From: Lumbricus rubellus
Lineage: Eukaryota > Annelida > Clitellata > Crassiclitellata > Lumbricidae
Direction of reading: 5' to 3'
Length of the DNA: 64,000 bases
Assembly (NCBI GenBank): GCA_945859605.1
Contig: OX243814.1
Span: 43,492,005-43,556,004, forward strand
The notes beneath the pieces are model-generated. The model did no database searches and was not told the origin of the DNA. It saw only the letters and a list, made by a program, of their open reading frames with translations. The translations under genes were made by a program, and so were the position numbers. Positions 1-64,000 of this stretch are shown here, piece by piece; position 1 is the first letter of the stretch, and each line of letters starts with the position of its first letter.

Positions 1-425
1 GATTAACCTAAAATTCGACAACATTTTTGCGGCACACCTTGCAATCATCAGATGCGAACATCGCTAAAATCTTAAAAGGCTAAACTGAGACAAGTTTGCT
101 AAACTGTTGACATTTGATTACAGAAAAGCCGCTACAACAAATTTTCAATCTGGCGGTGAAAAACTGGCTTATAATATTCAGCAACAAAAATCGCATTAAG
201 CTTAGGCCTAGTCTTAAAATTATAAAATTTAAATAGCTAAAAAAGTAAAAATATGATTTAATCATAAAAATTATTATTCTTATGCATGCAAAGACCTTAC
301 ACGAATTCTAAAACTTAAAACTTAAATCTTATTAAGGCGTGAGACAAGCCCACATTGAACGCTTCTTTGAAATGTGAATCTTCTTCCAGCTGTTACCACA
401 AAATTATTATTCTTAGTTTTCTTAC

Positions 426-2325
426 CTTTGAGCTGAACCGTCCAAACGGAGTCAGCCAATGCGCTGAAGACAGGAACGATGAAGAAGAGAGACACTTGAT
501 TGCCAGAAGGAGTCCACAGCCACAGAGTCAACTGGAAGCTCAGGTCCATTACCAAACCTTCAAATACAATAATAAATCAAGTAAAATCCTTTTATTCGTT
601 GGGTAGCCTATCGTCCGCCTAATCGAGAACGCTAACACTCAATTAAATCAAATTTACGGTCACACAGGAGACTTTGAAAGTGTGTAAGGAGCCACTATAA
701 TTATAGGACCCCTAAAGTAGTGGTACACATGAGCCAACATAAGTCTTGGGCATGCCAAACAAATCATAGTAGGCCTATAGAAGGAAAGAAAATTCTCAAT
801 TAATAAATAATACTCCACAACTTTACCGCTTAAAATGACACAATTTAGGTCTACATTTTAATTACATTTAGATGGTGTGATGTGGTAGAACAGGAACAGG
901 TAAATATCTGCTGTTGGATTAAGCACACTATTTAGTAGCCAAAGCAAGCAAAATTATCTAGTAGGAATAAACATAGCCTTACTGTTAGTGTCATTGCTCT
1001 AAGAGCAGATGGAAGTTTTGAAAAATAAATAATCGCAGAAGTGCCTTGTCAACTTTTCTTCATGGAGGAATACGATTAATACGGGGAATACTTTATTTCG
1101 TGACATGGGCAAAAGGTTTGGAGCATAGGCTAGAGTAAGATTGGAGTGGGTGTCAGAGGTGTAACGAAATAGTGACTAGGCCAACTAAGGCTAATATTTA
1201 AGCACCATCACATGTGATATCGTGAGGCGAGGTGGTGTAGTGGGTATGTTCATTGCCTTGCAGCCGGAGGGTTGCAGGTTCGAATCCAACTCAAGTTGCC
1301 GCGAAGGGACCTTGGGAAAGTCCTTCGCTCGCAATTGCTCAACGCTTCGGCGTGAAATTCTGATGCAGTGTCCGCGCTGTCGTCGGGAGCGCCTCTGAAT
1401 AGCGAGAGCTTGAAGTGCACATTATCAGCACATACATACAAACAAACATAATACGTAATGGTTGTAATACACTCAGCACTTTGGAGAAAAAATTGAAAAA
1501 TGATCATAGACAGATTAGCCATAATTATGTAGCCAACCAATCTTAGCCACAGAGACTTAGCCGACCAGATATCTGATGACCCTTTCTGCTCGAGTGGATA
1601 TTTTGCCTATCCTTTTTCCTCAACAGAGCTCTTCGTAGACTTTTAAGAAACTTGAGGATATAATATTTTGATTTAAGGAACTCAGTGGGAGCTATTTCAA
1701 GACCTATGACGTCTGATAATATCCTACCGAAGATTAGCACAGGTATGATGCCGGTGTACTTGGTTATCTTGCCGCTGAGGAAGGATCCCAGTGATTTGAA
1801 GATTGAGGCTGGGATCAAACACCAGCCAACCATCGAAATGGCCAGAAAACACGACACGAATGACTGGTATAACACACACAAAATATTAGTAACTTTGGAT
1901 CCATCACTATCATCATCACAAATATAACAACAGCAGCAATTGCGTAGGGATCGAGAGTAAGCCTAGTATTGCTACTAGCAGCAGTAGCCATGAAATAGAA
2001 GTAGTGACAATAGCACAGGCAACAATAGCAGCAGCAACAGAAGCTAAACAGCCTTACCAATTTTCATACTCACTCTTGTGTACTCAGCCTCATGAAAGGT
2101 ATTTTGCATTCCAGTGTACATGGTGATAGGAATCAGCAGCAATTGCTTCACATGACGCATTTGTCTGGCGGTTGCCATGAGTGACGATGTCACCATATTG
2201 CGTATGTTGGTGGAATCTGACTTTGTGTTTCGAACCCAAGACCTGGGAAGAGGATCAACGAAGACACAACAGATGAGGAGAGCGACGGTTCCTATAGCAA
2301 CGTAGACTCCAACCAGAGTCCATAT
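426..2325 (-). CDS. UNC93A-like transporter gene A, exons 3-5
   Basis: Three coding exons of an UNC93-family protein (MFS fold, multi-pass membrane) on the minus strand: 2074-2325 (252 bp), 1728-1863 (136 bp) and 426-557 (132 bp). Each is bounded by AG acceptors and GT donors (GTGAGT, GTAGGA, GTAAGA). Exon lengths and phases equal those of intact gene B at 45551-45802, 44062-44197 and 43252-43383. Readable segments include PITMYTGMQNTFHEAEYTR and ALADSVWTVQ, the latter matching the conserved A-D-x-x-W-x-x-Q region of UNC93A. The last exon must lie left of base 1; its counterpart is seen at 50059-50279. The Polinton separates these exons from the upstream exon at 18406-18590. UNC93A function is poorly defined; UNC93B1 traffics Toll-like receptors. 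Confidence 0.85.
558..1727 (-). other. Intron of UNC93A-like gene A with a SINE
   Basis: Noncoding interval between the exons at 1728-1863 and 426-557. It is AT-rich and holds a tRNA-derived SINE at about 1229-1400. I see no other gene. The corresponding intron of gene B (43384-44061) lacks the SINE. Confidence 0.75.
1229..1400 (+). mobile_element. tRNA-derived SINE
   Basis: A tRNA-like head has an A-box-like GTGGTGTAGTGGGTATG and a B-box GGTTCGAATCC, followed by a tail containing CTTGGGAAAGTCCTTCGCTC. A close relative lies at 31432-31605 and shares the same order of blocks through GAGCGCCTCTGA. Target duplications are not clear here. It lies in an UNC93A-like intron and is repeated at 51643-51814 in the duplicated block. 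Confidence 0.7.
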
Positions 2326-3024
2326 CTACAGTTAAAAGAATTCACATTGGCCTACTAGTAGACTTTGTAGAGGAACTAGGCCTAATGCAAAAAATCTGAT
2401 ACAGTGCCAGTTAAAGCGAATTTTAAATATATTTTTTTAAACGATTTTTAAAATGCACATTAGTGGGCTAAGTTTGGGTTTGTTTTGGCAAGCTACGTTA
2501 ACAACCCACGTTAACTACATGCGTGAGAGCTTATTTCTGCAATGCTGTGGGATTGTAAACACGCATAATTATTAATGCTTGATTCTGTTAAATAGCCTAT
2601 TATACATGTAAGTAACAGTATTTTGCTGATGTAAAAATGATGTGTAAGACAATGCTTGAACAGTTGAATGCAGGTTTAACAACCAATAATATTGCAAATT
2701 TAACTTTCATACTTGGTATCTGATTTTTGGTGTGATCGTCCGTAGCCTATGTTGCGCTATTGTTTAATTACATTAATACCTGTGACAGATTATTTTAATA
2801 AACTGTGTGGCAATGGTGGATGTTTTAAGTGAAAGTGTTCTTGTTTGGACAGAATGCAATTTGGACGCCAACTTGGTTTTGAGAAAGAGTTCTGTTGGAA
2901 TCGTTTGGGACTTTTGATATTTTATTCCACTCATATTCTTACACCTATTCTGAAAACGTCAGCTTATTATGAGCATTTGCCATATTCTGAGCCAATGCTC
3001 CTGGAATAGAGCCAGTGGAAAAGT
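2326..3024. other. Left remnant of the intron hosting the Polinton
   Basis: Intron sequence between the exon at 2074-2325 and the Polinton target duplication. It is AT-rich with no recognisable gene. Together with 18059-18405 it forms the pre-insertion intron of about 1.05 kb, compared with 346 bp in gene B (45803-46148). Confidence 0.7.
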
Positions 3025-3030
3025 GGGAAA
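3025..3030. repeat. Polinton target-site duplication, left
   Basis: GGGAAA directly before the left terminal AG of the element; it matches 18053-18058 exactly. Six bases is the usual Polinton duplication length. Confidence 0.92.
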
Positions 3031-3140
3031 AGTAGATGTAATATTTGCCCTCTGGATGTCTTTTATTATTTCCTGAGGGGGGTGCTCGGTAGTACAGTGG
3101 TTAGCGCGCTGGACTGTCAACCAAGAGGTCTTTTATTATT
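3031..3140 (+). repeat. Polinton left terminal inverted repeat
   Basis: 110 bases identical to the reverse complement of 17943-18052, starting AGTAGATGTAATATTTGCCC. Beyond base 3140 the two ends diverge but keep short shared blocks (TTTTATTATTTNCTGATTCCTC) that repeat about every 40 bp to base 3235. It contains a tRNA-like half at 3081-3130. Confidence 0.95.
3081..3130 (+). other. tRNA-Asp-like 5' half inside the TIR
   Basis: GGTAGTACAGTGGTTAGCGC resembles the D-arm/A-box of a tRNA (compare the GTTAGTATAGTGGT type in animal tRNA-Asp). It is followed by an anticodon-loop-like CTGTCAA with GTC and a short TGG/CCA stem. No T-arm or B-box follows, so this is at most a half. The mirror copy is at 17953-18002. 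A Pol III role is inference only. Confidence 0.45.
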
Positions 3141-3242
3141 TTCCTGATTCCTCCTCTTCTCATCTAGCGCCTTTTATTTTTTTACTGATTCCTCCTCACA
3201 TCTCTCATCCATCTCCTTTTATTATTTCGATCAGCAAGGAAA

Positions 3243-4316
3243 TTAAGGTCGTAAGAATACTGCCGAAAAGTCTCTAGCTAATATATTTAGTGCGATGTGC
3301 GAATAAGCGAATATCTCGAGAAAATCGGTATTGGTTACGAAAATTATGCAACTACCGGTTGAATTGTTAAACGCAGCTCCCGTTCCCCCTCCGCCCGCAA
3401 TTTGCATGTAATTCGCCCCATTTCTATACAGGTAGACGTTACCAGGAGCGGTACTACTGTTACCAAATTCTATGTACGTCGAAACGAAATAGTATCCGGC
3501 TTTACCGGGAGTGAAACGGGTCATTCCCGCACTTATAACACCATCGGTTTTGAATCTTACACTATCGAAAGTAACTCTTGTGTGAGTTTTAGCGATTAAG
3601 AATTGCCAAGTTAAAGAATGAATGCTAAGCGCGGGACCGATTGAGATAGAATCTACATACTGCTTCGTAGCTGCATCGCTGGCGTTGTTGGGTTCGTGTA
3701 GTCCTGTAATGTAAGCATCATGCATAAAGATGGACTTATACACATTTATTTTAGACGGAGGAGTGCCATCGAGTGACTTAACCATCTCTAACATGATTTC
3801 ATTGTTTATTCTAAAACGAAATCCATCCATCGATTGTAATGTAATAGGATTGTTTAACGAACATTGTAGTTTATTTCGTATACTACCTAAGAAAATAGTG
3901 AATTCTTTATTTTCTCCTCTCAAGTCCTTACAACCCATTGAACGCAGACGATCGGAGCCAACGTTTAAGATTAGATCACCAGTCATGGTGTCACCAGTTT
4001 TAGACACCTTCAATGTAACTTGTTCATCAACGTATTTCTTATTCGTCAAATGATTATCGTTGGACGGAGAATCGTCGTGATTCGTTATCAAATCAATGGC
4101 TTGACCCCAACTTAAGGCCTCATCCATTCCTGCTGTCAAAGGCTTCGTTGTGGGCAGTCCTTTAATTTTGTGACCACCCATTTTTAGATTTCCAGTCGCC
4201 GGATTTACCCCATCCAATCGGAGGAAACTGGCATTTATTTGACTAAGAGTAACACCTCCAGCGATTACTCTTTGTGATGAACCAACATCGGTGTGGCCGA
4301 ATTTATCGACGGGCAT
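3243..4316 (-). CDS. Fibre-like protein 1 with C1q-like head
   Basis: A 357-residue protein, starting at the ATG at 4316. It has an N-terminal MPVDKFGHT segment, then a phage-tail-fibre-like shaft with two copies of a T-K-x-Y-V-D motif (LTNKKYVDEQ near residue 90 and DAATKQYVDS near 215) and KVSKTGDTMTGDL. The last ~130 residues look like a C1q/TNF-type jelly roll (VTFDSVRF, FTPGKAGYYF, VYLYRNG, DFSAVFL). By analogy with adenovirus fibres this would be a trimeric capsid spike with a receptor-binding knob; that role is inferred. It sits at the left end of the element, 31 bp from the stop of fibre 2. Residues ~85-165 are almost identical to fibre 2, also at DNA level. Confidence 0.75.
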   Translation of the reverse strand: MPVDKFGHTDVGSSQRVIAGGVTLSQINASFLRLDGVNPATGNLKMGGHKIKGLPTTKPLTAGMDEALSWGQAIDLITNHDDSPSNDNHLTNKKYVDEQVTLKVSKTGDTMTGDLILNVGSDRLRSMGCKDLRGENKEFTIFLGSIRNKLQCSLNNPITLQSMDGFRFRINNEIMLEMVKSLDGTPPSKINVYKSIFMHDAYITGLHEPNNASDAATKQYVDSISIGPALSIHSLTWQFLIAKTHTRVTFDSVRFKTDGVISAGMTRFTPGKAGYYFVSTYIEFGNSSTAPGNVYLYRNGANYMQIAGGGGTGAAFNNSTGSCIIFVTNTDFLEIFAYSHIALNILARDFSAVFLRP

Positions 4317-4347
4317 TTCTCATATATAATAAATTTTTTAATGCAGA

Positions 4348-5457
4348 TTAGTCATCGTATACATATAATTGCATAACCTGAATCCCTCGTAGAGGATGAT
4401 CATCATACTTTGTCACTACTGTAACTCTATAATATTGATACGCATCCATAGGCATAATAATATCATAAAATGTCGGAACAGCCTCTGAAGTAGTTGAAGA
4501 AAGACGTGATGATATGGGTACAAACATTGCTCCATCATTGCTAGCGGTTAAAATTAAATCACCTATATATTCGCTTTTAAACGCAATTCTCCAAATTTTA
4601 ACTGGCTCAGGACATTTAATTTGTAACCAAGTAAACATACCTTTACCTGGAATCCAAGCTGCGTTCACATCATCGGTGAGATTAGTGAAAGCATGGTAGG
4701 CTTTGCTTCCGGAAGAACAAGAACCAGCGCTAGCAACGAATCATGTTACACTTACATCATCTTCCAAGGGAGGAATATACCCAACACGACACTTTTTCAG
4801 AGATTTATCGACGTAATTCTTTGTAGCAGCATCTTGAGCTGAAAGAGGATCGCTTAAATCGTTGATATTATTACTATTCATTAGGATATTTTGATAAACG
4901 TCGATTTTACGATCGTTAGACGCTCTACCGATTCTCATTATATTTTCTACACCTATTTTGCATAGAAATCCATCCGTCGATTGTAATGTAATAGGATTGT
5001 TTAACGAACATTGTAGTTTATTTCGTATACTACCTAAGAAAATAGTGAATTCTTTATTTTCTCCTCTCAAGTCCTTACAACCCATTGAACGCAGACGATC
5101 GGAGCCAACGTTTAAGAACAAGTCGCCAGCCATTGTATCACCAGTCTTAGACACCTTCGATGCATCAACGTATTTCTTATTCGTCAAATGATTATCGTTG
5201 GATGGAGAGTCATCGTGATTCGTTATCAAATCAATAGCTTGTCCCCTACTTAAAGCTTCATCCATTCCTGCTGTCGAAGTATTCGTTACTGGGAGACCTT
5301 TTATCACATGTCCATTCATTTTTAAATTTCCAGTCGGCAGATTTGCTCCATCACATCGAAGAAAATTAGCATTTATTTGAGTAAGAGTTACACCTCCAGC
5401 GATTACTCTTCGTGATGTTCCTCCAGCAGCGGTGTGACCGAATTTATCGACAGGCAT
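4348..5457 (-). pseudogene. Fibre-like protein 2, in-frame TGA before its discoidin-like head
   Basis: ATG at 5457 opens a 238-residue frame with the same N-terminus and shaft as fibre 1 (MPVDKFGHT, LTNKKYVD, DAATKNYVD), ending at a TGA at 4741-4743. The same frame continues without another stop to 4348. The downstream part holds an F5/8-type-C (discoidin)-like fold: AWIPGKGMFTWLQI, SNDGAMF, YQYYRVTVV and a final QLYVY. So one stop separates shaft and head. A nonsense mutation is the simplest reading; read-through giving headed and headless fibres is possible. The head differs entirely from the C1q-like head of fibre 1. Confidence 0.7.
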
Positions 5458-5490
5458 TATATATATATATATATTTATATATAATAATTT

Positions 5491-5918
5491 TTAATGCAAG
5501 CCGTTTATAACTTCTTGGAAATTCATTCCATCACCCACCATCTTCGTCACATACAGACACAAATGACCACAAAATACTTCGTTATCGGGTTGTATTCGCT
5601 CACTGTTATATAACACTGGACGGCGTAAATACTTTATCAGTTCCAGAGGGGGAGGAAGGCCGTACGGTAACTATCGAAATATATTTTCTCATTACCGCTC
5701 TTTAAGAAAGCGCACCAGTGCGAGCCTGTCCCATTAGAACCATCTAGATTCAATATCCCACACTCATTCCGTCCAGGTTTCTTCGGCAGCTCGTCTCTGA
5801 GAAATACTCCTCTAAAATTATTGATGTTTAGTTTCTTAGCCGCTTCGATTAGATCCACATTCGATAAAGCAATATTCGGTAGCACTACTCCACAAACATC
5901 GATTTGTTTGACGCTCAT
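5491..5918 (-). pseudogene. Adenain-like cysteine protease, frameshifted
   Basis: The reading frame from ATG 5918 gives 93 residues with the adenain-type histidine region (GSHWCAF) and IYFDSY. Just past that motif the frame runs into a foreign tail and a stop at 5637. The remaining C-terminal part of the protease is present in another frame down to a TAA at 5491-5493 and includes the catalytic-cysteine region FCGHLCLYV. The two halves are thus both present but out of frame around 5655-5670, consistent with a small insertion. In adenoviruses and Polintons this enzyme matures capsid proteins. The gene is 16 bp from the polymerase stop. Confidence 0.8.
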
Positions 5919-5934
5919 TTATTTAATATAAACA

Positions 5935-8604
5935 TTAATTAAAAATTTTCAACGAGTAGTGACCATATGCCAAAGTATGAATTCCATCCTCCATTATTAC
6001 CCGTTTATCGTCATCTGCAGATAATGCAACTTTATTAATTTCTTCTGTATAAATATCGTGATGATAAGATCTAATAACATTCATCGTTCGTTGTTGTTCT
6101 TTTTTAGTAAATAAACAGTCTTTATAATCTTCGTGAGTAATAGTTTTCTGGACAACATTCTTCTTAATACCTTTACATTTCTTGTGCTCATCTCCAGCAG
6201 CCATCTTATAAGAATACAACTTTGCTCTGAGTCCAATAAATTCTTTTATCTGTTTCCCACTAGCTTCATCCTTGAACATTCCAATAACTTTTTTATTTAC
6301 TCCAACCTCAATACCAGATGGATGATCTCTCGGGTATTCACTCGTGTCGAATCGAGTCTTAATATCGCCTGCGATATCTGAGTAAAAGTCTTCAGTTTTA
6401 ATTTCGTATGTCAAAGAATCTGTATCGGTAAATAATAATTTAGCTCTATTTCCGTATTTATCCTTGATGTAATTGTAATGAAATTCATACATCAACGTTT
6501 TGCTCAAGTCTAATATACACATGCCAAGATATATAGGTTTATTATAGTACAATTTAGTTTTTTTCATGTGAACGGCTATTAGATTTTCATCGAAAATAGT
6601 ACATCTCTCGTAATTAGGTTTAGCGGCTAGTTCAATAGCCCTCTCCTCTTGACACACTAACTCTACATCAACACGATTTTCAATGTTCTCACAAGTTTTT
6701 CCAAAGACACTGTTATTCATTAACTTGAAAAAGTCTTTCTCAAAGTCATTAGTAGCTTTCGTTCTAAGAGCTGTATTTAAATCGATATACTTTTTCAACC
6801 AATCACTTTCTTCGAATAGTACACCTCTATGCACTTTTGTTATTTTCAAACCCAAGCTCTCATACAGCTTCAGATTATCGTAATGCAGCACATACTTCTT
6901 TTTATGGTTTAAGTTTGGAATTAACTTTTTGACTTTGTTAATCTCAATGCTTTCGGGGGCTAACGGAAAATCGTTATGCAGGTCGTGTAACTCTTTAGGA
7001 TATTCCAAATCAACTTCCAATATGCATGGAATACTTCTCCAATTATTTAATTCATCTTCGTTCATCCATTTGAACCCGTGAGTAGGTAAATTTTTGATCA
7101 TAGCCCATCCATATAGATTATTCGCATCCAGGTAAGTAATAAATGTAGAATTTTCGTTACTATTGAAATCGCTCATATATTTATTATTCGCTTTCCCGTA
7201 ACGATTTGATATTGTGCTCACTCCTCCTCTCATCCCTTGCCTAAGCATCAGAATCATATCATAATCATTCAATAACTCCAATTTCACGCCTGTCAATTTT
7301 AAAGCGGCATCCCAGGCTAAACCAGGAGATGTAAAATACCATGCAGGGTCAAGCGTATAGTTCTTCATACACACATCTCTAAAGTTTTCGAAAACATCGG
7401 CAAGTAACAGAACATCCGAAACGTTGTATAAATCGTGATATTCTCTGAATGTTTTGCATCCAAATTCCTTCCATACCGTTTTTGCATGCTCGTAGTCTTC
7501 ATCGCTAATATTCGATTCATTTAGCTTAGAATAGAATGCGGATTTTGGTGGTAGTTCGGTTTCATTAAAGGTAGTAAATGAATCGACGTAGTCATAAGGA
7601 TATATGCCTTTTCTCAGCAAAAGATCGAGCTTCTTTCCAGTATATCGTTTCCCAATGTTTTTACACTGGTCTTTGCTTAGGTTCCTCGATAAAGCATCAA
7701 GACTAGAAGCCATAAATTTAAAACTGTCGATAAAGCGCAATTCGCGCTTGACGGTAATCTCTTTTCCCTCTTTATTTACAAACTTATCAACAACGACCTC
7801 CCTGCTAAAAGATATATACTTTTCCTCGTTATTAGGTATGCAATTAATTTTCTCTCCATTATTACCTCTCAGTTTCTTAATGAACAGATGACAATCGTAC
7901 CCGGAAAGATTATGAAACACTACAGGGAAAAACTTGGGGACTTTATAGTTTACATTACAAATGTTATGAGCAGCCCCTCTAAATTTACCGCTAAGATGAC
8001 AGTGATCTCTCACTCGGTCTTCGCCCAACGGTTTTTCACAGATATGGCATATAGTAGCTCCATCAAAACACTTCTTGTCCTCTTCTGTAAATATCATCTT
8101 CTTAGGGAATTTAAATTGATTATATATTTGTTTTATATTCTCTTCTAGTTTATCTACAAATATTTGACCAACATCATCATCTTCGCTTTCAGCCGTAAAC
8201 GTCACAGGATCTTGAGAATATACACTATCGTCGAAACATTTTATGTGGTAACAAAAGGAGCTAGGAATATGCTTTTGATATTTATTAGTGTACGACAACT
8301 CTGGATTTGGTTGGCATGTATCGATCGGTTTTACAAAAGACTCAAAATCTGCGTAGACTATAAACGGAACCCTCATAGAATTGTTATAATTTTTAAAACT
8401 TAACATAGTTCCTGGTTCTGGCATTTCTATTTTTTGTGCGTTATGGTGTTTGCAGTACTCATCATGGTTGTTAAGCGCTTCTGTCGTTGTGAAACCATTC
8501 ATACACCTTTTACAATAGTGCGCTGAATAATGCGAATTTGCTGTTCGGAACGTCATCAATCGGTTAAAATTCTTTATCCAGCAATAATGTTTTTTTTTCT
8601 CCAT
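5935..8604 (-). pseudogene. Protein-primed DNA polymerase B, C-terminal 889-residue frame
   Basis: Family B polymerase of the protein-primed type used by Polintons and adenoviruses. It carries exonuclease motifs VYADFESF (ExoI), HNLSGYDCH (ExoII) and DVLLLADVF (ExoIII), and polymerase motifs TYLDANNLYGWA (A), NNSVFGKTCEN (B) and FTDTDSLTYE (C). A zinc-finger-like CxxC...HxxxxC segment lies near residues 31-51. All catalytic acids that I can see are intact. The N-terminal third of the polymerase lies in a different frame (8564-9604). The break maps to a run of nine A on the coding strand (8590-8598), so the ATG at 8604 is probably not a natural start. Confidence 0.9.
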
Positions 8605-9604
8605 CAGATATAAGCAAAAGATCTACACAAATATCGCTTTCACAGTTAGACAGATAAAGCGGATAGACATGTTTTTCGTAACCAAATATATTAACACTAA
8701 TATTATTATTTCTCTCAAATTTACCTATCACATTAGCATGAGTCGCTACCGGAAACTCAATACCACTCCAATTAAGTTTTTTCGATTGTTCTTTCAAAGC
8801 TTTCGTTATTTTTTCCGGATTTTTTACAACCGGATTCAAAGCTCTAGTGATACACCATTTGAAACATTCTTCGTCGTCGTTTTTCATATTTATAATAGCC
8901 TTTTTATTAGCTAAGAAGCTGGGAAGTGGAATGTAAGAACTACCTCTTAAGGGGGTATATTTTACCGTATTTATATCTAATTTTACAACAGCTTTAAATC
9001 TCCAATTACTTCCTTGCATCTGAAAACTAGCAATAGACTCCATGATTTTATCCTTCTTTCTGCTGTATATTTCATTCAAGTCGGTTGCTTCTAAAATAAC
9101 TTCTGCCCTGGAAACGAATGGTATATCCTCAGAATTAACTATTCCCGATTTCATATCTACTCGTTCCATATTACAAGTAAGAACTAAATTAGTCTTTGTC
9201 TGGCGATTACTCGACAACAGATTAACTACCTGCGGTCTGACGAAATCAAGAAACGACGAGGCGTCCATTCCATTAGTTCCATCTATTCTATATTGCTTGG
9301 TGAATCCTTTAATAGCCGACGCCGTTTCTCTAATTTTAATTTTATCAAATATCCTAGAAACAGTTGACTTCAATGATTCTAGTTTTTCATTAACCTCTGC
9401 TTGTTCGGGCACATAACTAAGTAGCCAATCCGCAAAATCATTTATTTTAGCTCTAACCCTATTTTTGTATTTTCTCTTAGGCGCTACTGGTTTGTATTTA
9501 CCAGGTGTGGGTGTAAGCGTAGGAATCTTAATGTCAGGAACCGGCGAGTCGAGCAAGTGTTCAACATGGTTCATGTTTCTTAAACTACTTTTCTTTAAAT
9601 CCAT
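8564..9604 (-). pseudogene. Protein-primed DNA polymerase B, N-terminal 346-residue frame
   Basis: ATG at 9604. The protein has a basic, proline-rich start and then the Polinton polymerase N-terminal region (SSYIPLPSFLANKKAIINMK, CFKWCITRALNP, VNIFGYEKHVYPL, LLLISDGEKK). Directly after that last motif it enters an A9 run, falls out of frame and ends at 8564, overlapping the next frame by 41 bp. One surplus base in the A-run accounts for the break. Total polymerase length across both frames is about 1,220 residues, normal for the family. Confidence 0.85.
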
Positions 9605-9741
9605 TTTATCTTACCACGCAAAAATATTAATAGGCCTACATTAGCTGTGAGATCGAAGATCCACTTATCGAACACTTATCTGTGAGATCGAAGATCCACT
9701 TTAATATCATATCTATCTCTCGAACACTTTAATTTCGTAGC
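9605..9741. repeat. Spacer with two copies of a 21-25-bp repeat shared with a virion gene
   Basis: TGTGAGATCGAAGATCCACTT occurs at 9646-9666 and 9681-9701. The same unit occurs twice in the coding sequence of the virion-like gene at 13383-13407 and 13410-13429. No gene is seen in this spacer. Confidence 0.8.
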
Positions 9742-10047
9742 CTATCTATCTCTCCAGACATTTCCGTTATGATAAGCTATTATACCAGCACTTTGACCAT
9801 ACGCCTTAGCAGCTTTGTACATCGATGGATACGAGGTAATAACGCCAGTCTCTCGATCTATAATATCTACTCTTCTCGGCTGTTTCCTGATACTACCCAA
9901 CGTGTCATGTCGATATGACACAGACTTGTAGTCCGTCGGAAGAATATTCTTTTCAATCAGTACAGCTATCATTTGAGGTTTGTTGAGATGCGAAGTGCCT
10001 GTAACATTGTTATGCTTGGCCAAAATTCTAAGCTCTGGTAGCTTCAT
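9742..10047 (-). CDS. Small SAP/NUMOD1-like DNA-binding protein
   Basis: A 101-residue protein from ATG 10047. The first ~37 residues resemble a SAP/LEM-type helix-extended-loop-helix (LPELRILAKHNNVTGTSHL, then LIEKNILP). Residues ~60-98 resemble NUMOD1, a helix-turn-helix module known from homing endonucleases (IDRETGVITSYPSMYKAAKA). Both modules suggest DNA binding, perhaps of element ends or packaged genome; this is inference. It lies 16 bp upstream of the capsid C-terminal frame, with a short AT-rich leader. Confidence 0.6.
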   Translation of the reverse strand: MKLPELRILAKHNNVTGTSHLNKPQMIAVLIEKNILPTDYKSVSYRHDTLGSIRKQPRRVDIIDRETGVITSYPSMYKAAKAYGQSAGIIAYHNGNVWRDR

Positions 10048-10063
10048 AATATATAAGTATTCT

Positions 10064-10498
10064 TTAAATCAATTTTCCATACACTACACTCATTTTCTGC
10101 CCATCCGATTGGAACTGCAGCAACCTATCTGAAATTACGACTGCATACGCTTCTGTGTCGGCTGGCACTGCTGCATTGAAAAGAGCCTTAATTTGTATAT
10201 CAACGACTGACGATTTCAAACGCTCGGATTGTTTGCTTACATCGAACACGAACAACGGATATAATTCTTTATAATCTACAGGTGTTATATTGCTTTGGGT
10301 AATCAACTTATCCATACCATAGAATTTTTGACTAAAGGAGGACGCGTCTCTGTACGCTCTGGAGAATTGTTGATTAGGAAACGACAGGTTATGATCGACA
10401 GCTGGATATCTTTCTTGATTCATCATCACATAAATGTTCTTGAGATCGCAGTGATTAAATAGCGACGGATTACTTTCCTGATTACCGCTAAAATCCAA
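10064..10498 (-). pseudogene. Major capsid protein, C-terminal frame
   Basis: 144 residues of a Polinton double-jelly-roll capsid protein: NPSLFNHCDLKNIYVMMNQ, YPLFVFDVSKQSERLK, and AYAVVISDRLLQFQSDGQ at the end. The first residues continue the N-terminal capsid frame (10488-11363) after a frame change near 10490. No ATG start is present: the first codon of the open frame is TTG. Both halves together have about 430 residues, the usual length. Confidence 0.85.
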
Positions 10499-11363
10499 CG
10501 ATGATATATCTAGGTTTCTCCGGTGAAGTTTTAACGCTTAATCTCCAACTGAAACTTGTCGACTGAGGAACTGTTATCGTGTCGCATTGACGAGCTCTAT
10601 ACGCAACTGGCAACGTTAATTTCGATTCAATCGTCTTATACAACTGCATTCGTTCCATATCGGAAGGAATAACGTGTGGAATAAACCATGAAATTTTGTT
10701 TATCGCAACTTTTCCAGCAGCTGCAGCGTTATCTCGGAATATGGCATCATCGTCCGCTTTACGAACTAAAGTCAGCGTCTGTTTGAAGCCATAAATAATC
10801 TTGTCGTAATCATCGCAAAACCCGAAAATATGCTTCAACGGAACAATAAAGCTGAACATTCCTTTAGTGTTTGGTTTGCGAATGAGAAAGCTTTGTCTAG
10901 TGGCAAAGCCGGGGTTGTCCGCAATAACAGCAGTCGCTCCAGTGTCTTTATACCACAGCTGATTTAAGCCTTGAGTCAGCTGAAAATCGTTCGGATACGT
11001 AAGTAAACCGAGCATCGTTGTAGCTTGACCCGGATGAAATAGCGTTTCGATTTCTTGATTAGATAACTGATAGGATATTTGACTGAATAGATACATAAGC
11101 CCATTATTCGTAAGAGCGACTAAATCGGCGTTAACGTATGCGGTGTCATCAGCTTTAATTAGTCTTCCGTCGAATTGCAGATACGATTCTGCTGGGTGAC
11201 TGTATAAGTCTTGTAATTCAATATTTATTCTAATTTCACCAGAACTGTTAAGGTTAGTTCTCGCTACAGGTTCGTACTCATGCCATTCGTATCGCTCGAT
11301 ACCTTCATCGATCAATGGTTGCTCTGTGAATCTTAGAATATCGGATTGCATTTTATTATACAT
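10488..11363 (-). pseudogene. Major capsid protein, N-terminal frame
   Basis: 291 residues from ATG 11363 (a second ATG is at 11351), the first jelly roll and linker of the Polinton major capsid protein. Recognisable segments are ILRFTEQPLIDEGIERYEWH, INIELQDLYSHPAESYLQ, and SFIVPLKHIFGFCDDYDKI. It ends at a TAG (10488-10490) immediately after PRYIIVGF, where the family continues. The following segment seems shortened as well as shifted, so a small deletion is more likely than a single-base slip. The capsid would assemble into an icosahedral virion in an active element. Confidence 0.88.
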
Positions 11364-11402
11364 ATATTTTTAAATAAGAAAATAAACTTAAGCAAAATAA
11401 AT

Positions 11403-11759
11403 TTAAACTGCCATTTTCAAACCACCTCCGTTTAAGCGTTTTACGAGATCTTGAATTCTAATAGCTCCTCCCGTCATTTCTGGATTCGATCCTAGTAATC
11501 TAGCTAGAATGACTTTAGTTTCCTGAGTTATCGGCTGTTGAACGGTGGTTGGTGGGAGTATCTTATTGAGTAATCGTTTTCCAACGTCGATCGCCTTATC
11601 CTTAGCAACACTCCCAATCTCTTTGACGGCTGTGCTCGCAATTTGTTTGGCTGCATTCGATGTCACTAGTCTTTTGAGAAATCCTGCAATGGAATCGAAT
11701 ATTCCTGCTCCACCGACAACGTGTACTTTTTTATAACTTCTTCTCGCAACGACCAGCAT
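11403..11759 (-). CDS. Small basic virion-like protein with amphipathic helix
   Basis: 118 residues, ATG at 11759. It starts basic (VVARRSYKKVHVVGG) and is followed by a long amphipathic helix (IFDSIAGFLKRLVTS, then KDKAIDVGKRLLNKIL) and a glycine-rich basic end. Position beside the capsid gene and composition resemble the small pVI/pX- or melittin-like virion proteins described for adenovirus-like Polintons. Function as capsid cement or membrane-lytic factor is inferred. No domain is certain. Confidence 0.6.
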   Translation of the reverse strand: MLVVARRSYKKVHVVGGAGIFDSIAGFLKRLVTSNAAKQIASTAVKEIGSVAKDKAIDVGKRLLNKILPPTTVQQPITQETKVILARLLGSNPEMTGGAIRIQDLVKRLNGGGLKMAV

Positions 11760-11780
11760 TTCTATATCATCAATTTTTAA

Positions 11781-12680
11781 TTAGATCATCAATTTTTTAT
11801 ATTCATCTTTGGTTATCACTCTTTGTCTTAGTAACTCATCCGTCATACCTACAATTTCATTTCTTACACCCGTATTTCCCGCTTTGTAGCTATATATTCG
11901 CAACTCTAATTGTTTTACTAATTCGTTAGGATCTGAAGGAATGGTAATTATTCCGCTTCCTGTTTTCCCTTTTAACTTTATGTAATCGTCCCATATGGGT
12001 TTTATTATCTTTGCATATTTTACACTTCTAGACGATTTAGGTTTGTTTGGTTTATTTGGCTGACTCATGGCATTCGTTTTAATTAGAATCTCGGCGTATT
12101 CTTCGAGATCACGATTATCATAAATTGAACTGTTTGGACTAGCTAACGTTAACAATTCCCATAATCCTGGAGTTCCTTGATAAGTTGTGGTTCCAACTGT
12201 AATATCATTTCCTTGGATTGAGGCTTCGCTGTCACCGATGTAGAATTTTCCATCTCTTGATCTTAATCCGAATGTTGTATCCACAAGTCTTTTATCAGAA
12301 GCATATTTTTTAAGGTATTCAACTGCAATATTTCCTAATTCTAACCTTCTAATGTCTTCTACTGGGTCATCGTCATCGTACGCCTCTATAGACGGATACT
12401 GGGGAAATTGAATAGTTTTCAACGAATCTGGAAGTGCTTTTAGAGCTAGTGATGTTGCTGCAGAATTATCCTTTATTGTCGACAGCAAAGCGTTTTGTTC
12501 TTTCGAAATTGCTGATTGAGAGTCGACTATTGGTTTGTAGATTTTCGTTAATTCTCGTTGAAGTCCAAGATCGTCTATTCTCTCTGAAAGAAAGTTTTGT
12601 TTAATATTTTTTTTCGTTTTTAAAAACTCTTCGATAATAAAATCTCTTTTTGCAGGATCACTAATTTTCAGTAGTGACAT
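11781..12680 (-). CDS. Conserved Polinton protein of unknown function
   Basis: 299 residues from the ATG at 12680 (MSLLKISDPAKRD). A longer frame reaches 12776, but its extra 32 residues come from the AACGTAAA-type repeats of the spacer, so I prefer 12680. An N-terminal coiled-coil-like helical region (residues ~15-90) is followed by the recognisable core FYIGDSEASIQGNDI and YQGTPGLWELLT, a pattern seen in many Polinton-encoded proteins without known role. A second helical part follows, with KYAKIIKPIWDDY. A structural or packaging role is likely because it lies among capsid genes. Confidence 0.7.
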   Translation of the reverse strand: MSLLKISDPAKRDFIIEEFLKTKKNIKQNFLSERIDDLGLQRELTKIYKPIVDSQSAISKEQNALLSTIKDNSAATSLALKALPDSLKTIQFPQYPSIEAYDDDDPVEDIRRLELGNIAVEYLKKYASDKRLVDTTFGLRSRDGKFYIGDSEASIQGNDITVGTTTYQGTPGLWELLTLASPNSSIYDNRDLEEYAEILIKTNAMSQPNKPNKPKSSRSVKYAKIIKPIWDDYIKLKGKTGSGIITIPSDPNELVKQLELRIYSYKAGNTGVRNEIVGMTDELLRQRVITKDEYKKLMI

Positions 12681-12689
12681 TTTTTTATT

Positions 12690-12753
12690 ATAAGTATAAT
12701 GTTTAAAACGTAACGTAAAACGTAAACGTAAAACATAACGTAAAACGTACAAT
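12690..12753. promoter_or_regulatory. AACGTAAA repeat cluster in a gene spacer
   Basis: About six tandem copies of (A)ACGTAAA(C) lie between the conserved-protein ATG at 12680 and the stop of the dUTPase-like gene. It is the most repetitive spacer of the element and could bind a regulator, but this is inference from position only. Confidence 0.35.
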
Positions 12754-13140
12754 TTATGCATCGTAGTAATTAACAAAACATATGGAGTCTTTTTCGTTTA
12801 TAGTAACTGGTGAATCGGAGTTGTTTTGTATTGTAATTATTATATCCTCTGCGTCCTCTAGTACTGTACCATCTTGAAGGCTCAGTCTGAGTTGTTTCAA
12901 CTTCTGTCTAAGAGAGACTAGACACATTCCACTGGTCATTCGGACTCCAAGGCCTACTTCTACTGTAATATTTGTCTTTGGTTCAATCGTTATCGCTTGC
13001 TGAGCAAAAATCTCATATCTATCGCCTGCTCGTTGTCTTGCAGGAGCGTGAGTGACCACTTTAGGCAACCAAATTATTGTACTCACACGAGGCTTCCGTT
13101 TGGTGATAAATTTGTGTATTGGGTGACCGTATCCAGACAT
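12754..13140 (-). CDS. dUTPase-fold-like protein, probably non-catalytic
   Basis: 128 residues, ATG 13140. Residues ~38-126 follow the strand order of the trimeric dUTPase fold: RAGDRYEIFA (motif-1 position), ITIEPKTNITVEVGLGVRM (the 'ppg..v.v.tGi' strand), DGTVLEDAEDIIITIQNNSD (motif-3 position) and INEKDSICFV (the 'kGdriaq' strand). The catalytic aspartate of motif 1 and the P-R-S-G of motif 2 are not seen, so it may be a structural barrel. It lies among virion genes, 16 bp from the next, which favours a capsid accessory role. Confidence 0.5.
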   Translation of the reverse strand: MSGYGHPIHKFITKRKPRVSTIIWLPKVVTHAPARQRAGDRYEIFAQQAITIEPKTNITVEVGLGVRMTSGMCLVSLRQKLKQLRLSLQDGTVLEDAEDIIITIQNNSDSPVTINEKDSICFVNYYDA

Positions 13141-13156
13141 TTATATAAGTGGTTTT

Positions 13157-13807
13157 TTAAAGTAACATTCCAAGAATAGGAATATTTTTAAATGGTGAAT
13201 TGGGACCCAATATAAGACCTTCACCGCTGATATATCCTGTTCCTCTTTTCATAAACAGACCAGAACCTGATATCGAAATACCCTTTTTCCACGGAGATAG
13301 AAAAAGACCTTCCCCAGCAGGCACTATCTTACAGCATATTCCTCCTTTCTTAACGTACAGCACGCCTGATCCACTTATCGGATGTGAGATCGAAGATCCA
13401 CTTATCGGGTGTGAGATCGAAGATCCACTAATTTTATCGACAATTTTGGAACCAGCTGCAGAACCCAATCCTGTTAAGGCTCCTGTGGCTAAACTCGGAA
13501 GAACACTAGACAGTAGAAACTTTCCGGCTGTTGCTAAGAACGGTAGAATAGCGCCAATAAATCCGCCTTCGACTCTCGCATTGTCTTCTAATTGCTTTTT
13601 ACCCATTTTAATTGTCACTCCAGTTCCATTCTGATACGCTTTAGTTAACTTGTTAATTTGCCTCTGGTTTAGAGCTAATACATGCTCACCAGTTATGTCT
13701 CCATGAGAAAGTCTTATACTCACTCCAGTCCCTACTTGAGCAGCTCGCTTAATCTTCTCTTTTTGCCCTTCAGAAATATTAACTTTGACCTTAGCGTAAG
13801 CGCTCAT
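13157..13807 (-). CDS. Virion-like protein with hydrophobic membrane-active segment
   Basis: 216 residues, ATG 13807. The N-terminus has two similar blocks: VGTGVSIRLSHGDITGEHVL and NGTGVTIKMGKKQLEDNARV. Next comes a long hydrophobic Gly/Ala/Leu segment (residues ~85-120, GGFIGAILPFLATAGKFLLS), then a serine/isoleucine repeat (SGSSISHPI twice) encoded by a tandem DNA repeat at 13383-13429, and a glycine-rich tail. Similar proteins occur beside the penton gene in Polintons and are compared with adenoviral pX/pVI. Endosome escape is a plausible but unproven role. In copy 2 the gene is cut by the window end. Confidence 0.65.
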   Translation of the reverse strand: MSAYAKVKVNISEGQKEKIKRAAQVGTGVSIRLSHGDITGEHVLALNQRQINKLTKAYQNGTGVTIKMGKKQLEDNARVEGGFIGAILPFLATAGKFLLSSVLPSLATGALTGLGSAAGSKIVDKISGSSISHPISGSSISHPISGSGVLYVKKGGICCKIVPAGEGLFLSPWKKGISISGSGLFMKRGTGYISGEGLILGPNSPFKNIPILGMLL

Positions 13808-13831
13808 CTTATATTAAATATAAACTTTAAA

Positions 13832-14605
13832 TTAAACCTCTCTTATATGAAATCGTATCGATAATTCCTCACCTCTTAAATTAATTAGTTTTCCATTTTG
13901 GTCTATTAGTTTTGTTTCCATCGATGAAATAGAGTATAGCGTTATTGGAAGATATACGAGATTGTGAGGAGATTCGATTATCTTGTAACCAGGCCCGACC
14001 GATGGAAAGAAAGAATAAATTATGTTCTCCGTAGTTCCGTTAGCATACGATGATCCTATTACATCACTCGTAACTCGTAAACTATTCACGCTGTTTATAT
14101 CGACTATGTGCTCGGATTCGTTATATCCTTCGGAGTATACACGACTCTGAAATCCTAGAACGGTGCTAATTGAATTTGGTACTGTAAAATCAACTTTATA
14201 GTTCTCATCAATTTCCAAAACAGCCTTCAAAGTATTGTTATTTGGTTGCAACTTTATACATTGACCATGACCTTCTTCTTTCAGAATTCTCTGTATGTAA
14301 TCGTTTAAGTCTTCGATTTCATAGCAACCGGTTGGAATGTCTAAATCTTCCCACGTTACACCGTTATCTGACGAATATACGAATTTATTATTTGTTTCGT
14401 CTATATTGGGAAAACTGTAGTAAGTTTCAAGATTAACAAGGGCCATTTCATACTTCTTACTTTTGTCCAGTTCGATTAGTGGATTAAATTTCGTTCGAAT
14501 TCGTGTGCTCCTTTCGCTCAACAAAATGCAAAAGGATTCTTTAGCCTCTGTGTTGCGTGCAATCGTTTGAGTAGTAGATAAAATTTCGTCAAGAAGGGTT
14601 TCCAT
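13832..14605 (-). CDS. Penton-like minor capsid protein
   Basis: 257 residues, ATG 14605. The family-typical stretch is at residues ~40-100: FNPLIELDKSKKYEMALVNL, ETYYSFPNI and the W-E-D-L-D-I-P-x-G-x-Y-E-I region. This is the single-jelly-roll vertex protein of Polintons. The frame is intact. It is separated by 24 bp from the membrane-active gene and 66 bp from the ATPase stop. In an assembled particle it would occupy the fivefold vertices and anchor the fibres. Confidence 0.85.
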   Translation of the reverse strand: METLLDEILSTTQTIARNTEAKESFCILLSERSTRIRTKFNPLIELDKSKKYEMALVNLETYYSFPNIDETNNKFVYSSDNGVTWEDLDIPTGCYEIEDLNDYIQRILKEEGHGQCIKLQPNNNTLKAVLEIDENYKVDFTVPNSISTVLGFQSRVYSEGYNESEHIVDINSVNSLRVTSDVIGSSYANGTTENIIYSFFPSVGPGYKIIESPHNLVYLPITLYSISSMETKLIDQNGKLINLRGEELSIRFHIREV

Positions 14606-14671
14606 TTTAGATAGCTATTTTTAAACCTAGAATATAAAATCTTAAATTTTGTTATCATTTTATTATTGCTT

Positions 14672-15448
14672 TTATTTAATGTAAAATGTATCTAATCCAG
14701 ATCTGTACCTGCCCTTATTTGTTTTGCTAGTCAAGTCAATAACCACAAAACCATGCGTTTCATCCCACGCAGTTTTGCATAGTTTTCGAAATTCTTCTAT
14801 AGTCATATCATCTACACCTATATGATCGCTGTATATGTGGTTAATATTTTTAAGGTCTTGAGGGAACAAACATATAAAGTTGGCATTCTCTCTTATAGTT
14901 TGTCTAGGTAGCTTGAAATAATTTTGTGCTAGGTAAAAGCAGTCTACATTACTATGCCTACCTCTTATATAATAGGATTCGCATTTATTTTGTCGCTCTA
15001 ACTGTAAATCATCAAAAATCATGAGATTCTTCTTATCTCGACTTAAGTCTCGTGGATCTGGAACATCTTCAGAGGTTTCAAAGAACTTGCAGTCTATATC
15101 CGATGTTTCCCCCATGTTTTTAGACATCTCCTCGACTACGGCGGTCGGTGATACATTTAATTTCATTATCTCATCTCTATTATCGAAAAGTCTTATAATT
15201 GCTTCCTTTGGTAATTTCTCTTCGAATGCTTTCTTTAGTATCTTGTATTCTGATTGAAAAAGACTTTTTCCAAAGATCTGCAGGTTATCGTAGTCTAACC
15301 AACCAGGTCTCAGTAATAAATTAAGTAGTAAAATCGTTTTACCACATTGAGACTTACCTACGATCAAACCTCTGATGCTTCTTGGTAGGAGAGGACTGTT
15401 AAAGCGTTTAGATGTATCTTCATTCCATGACAGGTCTTGGACTTCCAT
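14672..15448 (-). CDS. FtsK/HerA-type DNA-packaging ATPase
   Basis: 258 residues, ATG 15448. The Walker A motif GLIVGKSQCGKT lies at residues ~27-38, Walker B NLMIFDD at ~141-147, and a sensor-like YLAQNYFKLP follows. It belongs to the A32-like packaging ATPases of Polintons, adenovirus IVa2-like analogues and large DNA viruses, and would pump the genome into the capsid. The frame is intact. Its start codon is only 20 bp from the divergent start of the zinc-ribbon/PLA2 gene. Confidence 0.9.
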   Translation of the reverse strand: MEVQDLSWNEDTSKRFNSPLLPRSIRGLIVGKSQCGKTILLLNLLLRPGWLDYDNLQIFGKSLFQSEYKILKKAFEEKLPKEAIIRLFDNRDEIMKLNVSPTAVVEEMSKNMGETSDIDCKFFETSEDVPDPRDLSRDKKNLMIFDDLQLERQNKCESYYIRGRHSNVDCFYLAQNYFKLPRQTIRENANFICLFPQDLKNINHIYSDHIGVDDMTIEEFRKLCKTAWDETHGFVVIDLTSKTNKGRYRSGLDTFYIK

Positions 15449-15472
15449 TTTAATTATATTATATTAAAATGG
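15445..15472. promoter_or_regulatory. 20-bp divergent promoter with mirrored start codons
   Basis: The ATPase start (15448, minus) and PLA2 start (15469, plus) face away from each other across a 20-bp AT-only spacer. CCATTTTAAT on one side mirrors ATTAAAATGG on the other, so both ATGs sit in the same TTAAAATGG context. Any core promoter must lie in this spacer or in coding sequence. Confidence 0.6.
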
Positions 15473-16005
15473 AGCACAACTCGTATTGTGTAAAATGTAA
15501 GCGACAAACTGAGTGTAGAGATATTCAACGAGTTGTCAGTAAGAATGGCAGACCTATGCTTAGATGTGTATGTGTTGAGTGTGGCGCTAGAAAAACTCAG
15601 TTTACTAAAATGTCCACTGCTACAGGTGGTGATTTGGTATCAGCTCTCAATTCTGCTACTTCTAATATTAAACTTCCATGGGCAAAGTACCCGGGTGAAA
15701 TGCATCTTCCAGGACATTCTTTCACGGGTCCAGGTACTCGATTGGATTTGAGATTGAATCCTGATGGAACACCAAAAGATTGGAGTAAACCAGTAGATAG
15801 GGTTGATGCAGCAGCCTATCGTCATGACCTGGCTTATGCTAAACATACTGATACAGCAGGGAGAAACGTCGCTGACAGAGCTATGATAGATGAATTAAAT
15901 AATATACCTAATCCTTCTTTCCGCGAACGAGTTGAAAGATCTATAGTTAAACCAATTTTATCAACGAAAACCCATTTTGGAATGGGGTTGAAAAAAAACC
16001 TCTGA
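15469..16005 (+). CDS. Zinc-ribbon plus phospholipase A2 virion-like protein
   Basis: 178 residues, ATG 15469. Residues 8-45 form a DUF5679-like zinc ribbon (CVKCKR, KNGRPMLRCVCVECG). Residues ~80-150 carry a parvovirus-VP1-like secreted-type PLA2 core: FTGPGTRLDLRL supplies the calcium loop, and DAAAYRHDLAYAKHTD the H-D active-site helix. In parvoviruses this enzyme breaches endosomal membranes; the same role here is inferred. The frame ends at TGA 16003-16005, just 3 bases after a phased A AAA AAC heptamer (15993-15999) that would lead into the integrase frame. The final residues, KTHFGMGLKKN, are basic. Confidence 0.85.
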   Translation: MEHNSYCVKCKRQTECRDIQRVVSKNGRPMLRCVCVECGARKTQFTKMSTATGGDLVSALNSATSNIKLPWAKYPGEMHLPGHSFTGPGTRLDLRLNPDGTPKDWSKPVDRVDAAAYRHDLAYAKHTDTAGRNVADRAMIDELNNIPNPSFRERVERSIVKPILSTKTHFGMGLKKNL

Positions 16006-16057
16006 GATGGACAGACCAACTTGCTGACGAATTACATAAACCTATAGTCAGGAAGTT
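15993..16057 (+). promoter_or_regulatory. Candidate -1 ribosomal frameshift signal
   Basis: The PLA2 frame reads AAA AAA AAC CTC TGA, placing the classic slippery heptamer A AAA AAC at 15993-15999. A -1 slip enters the integrase frame directly. Downstream, AACTTGCTGAC (16018-16028) pairs with GTCAGGAAGTT (16047-16057), giving 10 of 11 pairs with an 18-base loop. The 18-base spacer is longer than the usual 5-9. Confidence 0.6.
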
Positions 16058-16922
16058 TAGGAAGCGAGTTGTTTATGTTCAGGGAGTGGACAAAGTTTGG
16101 GCGGCTGACTTGATTGACATGCAGGCTTATGCTAAATTTAATTCTGGTGTGAAATATTTGTTAAGCGTCATTGATATATTCTCCAAGTATGCATTTATTC
16201 AGCCGTTAAAAGATAAGCGCGGAGAATCTGTGGCAGATGCTTTCGTTAAAATATTTAATACGAGCAAAAGAAGGGGTGAAAAACTTTGGGTCGATAAGGG
16301 AACAGAATTCTATAATAAACAGGTAAAATCATTAGGTATGCAGTTGTACTCAACTGAGAATGAAGAGAAATCTTGTATCGTAGAAAGATTTAATAGAACA
16401 GTGAAAGAGAAAATGTTCAAATATTTTACAGCAAATTCAACTCAGAGATATATCGATGTTTTAGATAATATGGTTAATTTATACAACAACACAAGACATT
16501 CTTCCATTAAAATGACTCCTGTTAAAGCGAGTATCAAAGCAAACGAATGGGTTGTGTGGATGAATTTATACGGCGATGCTGTACCTGAAACTGGTAAACC
16601 TAAATTTTCAGTCGGAGATAGAGTAAGAATTTCTAAGAAGAAAAAGACATTCGAGAAAGGTTTTACTCAAAGGTGGACACAGGAGGTTTTTACAATAACA
16701 CAAATCCAATACACAGACCCAATAACGTATAAAATATCTGATTATAATGGAGAACAAATACAAGGGACATTTTATGAGCCTGAGCTGCAATCGACGACGC
16801 AAGATACATTTAAAATAGAAAAGATTATAAGGAAAAGAGGAAATCGGTCTTTGGTGAAATGGTTAGGCTATGATGATTCATTCAATTCATGGATTGATAA
16901 TAAAGACTTGATATCATTGTGA
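15999..16922 (+). CDS. Chromodomain integrase, probably made by -1 frameshift
   Basis: Retrovirus-type DDE integrase of Polintons. Core acids are the D in WAADLIDM, the D in WVDKGTEFYN and the E in IVERFNRT. A C-terminal chromodomain follows (IEKIIRKR, LVKWLGYDDSFNSWI). The family-conserved segment before the core (WTDQLADELHKP, from 16008) is in frame but has no ATG; the first ATG lies inside the catalytic core, and GTG 16086 is the only other candidate. The frame is closed upstream by a TAA near 15949. Translation as a PLA2-integrase fusion is therefore the best reading. It would cut and join element ends, and the chromodomain may target modified histone tails. The frame is intact to the stop at 16920. 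Confidence 0.88.
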   Translation, partial: PLRWTDQLADELHKPIVRKFRKRVVYVQGVDKVWAADLIDMQAYAKFNSGVKYLLSVIDIFSKYAFIQPLKDKRGESVADAFVKIFNTSKRRGEKLWVDKGTEFYNKQVKSLGMQLYSTENEEKSCIVERFNRTVKEKMFKYFTANSTQRYIDVLDNMVNLYNNTRHSSIKMTPVKASIKANEWVVWMNLYGDAVPETGKPKFSVGDRVRISKKKKTFEKGFTQRWTQEVFTITQIQYTDPITYKISDYNGEQIQGTFYEPELQSTTQDTFKIEKIIRKRGNRSLVKWLGYDDSFNSWIDNKDLISL

Positions 16923-17092
16923 ATTTAACTGATTTACTATTAGCAAATTGTTTCTACTGCAGCTCTTGTGCAATCATTACTTCTCTATGAATAAGAACAC
17001 GCTTTAATAACAAGTTCTACTGTTCATTCGCAGCCTGTTCTAAGAAGAAAAAGACATTCGAGAAAACAAAATTCTTGACTTTTTAGAACGGA
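16923..17092 (+). other. Post-integrase spacer with an integrase microduplication
   Basis: Noncoding. Bases 17038-17065 repeat 28 bases of the integrase gene (16631-16658) exactly. No gene seen. Confidence 0.8.
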
Positions 17093-17125
17093 TGACTAAA
17101 AAAAAAATTTAAAAAAAAGACCTAG

Positions 17126-17156
<31 letters not shown>

Positions 17157-17445
17157 AGAAAAAAAAAACCTAGGGAAAAAAAACCTAGAAAAAAAAACCT
17201 AGAAAAAAAGTTAGAAAAAAAAACCTAGGAAAAAAAACTTAGAAAAAAAAACCTAGAAAAAAAGTTAGAAAAAAAGTTAGAAAAAAAAACCTAGGAAAAA
17301 AACTTAGAAAAAAAACCTAGGAAAAAAAGTTAGAAAAAAAGTTAGAAAAAAAGTTAGAAAAAAAGTTAGAAAAAAGTTAGAAAAAAAGTTAGAAAAAAAA
17401 CTTAGAAAAAAGTTAGAAAAAAAGTTAGAAAAAAAACTTAGAAAA
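17093..17445. repeat. A-rich minisatellite near the Polinton right end
   Basis: Tandem units of about 11-13 bases alternating between CCTAGAAAAAAA and GTTAGAAAAAAA types, including an A-run of about 25 near 17127-17152. It lies inside the element, between the integrase and the right TIR. Confidence 0.9.
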
Positions 17446-17446
17446 A

Positions 17447-17478
<32 letters not shown>
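17446..17478. repeat. (GT)n microsatellite
   Basis: About sixteen GT units directly following the A-rich minisatellite. Confidence 0.95.
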
Positions 17479-17481
<3 letters not shown>

Positions 17482-17942
17482 CATAAGTCTTGTAAACAGC
17501 GATTTTCATTTCGCGTCTTCATAATAATGACCGTGACCTATAAACTTGTCTTCATCATACAGCAGCGACAAGAATTTATCTTGACGACAGAACCGGAAGT
17601 AGAACGACAAGATTTTTGGCCAAGGTCGATTTTTCCACAAATTGCACCGCGTACGATAAGATTTAATCGCATTGTACCACGTGCGAAGTGTCAACGATGT
17701 TATGGATCGGTTGCAACGATAAGGCCTTCTTGCATACAATAGCTTATACAAAAGACTAAGACTTTTAACTGGTTTATTAGCTGATTGTTTCTTCAATGGA
17801 AAACACCCCCAGATTATCCTTTAGCACCATTTAAACTTAATTTATCTTCAATATCAGATTTCTTAAAAGGTAGCTAAGTAATTAATTATGCATCAGGAAA
17901 ATAATAAAATACCCTAAAGAAGAAGAGGAGGAATCAGAGGGG
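17479..17942. other. Subterminal noncoding Polinton DNA
   Basis: Between the microsatellite and the right TIR. I see no convincing gene; short frames here lack recognisable motifs. Its last ~60 bases retain TIR-like blocks (AGGAAAATAATAAAAT, GAGGAGGAATCAG). Confidence 0.6.
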
Positions 17943-18052
17943 AATAATAAAAGACCTCTTGGTTGACAGTCCAGCGCGCTAACCACTGTACTACCGAGCA
18001 CCCCCCTCAGGAAATAATAAAAGACATCCAGAGGGCAAATATTACATCTACT
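17943..18052 (-). repeat. Polinton right terminal inverted repeat
   Basis: Perfect inverted copy of 3031-3140, ending in CT on the plus strand. The tRNA-like half is at 17953-18002. Confidence 0.95.
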
Positions 18053-18058
18053 GGGAAA
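18053..18058. repeat. Polinton target-site duplication, right
   Basis: GGGAAA directly after the right terminal CT; identical to 3025-3030. Confidence 0.92.
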
Positions 18059-18328
18059 AATTTCCCATTTTTCCAATTGGCACTATATCAGTTTTTCTTA
18101 GAATTTCTCCCTGAACTCAAAAATATCATGTTTTTACTTGTAGCACCAAAAGGCACAATGTTACACTAACAACCCGGACTATTAGACATGACAAGTTTCC
18201 GGGAGTGAATATGTTTGGCTGATCTCGTTTCATAAATACAGTTAACATTCATGGCGACCCTAAGACTAACCATGTGGACCCAGTTTCGTCGGTTCATAGA
18301 ATTTGAATGATATAGTCACAGTGGAAAA

Positions 18329-18360
18329 GGCGCTGTATTAATTGCAATTAATACAGCGCC
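18329..18360. repeat. Perfect 32-bp palindrome
   Basis: GGCGCTGTATTAATTG followed by its exact reverse complement. The half AATACAGCGCC repeats once more at 18361-18371. It lies in the host intron 46 bp from the exon at 18406. Confidence 0.9.
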
Positions 18361-18405
18361 AATACAGCGCCTTGTTAACATACAATATTATTATAATAGA
18401 CATAC

Positions 18406-18590
18406 CACAGCTGAAGGTGGTCTTGTGAAGAGAGTGTTGTTGGATGAGGAACCTGGACAGTCGTTCAGTCCGCACCATTCGATCAACTGTTCATCATCCA
18501 GATCAGTCGTCTGATTGTAGTAATCAGAGAAGGATGACGAGGAAGATTGACCCAAAATAGTGGACGAAATGATCGATCCAAAAACACTGT
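18406..18590 (-). CDS. UNC93A-like gene A, exon 2
   Basis: 185-bp exon with acceptor GTACAG and donor GTATGT. It encodes a luminal-loop segment containing DYYNQTTDLDDEQLIEWCGL and NDCPGSSSNNT, matching gene B exon 46149-46336, which is one codon longer. N-Q-T and N-N-T offer glycosylation sites. The next exon downstream is at 2074-2325, so the Polinton lies in the intervening 16,080-bp intron. No equivalent of the first coding exon (gene B 46878-47646) is found to the right, so the gene is 5'-truncated in this window. Confidence 0.85.
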
Positions 18591-18857
18591 CTGTACGAGT
18601 AAATTTGTAAGTAAAGGTTATTAACATTCGACAACTTCTCTGCACAGCAATTGTAGATAGGGCTAAAGTAGTGAACTGGATTATGCAAATGCGAGTGGTA
18701 CACAAATTAATTTGTAGCGAGGTGGATAAATTGTCTCTGCTGATGTAATAGCCTTTTAAAGACCTAATTAAAGTATGTTGGTCAATATCTGATTAAATAG
18801 AGCCAGAAATAGACATAAGGTCCACTATAATATTAATATAGGTGTTGCTAAAGTTAA

Positions 18858-19035
<178 letters not shown>

Positions 19036-19679
19036 ATACTGTAGTGGTGACACAGCGAGAAATGCGAGACAGCAAGACAGAGAAACATAGTGACCGCGAG
19101 GTCCGAGATACTATGAAGCCACTACCATGAGAATGGAGAGTAGGAAATGGTGACTACGTGTGCGAACACTTAATTTAGCGCATTTCACACCTCTTACGGG
19201 GCTTCTATAAGGATTTTTCTCGCCCGAGGCAAGGAAAATTCTTCAGCGTCTATGAAACTAAAAACACATGTGCTCAAGCCTGAATTGCATAGACCTCGTC
19301 CTCGGTGTGTGGTGTGAAGGTTGATATTGCTATTATGTCTATTATAATTGTTTAATTATTTACTTGGACCGAGGTTTCAGTGGTCCCGGGATTTAGAAAA
19401 AGTTGCTATTAGAAACAGTATTTCTAATTTTATTCAAAAGCATTTATGATTGTGATTTTTGTGAGCTTATAAGTGAAGAATAATATCCATGTTCTTGGAG
19501 CACTCTTGATCCCATATCCAGCCAGCAATGTGTCACCGCTGTCACAATGGTGGCTGTCCGATATGGCAAACAAACGATGGCCAAGAAAAGTTATGGGAAA
19601 GGAAGCAAAGAAACTCAGATAAAGGAAAATATAGGAAGACGGGGCAATAAGCGGATCAGAAATCTACGACTCTCTGCTG

Positions 19680-20100
19680 AATGCTCTATGCATTCCCTAA
19701 GCTTTTCTATACATTTTCTATAGGCCCTACATTTTCTATGCTCTTTCTATGCATTTTCTATGCATTCCATAAGCTTTTCTATACATTTCTGTGCATTTTC
19801 TATGCATTTTCTATACATTTTTATGCATTTTCTATGCCTTTCTATGCGCATTTCCTAAGCTTTTCTATACATTTTCTATACATTTTCTATGCTCTTTCTA
19901 TACGCATTTTCTATGCATTTTCTATGCATTCCCTAAGCTTTTCTATACATGTTCTATACATTTTCTATGCTCTTTCTATACGCATTTTCTATGCATTTTC
20001 TATGCATTTTCTATTTTTTATGCTTTTATATGCATTTTCTAAGCTTTCTATACATTTCTACGCATTTTCTATGCCTTTTTATGCGTTTCCTAAGCTTTCT
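19680..20100. repeat. Minisatellite based on CATTTTCTATG
   Basis: Tandem units of about 10-12 bases (CATTTTCTATG, CTTTCTATA) with a higher-order unit of about 90 bases (compare 19860-19945 with 19935-20010). Noncoding despite open frames. Confidence 0.9.
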
Positions 20101-20499
20101 TTCCGAATAGACAATGTCGTCGTAAAGAATCCTGGCAGCACAACGATCCCACATCTCGTCGTCGTCGTTCAATCCATGTTACGAACTTACGGCTAATTAT
20201 TTCCGGCCAAGTACCAATAAATCGCGCTGATTCCCCCGTCGGACGTCGAGTGTTCCCTCCAGCGCTGTAGCTGCCTCCGGTCGCCTCCGGTCGCCGGTCG
20301 GTCGCCCGTCGCCCGCCGGGGAGCCTCTTCCCCGTCGGCCTCTGACCCGTCGCGATCACGGTCGCGTCATAGACAAGAATTCCGCCGCCTGCTTCAGAAA
20401 TTTGCGGTCGTTGAGGGGTAAGAAAGACCGGAGGAAGATGCTGGGTCGATTAAACACAGGGGACGATAAAGCGCCTGCGACGAAGAAAGCTGGGAGAGG

Positions 20500-20890
20500 G
20501 AGTGGGAGAGACTGTGACAGGCAGAGGGACGCATACTGAAGTAGAGACAGTGATAGGCAAGGGGACACAGACTGATAATTATAGAGACAGTCATGGGCAA
20601 AAAGACACGGATAAACTCAGGGCCAAGCAATGGCAGGCAAAGAGAGACACAGACTGAGACAAAGACAGCGATAGGCAAAGAAGCACAATCATGATTCTAA
20701 TATATATAGAGTCAGTGATAGGCAAAGAGACACGGATAGAAACAGAAACAGTGAAAGGCAAAGACTGAGACAGAGACAGTGATAGGCAAAGAGACACAGA
20801 CTGGGACAGGGATAGTGATAAGCAAGGAGACACAGGCAGAGGCAAAGTGATATGGACAGCCACTGGGGCACAAGTATAGTGACAAGTAAA
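20500..20890. repeat. Minisatellite AGAGACAGTGATAGGCAAAG
   Basis: Diverged tandem units of about 25-60 bases around GACAGTGATAGGCAAAGAGA and CACAGACTGAGACAGAGACA. No gene. Confidence 0.85.
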
Positions 20891-22467
20891 ACGACCTTCC
20901 GCGATGTTGGTGATATGTGATAATGGAAAATGGATTACTGGCAAAAAGCAGAGACTGCAGCTCTACATGTATATCAACGAACAAAGGACAGACGACAGAC
21001 GATGTGCCAAGATAATAAGCAGAGAGACCAATGGTCTAATGCGCAGACAGTCTCCCCCAAGTTCCACTCCCTGGTCCTGTTCCTGTCCCTCCCTCTCTTT
21101 CTTCTCCCTCTTCCTTTTGTCTCCCTCTCCTTCTACCTATATGCCCTCCTCCTACTCCTGACACCCTCTCACACACACTTGCCATTGCTACCAATCCCTC
21201 TTTTTCCGCAACACTCTCCCTCCTTGCTCATATCTCTTCCCCCATTGTCACTTCCTCATTTCATTTCGCTAAGCCACTCAATCCGTTCTTGCCTCTTGAT
21301 CGTTCTTCGTAGTCATTGGCCACGTCTCTATCATAGATCTATGTTTTTCGTTTAGCTTAGGTTTTGAACCCTCAGAGTGTCTACCAGCCATTCAGGCTAA
21401 TTGAATTTTTCCACCATATAGCCTACGTTCAAATAGCCTACACCAAGCTATAGCCTTGTTAACGCAGGTTTATGTGGTGGTAGTTGCAGTTTAACGTCAC
21501 TGTGTGGTATTGTGGTAACAATGACCATTAGCGACGCCATCCTCCTTTATCCAGGCTTGGGACTGGCACTGGCAGAGTGCAACCAGTGGCAGGTTTCTGT
21601 GATGTTATCTATTGCATTGAAAGTTACTTTGTACCAGCTGATACCGTAGTAGAATTCTGTAGTGTATTTTTAGCCCTGATGTAATGGCATTTCAATTTAT
21701 TTTTCTGCCACAGTATTTGATGGCGTCAACGTTATTTTCATCTCGTGAAATGCATTTTCGTGTCATTATACGTTATGATGGCATACATTGTTATGTAACG
21801 GTCATCATATGAAACTCCATCAGTCTGTCTGATTGTCACGCGACTGCGGATGATCGAGCATGACTATGATGACTGCCAACGGCTCAGCGATTACAACAGA
21901 CGTTCGTGACAACGTATGCAGCTGCAATGCTGACTGTCAGGACTACTATGTCATGTACCACGATGACCGCAAACCTTTCGTTTTTGTGGTTTTTGTCGTC
22001 TCCAGACGGGTGCTTTTTTCACGAACCGCGGTGTTACTGCCCGACACTTAATCACGCAGAACACCCGTCCATCACAATTTCTGGTCTATTGGTCGCTCTC
22101 AGGCGATTGAACTTCTAAGTGAGGTGAAACGGAGCTTTGTGATGCAATTTGGACAAAGTCCGCATGGTTCTTAGACTGTGATTATTATATTGACATAACA
22201 AAGAAAAAGGTTAGTTGAGATTGACCTTCGTGCATAGAGAAGATAAACTCAGATGAAGTGGAAATCACGAATTACTGCAGAATATAATCATTTGCCTACT
22301 CATCCACATGGGAGCGTTGCGTGATGAGTTGATCAGACTTCAATGCTACATGTACCTGTCTAATCTCGTTGCTCATCATTTCTTGCGCTAAGATGTCCAC
22401 GCAGACGGGTCGAGAATCCTACGTCGTGGTAAGCTCTTTCACATAGGAGAATATCAGACAATTATGG

Positions 22468-22590
22468 GTGAGCGCCTTGTCGAAGCCTCGAAGGTCGCTA
22501 GACAGTGGCTAGAAGTCGATTCGAACCTTCGACGCTGCGGTCGCAAGGCAGCGAACATGCCAATGTGCCACCGCGTCCCAGCAATTACGA
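22468..22590 (-). mobile_element. tRNA-derived SINE fragment
   Basis: On the minus strand a tRNA-like head (GGTGGCACATTGGCATGTTC, B-box GGTTCGAATCGAC) is followed by a tail including CGACCTTCGAGGC. It is diverged from the 1229 and 31432 copies. Confidence 0.6.
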
Positions 22591-23814
22591 GAAACATGTC
22601 ATTATTCTTAGTCAGTATGAAGATTGAGTCACAGCATAAAGCATAAGCTTAGTCTATTCCAATACGCGATTTCAAAGAAATAATAATATTTCATACACTT
22701 CAGTGACTACAATAACGTATTAATGTGTTGACTTGAGTTAAATATTCATCTCTCTGAACTAAACTTTTAAGTTTTAACCCATGATCTGCATAAGAAAAAG
22801 GAACACTTTGGTGGGGTTAGAATTGTTCCAGTGAAAAGTTATTTGTTAAAACCCACACCCTACTGTTTACTTTGGTTTCTGGAGACCCGCAGAAGGTATC
22901 GCAATTCTTTTGGGCGTCTTTCTTTTCGTACAAACGTTTTAATGGGTTTTTTTTTATCTGCAGGCTCCTCTTTTTCAGCATCTATCCTGTTTGCACACAA
23001 CGTCTTAATGCTGTTGTTTTTTCGATGCACCATTACACAATCGACGACCGGCGAGGATGACCGTTAATTCCAGAACAACAATGTTCCTCTGACAATTTAT
23101 CGAAGCCTGTGGGATTACTCATAGTTACATCGGCCAAAACAAACAAACAAAAAATATAAAACATAAATGATAAATGATCCCGACATTTTTTTATCACCTG
23201 AGGGATCATTGTCTGCATCGGCGCAAAAAACAAATATAAAAATAGAACATAATAAAATAGAACATAAAAGCCGAAGCAGCTAACTGAAGTAGTCATTTTT
23301 AGAATGTTTATGATTTTTTCGTTTTCTTTAAGAAGAAGTAATTATAATAATTTTAAAAGAAAATAATTATCATAAATCTTGTGAAAACCCGCTTACACAC
23401 AACTGATTTCGGCAACTTTCACCTACAGTAACTGTCGCTAGGATTAAGTCAGTTTTTCAATGGAGCCATTAAGAAGTTTGTTTATGACTTTCTCATGATG
23501 ATCTCACCTTTTCGTGTTTTCCATAAACATATGTTACTTAAGGCTTTGAATTTACATGCTGCAGTTAAGTCCACTTCCTCTTAGTCTCGTGGTTTAGAGC
23601 GAGCTTCATTTTGCCACTCGGATTTTCTTTTGACAGTAAATTCGTATTTTTCAGCAAGGAAAATATTGGTCTTAAAACTGTATGTAGGCTAAGGGATAGC
23701 CTACGTATGGTTGCGTCGTTATTGAAAGCCGTCACCCCAACGCTCGTATACATTGGTTTCCAGTGTATAGAAATAGAGTGAGCTGTTACTTTTTCTCTTT
23801 CCTTTACGTACATG

Positions 23815-23833
23815 CACGCTCTCTCTCTCTCTT

Positions 23834-23872
<39 letters not shown>

Positions 23873-24055
23873 GCCTGTCTCTCTGTCTCTCGGCCTCTTT
23901 TTCTCTCTGTCTCTGTCTCTCTCTGTTTGTCTCTGTCTCTGTCTCTCTTCCCCTCTCTCTCTGTCTCTCTGTCTTTCTCTGTCTCTCTATCGCTTTCTCT
24001 TTGTCTCTGTCTGTCTCTGTCTGTCTCTATCTGTCTCTCTCTGTCTCTGTCTATG

Positions 24056-24086
<31 letters not shown>

Positions 24087-24120
24087 TCATTTTTCATTTC
24101 TCTCTTCTTACTCTCTCCAT
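23815..24120. repeat. (CT)n / (CTGT)n microsatellite
   Basis: About 300 bases of CT dinucleotides with interspersed CTGTCT units. The leucine/serine-rich frames across it are artefacts. Confidence 0.95.
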
Positions 24121-25006
24121 ATCTCTTTCTATATAATTATATTATTTTCCTCTCCTTGTGTCTCTTCGTATCTTGCTTTCGCCCCCTTACCTTCTCTGTG
24201 TCTCTCTCTTTCCTCACGTTCCCTGACCACGACTGGTATTGAGTTCAACAGCACATCGTAAAGACGGCATAAATGTCTGGCGATATGCAGCAGTAAATTC
24301 CCTGTAATGGTTCTGCGATTATGGAGCCGCGTGAAATATCTGCTCTTACCACGCAGTTACTTTTTTGGAAATGTCTGCACGCGTATAACAAATAGTGTGG
24401 ATAGCACGCCTCAAACTGACAACTCGCTCATGAAAAATTAGGTGGTCCTTTTTGTGTTTAACTTTAGAAATTGTAGTTTATGATGACGATTAGATCTGCT
24501 CTATTTCACGCGGTAGGCCTACATTGTAGGGTGCTATACCGGGGGGGTGGGTGAAACTTAATTTTTGCTATTCTCTTCAGTAATAGGTCTTAAAATATGA
24601 TTTAGATGTGAAGAATTATTCTAATATGCTATTACTTAGTCTTTTAAGATCGGGCAACATTAATTTTTTAACTTCGTAAATCTGTATTTGAATAAAGGTA
24701 GGCCTACATCAGCGACATGTTGAAAAGTCACGTTAAAAAGCATCGGTTAATGCCAATAAAATCTTAGTTTTTCTGCATAAAACGTATGATACTGAGGACA
24801 GATCATCCCAATGTAGGCTAATCATAAAGCAACCCATTTGAAAGCAATGAAAAATCAGTTAATATACTTAATAAGAAATTTTAGCATTAAATTTCATAAA
24901 GTCTGCTTTATATTGTTCTTTGACGTCAGTCACCGACTTACTCCTTGATCGTTGATGTTGTTGGCTCTCATTATGTCCTTTAATATGGAGAAAATGTTGT
25001 AACTTG

Positions 25007-25068
25007 CAAATCGTTTGAACAGCTTTTGCATAATATTATTTGAAGGCTGTTCAAACGCTTGCAAGTTC
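25007..25068. repeat. Imperfect inverted repeat
   Basis: AACTTGCAAATCGTTTGAACAGC pairs with GCTGTTCAAACGCTTGCAAGTT around a loop of about 25 bases; two to three mismatches or gaps. Purpose unknown. Confidence 0.6.
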
Positions 25069-25759
25069 CAACCTGCTAAATTGACTCCGAATTTACATTA
25101 ACCGTGGACTAGGGTCTATGAACTGTCTTTAATAATCTTAGTTTTTGACTTCAAACTGATACAACGCAATATGATTATAATTCGCTGTAGGAAAGGTTGA
25201 TCACATGATATTACAGGAATCGAATTTAACTGTCTGCAGCCATGCAAGGCGTCCATCATGTCCTACTGCTCAATTTATTAGCGCCATCTGCCGAATGGAA
25301 GGTTGAGAAGACCTTTGGGAAGGTATAGCGGGAAGCCAGAGTGCTTACCATTATCCAGAAATCCCTACTCAAATCATCTCCCATTGCACATAAAGGACAT
25401 TCGCAGCTGTTAGTCTGCTGCTGTCTGATCGACAAATTTAATAATCTCCAACGAATTTACGCAACTGATAAGTGCCATATAAATATACCCATTAATTATT
25501 TAATGAATAAGGTAATTAACATTGCTGCACTGTTTTATGTATCGTTCATGCTTTACGGCTTTGTTTTGCCGTGCCGTTCATTTAAGCTTTTCGTGCACAA
25601 TTATACACAAGTGAGGACTGAGGAGGTGGGCGTCACTAATTGGTAATTAATTGTTAATTATTACATAATTTGCAAGAGAATAAACTATTCGTGTATTCGC
25701 ATACATCGCATAAGTCATTCGTACATAATTATTATTTCCTATTGCATACTGATACCCTT

Positions 25760-25930
25760 ACACCTTCTTCCTCCTCTTCCTCTTCTTTCTTCTTCTTCGT
25801 CTTCTTCTTCTTCTTCTTCTTCTTCTTCATCTTTCTCACCCTCTTATGCATCTTGTTCTTTTTTTGCTTTTTTCTTCTTGTTCTTCATTTGCTTTTTGTT
25901 CTTGTTCTTCTTCTTCTTCTTCTTCTCATT
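25760..25930. repeat. (CTT)n microsatellite
   Basis: Polypyrimidine tract of TTC/CTT triplets with short interruptions. Confidence 0.95.
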
Positions 25931-26343
25931 ATTATTGTTGCATTTTTAATTAATTTTTTACCCGATGTATCCTTGATACCTCGGTAGTTCGGCCTTGTAT
26001 TATTATTATAATGATAATTTTTATTATTATCATTATTAGTAGTAGTAGTTGCTGCTGCTGCTGTTATTGTTGCGGTTGCAGTGGTAGTATAATTATTATT
26101 ATTATTTTGTTGTTGCTACTGTTCTTAGTGCAGTTTCTTCAGCTGCTGCAGTTGTTATGACTGCGAACATTTTTAACCGACATAGTCACAAAGAAATCTG
26201 AATCCGAGTCGTGGAATAATGACCAGCATCCGCTTTGCATTCGTTTCACATAAACAGTTTCTTATATCATCACGTCCGCTACTCTTCTAATTGAAAGCGA
26301 AGACGACGTGTTTATCAATGACGTGTCAATTTCCGTTTCCTAG

Positions 26344-26712
26344 GTAACCAAGATGTTGGCCGTCGTCGTCTGCGTATTTGCTGTTCTCTGGCTGCCGTAC
26401 CGCGCCTACGTCGTCTACAACTCGTTCGCTCGACATCGCTTTAAGGATCTCTGGTTCCTACTCTTCTGTCGGTTGATGGTCTACATCAACAGCGCCATCA
26501 ATCCCATCCTATACAACGCAATGTCCGTCAAGTTCCGCTGGGCATTCCGCCGTCTCCTTTTCTGCGGTAAGCACCCGCCGACGCACGAGGGCCTCAGCCA
26601 ATACACGCAGGTGTCGCACGCAACGTCGGCGGCCGTGGCGCAGGAGTACGTCGAACTGCGCAGCGCCACGCAGCAGCAGAGAGTCAGCACCGTTCATTCC
26701 TCTCATAAGTAG
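26344..26712 (+). CDS. TRH-receptor-like GPCR, last exon (TM6-TM7 and tail)
   Basis: An exon opening after the acceptor TTTCCTAG and ending at TAG 26710-26712. It encodes [20 protein letters not shown] (TM6 with the C-x-x-x-W-x-P-Y-type switch), then an extracellular loop, [20 protein letters not shown] (TM7 with the N-P-I-L-Y form of NPxxY), and helix 8 [13 protein letters not shown] with a palmitoylatable cysteine. The combination is closest to thyrotropin-releasing-hormone receptors, class A peptide GPCRs coupling to Gq. The tail is short. The exon with TM1-5 should lie to the left on the plus strand, but none is found in the window, so the gene is incomplete here. The exon is GC-richer than its surroundings. 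Confidence 0.85.
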
Positions 26713-27234
26713 ACGCGGAGAATAGCGTTGGAAATGATTGTTATTGTTGTTGTGACGTCAGAGAATGGCGGTACATCACACGTCATGGCAGCCATCTTGT
26801 TGCGAACGTATCACCCAGTATTATAAACATGTACGAGAGAGACGGGGGCTTTGCATCATTGCATGGCCTATCGGACTTCCACTAGACTTCTACGTACAGT
26901 GGAATACCATTATTCTTGAAGTCACACTTGAAACGGCTATCGACTCAGCAAACTATCATTCCAATATGGTAATCGCTAGATAATTATTATTACGCACGTT
27001 AACGGCGCTATAGAAGTCATTGAGTCAATTGAGATTTATATATCGCATCCAAAGAATAGCCTATTGTAAATGCGATCCTTGCATTTTGGACGATGCTGGA
27101 TTTCGATAATAGTGAGATGTTCCTGATTTATTTCCTGAATAAGTGAAAGCAAGTTGTGATGCAGGAAAGGCCGTCGTCGGTAGGCTCCCGCATACATGTA
27201 GAGCCAATCAGTTCATCGCTGAATGATACTGAAC

Positions 27235-27320
27235 AGATCATCTGTGACCTGTCCCAGAGTGGATTCGAACCCACAACAGTCGAACTCGTTGAGCAACAGC
27301 CATTCTCTGCAGCCGTCTAT
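27235..27320 (-). repeat. tRNA-like / SINE fragment
   Basis: On the minus strand, GTTGCTCAACGAGTTCGACT then GTGGGTTCGAATCCACTCTG resembles a tRNA anticodon/T-arm with a good B-box. No intact A-box is seen. Confidence 0.45.
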
Positions 27321-27447
27321 GCAATTGATGCGAGCGATTTGAGTGACGACTATGTAACAACAGCTCTGTTGTATATAATATAATTATATATAATATGTAT
27401 TCTTTAGCGTAGAACATTGTATGTAGAAAGCGATGTAGGCCATGATC

Positions 27448-27590
27448 ATAGGCGCAACCACCCTATGGGACCCACGGGACGCGTTCCCCCAACTTTTGAG
27501 TGGTCCCCTAACTTTATTATTATGGTCCCCCAACTTTTAGGACGTGATTCATTATGGTCCCCCCAACTTTTAGGACGTGATTGCACCTAT
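27448..27590. mobile_element. Short MITE with 10-bp flanking direct repeat
   Basis: Ends ATAGGCGCAACCAC and GTGATTGCACCTAT are imperfect inverted repeats. GGCCATGATC flanks it on both sides (27438-27447 and 27591-27600). The interior holds three copies of GGTCCCCCAACTTTTAGGACG-type units. Confidence 0.65.
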
Positions 27591-28089
27591 GGCCATGATC
27601 ATGTACACATTGTATTATAGTGATCATAAGCTGATGCACATGTATGCTGACAACGATAGACAATTCGGTTCCATGCACAACATTGCACATGCTGAGATCT
27701 TATGCGACGTCGAAAACATTCAAAAGTGTTGCGGTGCATAAAGATCGCACGTGGACCAATATTATTATATTGAAAGCGGAGTAATGCTGAGGCCATACGA
27801 CGACCACCGCTGTGGAAAAACATTTGGATCTTTCGACTAATAAGCTTAATATTTATAATATGCCATTCATTACATTGGACCAGAAGTCGTTTGGTTCGTC
27901 GGTACATAAAGTACCAAAAGATAGCCTATGTTGTATTTCCTGTGTGGACTTTGTTTTGTCGTTTTCATATTGTGCATCACGTGAACAATGCAAACTTTAA
28001 TCGTGAATAATAAATATTATTACTCACGCACATAATATAGCATTGTAGCAGCTATAGCCTACTATTAAGTCTCTTGTAGGCTACATCCT

Positions 28090-28230
28090 TTTAATTCATG
28101 ATCGTCGTTTTCATCATCGTCGTAATCATCATTGGCGTCATCATCATCACTATCATCGTCAACGTCAACATCATCATCATTGTCGTCGTCATCGTCATCA
28201 TCATCATTATCACCATCATCATCACTGTTA
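28090..28230. repeat. (ATC)n microsatellite
   Basis: CATCAT/CGTCGT triplets; reads as Asp-rich on the minus strand, which is an artefact. Confidence 0.9.
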
Positions 28231-28274
28231 CAATTGCCGCGGTTATTAAAATGTTCTGATACAGTATTAAATAC

Positions 28275-28389
28275 TTTAGCAGCCAATTTATTTGTGATTT
28301 GACCTGCAGAGTTTTAATATCGGCAATAAAATTGTTATTGCTGATATTAAAACTCTGCAGGTCAAATCACAAATAAATTGTCTGCTAAA
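28275..28389. repeat. Near-perfect 55-bp-arm hairpin
   Basis: Arms 28275-28329 and 28335-28389 are inverted copies with two mismatches and a 5-base loop. This could be a foldback element or a recently templated palindrome. Confidence 0.85.
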
Positions 28390-29231
28390 CTAGACCCGCG
28401 GTTTAAAAACTGACGCTTTACATGAATTCAAAAATAAAATGTTGATAGATTCCCAGGCTGACGTCGTATTCATTTACAAAACGCAGGAGTGTCGTATGTC
28501 ATCAGTGTTGGCCTATAAGACAAGCTAGTGTAGGATTGGGGAAATACCTACTTCAAATAGCTAGAAAACGACCCCGTATTTTGTTTTCAAATTTACCCAT
28601 CAGTGGTAATGTCACTGTCCAGAACCCTGTTTACAAACTAGGCTATGAACAAGTTGCGAATTCGCAATTGCCCATCTTAAAACTTACGCAAATCCAGATC
28701 CCAAAGTCAACGTATTCCGGCTACAAATTACTAGAAATGGCTGCAATGTCTTCTCTCCCGTAAATATTGCGAAAAACTGGTCCATAGAAGACCCAGTAAC
28801 CCAAACAGCATTCACATGACAGTCACCATGTGTTAAAACCAGATGCAGGTATAGACTATTTCAACATGCAAGGTATGCGAGAACACAGCATGGTGCGACG
28901 GTGTGTGCCAGTACACGGAGTTGAGCATCCATCCATCCATCAATCACCTTGCCGCTCGTATAATTAACTATTAGACTTATTAATTACATCGGAGAGACAA
29001 TACGTCAATCATTTGAGACAATAACTGTTGTCTGACCTACTTACTCGCTGTATCGTTGAATACGACACGTTCAAACAACGGAAGTTGTAGCTACAAACGC
29101 TACAACACATCACCGGAAATAGTGACTATCTCACAGCTGCAGTACGTGCTTTCCCACTGTGCCAGGTATGCAAGCGATTGACTGCGTGGTGGACATTCCG
29201 ACATGAAACACGATGTGAGGCAACGGTTTGG

Positions 29232-29237
29232 TATAAA
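29232..29237 (+). promoter_or_regulatory. TATA box of the secreted-protein gene
   Basis: TATAAA 85 bases before the start codon at 29317, leaving a 5' leader of about 50-55 bases if transcription starts about 30 bases downstream. Confidence 0.6.
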
Positions 29238-29316
29238 TTGCCATGATCGGTAACGATGAAGTAGTAGTTCACAGTTCAAGACCTTTCTGGTTGTTTGCCT
29301 TCGTCCGCATTTCAAC

Positions 29317-30343
29317 ATGAAGTTTCTCGTCGTCCTCGCTCTCTTCGTTGTGGCCGCCTTGGCCGGTGTCCCGGACGGTTACGCTCACGGACGATATGCC
29401 TTCCATGGTCGCTACGGAGGTAGGTGTGACTGACTTCCATTAGCAATGTGTCTAAATTCGTCTGCGTCGGTTACTTCACGCTTTTCAATAATGACCGCAA
29501 ACAGCTGATAGTAATTAGGCGGCAACAGTATAATTATTCACCTGCGCTTTGAAGAAGGAAACCATAAAAAGGAGCCACAGAAGTGGTCATCTATAAATTT
29601 AGGCCATATTTCAAATTTGTTACTAGTCGGTTTATTGAACACCGAGTTCTATTGTATGGCGAAAGTATTAGCGAAATTAATGATTTGATACCTAAATAAA
29701 CTTATAGGCCTACGTTATTATAAAGACAGACCGCCACACATAATTATGTTTATAGGCCGACGCACGAACGTTAAAAAGGCCTACATAAAATTTACATAAT
29801 ATAATTAGCCTATAGGCCCTACAGTCATCCGCGCTTAATTAATACATGTAACCTAGAATACAGCTAGTAACTTCTTGCACTGCAGCAGCAAGATTAAGGA
29901 ATAAAAATGAATAGACAACACAATACATAGGGCCTACATAGGCCTACAATACACGCACGAATAGCAGAATATTTGAAAAAATGCACATGTAAATGAAAAA
30001 TTATGAAACACTAGTCACGAAGGAAGCAAATAATTTCACTGTAGGTTCGGCTGTTTTTTTTTACACCAATTCTTCATTTCTATTAACAGGTAAATGCGGA
30101 AACGACGGTTTCTACTACAAGAGCGACTACGGATTCATAATCTGTTCAAACGGAAACGCCTACGAACAACACTGTGCACCAGGTTCACGTAACTCCGGAT
30201 ACGGCCATTTCAGCCACGGAAACCACTACTACTACCGCGACTTCTGTGATGTCAACCTCGTCGACTATGGAGCAGGAATTCCACATGGATATGGTCACCA
30301 CGGTGGATATGGATACGGTCATGGTGCTGGATATGGTTACTAA
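29317..30343 (+). CDS. Small secreted chitin-binding-like protein, two exons
   Basis: Exon 1 is 29317-29419 (donor GTAGGT) and exon 2 is 30090-30343 (acceptor AACAG), joined in frame for 118 residues. A clear signal peptide opens the protein (KFLVVLALFVVAALAG). Exon 2 carries a cysteine pattern like a shortened CBM14/peritrophin-A module: CGNDGFYYKSDYGFIIC, then SNGNAYEQHC, and FCDVN, with aromatic residues between cysteines. The last 25 residues are Gly/Tyr/His repeats (GYGHHGGYGYGHG). It is probably extracellular, in mucus, cuticle or skeletal matrix. Only four cysteines of the usual six are present, so chitin binding is tentative. A TATA box at 29232 and AATAAA at 30411 frame the transcript. 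Confidence 0.8.
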
Positions 30344-30410
30344 TTCAGGCGATCTCAAGGAACTGGTGTAGCTGGCTTAAACGCTGCCTTCATAAATGTA
30401 TCTTTGGTTC

Positions 30411-30416
30411 AATAAA
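30411..30416 (+). terminator. Polyadenylation signal
   Basis: AATAAA 68 bases after the stop codon of the secreted-protein gene. Confidence 0.7.
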
Positions 30417-31431
30417 AATTAATCTTCACAATTCCGCAGTCTTCTAATTTATTGTAAATTTACAGACATAGCAAAAACTATTCGAAACTCGAAATCGTAG
30501 GCCCTCTAGTGTTTTGAAATAAGACTACTCTTAACAAACGAATTTTAAATTCAGATCCTCCATTTCGGATACATTGGCAAATTCAGTTTAATGGACAGTG
30601 TCCGAATTGCAATGAAATGATCAGTGAGATTTCCTACTCGTGGAATCTCAGCTTTTAATGGCCAAAGAAAAGGTTGACGCAAAACGCAATTGGGTAAAAA
30701 AAAAAACTTGCGAATGAGAGGTTTCCAATGTAACAGAAACTAAAAATAACTTTAACACTTGCTTACTGCTGAATTGGACAGTTGGGAACGCCGTTGGTTC
30801 CAAAGCATATTTACATAGCCTACTATAATTTATAGTTGGACATAGCCTATCCAATAGGCTATCCATATCCGCTTTACAAAAAGACGAAGAACCGGTGGCT
30901 GTGAGGACAGCTATTAATTTATCTCAATATAATTAGCTCATCATCAATAATAATGCCTAATAAAAGTACACCCATGCCATAGGCAATGTAGGCCTAATTC
31001 AAAATAATTTTAGGCAATGCGAGTTATCATTATTTTGTTTTGTTAATAAACGCCTCTTGTACAAAGGTCGTTGGATGTCTGCTTTGGGTTATATATAAGC
31101 CTAATTTGCTTGACAATCTCCTCAGGCGGTAGATTGACAACACTTGAGAAACACTTCAAATAGCGCGCAATATGATAAATATGTAAATACAATTCAGTGT
31201 CAATACTCGAAATTGATTAGCATCTCACGTTAGGAAGGACAGTTTATTCACCGGTGATCTGACGAAATCCAATTGACTAGGTTTGTTTTGGAATCGTGTT
31301 GACTCCGAGACAGGCGAAGCCGAGGAGAAAGCAATGGTTTACGGTAGATATCGTTGTTAAGCAACGACAGTCGTGAGGGTGTAGATGCAGGAGGAATATA
31401 AACGCGTAGGGTGACGGGCCATAGGGAAGTG

Positions 31432-31605
31432 GGGCGCGTTGGCGTAGTGGGTATGTTCGTCGCCTTGCAGCCGGAGGGTTGCAGGTTCGAATCCACTTCA
31501 AGTAGACGCGTAGCGACTTTGGGCAAGTCCTTCACTCGCAATTGCTCAGCGCTTCGGTGTGAAACCTCGATGCAGTGTCCGCGCTGCAGTCGGAAGCGCC
31601 TCTGA
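31432..31605 (+). mobile_element. tRNA-derived SINE
   Basis: Same family as 1229-1400. A-box region GTTGGCGTAGTGGGTATG, B-box GGTTCGAATCC, tail CTTTGGGCAAGTCCTTCACT, ending near GAAGCGCCTCTGA. The two copies are roughly 90% alike by eye. Confidence 0.75.
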
Positions 31606-31834
31606 GTGGAAAGTGTAGAGAGCTTGAAGGAACCCAAAAGTATGAGAGAATTGGAGAACAATCTTTCAGCTATTTGTGAACATTGGGGGGGGGCGAAATA
31701 TCCGGGGTATTTTCCTGCAGAAACAACCGTGGGGAAAATCCAGGGGAGATGTCGGGGGCGATGTGTTCGGAAGAATACCCAGGGTAATTTTTTCGGATCT
31801 CATACGCGCCAGAAGAGTGCCCATTGCACTTTAC

Positions 31835-32050
31835 CTAGGCTATAGAACAACTATACCTAATGCAACTACTAATATATTTATTATACCTGTACTGCCTGTT
31901 ACTGCACGCTTCCTTAAGCACTACCTAATGCAGTGATGCACAGTACCTAATACACTTTACCTCATTTACTGTATCTATTGCACTGTACCTAATGCACTGT
32001 TTCATATTCACTGTATTTAATGCACTTTACGCAATGCACTGTATCTAAAG
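31835..32050. repeat. Degenerate TACCTAATGCACTG tandem array
   Basis: About a dozen diverged units of 14-24 bases (CCTAATGCACTGTA, CACTTTACC). Noncoding. Confidence 0.75.
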
Positions 32051-32374
32051 CAGTGAAAATAAAATTATATTGTGTTTTAAACTCATTTCCAAACAGTAGC
32101 CTAACCATAACCGTCCAGATGGCGGCCGTTTACAAATAAGACCGGACCTACAGACAGATTCCTAATCCAACTGACCTCAAGCAGTTGAGTGCTTTAAATA
32201 ATGGCAATTTATTTGCAACTTCAAATTACTTTAGCGACACATCAAGATAAACTTCTCATACGCTCGTCCGATCAGACACAACACGAAGCACATACAATTG
32301 AACATAATTGTCTGATAAACCAGTAATAGTTATAACAAATTAATTTAAGTGTCGCACTGAACGAAGCTGGTTTT

Positions 32375-35300
32375 CTACTTCAAAGCAAGAGTCGGTAATG
32401 GCCGTCCAGAATCAAGCTTTCTAAGAATCCAGTCTCCCAGCCATTCGGGCAACGAGTTGATTGGAATGAAGACATATTTGGCGTCTCTACCAACGAGGTA
32501 GCGTTCACGAGGGAATCGAGCGAGAAGAGCGTGTTCGTAGGCGTCTACGACATCAGATAGACGAGTAGACGCCAACCGAAGCGATACGTTGAATCCCTCA
32601 TCGACAACTGAAACAACATGCGGAGGATTGCTTTTAAGTGCAGCTACTTCTTCCAAAGTGGTATCATTTTTATTACCCGACTGTCCAGCGTTTTAACTTA
32701 GACGTTGACGAATATTGGCCTAAATTTCCAGACAAATCTGTCTTTCTAAATAGCCTATTAATCACAAAATCCACGAGGAATAATAATAATATTAATGATA
32801 ATAATAGCAGTAATAACAATAATAACGTTTATAAAAATCTTTCAGAAATTATAATTAGAACAATAATAAATAAACAGTGATGACTAATTAGTAGTTACCA
32901 TGTTTTGCGTATTCTTCTCCATACTGAGCTTTGACCAGTGGCGGCGCTTTGTCCCAAAACGCAGAACATCCTGCACTCAGTCTTTCCTTTGTACCAACTT
33001 TATTTAGATGGATCCCGGGTTCAATGATGCTCGCCTTACAGCCAAAATAGCTGATCGTTCGACTTGAAATAATAAACAATTCATGAAATGAGGTAAAAAT
33101 GATGTTAAATTTATTGTTAATATGATATTATTTCTCTGGCTTACTGTCAACTCTACGGCAACTCTTTTCTTAATCTGTTTGAAATTGTGCACAGCACTGC
33201 ACATGTACATGCATTTAATATGATTAAGAAACAGAGGATCCTTAAGTTCTTCAGATCCTAAGTTAATACAGGAAGGACAACTGGTTAGACATACTACCAG
33301 TACTCGCAGAGTTATTTATTACTACATTTCTTGCTTTGTAGGGACCTTATCATCATCATCAATATCATAGGGCTCAATGCCCGTTAGAGTCCGACGCCAC
33401 TCTCTGTCTGAGTCTGTCTCGCGTCATGCTGCCCAGCCTCAACTTGTCCGGTCAGCAGGTCTGCTCCATACCATTAACATCTTGGAGCATCTAGACCACA
33501 TTGTCCGATTGAAGAGAATCGTGAAAAAGAGGCATGAAGGACAACGTGGGTCAATGCCCGTTGTGTCCCACGCTCTCTCCCCCGACTCTCTCCACCAGTC
33601 TGTCCTGACCGACCTGTGCATGTCTGCTTCACATCATGACACCTTGAAGCATCTGGGTAGCTATGTCACTTGTGTCGTGGTTTTGGCGGATTACAATCGT
33701 CTTGGTATTTTACTGCCAGAGTATCGCCACCCATCTGGCAAACCTTCCTCATTTTGTCCGGGCTTAGGACCGGCACAGGGACTTTGTTGGTTCCCTGTGG
33801 CAGAGGATGGATGCAGTTTAACGTCGTGCCCAGGACTAACGTCGTGCCCAGGACTTGCTTTGTAGGGACCTTGCTTGGTCGTTATTAGATTAGAGGCACA
33901 ATCATGCCAACTAAGTCATACCGAATTCCATCGGTGAAGGCCTCGATTCCGTGTTTTGATAGGCAGTAAGGAAGAGCTGTAGGGATAGACACGCGACCCA
34001 GCATGCTGGCCATATTGACCAATCGACCCCGCTCCCTCTTCACCAGAGGCAGAAATGTCAGCGTGACGTCAATCAGACCCCACAGGTTGACGTCACATTC
34101 AGTTTTGTAGTCGTCAACAGTCAGCCAATCAGGAAGGCCGACCTTCGTCAGAAGTCCAGCGTTGTTTATCACTCCCCAAAGACCTAAAATTGTAAATAAA
34201 ATATGTTTGCAATTCGGAGGCCTACTGTAACATGTAACCCTGTTAAGAGTAGGCCATAGTAGTGGGATAAAAAAAAGGTGTAGGGCTTAATCATCAGGCT
34301 ATAAAACGCTTGCATTGAATTTTTTAGACTGACTTCCCACTGAGCGAAGAACCCATTTCAATATCTGCCTCGCGGTTGACACAGGGCCAGCTGATCTATC
34401 GATGTTCTGTGGTCAATGTTCTCCTCTCATGCAAACATACACTGCACTTGATAATTAGACACTGTGACTCGTTACCATGTCTTGCATTCGAACATCGATG
34501 TTCGCTCGGTTCTTCTAGGTGGTTGGTACAACGCATTAGACTCTCTCTGCCCAGTTCAGTTCTTTCTGTGAGTTCCTTGGTGTTGCACGGTCTAAACGGA
34601 GCAATCTTCTTTCAACTTCCAAAACCACCATAACCCGGCTTCTGCTTTCTCTGAAAATTCTGAAATCTCGGATTTTATTCTGATTAAAATAATTAATTTC
34701 GATTTAACCCGAAGCGAGCGACCAGCGAATCCCGTCTTGGCATGTATGATAGCGGTCCTATGGTAATTAATGGGTCACATCAGTAGGTTGTAGGGTGGCC
34801 CACAAATATAAAAATTGGAAATTCAATTCTCCACAAGGGTGACCTTGTTCCATGTGCTATTAGTGATTTATTTGCCAAGTTTCAACAAAATTGAGCAATG
34901 TTTACTGGTACCAATTTTCTGCAAGATTTTAATTAAGCATCGAAAAATTGAAAAAATCGCTTTTCGACCGTACTCCAAAAAGGCATGCAATTATCAGCTT
35001 TAAACAAACATTGTCGTCAAAAAAGGTTTTTTTAAATCACTCTATTAAAGCTATTAAGCTAATGTAGAATCAATGACAGTCTCACAAAAATTGAATATGA
35101 GATATAACATGAAACATTTTAGATGTTCTTAATCATTCTTAAAATGTTAGATTTAAGATCGATAGGCAGACTTTGGCTAATTCTATGACCCTGAGTAGTA
35201 AGAACGTAAAACAGTTTCTAAAGAGATCTCTTTGTGACATACACCTACATTAGGGGATTTCCTGTCCAGGCAGTCCATGATAGCCCCAAGCTAGGCCTAT

Positions 35301-38170
35301 GTCGCAACACATGCTTCCAAGATATATCTAATGACCAACATGTGAAAAGACTCATTTTTACCGATTTTTAGTGTTTGATGAAATTATAAATAATTATTGT
35401 TTAATGACATTAAAACAATAAATAACATGTGAATAATTGTAAATGATATTTGGATAATTTGTTATTGTCTGTTGTTTTAATCATTCAAAGACTTTCCTAA
35501 AATTTGTCAATTTTCCCGCCATGAATAGCCAAACTTGGCATGAGGCTTAGCTTAACAGTGAGGTATGATTTAAACAAACCAGACTTCCATCTAGAATTCT
35601 AGATTATTATGCAGCCTGTTTATCTTTTTCAAATTTCACTCAATTCCTAACATGGCTACTAAAGAATTTTGCATTCCAAAAATTATACAAACTTTGCATT
35701 TTTCTCATAGCCAAATTTGAACAGCTGAATCATATTTTGACTCAACCTATAGACAGGTAAATGATAGTGCAATAAAGTTTGTCATTTTAAAGCAGAGACT
35801 TTACACTTTAAAACTGTGTATGACACTAAATTTGTAAAAAAAGCTCTAGATTTTCTGTAAGGGGAATGTCATTCAGCCATGCCCAGGTTAAAAATCGATT
35901 ACCAAGGTAACAATTATTACTACTTTCATGACAGCACCAACTGTTAATTCATTTTCTTAATGAAATATCAAATTCTTCAGGATTTCTCCCTTAAATTTTG
36001 TGACTGTCTAGAAAGAATGTTTTTGGCATCCATAAGAGCCAACAATGTTGGAAGCTTCTGGATGATGCCATGGTAGCTTCGGTTTTGTCATATGAGCCAT
36101 TATTACACAAAGTCAAAAGACCAACATTAATCTCATATCATATTCAAGAAGTGCTTAACAAATTACTGTAAAAATACTGGAATAACCTAAATTAGCAGTA
36201 TGAAGAGCAATTATAAGTAAACTATCTAATTGTATTAAAAGCAAATTGCATGCGAAAAACTTTAGTTTGTAAGATGGCAGTCAAAAGTTTGAAATTGCCT
36301 CCAATTCAGTAACAGTTTTCTAACATAAAAATCTTGAAATAAGCTTCTATTTGTATATAATCTTATAGTTATCTATTTATTTAAATACACTTGACATCTT
36401 GATTGTGATTTAGAAAGATGGTCCTTGGAAATCATGGGTGCTACTGTCAATTTATAATGTTACATTAATGTATACCTGTTAAAATTTGAAATGCGCATTT
36501 TATGTGAGTCCTATATAAAAGCTCTCGAAAATTGGTACCTCTAAACATGCTCAGATCTCTTCAATTTTTTCAACACACAGTCTTCTAGTCAAGTGGAATA
36601 AGGGAAGCCTTGTGGAGCAGCATATTTTGGAAAAAATATTTTTCCCATGTAAGTTTGGGCCACACTAGTAGGTTGGTATTGTTGTTCAGTTATTGCCCCT
36701 CCCGGTCACTATTAGGCCTAACACTGACACCGTTGAAGGGTGTCGTTTGGACCGAAGATACGACAATGGTGATAATTATAGAAACCCGACAACGTTTGCA
36801 GGTGTCAAGAGTTTTCTAATCTGTTGACTAATGACTTCCAAAGTGTAACTAACAAAGTAAAGATACAGGCCTAGGCCTACTATCCACTTATAAAGCGACA
36901 TTTTGTGATCACTTTAAGTAGGATAACTGTGGTCACTATGTCGTCATACATCGGAACGGAGTGATCAGAGAAAAGAATGTCTTAGCAGCAGGGCATTAAG
37001 TTTGCCATCACGTATAAAGATCCATTTTTAAAGTTAATTTTTCAAGTATGAGCGCATTAGAGGCGTTCCTAACCAGGTTACTAGAATTACCAATTTACCA
37101 TTAGCAAATGTAACATTGTGCAACCTGGTGGCGGACCGGTAACGCGTCCGCTCACAGAGCGGAAGGTTGCGGGTTCGACTCCGGGTAACGACCTTGGGCA
37201 AGTTGTTTGCGCACACGTGCCTCTGTCACCAAGCAGTATAATTTGGTACCGGCGTAAGCTGGGAAGTAAACAGCAAGTCCTGCGATACACTGGCCCCGTG
37301 TCCAGGACCTTGGGATTCGTCCATTGCTGGCTCAGGGCTATAGAAAAGGAGATGAGCGCCTCCCCGTGTTCCTCATGGAACGGGATGGGACTTTACTTTT
37401 TTTACAAATGTAACATTGGAACTGATTGTCACGGCGGCTTTATTCATGACGGCATTCATTGTAGCCTACGTTCAGAAGAAAAAGATATTGGCAAACTTTT
37501 TAAATATAGGTCTATCTGTGGAAAGTGAATACGCTCAGTTGGTGACAAACAAATAAGTTTGCAAAGGTTAGAATGTCGTTCGAAAGTCTGGCACATTCTA
37601 TTTTAAAATTTTAGATTGTACTAAATTCAAACTTTAATTTACGTAATTATTATTCGCTTTCTCTGTTTGCGTAACCCACCATGAATCAAAAGCTCTGGGT
37701 AAACAAACTATGAAATTAAAAAGGAAATTCGAAAAGGAATAGTTTTCTGATAAATTCAATTGAACTGACCAACCTCTTCCCTCTGGTAATTGTCTTTCCA
37801 CATAGTCGAGTGCCTTGCGAACACTTTCTTTCCTGGAGACATCCAGAGAGATGGCATGCAGACGTTCAGAGCAAACCTTCTTCAGATCTGTTTCTCCCTT
37901 CTCCGTCAAACATCCGGCAAACACGTGACATCCCAGTTGATCCAGTCGTTTTGCTATCGAGTTCCCAAATCCAGTGTCGCATCCGGTGACGAGGATGTAA
38001 CGATCTTTATAGTTGCCAATCCGTGGAATCCGAATGAGGCGATCCAAGATTTTATAAGCGATGAAGGAAATTACTACGAAGGCGACTAAACATGAGATGG
38101 TTTCAGCTAACACATGTAGACACAGGCTCATTGTTATCTCCAAGTAGCAATCTGAGTTGCAATAACTCAA
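32375..38170 (-). CDS. SDR9C / retinol-dehydrogenase-like gene, four exons
   Basis: Minus-strand exons 37774-38170, 33922-34183, 32899-33062 and 32375-32649 join in frame (1,098 bp) to a 365-residue protein; an alternative ATG at 38131 would give 352. An N-terminal membrane helix (CLVAFVVISFIAYKIL) precedes the Rossmann motif VTGCDTGFG; then come NNAG (split across exons 1/2), the catalytic serine region VNMASMLGR, the Y-x-x-x-K active site YCLSKHG, and IEPG after SYFGCKAS. This order is typical of membrane-bound 11-cis-retinol/17-beta-hydroxysteroid dehydrogenases (RDH5/7, HSD17B6 type), which use NAD(P) and face the ER or lumen. The exact substrate cannot be told. All splice sites are GT/AG and the frame is intact. 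Confidence 0.9.
33063..33921. other. SDR intron 2 with a retroposon
   Basis: Contains the 505-bp element at 33349-33853 with 19-bp target duplications. Apparent frames inside belong to the repeat. Confidence 0.75.
33349..33853 (-). mobile_element. Retroposon with 19-bp target-site duplications
   Basis: CTTGCTTTGTAGGGACCTT flanks it at 33330-33348 and 33854-33872. The left end is (ATC)n-like, which in minus orientation is a (GAT)n 3' tail, so the element is inserted in reverse. The interior has two diverged repeats around TCAATGCCCGTT (33372 and 33551). Probably a SINE or LINE 3' fragment of an unrecognised family. Confidence 0.75.
34184..37773. other. SDR intron 1, AT-rich
   Basis: A 3.6-kb intron. 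The only structured element I see is the SINE at 37119-37404. The rest is AT-rich unique-looking DNA without exons. Confidence 0.7.
37119..37404 (+). mobile_element. Complete tRNA-derived SINE with 14-bp TSDs
   Basis: tRNA-like head (GGTGGCGGACCGGTAACGCG A-box region; B-box GGTTCGACTCC), body with ACCTTGGGCAAGTTGTTTGC, and a T-rich end. CAAATGTAACATTG flanks both sides (37105-37118 and 37405-37418), the hallmark of LINE-driven insertion. It lies in SDR intron 1. Its head differs from the 1229/31432 family, so a second SINE family is present. Confidence 0.85.
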
Positions 38171-39944
38171 TCTTCACACTTTTGACAGACGATAGGCTAG
38201 TTGTAGTTTCGTGATCAAATCAGACGTGCAACTAATACAATGTCTCCACACATGTATGCCTACTGTAACACTTTGACGCAGTGTTCATACTATAAATAGT
38301 TTTCAGTTAATTCATGGTTTAGCGATGTTGACCTTCGAGAGACGGTGTGGTCTATAGTTATCGTATGAACCGTTGGACTTTGATCACGCTGCTGCAGTCT
38401 ATTTGACATTGGCGGACAAGTCGGGCTCTACGGTAGCCTAGGCTACTCTATTTCAGGATATCTGGAATTTCTTTAGATTATGTCTTATCACACTCTGTGC
38501 TTGCTTGAAGAAAGTTAAAGCTGAACTGATTCTATGAAATTCTGAAGCTGCTATATTTTGCTAAGGCATGCGCTTGCATAGGTTACCGTAGGCTACATTT
38601 CTAATCGACATAGCCTAATGGTTAAATTATCTCTGTAATGAAATGTAATTTATGTCAGCGCGAAGCAAAACCTGCTCCAGGGATAGTAAGATACCAGTAT
38701 ACAATAATTCCAGTGCTATATCGTATTAAGTCTCCAATGGTCAGTTTGTTTGATCGGTTTTGGTGCAAAGTCAGAAGCTGAGGAAGAGTTAGATGAGGAT
38801 AAGTTAAGGAAAGTTCAAAAGATGTTATGTGACTGCAAAGGTGAATTAATTGATAAGCAATTAAGCAAGGTGAGAAAAGCAAAGTAACAATGGATACGTG
38901 TGTGTCGCTAATTAAGATAAATTGATAGGATAACAATTCGCGTGAGGTCTGATTACGAAGGTCAACCGTCTCATTGCTGTTGTCACAAATTCTTACGTAG
39001 TGCGACTTGCAGAATAGAGATATATATAGCCTATCAGATACACAAGCTGGTGGTGCGATTCACACCTAACAAAACCAAAGATTTCATACAGCAGCGGTTA
39101 AAAGGTAAACGCAGATTTGTGGGATTACGACAGCATAAATAATTATGAACTCTAAAACAACTTGTACCACAGACCTAACTCGCCATCATCAATGTGTTGC
39201 CACCACCTCAGAAAAGTCTCGCTCTACCATGATAGTCTGAATAAACTGGTCTTCTAAATAGGCCTAAACTATAGGGTCCGCATGATCATGGCTTACAATT
39301 TATTGTCGTCGTGCGTTTCATTTGTCTCTGCAGTACCCGGTAGCGAAGAGTTTCTGTTCTTGCATCTGTATATCAAAACGTCTCAACAATGTTGTGCAGC
39401 TGTGTTTACATATCTCAAATCGTAGATGCACGTTCAATGTTCATACTCACGAGTTTATCTTGTCTATTCTTGAATCTATCTTGTCCATGGTTCGGAACAG
39501 TTTGCGGACAGTTTACTCGCTAGGCTATTATAGCTGGGTTCGCTAGGTGACGCAGTAATAGTTCAATCAGACGAGAGAAAACATACTAAGCCGAGTTTTG
39601 CGTTTATTCTGCGGATTTATTCACTCATTTTGAGAATTTATATAGCGCCCTTCAAGGGACCCAGAGGCACTCTCAACACAGACTGGGTCAATCTTAAGAT
39701 GGAAGCAAATGGGATTGAATGTCAAGTGGGAGGACATTCCATGGATGTGAAATAGCCTAAGACCGAGAAGGAACGGTTCTGCTAGGTGGAGGACTGGAGT
39801 ATACTAGCGAAGGATATGACATGCAAAGAGCAGACCCTGCACCGGCAGCTCAGTGGAGGGAGCGTGTGCCTCCAGCACTTAAAGTAGGTCTACAGAGTTG
39901 GCGAAGATAGTCAGCTGCAAGGCATAGTAGGTTATAGGCTAGGC

Positions 39945-41187
39945 CAGAGGTTCTCAACCTTTTTTGGCGCGCGACACACCTAAACTTGCAACCAAATTTC
40001 GCGACACACCATGCTCTCGTCATGTGAATATCGTTAAAAAAATAAATTAGGCCTAAGCCAGCCTAGCCTATAGATTTGAAATTTCTAGAAATTTTAATAA
40101 ATGAATGTTGATACTGAATGCTCTCTATTTTCTAATTATTCTAACATTCAAAATTTTACTAATCTAAATTTGCAATTCTACGACGTTTCATGACTCTTCA
40201 TTAATCGTCTGTCCTGACAGTTAGGCCTAATCCTGACAGTTAGGCCTAATGAGATTTTTGCTCCTGGATTTTCCTTGGATCATAGTTAGACGAGGATCCC
40301 CAGGCTTTGTGAGTACAACATGTATAGGATCTACGCTCTACCTACAACTGTGACTAACGAATGAAAATAGCCGTGTATGAGTTATATGAGTTTTAGATTT
40401 AAAACAGCATAAATTGTCCATAGTCCAAACCACTAGCTCTGATAGCTCAAGACAAAACATGAAAACATGGGATAAAGGTAGCTGAACACTACCGAAACTA
40501 AACGCCCTCGCCCTTCAAAACGTCGAATATATAATTGTAACGGAAACTGGAAAGCGCAGGCATAGCCTACAGTAATTTTTTAGGTAAAAAACGGGCCATT
40601 GAGACTTCCGGGTCCCTGGACCTTGTGCACCTTTCTTATATTGTAAATTGTCACTCTCTAAATACGCAAACAACCTTTCCGCGTCATCAACTTTAGAATC
40701 GCAACATGTTTGTTTCTTCATGATAATTTTCCCCATTATTTTCGAAGGTTACAGCATTGGATAAAATATAAATCGGTTGGCTGACCCCTCGCCAGAGGGA
40801 ATAATTCTAGCCTGAAGGGAAAGAAGAAGAAAGAAGAAGATAAAATATAAATCGGTGCGCTCGTAGTCTTATAAGCCTACTGTAGTCTATGTCATGTAAG
40901 CCTACATAGGCAATGCATGTGGGCTTATAAGGCAAACATTGTGGCTGCTCCCGATTGAGATCAAATGGAATAGATAAAATCAAGTCCTTCAAATTGCCTA
41001 TATTCTCAAAGCCTACGCCTGCCAAATTGCTGAAGTGTAATGCAAGAACGACGGTTGTATACGCTGTGAGAATTCGCGACACACCAATTCTTCGCGACAC
41101 ACCAGCGACACACCACTTTTACGCGACACACCTCCGGTCGCTTCGCGACACACTAGTGTGTCGCGACACACCGGTTGAGAACCTCTG
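39945..41187. mobile_element. hAT-like non-autonomous element
   Basis: Ends are CAGAGGTTCTCAACC and its inverse GGTTGAGAACCTCTG, a terminus type common in hAT transposons. Near both ends are GCGACACACC units, with six to eight at the right end (41075-41172). No transposase frame is seen and flanking 8-bp duplications are not evident, so the boundaries or integrity are uncertain. Confidence 0.6.
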
Positions 41188-41623
41188 GCCTAATGGCGCC
41201 AGCGCCTCAAGGCTTGCGTGCAAGCTGAAGGATGACACTTTGAGCATCTTATTTAATTAAATAATCAAACTATACTGATGGAGTCATATTGTTAGTTCAA
41301 TTCTCTACATATCTGGAAAATTTTAGAATGATTGATCATCAGACATTAGAGATATGAGAAAAAGTGTGACTTACATTTTACTGAATATGACAGAAAATTG
41401 CTTGTAAACGGCAATTTCGGCATATGAAGTTTAAAGATTCATATCTTTTTATCTGTTCAACTTTATCTCATAAAATTTTGGAATCATATTCTTGGTCCAA
41501 TTCTCTAAATATTTGGAAAATTTCAGCTTGATATGTCATCAGGTATTAGAGATATACGCAAAACAATTTGGCTTACTTTTTTTTGAATCACGGTGTATAT
41601 AGAGCGATCCAAGTAGTTCAGCT

Positions 41624-41922
41624 CATGGGCGTCCGCAGCGGGGCGCAAGGAGGCGCAAGTGCGCCCCCTGGATTTTTCGCATAGTTGCACATAAATTTAA
41701 ATTATTTGGTTGTGGTTGTTACAATGCGATTTTCAATGTGATTATCGATTCGTTCTATAAGTTGAACCTATATTTCTTTCTTTGGGCGCATAACGTATGG
41801 GTAGGCTATAGGATTATCTCGTGGTAAAATGGAAATTCAAACTGTCGCTTATTAAATTTAGACCATGTGACAATTATTTAGAAATTTGCGCCCCTCTAGA
41901 AAAATTCCTGCGGACGCCCATG
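41624..41922. mobile_element. hAT MITE with 8-bp target-site duplication
   Basis: Terminal inverted repeats CATGGGCGTCCGCAG and CTGCGGACGCCCATG bound a 299-bp element. GTTCAGCT is duplicated on both sides (41616-41623 and 41923-41930), matching hAT integration. Confidence 0.85.
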
Positions 41923-42215
41923 GTTCAGCTAGACAACCGGCAGGACAGCACAGAATAGTCGAGAAGAAACCTGTAGTCTATGTTGCATCACCCTTCTATG
42001 ATAGTAATCGTATAAGTAACCTAGGCTACCCGTAGCCTTCTCTATATTTTACACGCTGTGCACACACATGATTCCTACAACACACAGCTGAGATCGACAG
42101 TTTAAAATCCATCTAGCATATCGTTCCTATAACCAATTCCAGTTGATAATAAAATAGACACAGCTCTTCTGTATAAGCTTACACAACCTAGTTTTGAGAA
42201 TGCTTTTAATGGAAT

Positions 42216-47646
<5,431 letters not shown>

Positions 47647-50058
47647 CGTCCCAAAACTTTTGGTGTTTTTTCACGATGATCTTTAATTCGACAGAGGTGG
47701 GCGATTCACTTTCCTGCAAATGAACAGTTTGTATATCATTTACAATTTATACGAATATAATAGCTGTTTATATCTAACCAAGTTTCACGGTTGACTACTA
47801 GTCCAATGTCGGAGGTAATTATAAACCTATCCTTCCAGCGTGAAGTCAAGATATCATTACGTAGAGTTGTTTGAAGTTGCTTAATATTAAGTGTTTTCTG
47901 CAGACTTTGAAGAGTATCGTCTGATGTACGGTCCAATGGGACATCAGTTAAGTACCAGCTTAAATATTAGCTATATAGCAATTGTAGCATGGAACTAGCA
48001 CTAGTTATTATTTATGCATAGCCCCTGTGAAGGACCTGCAAAGTGATCGGGCAGCATGCAATCTATAATCATTCACAATCCAATGGATCGCATAGACTAA
48101 AGAGGACCTGTGTACTATTTACGAAATACCAGGGCTTTTAAATGTGCCGTTATTATCTAGGCTACACAAAATGTGCAGATGGAAATGAACTTGTGCAATG
48201 TGCAGTTGTAAAGTAACCATAACCATAACCATCAATTTTATTGCACCAAAAATAACAAAAACATTTTTTGCCAAGTACATATACAAAACAGTAGGTTACA
48301 AACGGAAACCCAGAAGGGATTAGAAGTCCCACTGGTAGGGCTACCTATGCACTCTTTCAGATGCAAGATGGCAGATAGGCAAGTAGGCCTACCATGTATT
48401 TAATCTTGCACAGAGAAAATCATCATAAAAGTGTAAGTGCAGCAGTTTCACAATGGAAGACCGGAACGGAGGAAGGGGTTGTGCTGCGAAACATACCCCA
48501 AAAAATCTTTCTACTGTGTGCGGAGTATTATAGTGTCTACTGCTCCAGCTGTCCCTGAGAGGAAAATGTTATTGCAAGATGTTTTCTAGCGCACTGACTT
48601 TTATCGAGCTCAAGGTTCGGCCGAGATGTCGAGGTCGAGTCCTTCCAGAAATAACTATCATCCGCTGCTGCTTGTTTACTAGCCGGCAACACTCTCACTG
48701 TTCAGCTGGAAGCAACCAGAACGTCACATTTGATGAATCTGCAATAATAATATTATTGCATCATTCTTTAACGATTATTTATAACCTTTGATAAATTGTA
48801 GGACATGTGCACAGTTTTTCAGACTAGATACATATTATGTAGGCTATCTAGTCTGAAAAACTGTGCACATGTCCTACAATTTATCAAAGGTTATAAATAA
48901 TCGTTAAAGAATGATTCAAGGACGTTTTAATTTTAATCACCAGCAACAGCTTAAGAGAGAACCTTAAACTGTGCATGAATATGTAGTGAACAATGATTAG
49001 CTGTATTTGATCACTTGCGAAGTGATAGCAGACCTACTTATAGGCTATGTACCCAATGCCAAAGTTCAAGCTATAGACTTTCTCTCAATTGCCTAATAGC
49101 AGAATGACTATCGTCTGACTGAGCGAGCAATAACCTCAAGCACAAAAACACTACTGACCTCATTTACCACTTACACAGAACTGAGCGTACCCAACTTCGT
49201 CTGGGCGCAGTAATTTATTGCATGTACGATTGTACATGTATGTGCGCCTGTGCACGTGATTATTGTTGACTGTGTTAACAGCAGATTCGGATTATAAATT
49301 TATAATATTATTATAGTCGCTGATATGAAAAATTGTTGCCATTGCATGCTGCACCTGATAGTGCATTGTATATTGCTATCATTTCTGCAGTATTTGCAAT
49401 GCTAGATACATGTGGCTATAGGTTATAGTAAGCATGTGGACTATGTAACCAAATAGTGACCAAACGAGTGGTCGTAAAATGTATAGGTCCACGGATTTGA
49501 CGAACGGATATGATAATGATAATATAACAGCACTATAGAGTAGCCTATGGACTTATTCCTCTGTGTCAGTTTTTATTGACTAGGCCAACCTAACTTAGGA
49601 GTTACATAATAATTTATAGACAGTGGTGAAATATTTGGAGAGCCTGCCGGTGAATGGGCAAACAGTCTGAAAGGCTTAGTGCCGAGGAGAACGTAGCCTT
49701 CTGTTACAGTAGGCTAAACAGAAATTAAACGTTTGGGGAACTATGATGAATTATATCAACATGGTAGCTTGCGAAGAATGGAAATTATTTCTCATGTTTG
49801 ATGATCTCGGACATTAGTGTCAATTAAACCACAAGGTATATGACAATTATAAATATATTATATATAGGGCCTATTGATAATATATTATTATTGGCCCAAT
49901 GGTTTGGGAGAAACTTCCTATCGATAGCTATAGCGTAGGCTACGTCACCTCTTCCTATTTAAATAACTGTATACGTATCCTGACGCCCCCGTGTCTGTAT
50001 ACGCCCGATCATTAAGCTATATAATTCAGCCTAGTTGTAAGAACGTTGTTAATGGACT
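47647..50058. other. Intergenic DNA upstream of gene B and downstream of gene C
   Basis: No gene recognised. It should contain the promoter of gene B, but no clear TATA box is seen. It holds the perfect 71-bp-arm hairpin at 48760-48915. Confidence 0.65.
48760..48915. repeat. Perfect inverted repeat, 71-bp arms
   Basis: Arms 48760-48830 and 48845-48915 are exact inverted copies around a 14-base loop. No terminal motif or target duplication is obvious. Confidence 0.92.
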
Positions 50059-52739
50059 TCAGAGTCTGCCTGGCTTTGCAAGGTTTCTTCTGAAGCCGAG
50101 TATAACAGCAAACAGAAGAGTAAGACCCAGAATGAGCATCGACGTCAGGATCTGAAGTTTGACTCGAGTGCAGAGGAAGCTGCTGTAGGAATAGGCAATC
50201 ATGTATCCACATGCCTGGAAGAACTGGAAGCAGGAGAAGGCGGCTTCTGTGTCATCGGAAAATAGAACTCCATAGATGGCTGAAAGGCAAAGAGTTCTAT
50301 TTGCTCACGGTATTTATTTCTTTCAATTTTTTTATCTCAGGACAGCATTCAATGCTTACCGGTAAGCTTATGGTTCTTATTTAAACAACTCATTCTTAAC
50401 TCTTTTTGACACACGATTAACCTAAAATTCGACAACATTTTTGCGGCACACCTTGCAATCATCAGATGCGAACATCGCTAAAATCTTAAAAGGCTAAACT
50501 GAGACAAGTTTGCTAAACTGTTGACATTTGATTACAGAAAAGCCGCTACAACAAATTTTCAATCTGGCGGTGAAAAACTGGCTTATAATATTCAGCAACA
50601 AAAATCGCATTAAGCTTAGGCCTAGTCTTAAAATTATAAAATTTAAATAGCTAAAAAAGTAAAAATATGATTTAATCATAAAAATTATTATTCTTATGCA
50701 TGCAAAGACCTTACACGAATTCTAAAACTTAAAACTTAAATCTTATTAAGGCGTGAGACAAGCCCACATTGAACGCTTCTTTGAAATGTGAATCTTCTTC
50801 CAGCTGTTACCACAAAATTATTATTCTTAGTTTTCTTACCTTTGAGCTGAACCGTCCAAACGGAGTCAGCCAATGCGCTGAAGACAGGAACGATGAAGAA
50901 GAGAGACACTTGATTGCCAGAAGGAGTCCACAGCCACAGAGTCAACTGGAAGCTCAGGTCCATTACCAAACCTTCAAATACAATAATAAATCAAGTAAAA
51001 TCCTTTTATTCGTTGGGTAGCCTATCGTCCGCCTAATCGAGAACGCTAACACTCAATTAAATCAAATTTACGGTCACACAGGAGACTTTGAAAGTGTGTA
51101 AGGAGCCACTATAATTATAGGACCCCTAAAGTAGTGGTACACATGAGCCAACATAAGTCTTGGGCATGCCAAACAAATCATAGTAGGCCTATAGAAGGAA
51201 AGAAAATTCTCAATTAATAAATAATACTCCACAACTTTACCGCTTAAAATGACACAATTTAGGTCTACATTTTAATTACATTTAGATGGTGTGATGTGGT
51301 AGAACAGGAACAGGTAAATATCTGCTGTTGGATTAAGCACACTATTTAGTAGCCAAAGCAAGCAAAATTATCTAGTAGGAATAAACATAGCCTTACTGTT
51401 AGTGTCATTGCTCTAAGAGCAGATGGAAGTTTTGAAAAATAAATAATCGCAGAAGTGCCTTGTCAACTTTTCTTCATGGAGGAATACGATTAATACGGGG
51501 AATACTTTATTTCGTGACATGGGCAAAAGGTTTGGAGCATAGGCTAGAGTAAGATTGGAGTGGGTGTCAGAGGTGTAACGAAATAGTGACTAGGCCAACT
51601 AAGGCTAATATTTAAGCACCATCACATGTGATATCGTGAGGCGAGGTGGTGTAGTGGGTATGTTCATTGCCTTGCAGCCGGAGGGTTGCAGGTTCGAATC
51701 CAACTCAAGTTGCCGCGAAGGGACCTTGGGAAAGTCCTTCGCTCGCAATTGCTCAACGCTTCGGCGTGAAATTCTGATGCAGTGTCCGCGCTGTCGTCGG
51801 GAGCGCCTCTGAATAGCGAGAGCTTGAAGTGCACATTATCAGCACATACATACAAACAAACATAATACGTAATGGTTGTAATACACTCAGCACTTTGGAG
51901 AAAAAATTGAAAAATGATCATAGACAGATTAGCCATAATTATGTAGCCAACCAATCTTAGCCACAGAGACTTAGCCGACCAGATATCTGATGACCCTTTC
52001 TGCTCGAGTGGATATTTTGCCTATCCTTTTTCCTCAACAGAGCTCTTCGTAGACTTTTAAGAAACTTGAGGATATAATATTTTGATTTAAGGAACTCAGT
52101 GGGAGCTATTTCAAGACCTATGACGTCTGATAATATCCTACCGAAGATTAGCACAGGTATGATGCCGGTGTACTTGGTTATCTTGCCGCTGAGGAAGGAT
52201 CCCAGTGATTTGAAGATTGAGGCTGGGATCAAACACCAGCCAACCATCGAAATGGCCAGAAAACACGACACGAATGACTGGTATAACACACACAAAATAT
52301 TAGTAACTTTGGATCCATCACTATCATCATCACAAATATAACAACAGCAGCAATTGCGTAGGGATCGAGAGTAAGCCTAGTATTGCTACTAGCAGCAGTA
52401 GCCATGAAATAGAAGTAGTGACAATAGCACAGGCAACAATAGCAGCAGCAACAGAAGCTAAACAGCCTTACCAATTTTCATACTCACTCTTGTGTACTCA
52501 GCCTCATGAAAGGTATTTTGCATTCCAGTGTACATGGTGATAGGAATCAGCAGCAATTGCTTCACATGACGCATTTGTCTGGCGGTTGCCATGAGTGACG
52601 ATGTCACCATATTGCGTATGTTGGTGGAATCTGACTTTGTGTTTCGAACCCAAGACCTGGGAAGAGGATCAACGAAGACACAACAGATGAGGAGAGCGAC
52701 GGTTCCTATAGCAACGTAGACTCCAACCAGAGTCCATAT
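50059..52739 (-). CDS. UNC93A-like gene C, exons 3-6
   Basis: Minus-strand exons 52488-52739, 52142-52277, 50840-50971 and 50059-50279. The first three are identical to gene A exons (offset 50,414). The last lies outside the duplicated block and supplies the C-terminus (IYGVLFSDDTEAAFSC to NLAKPGRL), one codon longer than in gene B. Exon 2 should be near 68.8 kb, beyond a second copy of the Polinton, and is outside the window. If the duplication is technical, genes A and C are one gene. Confidence 0.85.
51643..51814 (+). mobile_element. tRNA-derived SINE (duplicate of 1229-1400)
   Basis: Same SINE in the same intron position within the duplicated block. Confidence 0.7.
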
Positions 52740-53444
52740 CTACAGTTAAAAGAATTCACATTGGCCTACTAGTAGACTTTGTAGAGGAACTAGGCCTAAT
52801 GCAAAAAATCTGATACAGTGCCAGTTAAAGCGAATTTTAAATATATTTTTTTAAACGATTTTTAAAATGCACATTAGTGGGCTAAGTTTGGGTTTGTTTT
52901 GGCAAGCTACGTTAACAACCCACGTTAACTACATGCGTGAGAGCTTATTTCTGCAATGCTGTGGGATTGTAAACACGCATAATTATTAATGCTTGATTCT
53001 GTTAAATAGCCTATTATACATGTAAGTAACAGTATTTTGCTGATGTAAAAATGATGTGTAAGACAATGCTTGAACAGTTGAATGCAGGTTTAACAACCAA
53101 TAATATTGCAAATTTAACTTTCATACTTGGTATCTGATTTTTGGTGTGATCGTCCGTAGCCTATGTTGCGCTATTGTTTAATTACATTAATACCTGTGAC
53201 AGATTATTTTAATAAACTGTGTGGCAATGGTGGATGTTTTAAGTGAAAGTGTTCTTGTTTGGACAGAATGCAATTTGGACGCCAACTTGGTTTTGAGAAA
53301 GAGTTCTGTTGGAATCGTTTGGGACTTTTGATATTTTATTCCACTCATATTCTTACACCTATTCTGAAAACGTCAGCTTATTATGAGCATTTGCCATATT
53401 CTGAGCCAATGCTCCTGGAATAGAGCCAGTGGAAAAGTGGGAAA

Positions 53445-53554
53445 AGTAGATGTAATATTTGCCCTCTGGATGTCTTTTATTATTTCCTGAGGGGGGTGCT
53501 CGGTAGTACAGTGGTTAGCGCGCTGGACTGTCAACCAAGAGGTCTTTTATTATT
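53445..53554 (+). repeat. Left TIR of the second Polinton copy
   Basis: Identical to 3031-3140, including the tRNA-like half at 53495-53544. Confidence 0.95.
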
Positions 53555-53656
53555 TTCCTGATTCCTCCTCTTCTCATCTAGCGCCTTTTATTTTTTTACT
53601 GATTCCTCCTCACATCTCTCATCCATCTCCTTTTATTATTTCGATCAGCAAGGAAA

Positions 53657-54730
53657 TTAAGGTCGTAAGAATACTGCCGAAAAGTCTCTAGCTAATATAT
53701 TTAGTGCGATGTGCGAATAAGCGAATATCTCGAGAAAATCGGTATTGGTTACGAAAATTATGCAACTACCGGTTGAATTGTTAAACGCAGCTCCCGTTCC
53801 CCCTCCGCCCGCAATTTGCATGTAATTCGCCCCATTTCTATACAGGTAGACGTTACCAGGAGCGGTACTACTGTTACCAAATTCTATGTACGTCGAAACG
53901 AAATAGTATCCGGCTTTACCGGGAGTGAAACGGGTCATTCCCGCACTTATAACACCATCGGTTTTGAATCTTACACTATCGAAAGTAACTCTTGTGTGAG
54001 TTTTAGCGATTAAGAATTGCCAAGTTAAAGAATGAATGCTAAGCGCGGGACCGATTGAGATAGAATCTACATACTGCTTCGTAGCTGCATCGCTGGCGTT
54101 GTTGGGTTCGTGTAGTCCTGTAATGTAAGCATCATGCATAAAGATGGACTTATACACATTTATTTTAGACGGAGGAGTGCCATCGAGTGACTTAACCATC
54201 TCTAACATGATTTCATTGTTTATTCTAAAACGAAATCCATCCATCGATTGTAATGTAATAGGATTGTTTAACGAACATTGTAGTTTATTTCGTATACTAC
54301 CTAAGAAAATAGTGAATTCTTTATTTTCTCCTCTCAAGTCCTTACAACCCATTGAACGCAGACGATCGGAGCCAACGTTTAAGATTAGATCACCAGTCAT
54401 GGTGTCACCAGTTTTAGACACCTTCAATGTAACTTGTTCATCAACGTATTTCTTATTCGTCAAATGATTATCGTTGGACGGAGAATCGTCGTGATTCGTT
54501 ATCAAATCAATGGCTTGACCCCAACTTAAGGCCTCATCCATTCCTGCTGTCAAAGGCTTCGTTGTGGGCAGTCCTTTAATTTTGTGACCACCCATTTTTA
54601 GATTTCCAGTCGCCGGATTTACCCCATCCAATCGGAGGAAACTGGCATTTATTTGACTAAGAGTAACACCTCCAGCGATTACTCTTTGTGATGAACCAAC
54701 ATCGGTGTGGCCGAATTTATCGACGGGCAT
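53657..54730 (-). CDS. Fibre-like protein 1 (copy 2)
   Basis: Identical 357-residue counterpart of 3243-4316: phage-fibre-like shaft and C1q-like head. Confidence 0.75.
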   Translation of the reverse strand: MPVDKFGHTDVGSSQRVIAGGVTLSQINASFLRLDGVNPATGNLKMGGHKIKGLPTTKPLTAGMDEALSWGQAIDLITNHDDSPSNDNHLTNKKYVDEQVTLKVSKTGDTMTGDLILNVGSDRLRSMGCKDLRGENKEFTIFLGSIRNKLQCSLNNPITLQSMDGFRFRINNEIMLEMVKSLDGTPPSKINVYKSIFMHDAYITGLHEPNNASDAATKQYVDSISIGPALSIHSLTWQFLIAKTHTRVTFDSVRFKTDGVISAGMTRFTPGKAGYYFVSTYIEFGNSSTAPGNVYLYRNGANYMQIAGGGGTGAAFNNSTGSCIIFVTNTDFLEIFAYSHIALNILARDFSAVFLRP

Positions 54731-54761
54731 TTCTCATATATAATAAATTTTTTAATGCAGA

Positions 54762-55871
54762 TTAGTCATCGTATACATATAATTGCATAACCTGAATCCC
54801 TCGTAGAGGATGATCATCATACTTTGTCACTACTGTAACTCTATAATATTGATACGCATCCATAGGCATAATAATATCATAAAATGTCGGAACAGCCTCT
54901 GAAGTAGTTGAAGAAAGACGTGATGATATGGGTACAAACATTGCTCCATCATTGCTAGCGGTTAAAATTAAATCACCTATATATTCGCTTTTAAACGCAA
55001 TTCTCCAAATTTTAACTGGCTCAGGACATTTAATTTGTAACCAAGTAAACATACCTTTACCTGGAATCCAAGCTGCGTTCACATCATCGGTGAGATTAGT
55101 GAAAGCATGGTAGGCTTTGCTTCCGGAAGAACAAGAACCAGCGCTAGCAACGAATCATGTTACACTTACATCATCTTCCAAGGGAGGAATATACCCAACA
55201 CGACACTTTTTCAGAGATTTATCGACGTAATTCTTTGTAGCAGCATCTTGAGCTGAAAGAGGATCGCTTAAATCGTTGATATTATTACTATTCATTAGGA
55301 TATTTTGATAAACGTCGATTTTACGATCGTTAGACGCTCTACCGATTCTCATTATATTTTCTACACCTATTTTGCATAGAAATCCATCCGTCGATTGTAA
55401 TGTAATAGGATTGTTTAACGAACATTGTAGTTTATTTCGTATACTACCTAAGAAAATAGTGAATTCTTTATTTTCTCCTCTCAAGTCCTTACAACCCATT
55501 GAACGCAGACGATCGGAGCCAACGTTTAAGAACAAGTCGCCAGCCATTGTATCACCAGTCTTAGACACCTTCGATGCATCAACGTATTTCTTATTCGTCA
55601 AATGATTATCGTTGGATGGAGAGTCATCGTGATTCGTTATCAAATCAATAGCTTGTCCCCTACTTAAAGCTTCATCCATTCCTGCTGTCGAAGTATTCGT
55701 TACTGGGAGACCTTTTATCACATGTCCATTCATTTTTAAATTTCCAGTCGGCAGATTTGCTCCATCACATCGAAGAAAATTAGCATTTATTTGAGTAAGA
55801 GTTACACCTCCAGCGATTACTCTTCGTGATGTTCCTCCAGCAGCGGTGTGACCGAATTTATCGACAGGCAT
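54762..55871 (-). pseudogene. Fibre-like protein 2 (copy 2), in-frame TGA
   Basis: Counterpart of 4348-5457. The TGA is at 55155-55157, and the discoidin-like head frame resumes to 54762. Confidence 0.7.
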
Positions 55872-55904
55872 TATATATATATATATATTTATATATAATA
55901 ATTT

Positions 55905-56332
55905 TTAATGCAAGCCGTTTATAACTTCTTGGAAATTCATTCCATCACCCACCATCTTCGTCACATACAGACACAAATGACCACAAAATACTTCGTTATC
56001 GGGTTGTATTCGCTCACTGTTATATAACACTGGACGGCGTAAATACTTTATCAGTTCCAGAGGGGGAGGAAGGCCGTACGGTAACTATCGAAATATATTT
56101 TCTCATTACCGCTCTTTAAGAAAGCGCACCAGTGCGAGCCTGTCCCATTAGAACCATCTAGATTCAATATCCCACACTCATTCCGTCCAGGTTTCTTCGG
56201 CAGCTCGTCTCTGAGAAATACTCCTCTAAAATTATTGATGTTTAGTTTCTTAGCCGCTTCGATTAGATCCACATTCGATAAAGCAATATTCGGTAGCACT
56301 ACTCCACAAACATCGATTTGTTTGACGCTCAT
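55905..56332 (-). pseudogene. Adenain-like protease (copy 2), frameshifted
   Basis: Counterpart of 5491-5918, with the same frame break after the FDSY motif. Confidence 0.8.
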
Positions 56333-56348
56333 TTATTTAATATAAACA

Positions 56349-59018
56349 TTAATTAAAAATTTTCAACGAGTAGTGACCATATGCCAAAGTATGAATTCCA
56401 TCCTCCATTATTACCCGTTTATCGTCATCTGCAGATAATGCAACTTTATTAATTTCTTCTGTATAAATATCGTGATGATAAGATCTAATAACATTCATCG
56501 TTCGTTGTTGTTCTTTTTTAGTAAATAAACAGTCTTTATAATCTTCGTGAGTAATAGTTTTCTGGACAACATTCTTCTTAATACCTTTACATTTCTTGTG
56601 CTCATCTCCAGCAGCCATCTTATAAGAATACAACTTTGCTCTGAGTCCAATAAATTCTTTTATCTGTTTCCCACTAGCTTCATCCTTGAACATTCCAATA
56701 ACTTTTTTATTTACTCCAACCTCAATACCAGATGGATGATCTCTCGGGTATTCACTCGTGTCGAATCGAGTCTTAATATCGCCTGCGATATCTGAGTAAA
56801 AGTCTTCAGTTTTAATTTCGTATGTCAAAGAATCTGTATCGGTAAATAATAATTTAGCTCTATTTCCGTATTTATCCTTGATGTAATTGTAATGAAATTC
56901 ATACATCAACGTTTTGCTCAAGTCTAATATACACATGCCAAGATATATAGGTTTATTATAGTACAATTTAGTTTTTTTCATGTGAACGGCTATTAGATTT
57001 TCATCGAAAATAGTACATCTCTCGTAATTAGGTTTAGCGGCTAGTTCAATAGCCCTCTCCTCTTGACACACTAACTCTACATCAACACGATTTTCAATGT
57101 TCTCACAAGTTTTTCCAAAGACACTGTTATTCATTAACTTGAAAAAGTCTTTCTCAAAGTCATTAGTAGCTTTCGTTCTAAGAGCTGTATTTAAATCGAT
57201 ATACTTTTTCAACCAATCACTTTCTTCGAATAGTACACCTCTATGCACTTTTGTTATTTTCAAACCCAAGCTCTCATACAGCTTCAGATTATCGTAATGC
57301 AGCACATACTTCTTTTTATGGTTTAAGTTTGGAATTAACTTTTTGACTTTGTTAATCTCAATGCTTTCGGGGGCTAACGGAAAATCGTTATGCAGGTCGT
57401 GTAACTCTTTAGGATATTCCAAATCAACTTCCAATATGCATGGAATACTTCTCCAATTATTTAATTCATCTTCGTTCATCCATTTGAACCCGTGAGTAGG
57501 TAAATTTTTGATCATAGCCCATCCATATAGATTATTCGCATCCAGGTAAGTAATAAATGTAGAATTTTCGTTACTATTGAAATCGCTCATATATTTATTA
57601 TTCGCTTTCCCGTAACGATTTGATATTGTGCTCACTCCTCCTCTCATCCCTTGCCTAAGCATCAGAATCATATCATAATCATTCAATAACTCCAATTTCA
57701 CGCCTGTCAATTTTAAAGCGGCATCCCAGGCTAAACCAGGAGATGTAAAATACCATGCAGGGTCAAGCGTATAGTTCTTCATACACACATCTCTAAAGTT
57801 TTCGAAAACATCGGCAAGTAACAGAACATCCGAAACGTTGTATAAATCGTGATATTCTCTGAATGTTTTGCATCCAAATTCCTTCCATACCGTTTTTGCA
57901 TGCTCGTAGTCTTCATCGCTAATATTCGATTCATTTAGCTTAGAATAGAATGCGGATTTTGGTGGTAGTTCGGTTTCATTAAAGGTAGTAAATGAATCGA
58001 CGTAGTCATAAGGATATATGCCTTTTCTCAGCAAAAGATCGAGCTTCTTTCCAGTATATCGTTTCCCAATGTTTTTACACTGGTCTTTGCTTAGGTTCCT
58101 CGATAAAGCATCAAGACTAGAAGCCATAAATTTAAAACTGTCGATAAAGCGCAATTCGCGCTTGACGGTAATCTCTTTTCCCTCTTTATTTACAAACTTA
58201 TCAACAACGACCTCCCTGCTAAAAGATATATACTTTTCCTCGTTATTAGGTATGCAATTAATTTTCTCTCCATTATTACCTCTCAGTTTCTTAATGAACA
58301 GATGACAATCGTACCCGGAAAGATTATGAAACACTACAGGGAAAAACTTGGGGACTTTATAGTTTACATTACAAATGTTATGAGCAGCCCCTCTAAATTT
58401 ACCGCTAAGATGACAGTGATCTCTCACTCGGTCTTCGCCCAACGGTTTTTCACAGATATGGCATATAGTAGCTCCATCAAAACACTTCTTGTCCTCTTCT
58501 GTAAATATCATCTTCTTAGGGAATTTAAATTGATTATATATTTGTTTTATATTCTCTTCTAGTTTATCTACAAATATTTGACCAACATCATCATCTTCGC
58601 TTTCAGCCGTAAACGTCACAGGATCTTGAGAATATACACTATCGTCGAAACATTTTATGTGGTAACAAAAGGAGCTAGGAATATGCTTTTGATATTTATT
58701 AGTGTACGACAACTCTGGATTTGGTTGGCATGTATCGATCGGTTTTACAAAAGACTCAAAATCTGCGTAGACTATAAACGGAACCCTCATAGAATTGTTA
58801 TAATTTTTAAAACTTAACATAGTTCCTGGTTCTGGCATTTCTATTTTTTGTGCGTTATGGTGTTTGCAGTACTCATCATGGTTGTTAAGCGCTTCTGTCG
58901 TTGTGAAACCATTCATACACCTTTTACAATAGTGCGCTGAATAATGCGAATTTGCTGTTCGGAACGTCATCAATCGGTTAAAATTCTTTATCCAGCAATA
59001 ATGTTTTTTTTTCTCCAT
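56349..59018 (-). pseudogene. DNA polymerase B C-terminal frame (copy 2)
   Basis: Identical 889-residue counterpart of 5935-8604, with all exonuclease and polymerase motifs. Confidence 0.9.
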
Positions 59019-60018
59019 CAGATATAAGCAAAAGATCTACACAAATATCGCTTTCACAGTTAGACAGATAAAGCGGATAGACATGTTTTTCGTAACCAAA
59101 TATATTAACACTAATATTATTATTTCTCTCAAATTTACCTATCACATTAGCATGAGTCGCTACCGGAAACTCAATACCACTCCAATTAAGTTTTTTCGAT
59201 TGTTCTTTCAAAGCTTTCGTTATTTTTTCCGGATTTTTTACAACCGGATTCAAAGCTCTAGTGATACACCATTTGAAACATTCTTCGTCGTCGTTTTTCA
59301 TATTTATAATAGCCTTTTTATTAGCTAAGAAGCTGGGAAGTGGAATGTAAGAACTACCTCTTAAGGGGGTATATTTTACCGTATTTATATCTAATTTTAC
59401 AACAGCTTTAAATCTCCAATTACTTCCTTGCATCTGAAAACTAGCAATAGACTCCATGATTTTATCCTTCTTTCTGCTGTATATTTCATTCAAGTCGGTT
59501 GCTTCTAAAATAACTTCTGCCCTGGAAACGAATGGTATATCCTCAGAATTAACTATTCCCGATTTCATATCTACTCGTTCCATATTACAAGTAAGAACTA
59601 AATTAGTCTTTGTCTGGCGATTACTCGACAACAGATTAACTACCTGCGGTCTGACGAAATCAAGAAACGACGAGGCGTCCATTCCATTAGTTCCATCTAT
59701 TCTATATTGCTTGGTGAATCCTTTAATAGCCGACGCCGTTTCTCTAATTTTAATTTTATCAAATATCCTAGAAACAGTTGACTTCAATGATTCTAGTTTT
59801 TCATTAACCTCTGCTTGTTCGGGCACATAACTAAGTAGCCAATCCGCAAAATCATTTATTTTAGCTCTAACCCTATTTTTGTATTTTCTCTTAGGCGCTA
59901 CTGGTTTGTATTTACCAGGTGTGGGTGTAAGCGTAGGAATCTTAATGTCAGGAACCGGCGAGTCGAGCAAGTGTTCAACATGGTTCATGTTTCTTAAACT
60001 ACTTTTCTTTAAATCCAT
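58978..60018 (-). pseudogene. DNA polymerase B N-terminal frame (copy 2)
   Basis: Identical 346-residue counterpart of 8564-9604; the A9 run is at 59004-59012. Confidence 0.85.
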
Positions 60019-60155
60019 TTTATCTTACCACGCAAAAATATTAATAGGCCTACATTAGCTGTGAGATCGAAGATCCACTTATCGAACACTTATCTGTGAG
60101 ATCGAAGATCCACTTTAATATCATATCTATCTCTCGAACACTTTAATTTCGTAGC

Positions 60156-60461
60156 CTATCTATCTCTCCAGACATTTCCGTTATGATAAGCTATTATACC
60201 AGCACTTTGACCATACGCCTTAGCAGCTTTGTACATCGATGGATACGAGGTAATAACGCCAGTCTCTCGATCTATAATATCTACTCTTCTCGGCTGTTTC
60301 CTGATACTACCCAACGTGTCATGTCGATATGACACAGACTTGTAGTCCGTCGGAAGAATATTCTTTTCAATCAGTACAGCTATCATTTGAGGTTTGTTGA
60401 GATGCGAAGTGCCTGTAACATTGTTATGCTTGGCCAAAATTCTAAGCTCTGGTAGCTTCAT
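60156..60461 (-). CDS. SAP/NUMOD1-like small protein (copy 2)
   Basis: Identical counterpart of 9742-10047. Confidence 0.6.
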   Translation of the reverse strand: MKLPELRILAKHNNVTGTSHLNKPQMIAVLIEKNILPTDYKSVSYRHDTLGSIRKQPRRVDIIDRETGVITSYPSMYKAAKAYGQSAGIIAYHNGNVWRDR

Positions 60462-60477
60462 AATATATAAGTATTCT

Positions 60478-60912
60478 TTAAATCAATTTTCCATACACTA
60501 CACTCATTTTCTGCCCATCCGATTGGAACTGCAGCAACCTATCTGAAATTACGACTGCATACGCTTCTGTGTCGGCTGGCACTGCTGCATTGAAAAGAGC
60601 CTTAATTTGTATATCAACGACTGACGATTTCAAACGCTCGGATTGTTTGCTTACATCGAACACGAACAACGGATATAATTCTTTATAATCTACAGGTGTT
60701 ATATTGCTTTGGGTAATCAACTTATCCATACCATAGAATTTTTGACTAAAGGAGGACGCGTCTCTGTACGCTCTGGAGAATTGTTGATTAGGAAACGACA
60801 GGTTATGATCGACAGCTGGATATCTTTCTTGATTCATCATCACATAAATGTTCTTGAGATCGCAGTGATTAAATAGCGACGGATTACTTTCCTGATTACC
60901 GCTAAAATCCAA
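60478..60912 (-). pseudogene. Major capsid protein C-terminal frame (copy 2)
   Basis: Identical counterpart of 10064-10498. Confidence 0.85.
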
Positions 60913-61777
60913 CGATGATATATCTAGGTTTCTCCGGTGAAGTTTTAACGCTTAATCTCCAACTGAAACTTGTCGACTGAGGAACTGTTATCGTGTCGCA
61001 TTGACGAGCTCTATACGCAACTGGCAACGTTAATTTCGATTCAATCGTCTTATACAACTGCATTCGTTCCATATCGGAAGGAATAACGTGTGGAATAAAC
61101 CATGAAATTTTGTTTATCGCAACTTTTCCAGCAGCTGCAGCGTTATCTCGGAATATGGCATCATCGTCCGCTTTACGAACTAAAGTCAGCGTCTGTTTGA
61201 AGCCATAAATAATCTTGTCGTAATCATCGCAAAACCCGAAAATATGCTTCAACGGAACAATAAAGCTGAACATTCCTTTAGTGTTTGGTTTGCGAATGAG
61301 AAAGCTTTGTCTAGTGGCAAAGCCGGGGTTGTCCGCAATAACAGCAGTCGCTCCAGTGTCTTTATACCACAGCTGATTTAAGCCTTGAGTCAGCTGAAAA
61401 TCGTTCGGATACGTAAGTAAACCGAGCATCGTTGTAGCTTGACCCGGATGAAATAGCGTTTCGATTTCTTGATTAGATAACTGATAGGATATTTGACTGA
61501 ATAGATACATAAGCCCATTATTCGTAAGAGCGACTAAATCGGCGTTAACGTATGCGGTGTCATCAGCTTTAATTAGTCTTCCGTCGAATTGCAGATACGA
61601 TTCTGCTGGGTGACTGTATAAGTCTTGTAATTCAATATTTATTCTAATTTCACCAGAACTGTTAAGGTTAGTTCTCGCTACAGGTTCGTACTCATGCCAT
61701 TCGTATCGCTCGATACCTTCATCGATCAATGGTTGCTCTGTGAATCTTAGAATATCGGATTGCATTTTATTATACAT
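60902..61777 (-). pseudogene. Major capsid protein N-terminal frame (copy 2)
   Basis: Identical counterpart of 10488-11363, with the same TAG after the IIVGF motif. Confidence 0.88.
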
Positions 61778-61816
61778 ATATTTTTAAATAAGAAAATAAA
61801 CTTAAGCAAAATAAAT

Positions 61817-62173
61817 TTAAACTGCCATTTTCAAACCACCTCCGTTTAAGCGTTTTACGAGATCTTGAATTCTAATAGCTCCTCCCGTCATTTCTGGATT
61901 CGATCCTAGTAATCTAGCTAGAATGACTTTAGTTTCCTGAGTTATCGGCTGTTGAACGGTGGTTGGTGGGAGTATCTTATTGAGTAATCGTTTTCCAACG
62001 TCGATCGCCTTATCCTTAGCAACACTCCCAATCTCTTTGACGGCTGTGCTCGCAATTTGTTTGGCTGCATTCGATGTCACTAGTCTTTTGAGAAATCCTG
62101 CAATGGAATCGAATATTCCTGCTCCACCGACAACGTGTACTTTTTTATAACTTCTTCTCGCAACGACCAGCAT
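61817..62173 (-). CDS. Small basic virion-like protein (copy 2)
   Basis: Identical counterpart of 11403-11759. Confidence 0.6.
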   Translation of the reverse strand: MLVVARRSYKKVHVVGGAGIFDSIAGFLKRLVTSNAAKQIASTAVKEIGSVAKDKAIDVGKRLLNKILPPTTVQQPITQETKVILARLLGSNPEMTGGAIRIQDLVKRLNGGGLKMAV

Positions 62174-62194
62174 TTCTATATCATCAATTTTTAA

Positions 62195-63094
62195 TTAGAT
62201 CATCAATTTTTTATATTCATCTTTGGTTATCACTCTTTGTCTTAGTAACTCATCCGTCATACCTACAATTTCATTTCTTACACCCGTATTTCCCGCTTTG
62301 TAGCTATATATTCGCAACTCTAATTGTTTTACTAATTCGTTAGGATCTGAAGGAATGGTAATTATTCCGCTTCCTGTTTTCCCTTTTAACTTTATGTAAT
62401 CGTCCCATATGGGTTTTATTATCTTTGCATATTTTACACTTCTAGACGATTTAGGTTTGTTTGGTTTATTTGGCTGACTCATGGCATTCGTTTTAATTAG
62501 AATCTCGGCGTATTCTTCGAGATCACGATTATCATAAATTGAACTGTTTGGACTAGCTAACGTTAACAATTCCCATAATCCTGGAGTTCCTTGATAAGTT
62601 GTGGTTCCAACTGTAATATCATTTCCTTGGATTGAGGCTTCGCTGTCACCGATGTAGAATTTTCCATCTCTTGATCTTAATCCGAATGTTGTATCCACAA
62701 GTCTTTTATCAGAAGCATATTTTTTAAGGTATTCAACTGCAATATTTCCTAATTCTAACCTTCTAATGTCTTCTACTGGGTCATCGTCATCGTACGCCTC
62801 TATAGACGGATACTGGGGAAATTGAATAGTTTTCAACGAATCTGGAAGTGCTTTTAGAGCTAGTGATGTTGCTGCAGAATTATCCTTTATTGTCGACAGC
62901 AAAGCGTTTTGTTCTTTCGAAATTGCTGATTGAGAGTCGACTATTGGTTTGTAGATTTTCGTTAATTCTCGTTGAAGTCCAAGATCGTCTATTCTCTCTG
63001 AAAGAAAGTTTTGTTTAATATTTTTTTTCGTTTTTAAAAACTCTTCGATAATAAAATCTCTTTTTGCAGGATCACTAATTTTCAGTAGTGACAT
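62195..63094 (-). CDS. Conserved Polinton protein (copy 2)
   Basis: Identical counterpart of 11781-12680; the preferred ATG is at 63094. Confidence 0.7.
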   Translation of the reverse strand: MSLLKISDPAKRDFIIEEFLKTKKNIKQNFLSERIDDLGLQRELTKIYKPIVDSQSAISKEQNALLSTIKDNSAATSLALKALPDSLKTIQFPQYPSIEAYDDDDPVEDIRRLELGNIAVEYLKKYASDKRLVDTTFGLRSRDGKFYIGDSEASIQGNDITVGTTTYQGTPGLWELLTLASPNSSIYDNRDLEEYAEILIKTNAMSQPNKPNKPKSSRSVKYAKIIKPIWDDYIKLKGKTGSGIITIPSDPNELVKQLELRIYSYKAGNTGVRNEIVGMTDELLRQRVITKDEYKKLMI

Positions 63095-63167
63095 TTTTTT
63101 ATTATAAGTATAATGTTTAAAACGTAACGTAAAACGTAAACGTAAAACATAACGTAAAACGTACAAT

Positions 63168-63554
63168 TTATGCATCGTAGTAATTAACAAAACATATGGA
63201 GTCTTTTTCGTTTATAGTAACTGGTGAATCGGAGTTGTTTTGTATTGTAATTATTATATCCTCTGCGTCCTCTAGTACTGTACCATCTTGAAGGCTCAGT
63301 CTGAGTTGTTTCAACTTCTGTCTAAGAGAGACTAGACACATTCCACTGGTCATTCGGACTCCAAGGCCTACTTCTACTGTAATATTTGTCTTTGGTTCAA
63401 TCGTTATCGCTTGCTGAGCAAAAATCTCATATCTATCGCCTGCTCGTTGTCTTGCAGGAGCGTGAGTGACCACTTTAGGCAACCAAATTATTGTACTCAC
63501 ACGAGGCTTCCGTTTGGTGATAAATTTGTGTATTGGGTGACCGTATCCAGACAT
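63168..63554 (-). CDS. dUTPase-fold-like protein (copy 2)
   Basis: Identical counterpart of 12754-13140. Confidence 0.5.
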   Translation of the reverse strand: MSGYGHPIHKFITKRKPRVSTIIWLPKVVTHAPARQRAGDRYEIFAQQAITIEPKTNITVEVGLGVRMTSGMCLVSLRQKLKQLRLSLQDGTVLEDAEDIIITIQNNSDSPVTINEKDSICFVNYYDA

Positions 63555-63570
63555 TTATATAAGTGGTTTT

Positions 63571-64000
63571 TTAAAGTAACATTCCAAGAATAGGAATATT
63601 TTTAAATGGTGAATTGGGACCCAATATAAGACCTTCACCGCTGATATATCCTGTTCCTCTTTTCATAAACAGACCAGAACCTGATATCGAAATACCCTTT
63701 TTCCACGGAGATAGAAAAAGACCTTCCCCAGCAGGCACTATCTTACAGCATATTCCTCCTTTCTTAACGTACAGCACGCCTGATCCACTTATCGGATGTG
63801 AGATCGAAGATCCACTTATCGGGTGTGAGATCGAAGATCCACTAATTTTATCGACAATTTTGGAACCAGCTGCAGAACCCAATCCTGTTAAGGCTCCTGT
63901 GGCTAAACTCGGAAGAACACTAGACAGTAGAAACTTTCCGGCTGTTGCTAAGAACGGTAGAATAGCGCCAATAAATCCGCCTTCGACTCTCGCATTGTCT
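63571..64000 (-). CDS. Membrane-active virion-like protein (copy 2), partial
   Basis: Counterpart of 13157-13807. The start codon and about the first 73 residues lie beyond the window. Confidence 0.65.
   Translation of the reverse strand, partial: DNARVEGGFIGAILPFLATAGKFLLSSVLPSLATGALTGLGSAAGSKIVDKISGSSISHPISGSSISHPISGSGVLYVKKGGICCKIVPAGEGLFLSPWKKGISISGSGLFMKRGTGYISGEGLILGPNSPFKNIPILGMLL

What the first reader, a model, noticed from the sequence alone, without database searches (positions are those of the whole stretch)
15993..16057. Likely -1 ribosomal frameshift fusing PLA2 to the integrase
The PLA2 frame reads A AAA AAC at 15993-15999 in exact slippery phase, 3 bases before its stop. The -1 frame is the integrase frame. 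The family-conserved integrase N-terminus starts right there and has no ATG until inside the catalytic core. A stem of 10/11 pairs follows (16018-16028 with 16047-16057). This would tie integrase level to a virion protein, as retroviruses tie Pol to Gag, and could put integrase into the particle. I am not aware of this being described for Polintons. Caveats: other genes of this copy carry frame breaks, and the spacer to the stem is 18 bases.
Basis: partly seen in the sequence, partly recalled or inferred. Interest (0 to 1): 0.85.

Follow-up and report, generated by a model that had tools for sequence, protein, structure and literature searches.

The report
Frameshift joins Polinton phospholipase to integrase
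In a family of virus-like jumping genes, the enzyme that inserts the element into host DNA has no start signal of its own and lies one letter out of step behind a phospholipase gene, so it is probably made only when ribosomes slip backwards at a run of A's, a trick known from retroviruses and bacterial insertion sequences but not, as far as I found, from this group.

Summary
Confirmed at sequence level, and stronger than first reported. The window holds a ~15 kb Polinton with terminal inverted repeats. Its PLA2 ORF (15469-16005) carries A AAA AAC in phase at 15993-15999; the integrase is in the -1 frame, its first ATG behind the presumed first catalytic aspartate. In the same genome 118 of 129 scored copies keep the -1 relation, 116 of these with an in-phase A AAA AAN; ten are +1, one is in frame. 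On a tree of 89 copies the seven exceptions are single tips. pN/pS is 0.12 for PLA2, 0.11 for integrase. Control: this copy's frame breaks in capsid protein and PolB-like gene are absent from 10 of 10 other copies each. By eye, most of 120 listed database PLA2 relatives end at the same junction; 30 of 31 JGI integrase-only ORFs begin with Val or Leu; other lineages carry in-frame PLA2-integrase fusions. Against: the proposed stem is not supported, some relatives are +1, one fused relative groups beside the window. No expression data exist; transcriptional slippage is the main rival.

The parts
3031..3189 (.). left terminal inverted repeat of the Polinton
   Evidence: inverted repeat with 17892-18052: 115 nt at 98% and 46 nt at 83% complementarity
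14672..15448 (-). packaging-type ATPase, divergent neighbour of PLA2
   Evidence: Pox_A32, E 5.3e-7
15469..16005 (+). PLA2 ORF (zero frame): DUF5679 part plus phospholipase A2-like domain
   Evidence: open in frame up to the junction in 86 of 86 copies with a match from the first base, of 90; pN/pS 0.12 in 33 copies
15993..15999 (+). slippery heptamer A AAA AAC, in phase
   Evidence: in-phase A AAA AAN in 116 of 118 copies of the -1 class (57 A, 47 G, 12 C)
16003..16005 (+). TGA stop of the PLA2 frame, one codon after the heptamer
   Evidence: tail of the same length in 82 of the 83 -1 copies among 90
15951..16922 (+). integrase frame (-1); conserved N-terminus from 16002 (LRWTDQLADELHKP), rve-like core, chromo-like C-terminus
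   Evidence: pN/pS 0.107 in 76 copies
16107..16121 (+). presumed first catalytic Asp (16107-16109) and the first in-frame ATG (16119-16121) behind it
   Evidence: first Met at the same place in 90 of 90 copies, no in-frame ATG upstream in 89 of 90; Asp invariant in alignment A1; its catalytic role is inferred from the family
17892..18052 (.). right terminal inverted repeat

Best explanation
A programmed -1 ribosomal frameshift at A AAA AAN makes a PLA2-integrase fusion protein. Most ribosomes finish PLA2 at the TGA one codon later; a minority slip back one base on the A run and go on into the integrase frame. Shown: the conserved -1 geometry, the in-phase heptamer, the missing integrase start codon, purifying selection on both frames, and natural in-frame PLA2-integrase fusions in other lineages. 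Inferred: that the slip happens at the ribosome, its efficiency, and that PLA2 alone is the major product.
For: 118 of 129 scored copies are -1, 116 of these with in-phase A AAA AAN; the last base varies (A, G, C) while the -1 geometry stays. The seven non -1 copies among 89 on the tree are single tips; at the terminal rate 3.9 internal events would be expected, P(0) about 0.02. pN/pS is 0.12 for PLA2 (33 copies) and 0.107 for integrase (76 copies) at mean pS 0.13 and 0.17. No frame-changing indel among the PLA2 parts of 89 copies. Control: the window's breaks in MCP and PolB-like gene are absent from 10 of 10 and 10 of 10 stretches of other copies; those ten copies are all -1 at the PLA2/integrase junction. 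No start codon. By eye most of 120 listed PLA2 relatives end at the same junction; a slip-capable Lys-Lys/Asn lies in the last 16 residues of 92 of 119, against 472 of 3804 control windows. 93 of the proteins held are in-frame fusions by a motif search. A_AAA_AAC is named among the most shifty heptamers for mammalian ribosomes in a passage of PMC5009743.
Against: No RNA, protein or reporter data. No stimulator shown: fold z-scores -0.75 to -1.35; 50-nt folds at spacing 7-12 are in the lowest 5% of positions but 70-nt folds only in the lowest 9-21%; a simple H-type pseudoknot search found none, while shuffles on average did. 47 of 118 heptamers end in G, which as I recall is weak in animals. 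Five of the ten +1 copies still hold an in-phase A AAA AAC and the in-frame copy an A AAA AAA, so the heptamer follows from the A run and is not proof by itself. Database relatives are not uniformly -1: among tails reading over into the integrase six are -1, six +1 (one of them, P0202, scoring below the highest null value), one tied (P0227), one +1 by eye (P0208). Two of the -1 relatives lack a canonical heptamer (P0132, P0232). The in-frame fusion P0087 groups next to the window (support 0.65). The 129 copies are the best-scoring of 3458 candidates, which favours intact integrases.
Confidence: 0.72

Rival explanations
1. Transcriptional slippage: RNA polymerase changes the length of the A run, and a share of the mRNAs encode the fusion in one frame.
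For: 86 of 90 copies have runs of 8 or more A. Slippage does not care about phase or direction, which would also suit the +1 relatives. Bacterial IS elements are said to use it (abstract start of PMC1088944 in the listing).
Against: In 35 of the 92 database PLA2 clusters with the motif the run cannot exceed 7 A, judged from the peptide; whether those clusters are -1 is known for only a few. The in-phase heptamer does not separate the two readings, because a run that starts at a codon boundary gives that phase anyway.
Confidence: 0.15
2. Integrase starts on its own, at a non-AUG codon or by reinitiation after the PLA2 stop.
For: The PLA2 stop overlaps the integrase N-terminus; CTG stands before the Arg-Trp of the window and GTG or TTG before Lys-Trp in several relatives.
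Against: No conserved near-cognate codon: many integrase-only ORFs have their first usable start further in. In-frame fusions elsewhere carry the same N-terminus inside one chain. The first ATG lies behind the presumed catalytic Asp.
Confidence: 0.07
3. The junction is out of frame by decay, or integrase is supplied in trans by rare in-frame copies.
For: One of 129 copies is in frame and ten are +1, so the run is prone to indels; the window copy carries two private frame breaks elsewhere; all 129 copies were picked by integrase score.
Against: 118 of 129 share the -1 state with both frames under purifying selection; exceptions are tips; the other breaks are not shared.
Confidence: 0.04
4. A spliced intron joins the two frames.
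For: Some relatives end in Lys-Lys-Val-Arg, which could be coded by a donor-like AAG GTA AGA.
Against: Only 17 bases lie between the Leu codon before the A run and the Trp codon; in-frame fusions contain the whole stretch; intact vertebrate Mavericks are reported intronless (passages of PMC8097293).
Confidence: 0.02

Closest known systems
Bacterial IS1 and IS3-family insertion sequences (OrfA-OrfB transposase)
   Same: An upstream ORF is fused by frameshifting, often -1, to a catalytic domain in an overlapping ORF (passages of PMC5009743).
   Different: Here a eukaryotic ~15 kb element with capsid genes; the upstream protein is a phospholipase-like protein, not a DNA-binding OrfA.
Retroviral gag-pro/pol -1 frameshift (A AAA AAC as in MMTV, recalled)
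   Same: Same heptamer type; integrase is tied to an upstream protein that may be a virion component.
   Different: No reverse transcriptase in this element as far as I saw; no pseudoknot found.
In-frame PLA2-integrase fusions of other Polintons (Nymphon and Hydra records among them, the Hydra ones being gene models)
   Same: Same two domains in the same order, many with a lysine-rich linker.
   Different: One open frame, so the fusion is the direct product.
Slippery sites predicted in adintovirus Penton and Hexon-Adenain genes (PMC11071296, passages)
   Same: Predicted -1 frameshifting in the same virus group.
   Different: Other genes; the passages I saw describe no PLA2-integrase case and rest on a prediction program.

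Membership tests
-1 programmed ribosomal frameshifting | X_XXY_YYZ heptamer in zero-frame phase at the ORF overlap | tested here: met
   window; 116 of 118 -1 copies, of 129 in all
-1 programmed ribosomal frameshifting | downstream frame lacks its own start and is under selection | tested here: met
-1 programmed ribosomal frameshifting | downstream stem-loop or pseudoknot stimulator | tested here: inconclusive
   weak fold, no covariation, no synonymous constraint, no pseudoknot found
-1 programmed ribosomal frameshifting | measured -1 product that depends on the heptamer | not testable with these tools
   needs a reporter or proteomics
-1 programmed ribosomal frameshifting | same direction of shift in relatives of other species | tested here: inconclusive
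   protein tails only: six -1, six +1, one tied, one +1 by eye
Polinton/Maverick | terminal inverted repeats, retroviral-type integrase, packaging ATPase, double-jelly-roll capsid protein | tested here: met
   the single-protein rve score is below the Pfam cut-off
Polinton/Maverick | protein-primed DNA polymerase B | tested here: inconclusive
   ORFs 5935-8604 and 8564-9604 look like PolB to me; Pfam gave no PolB hit at E 0.01
Polinton/Maverick | 6-bp target site duplication | not tested
   not examined
IS3-type transposase system | bacterial insertion sequence with DNA-binding OrfA | tested here: not met
   upstream ORF is PLA2-like in a 787 Mb genome

The most novel reading that the evidence does not exclude
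A whole clade of animal Polintons makes its integrase only as a frameshift extension of a capsid-associated phospholipase, so that integrase enters the virion on PLA2 and arrives with the incoming genome. The in-frame fused lineages, many of which keep a lysine run at the same place, would use the same slip the other way round to make free PLA2.
Probability: 0.3. Interest if true: 0.88.

Novelty: new variant of a known kind. Interest (0 to 1): 0.76.

Why it matters
To my knowledge (recalled) Polinton integrases are treated as separate genes. If the integrase is made only by frameshifting from a phospholipase, its dose is set by slippage rather than by a promoter, ORF-based annotation of this clade misses the true N-terminus, and the fusion offers a concrete candidate for how integrase could be carried in a Polinton particle. 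It would be a frameshift of the retroviral and IS type in a eukaryotic DNA element, testable with a simple reporter.

Tried and rejected
Indel or assembly error: rejected by the 129 copies and by the MCP/PolB control. Intron: unlikely. Own ATG: rejected for these copies and for 30 of 31 JGI-sourced ORFs. DNA of relatives in other collections: viral contigs, three scans, no relative confirmed; genome contigs, two scans, one bacterial locus matching 29 residues, not followed; phages and plasmids, one protein search each, no match. Frame direction in other species could be read only from protein tails: the script flagged 16 tails as -1 and 10 as +1 of 120; I kept those whose fit holds the Trp motif and dropped the others. 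Visible tails overcount +1: in this genome 1 of 83 -1 copies and 6 of 6 +1 copies read past the Trp. The first junction count misread one copy and missed one; one search replaced it. Other Polinton families of this genome were not searched because the genome search stayed busy. Literature: ten searches were answered, some with capped lists; no title or abstract start that I saw names a PLA2-integrase frameshift in Polintons. I saw passages of nine papers (and, for PMC5009743, 100, 101, 121) and read none whole. PMC8502044, on adintoviruses, is not held.

Full report
What is there. The window carries a Polinton of about 15 kb bounded by inverted repeats 3031-3189 and 17892-18052, with a poxvirus A32-type ATPase and a double-jelly-roll capsid protein on the minus strand, and PLA2 followed by the integrase on the plus strand. 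The PLA2 ORF 15469-16005 has A AAA AAC in phase at 15993-15999 and stops one codon later. The integrase lies in the -1 frame. Its rve and chromo matches are below the Pfam cut-offs, but an alignment of 31 relatives (A1) matches PFV and other retroelement integrases, and heterochromatin protein 1, in the PDB. I call the ORFs at 5935-9604 PolB-like by eye; Pfam did not confirm it.

Copies in the same genome. The assembly has 787 Mb in 368 contigs. A search with the integrase gave 3458 candidates, of which the best 129 were scored. I read the junction of all 129 (loci). In 118 the integrase is -1 to PLA2, in 10 it is +1, in 1 it is in frame. Of the 118, 57 have A AAA AAA, 47 A AAA AAG, 12 A AAA AAC and 2 none. 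Five of the ten +1 copies and the in-frame copy also hold an in-phase A AAA AAN, so the heptamer follows from the run and does not prove the mechanism. In the 90 copies with longer flanks PLA2 is open in frame to the junction in all 86 whose match starts at the first base; in 4 this could not be told. One of the 90 has an early stop in the integrase. The first in-frame Met of the integrase is at the same place in 90 of 90, and no in-frame ATG lies upstream in 89 of 90.

Selection. Among 33 PLA2 copies of equal length pN/pS is 0.12; among 76 integrase copies 0.107; mean pS is 0.13 and 0.17. The integrase value is biased down because copies were chosen by integrase score; PLA2 was not chosen directly. 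In the alignment of 89 copies the PLA2 part shows only length differences in multiples of three; six copies share a one-base difference at the very end of the integrase (one chimeric copy, L047, left out). On the tree all seven non -1 states are single tips; with 1.53 terminal and 0.85 internal length about 3.9 internal events would be expected, P(0) about 0.02. The label of the last heptamer base, exceptions as a class of their own, changes 30 times by parsimony, against 39 on average for shuffled labels, so it follows the tree only weakly; recombination may play a part.

Control. The window copy also has frame breaks in the capsid protein and in the PolB-like gene. In ten other copies, all -1 at the PLA2/integrase junction, the two halves lie in one frame in 10 of 10 for each gene (by tblastn frame; open reading between the halves was not checked separately). 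Those breaks are private; the PLA2/integrase break is shared.

Relatives elsewhere. With the integrase as query 7522 proteins were found and 120 listed; 8 of these are in-frame PLA2 fusions by motif and P0046 is a partial one by eye. Many of the others begin at or near the junction. Among the 31 JGI-sourced integrase-only ORFs of that list, whose first residue I take to be literal, 30 begin with Val or Leu and one with a Met inside the core. With PLA2 as query 390 were found and 120 listed; by eye most end shortly after the same Gly-X-Gly motif, but the length limit of that search hides fused proteins. A slip-capable Lys-Lys/Asn lies in the last 16 residues of 92 of 119, against 472 of 3804 control windows (P0178, a fused fragment, was counted as unfused there). 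With a fused protein as query many in-frame fusions appear among the 120 listed of 3544, many on large contigs and some from Hydra (gene models) and Nymphon; a fused query favours fused hits. On an integrase tree of 218 proteins fused and separate states are mixed, and a fusion, P0087, groups with the window and two others (support 0.65). Labels there are rough: some proteins with a PLA2 domain by Pfam were labelled separate.

Direction in other species. Only protein tails are available. Six are -1, six +1, one is tied and one is +1 by eye; P0202 scores below the highest null value. In this genome +1 copies always read past the Trp (6 of 6) and -1 copies almost never do (1 of 83), so tails overcount +1. 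Still, +1 relatives, and two -1 relatives without a canonical heptamer, speak against one uniform mechanism.

Stimulator. Synonymous diversity is not reduced in the first 25 integrase codons (P 0.32, 88 copies). Fold z-scores are -0.75 to -1.35. A 50-nt fold at spacing 7-12 is in the lowest 5% of positions, a 70-nt fold in the lowest 9-21%; a simple H-type pseudoknot search found none, while shuffles scored 15 on average. A stimulator may exist but is not shown.

Mechanism. The best reading is -1 ribosomal frameshifting, 0.72. Transcriptional slippage on the A run gives the same geometry and cannot be excluded: 86 of 90 copies have runs of 8 or more A, while 35 of 92 database clusters cannot have more than 7. 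Either way the product is a PLA2-integrase fusion, which other lineages make from one open frame.

Comparison. In mechanism the nearest things are IS1/IS3 transposases (passages of PMC5009743) and retroviral gag-pol (recalled). In family it is a Polinton. A 2024 preprint predicts slippery sites in adintovirus Penton and Hexon genes (PMC11071296, passages). In ten literature searches I saw no PLA2-integrase frameshift in this group; lists were capped and most subscription journals are not held.

Noticed in passing
window 10488-10498 and 8564-8604: Capsid protein and PolB-like gene of this copy are each split by a frame break that 10 of 10 other copies examined do not have.
   Followed up: yes
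L006 (G000:C4:43558420-43559337): A copy whose integrase is 99.9% identical over 921 nt lies about 50 kb downstream on the same contig.
   Followed up: no
fused proteins: Many in-frame fused lineages also carry Lys-Lys-Lys between PLA2 and integrase; if coded by AAA it could slip to give free PLA2.
   Followed up: no
window 17100-17400: Long A-rich array of short repeats between the integrase and the right inverted repeat.
   Followed up: no
window 3243-4316 and 4741-5457: Two related neighbouring ORFs starting MPVDKFGHT; the first has no Pfam match at E 0.01. Possibly duplicated fibre-like genes.
   Followed up: no
P0221, P0223, P0225, P0234, P0236: PLA2 relatives that stop directly after a Phe-Gly-Val-like motif without Lys-Lys, so a different junction.
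   Followed up: no
P0073: An ORF with DUF5679 joined to integrase but without a phospholipase domain listed.
   Followed up: no
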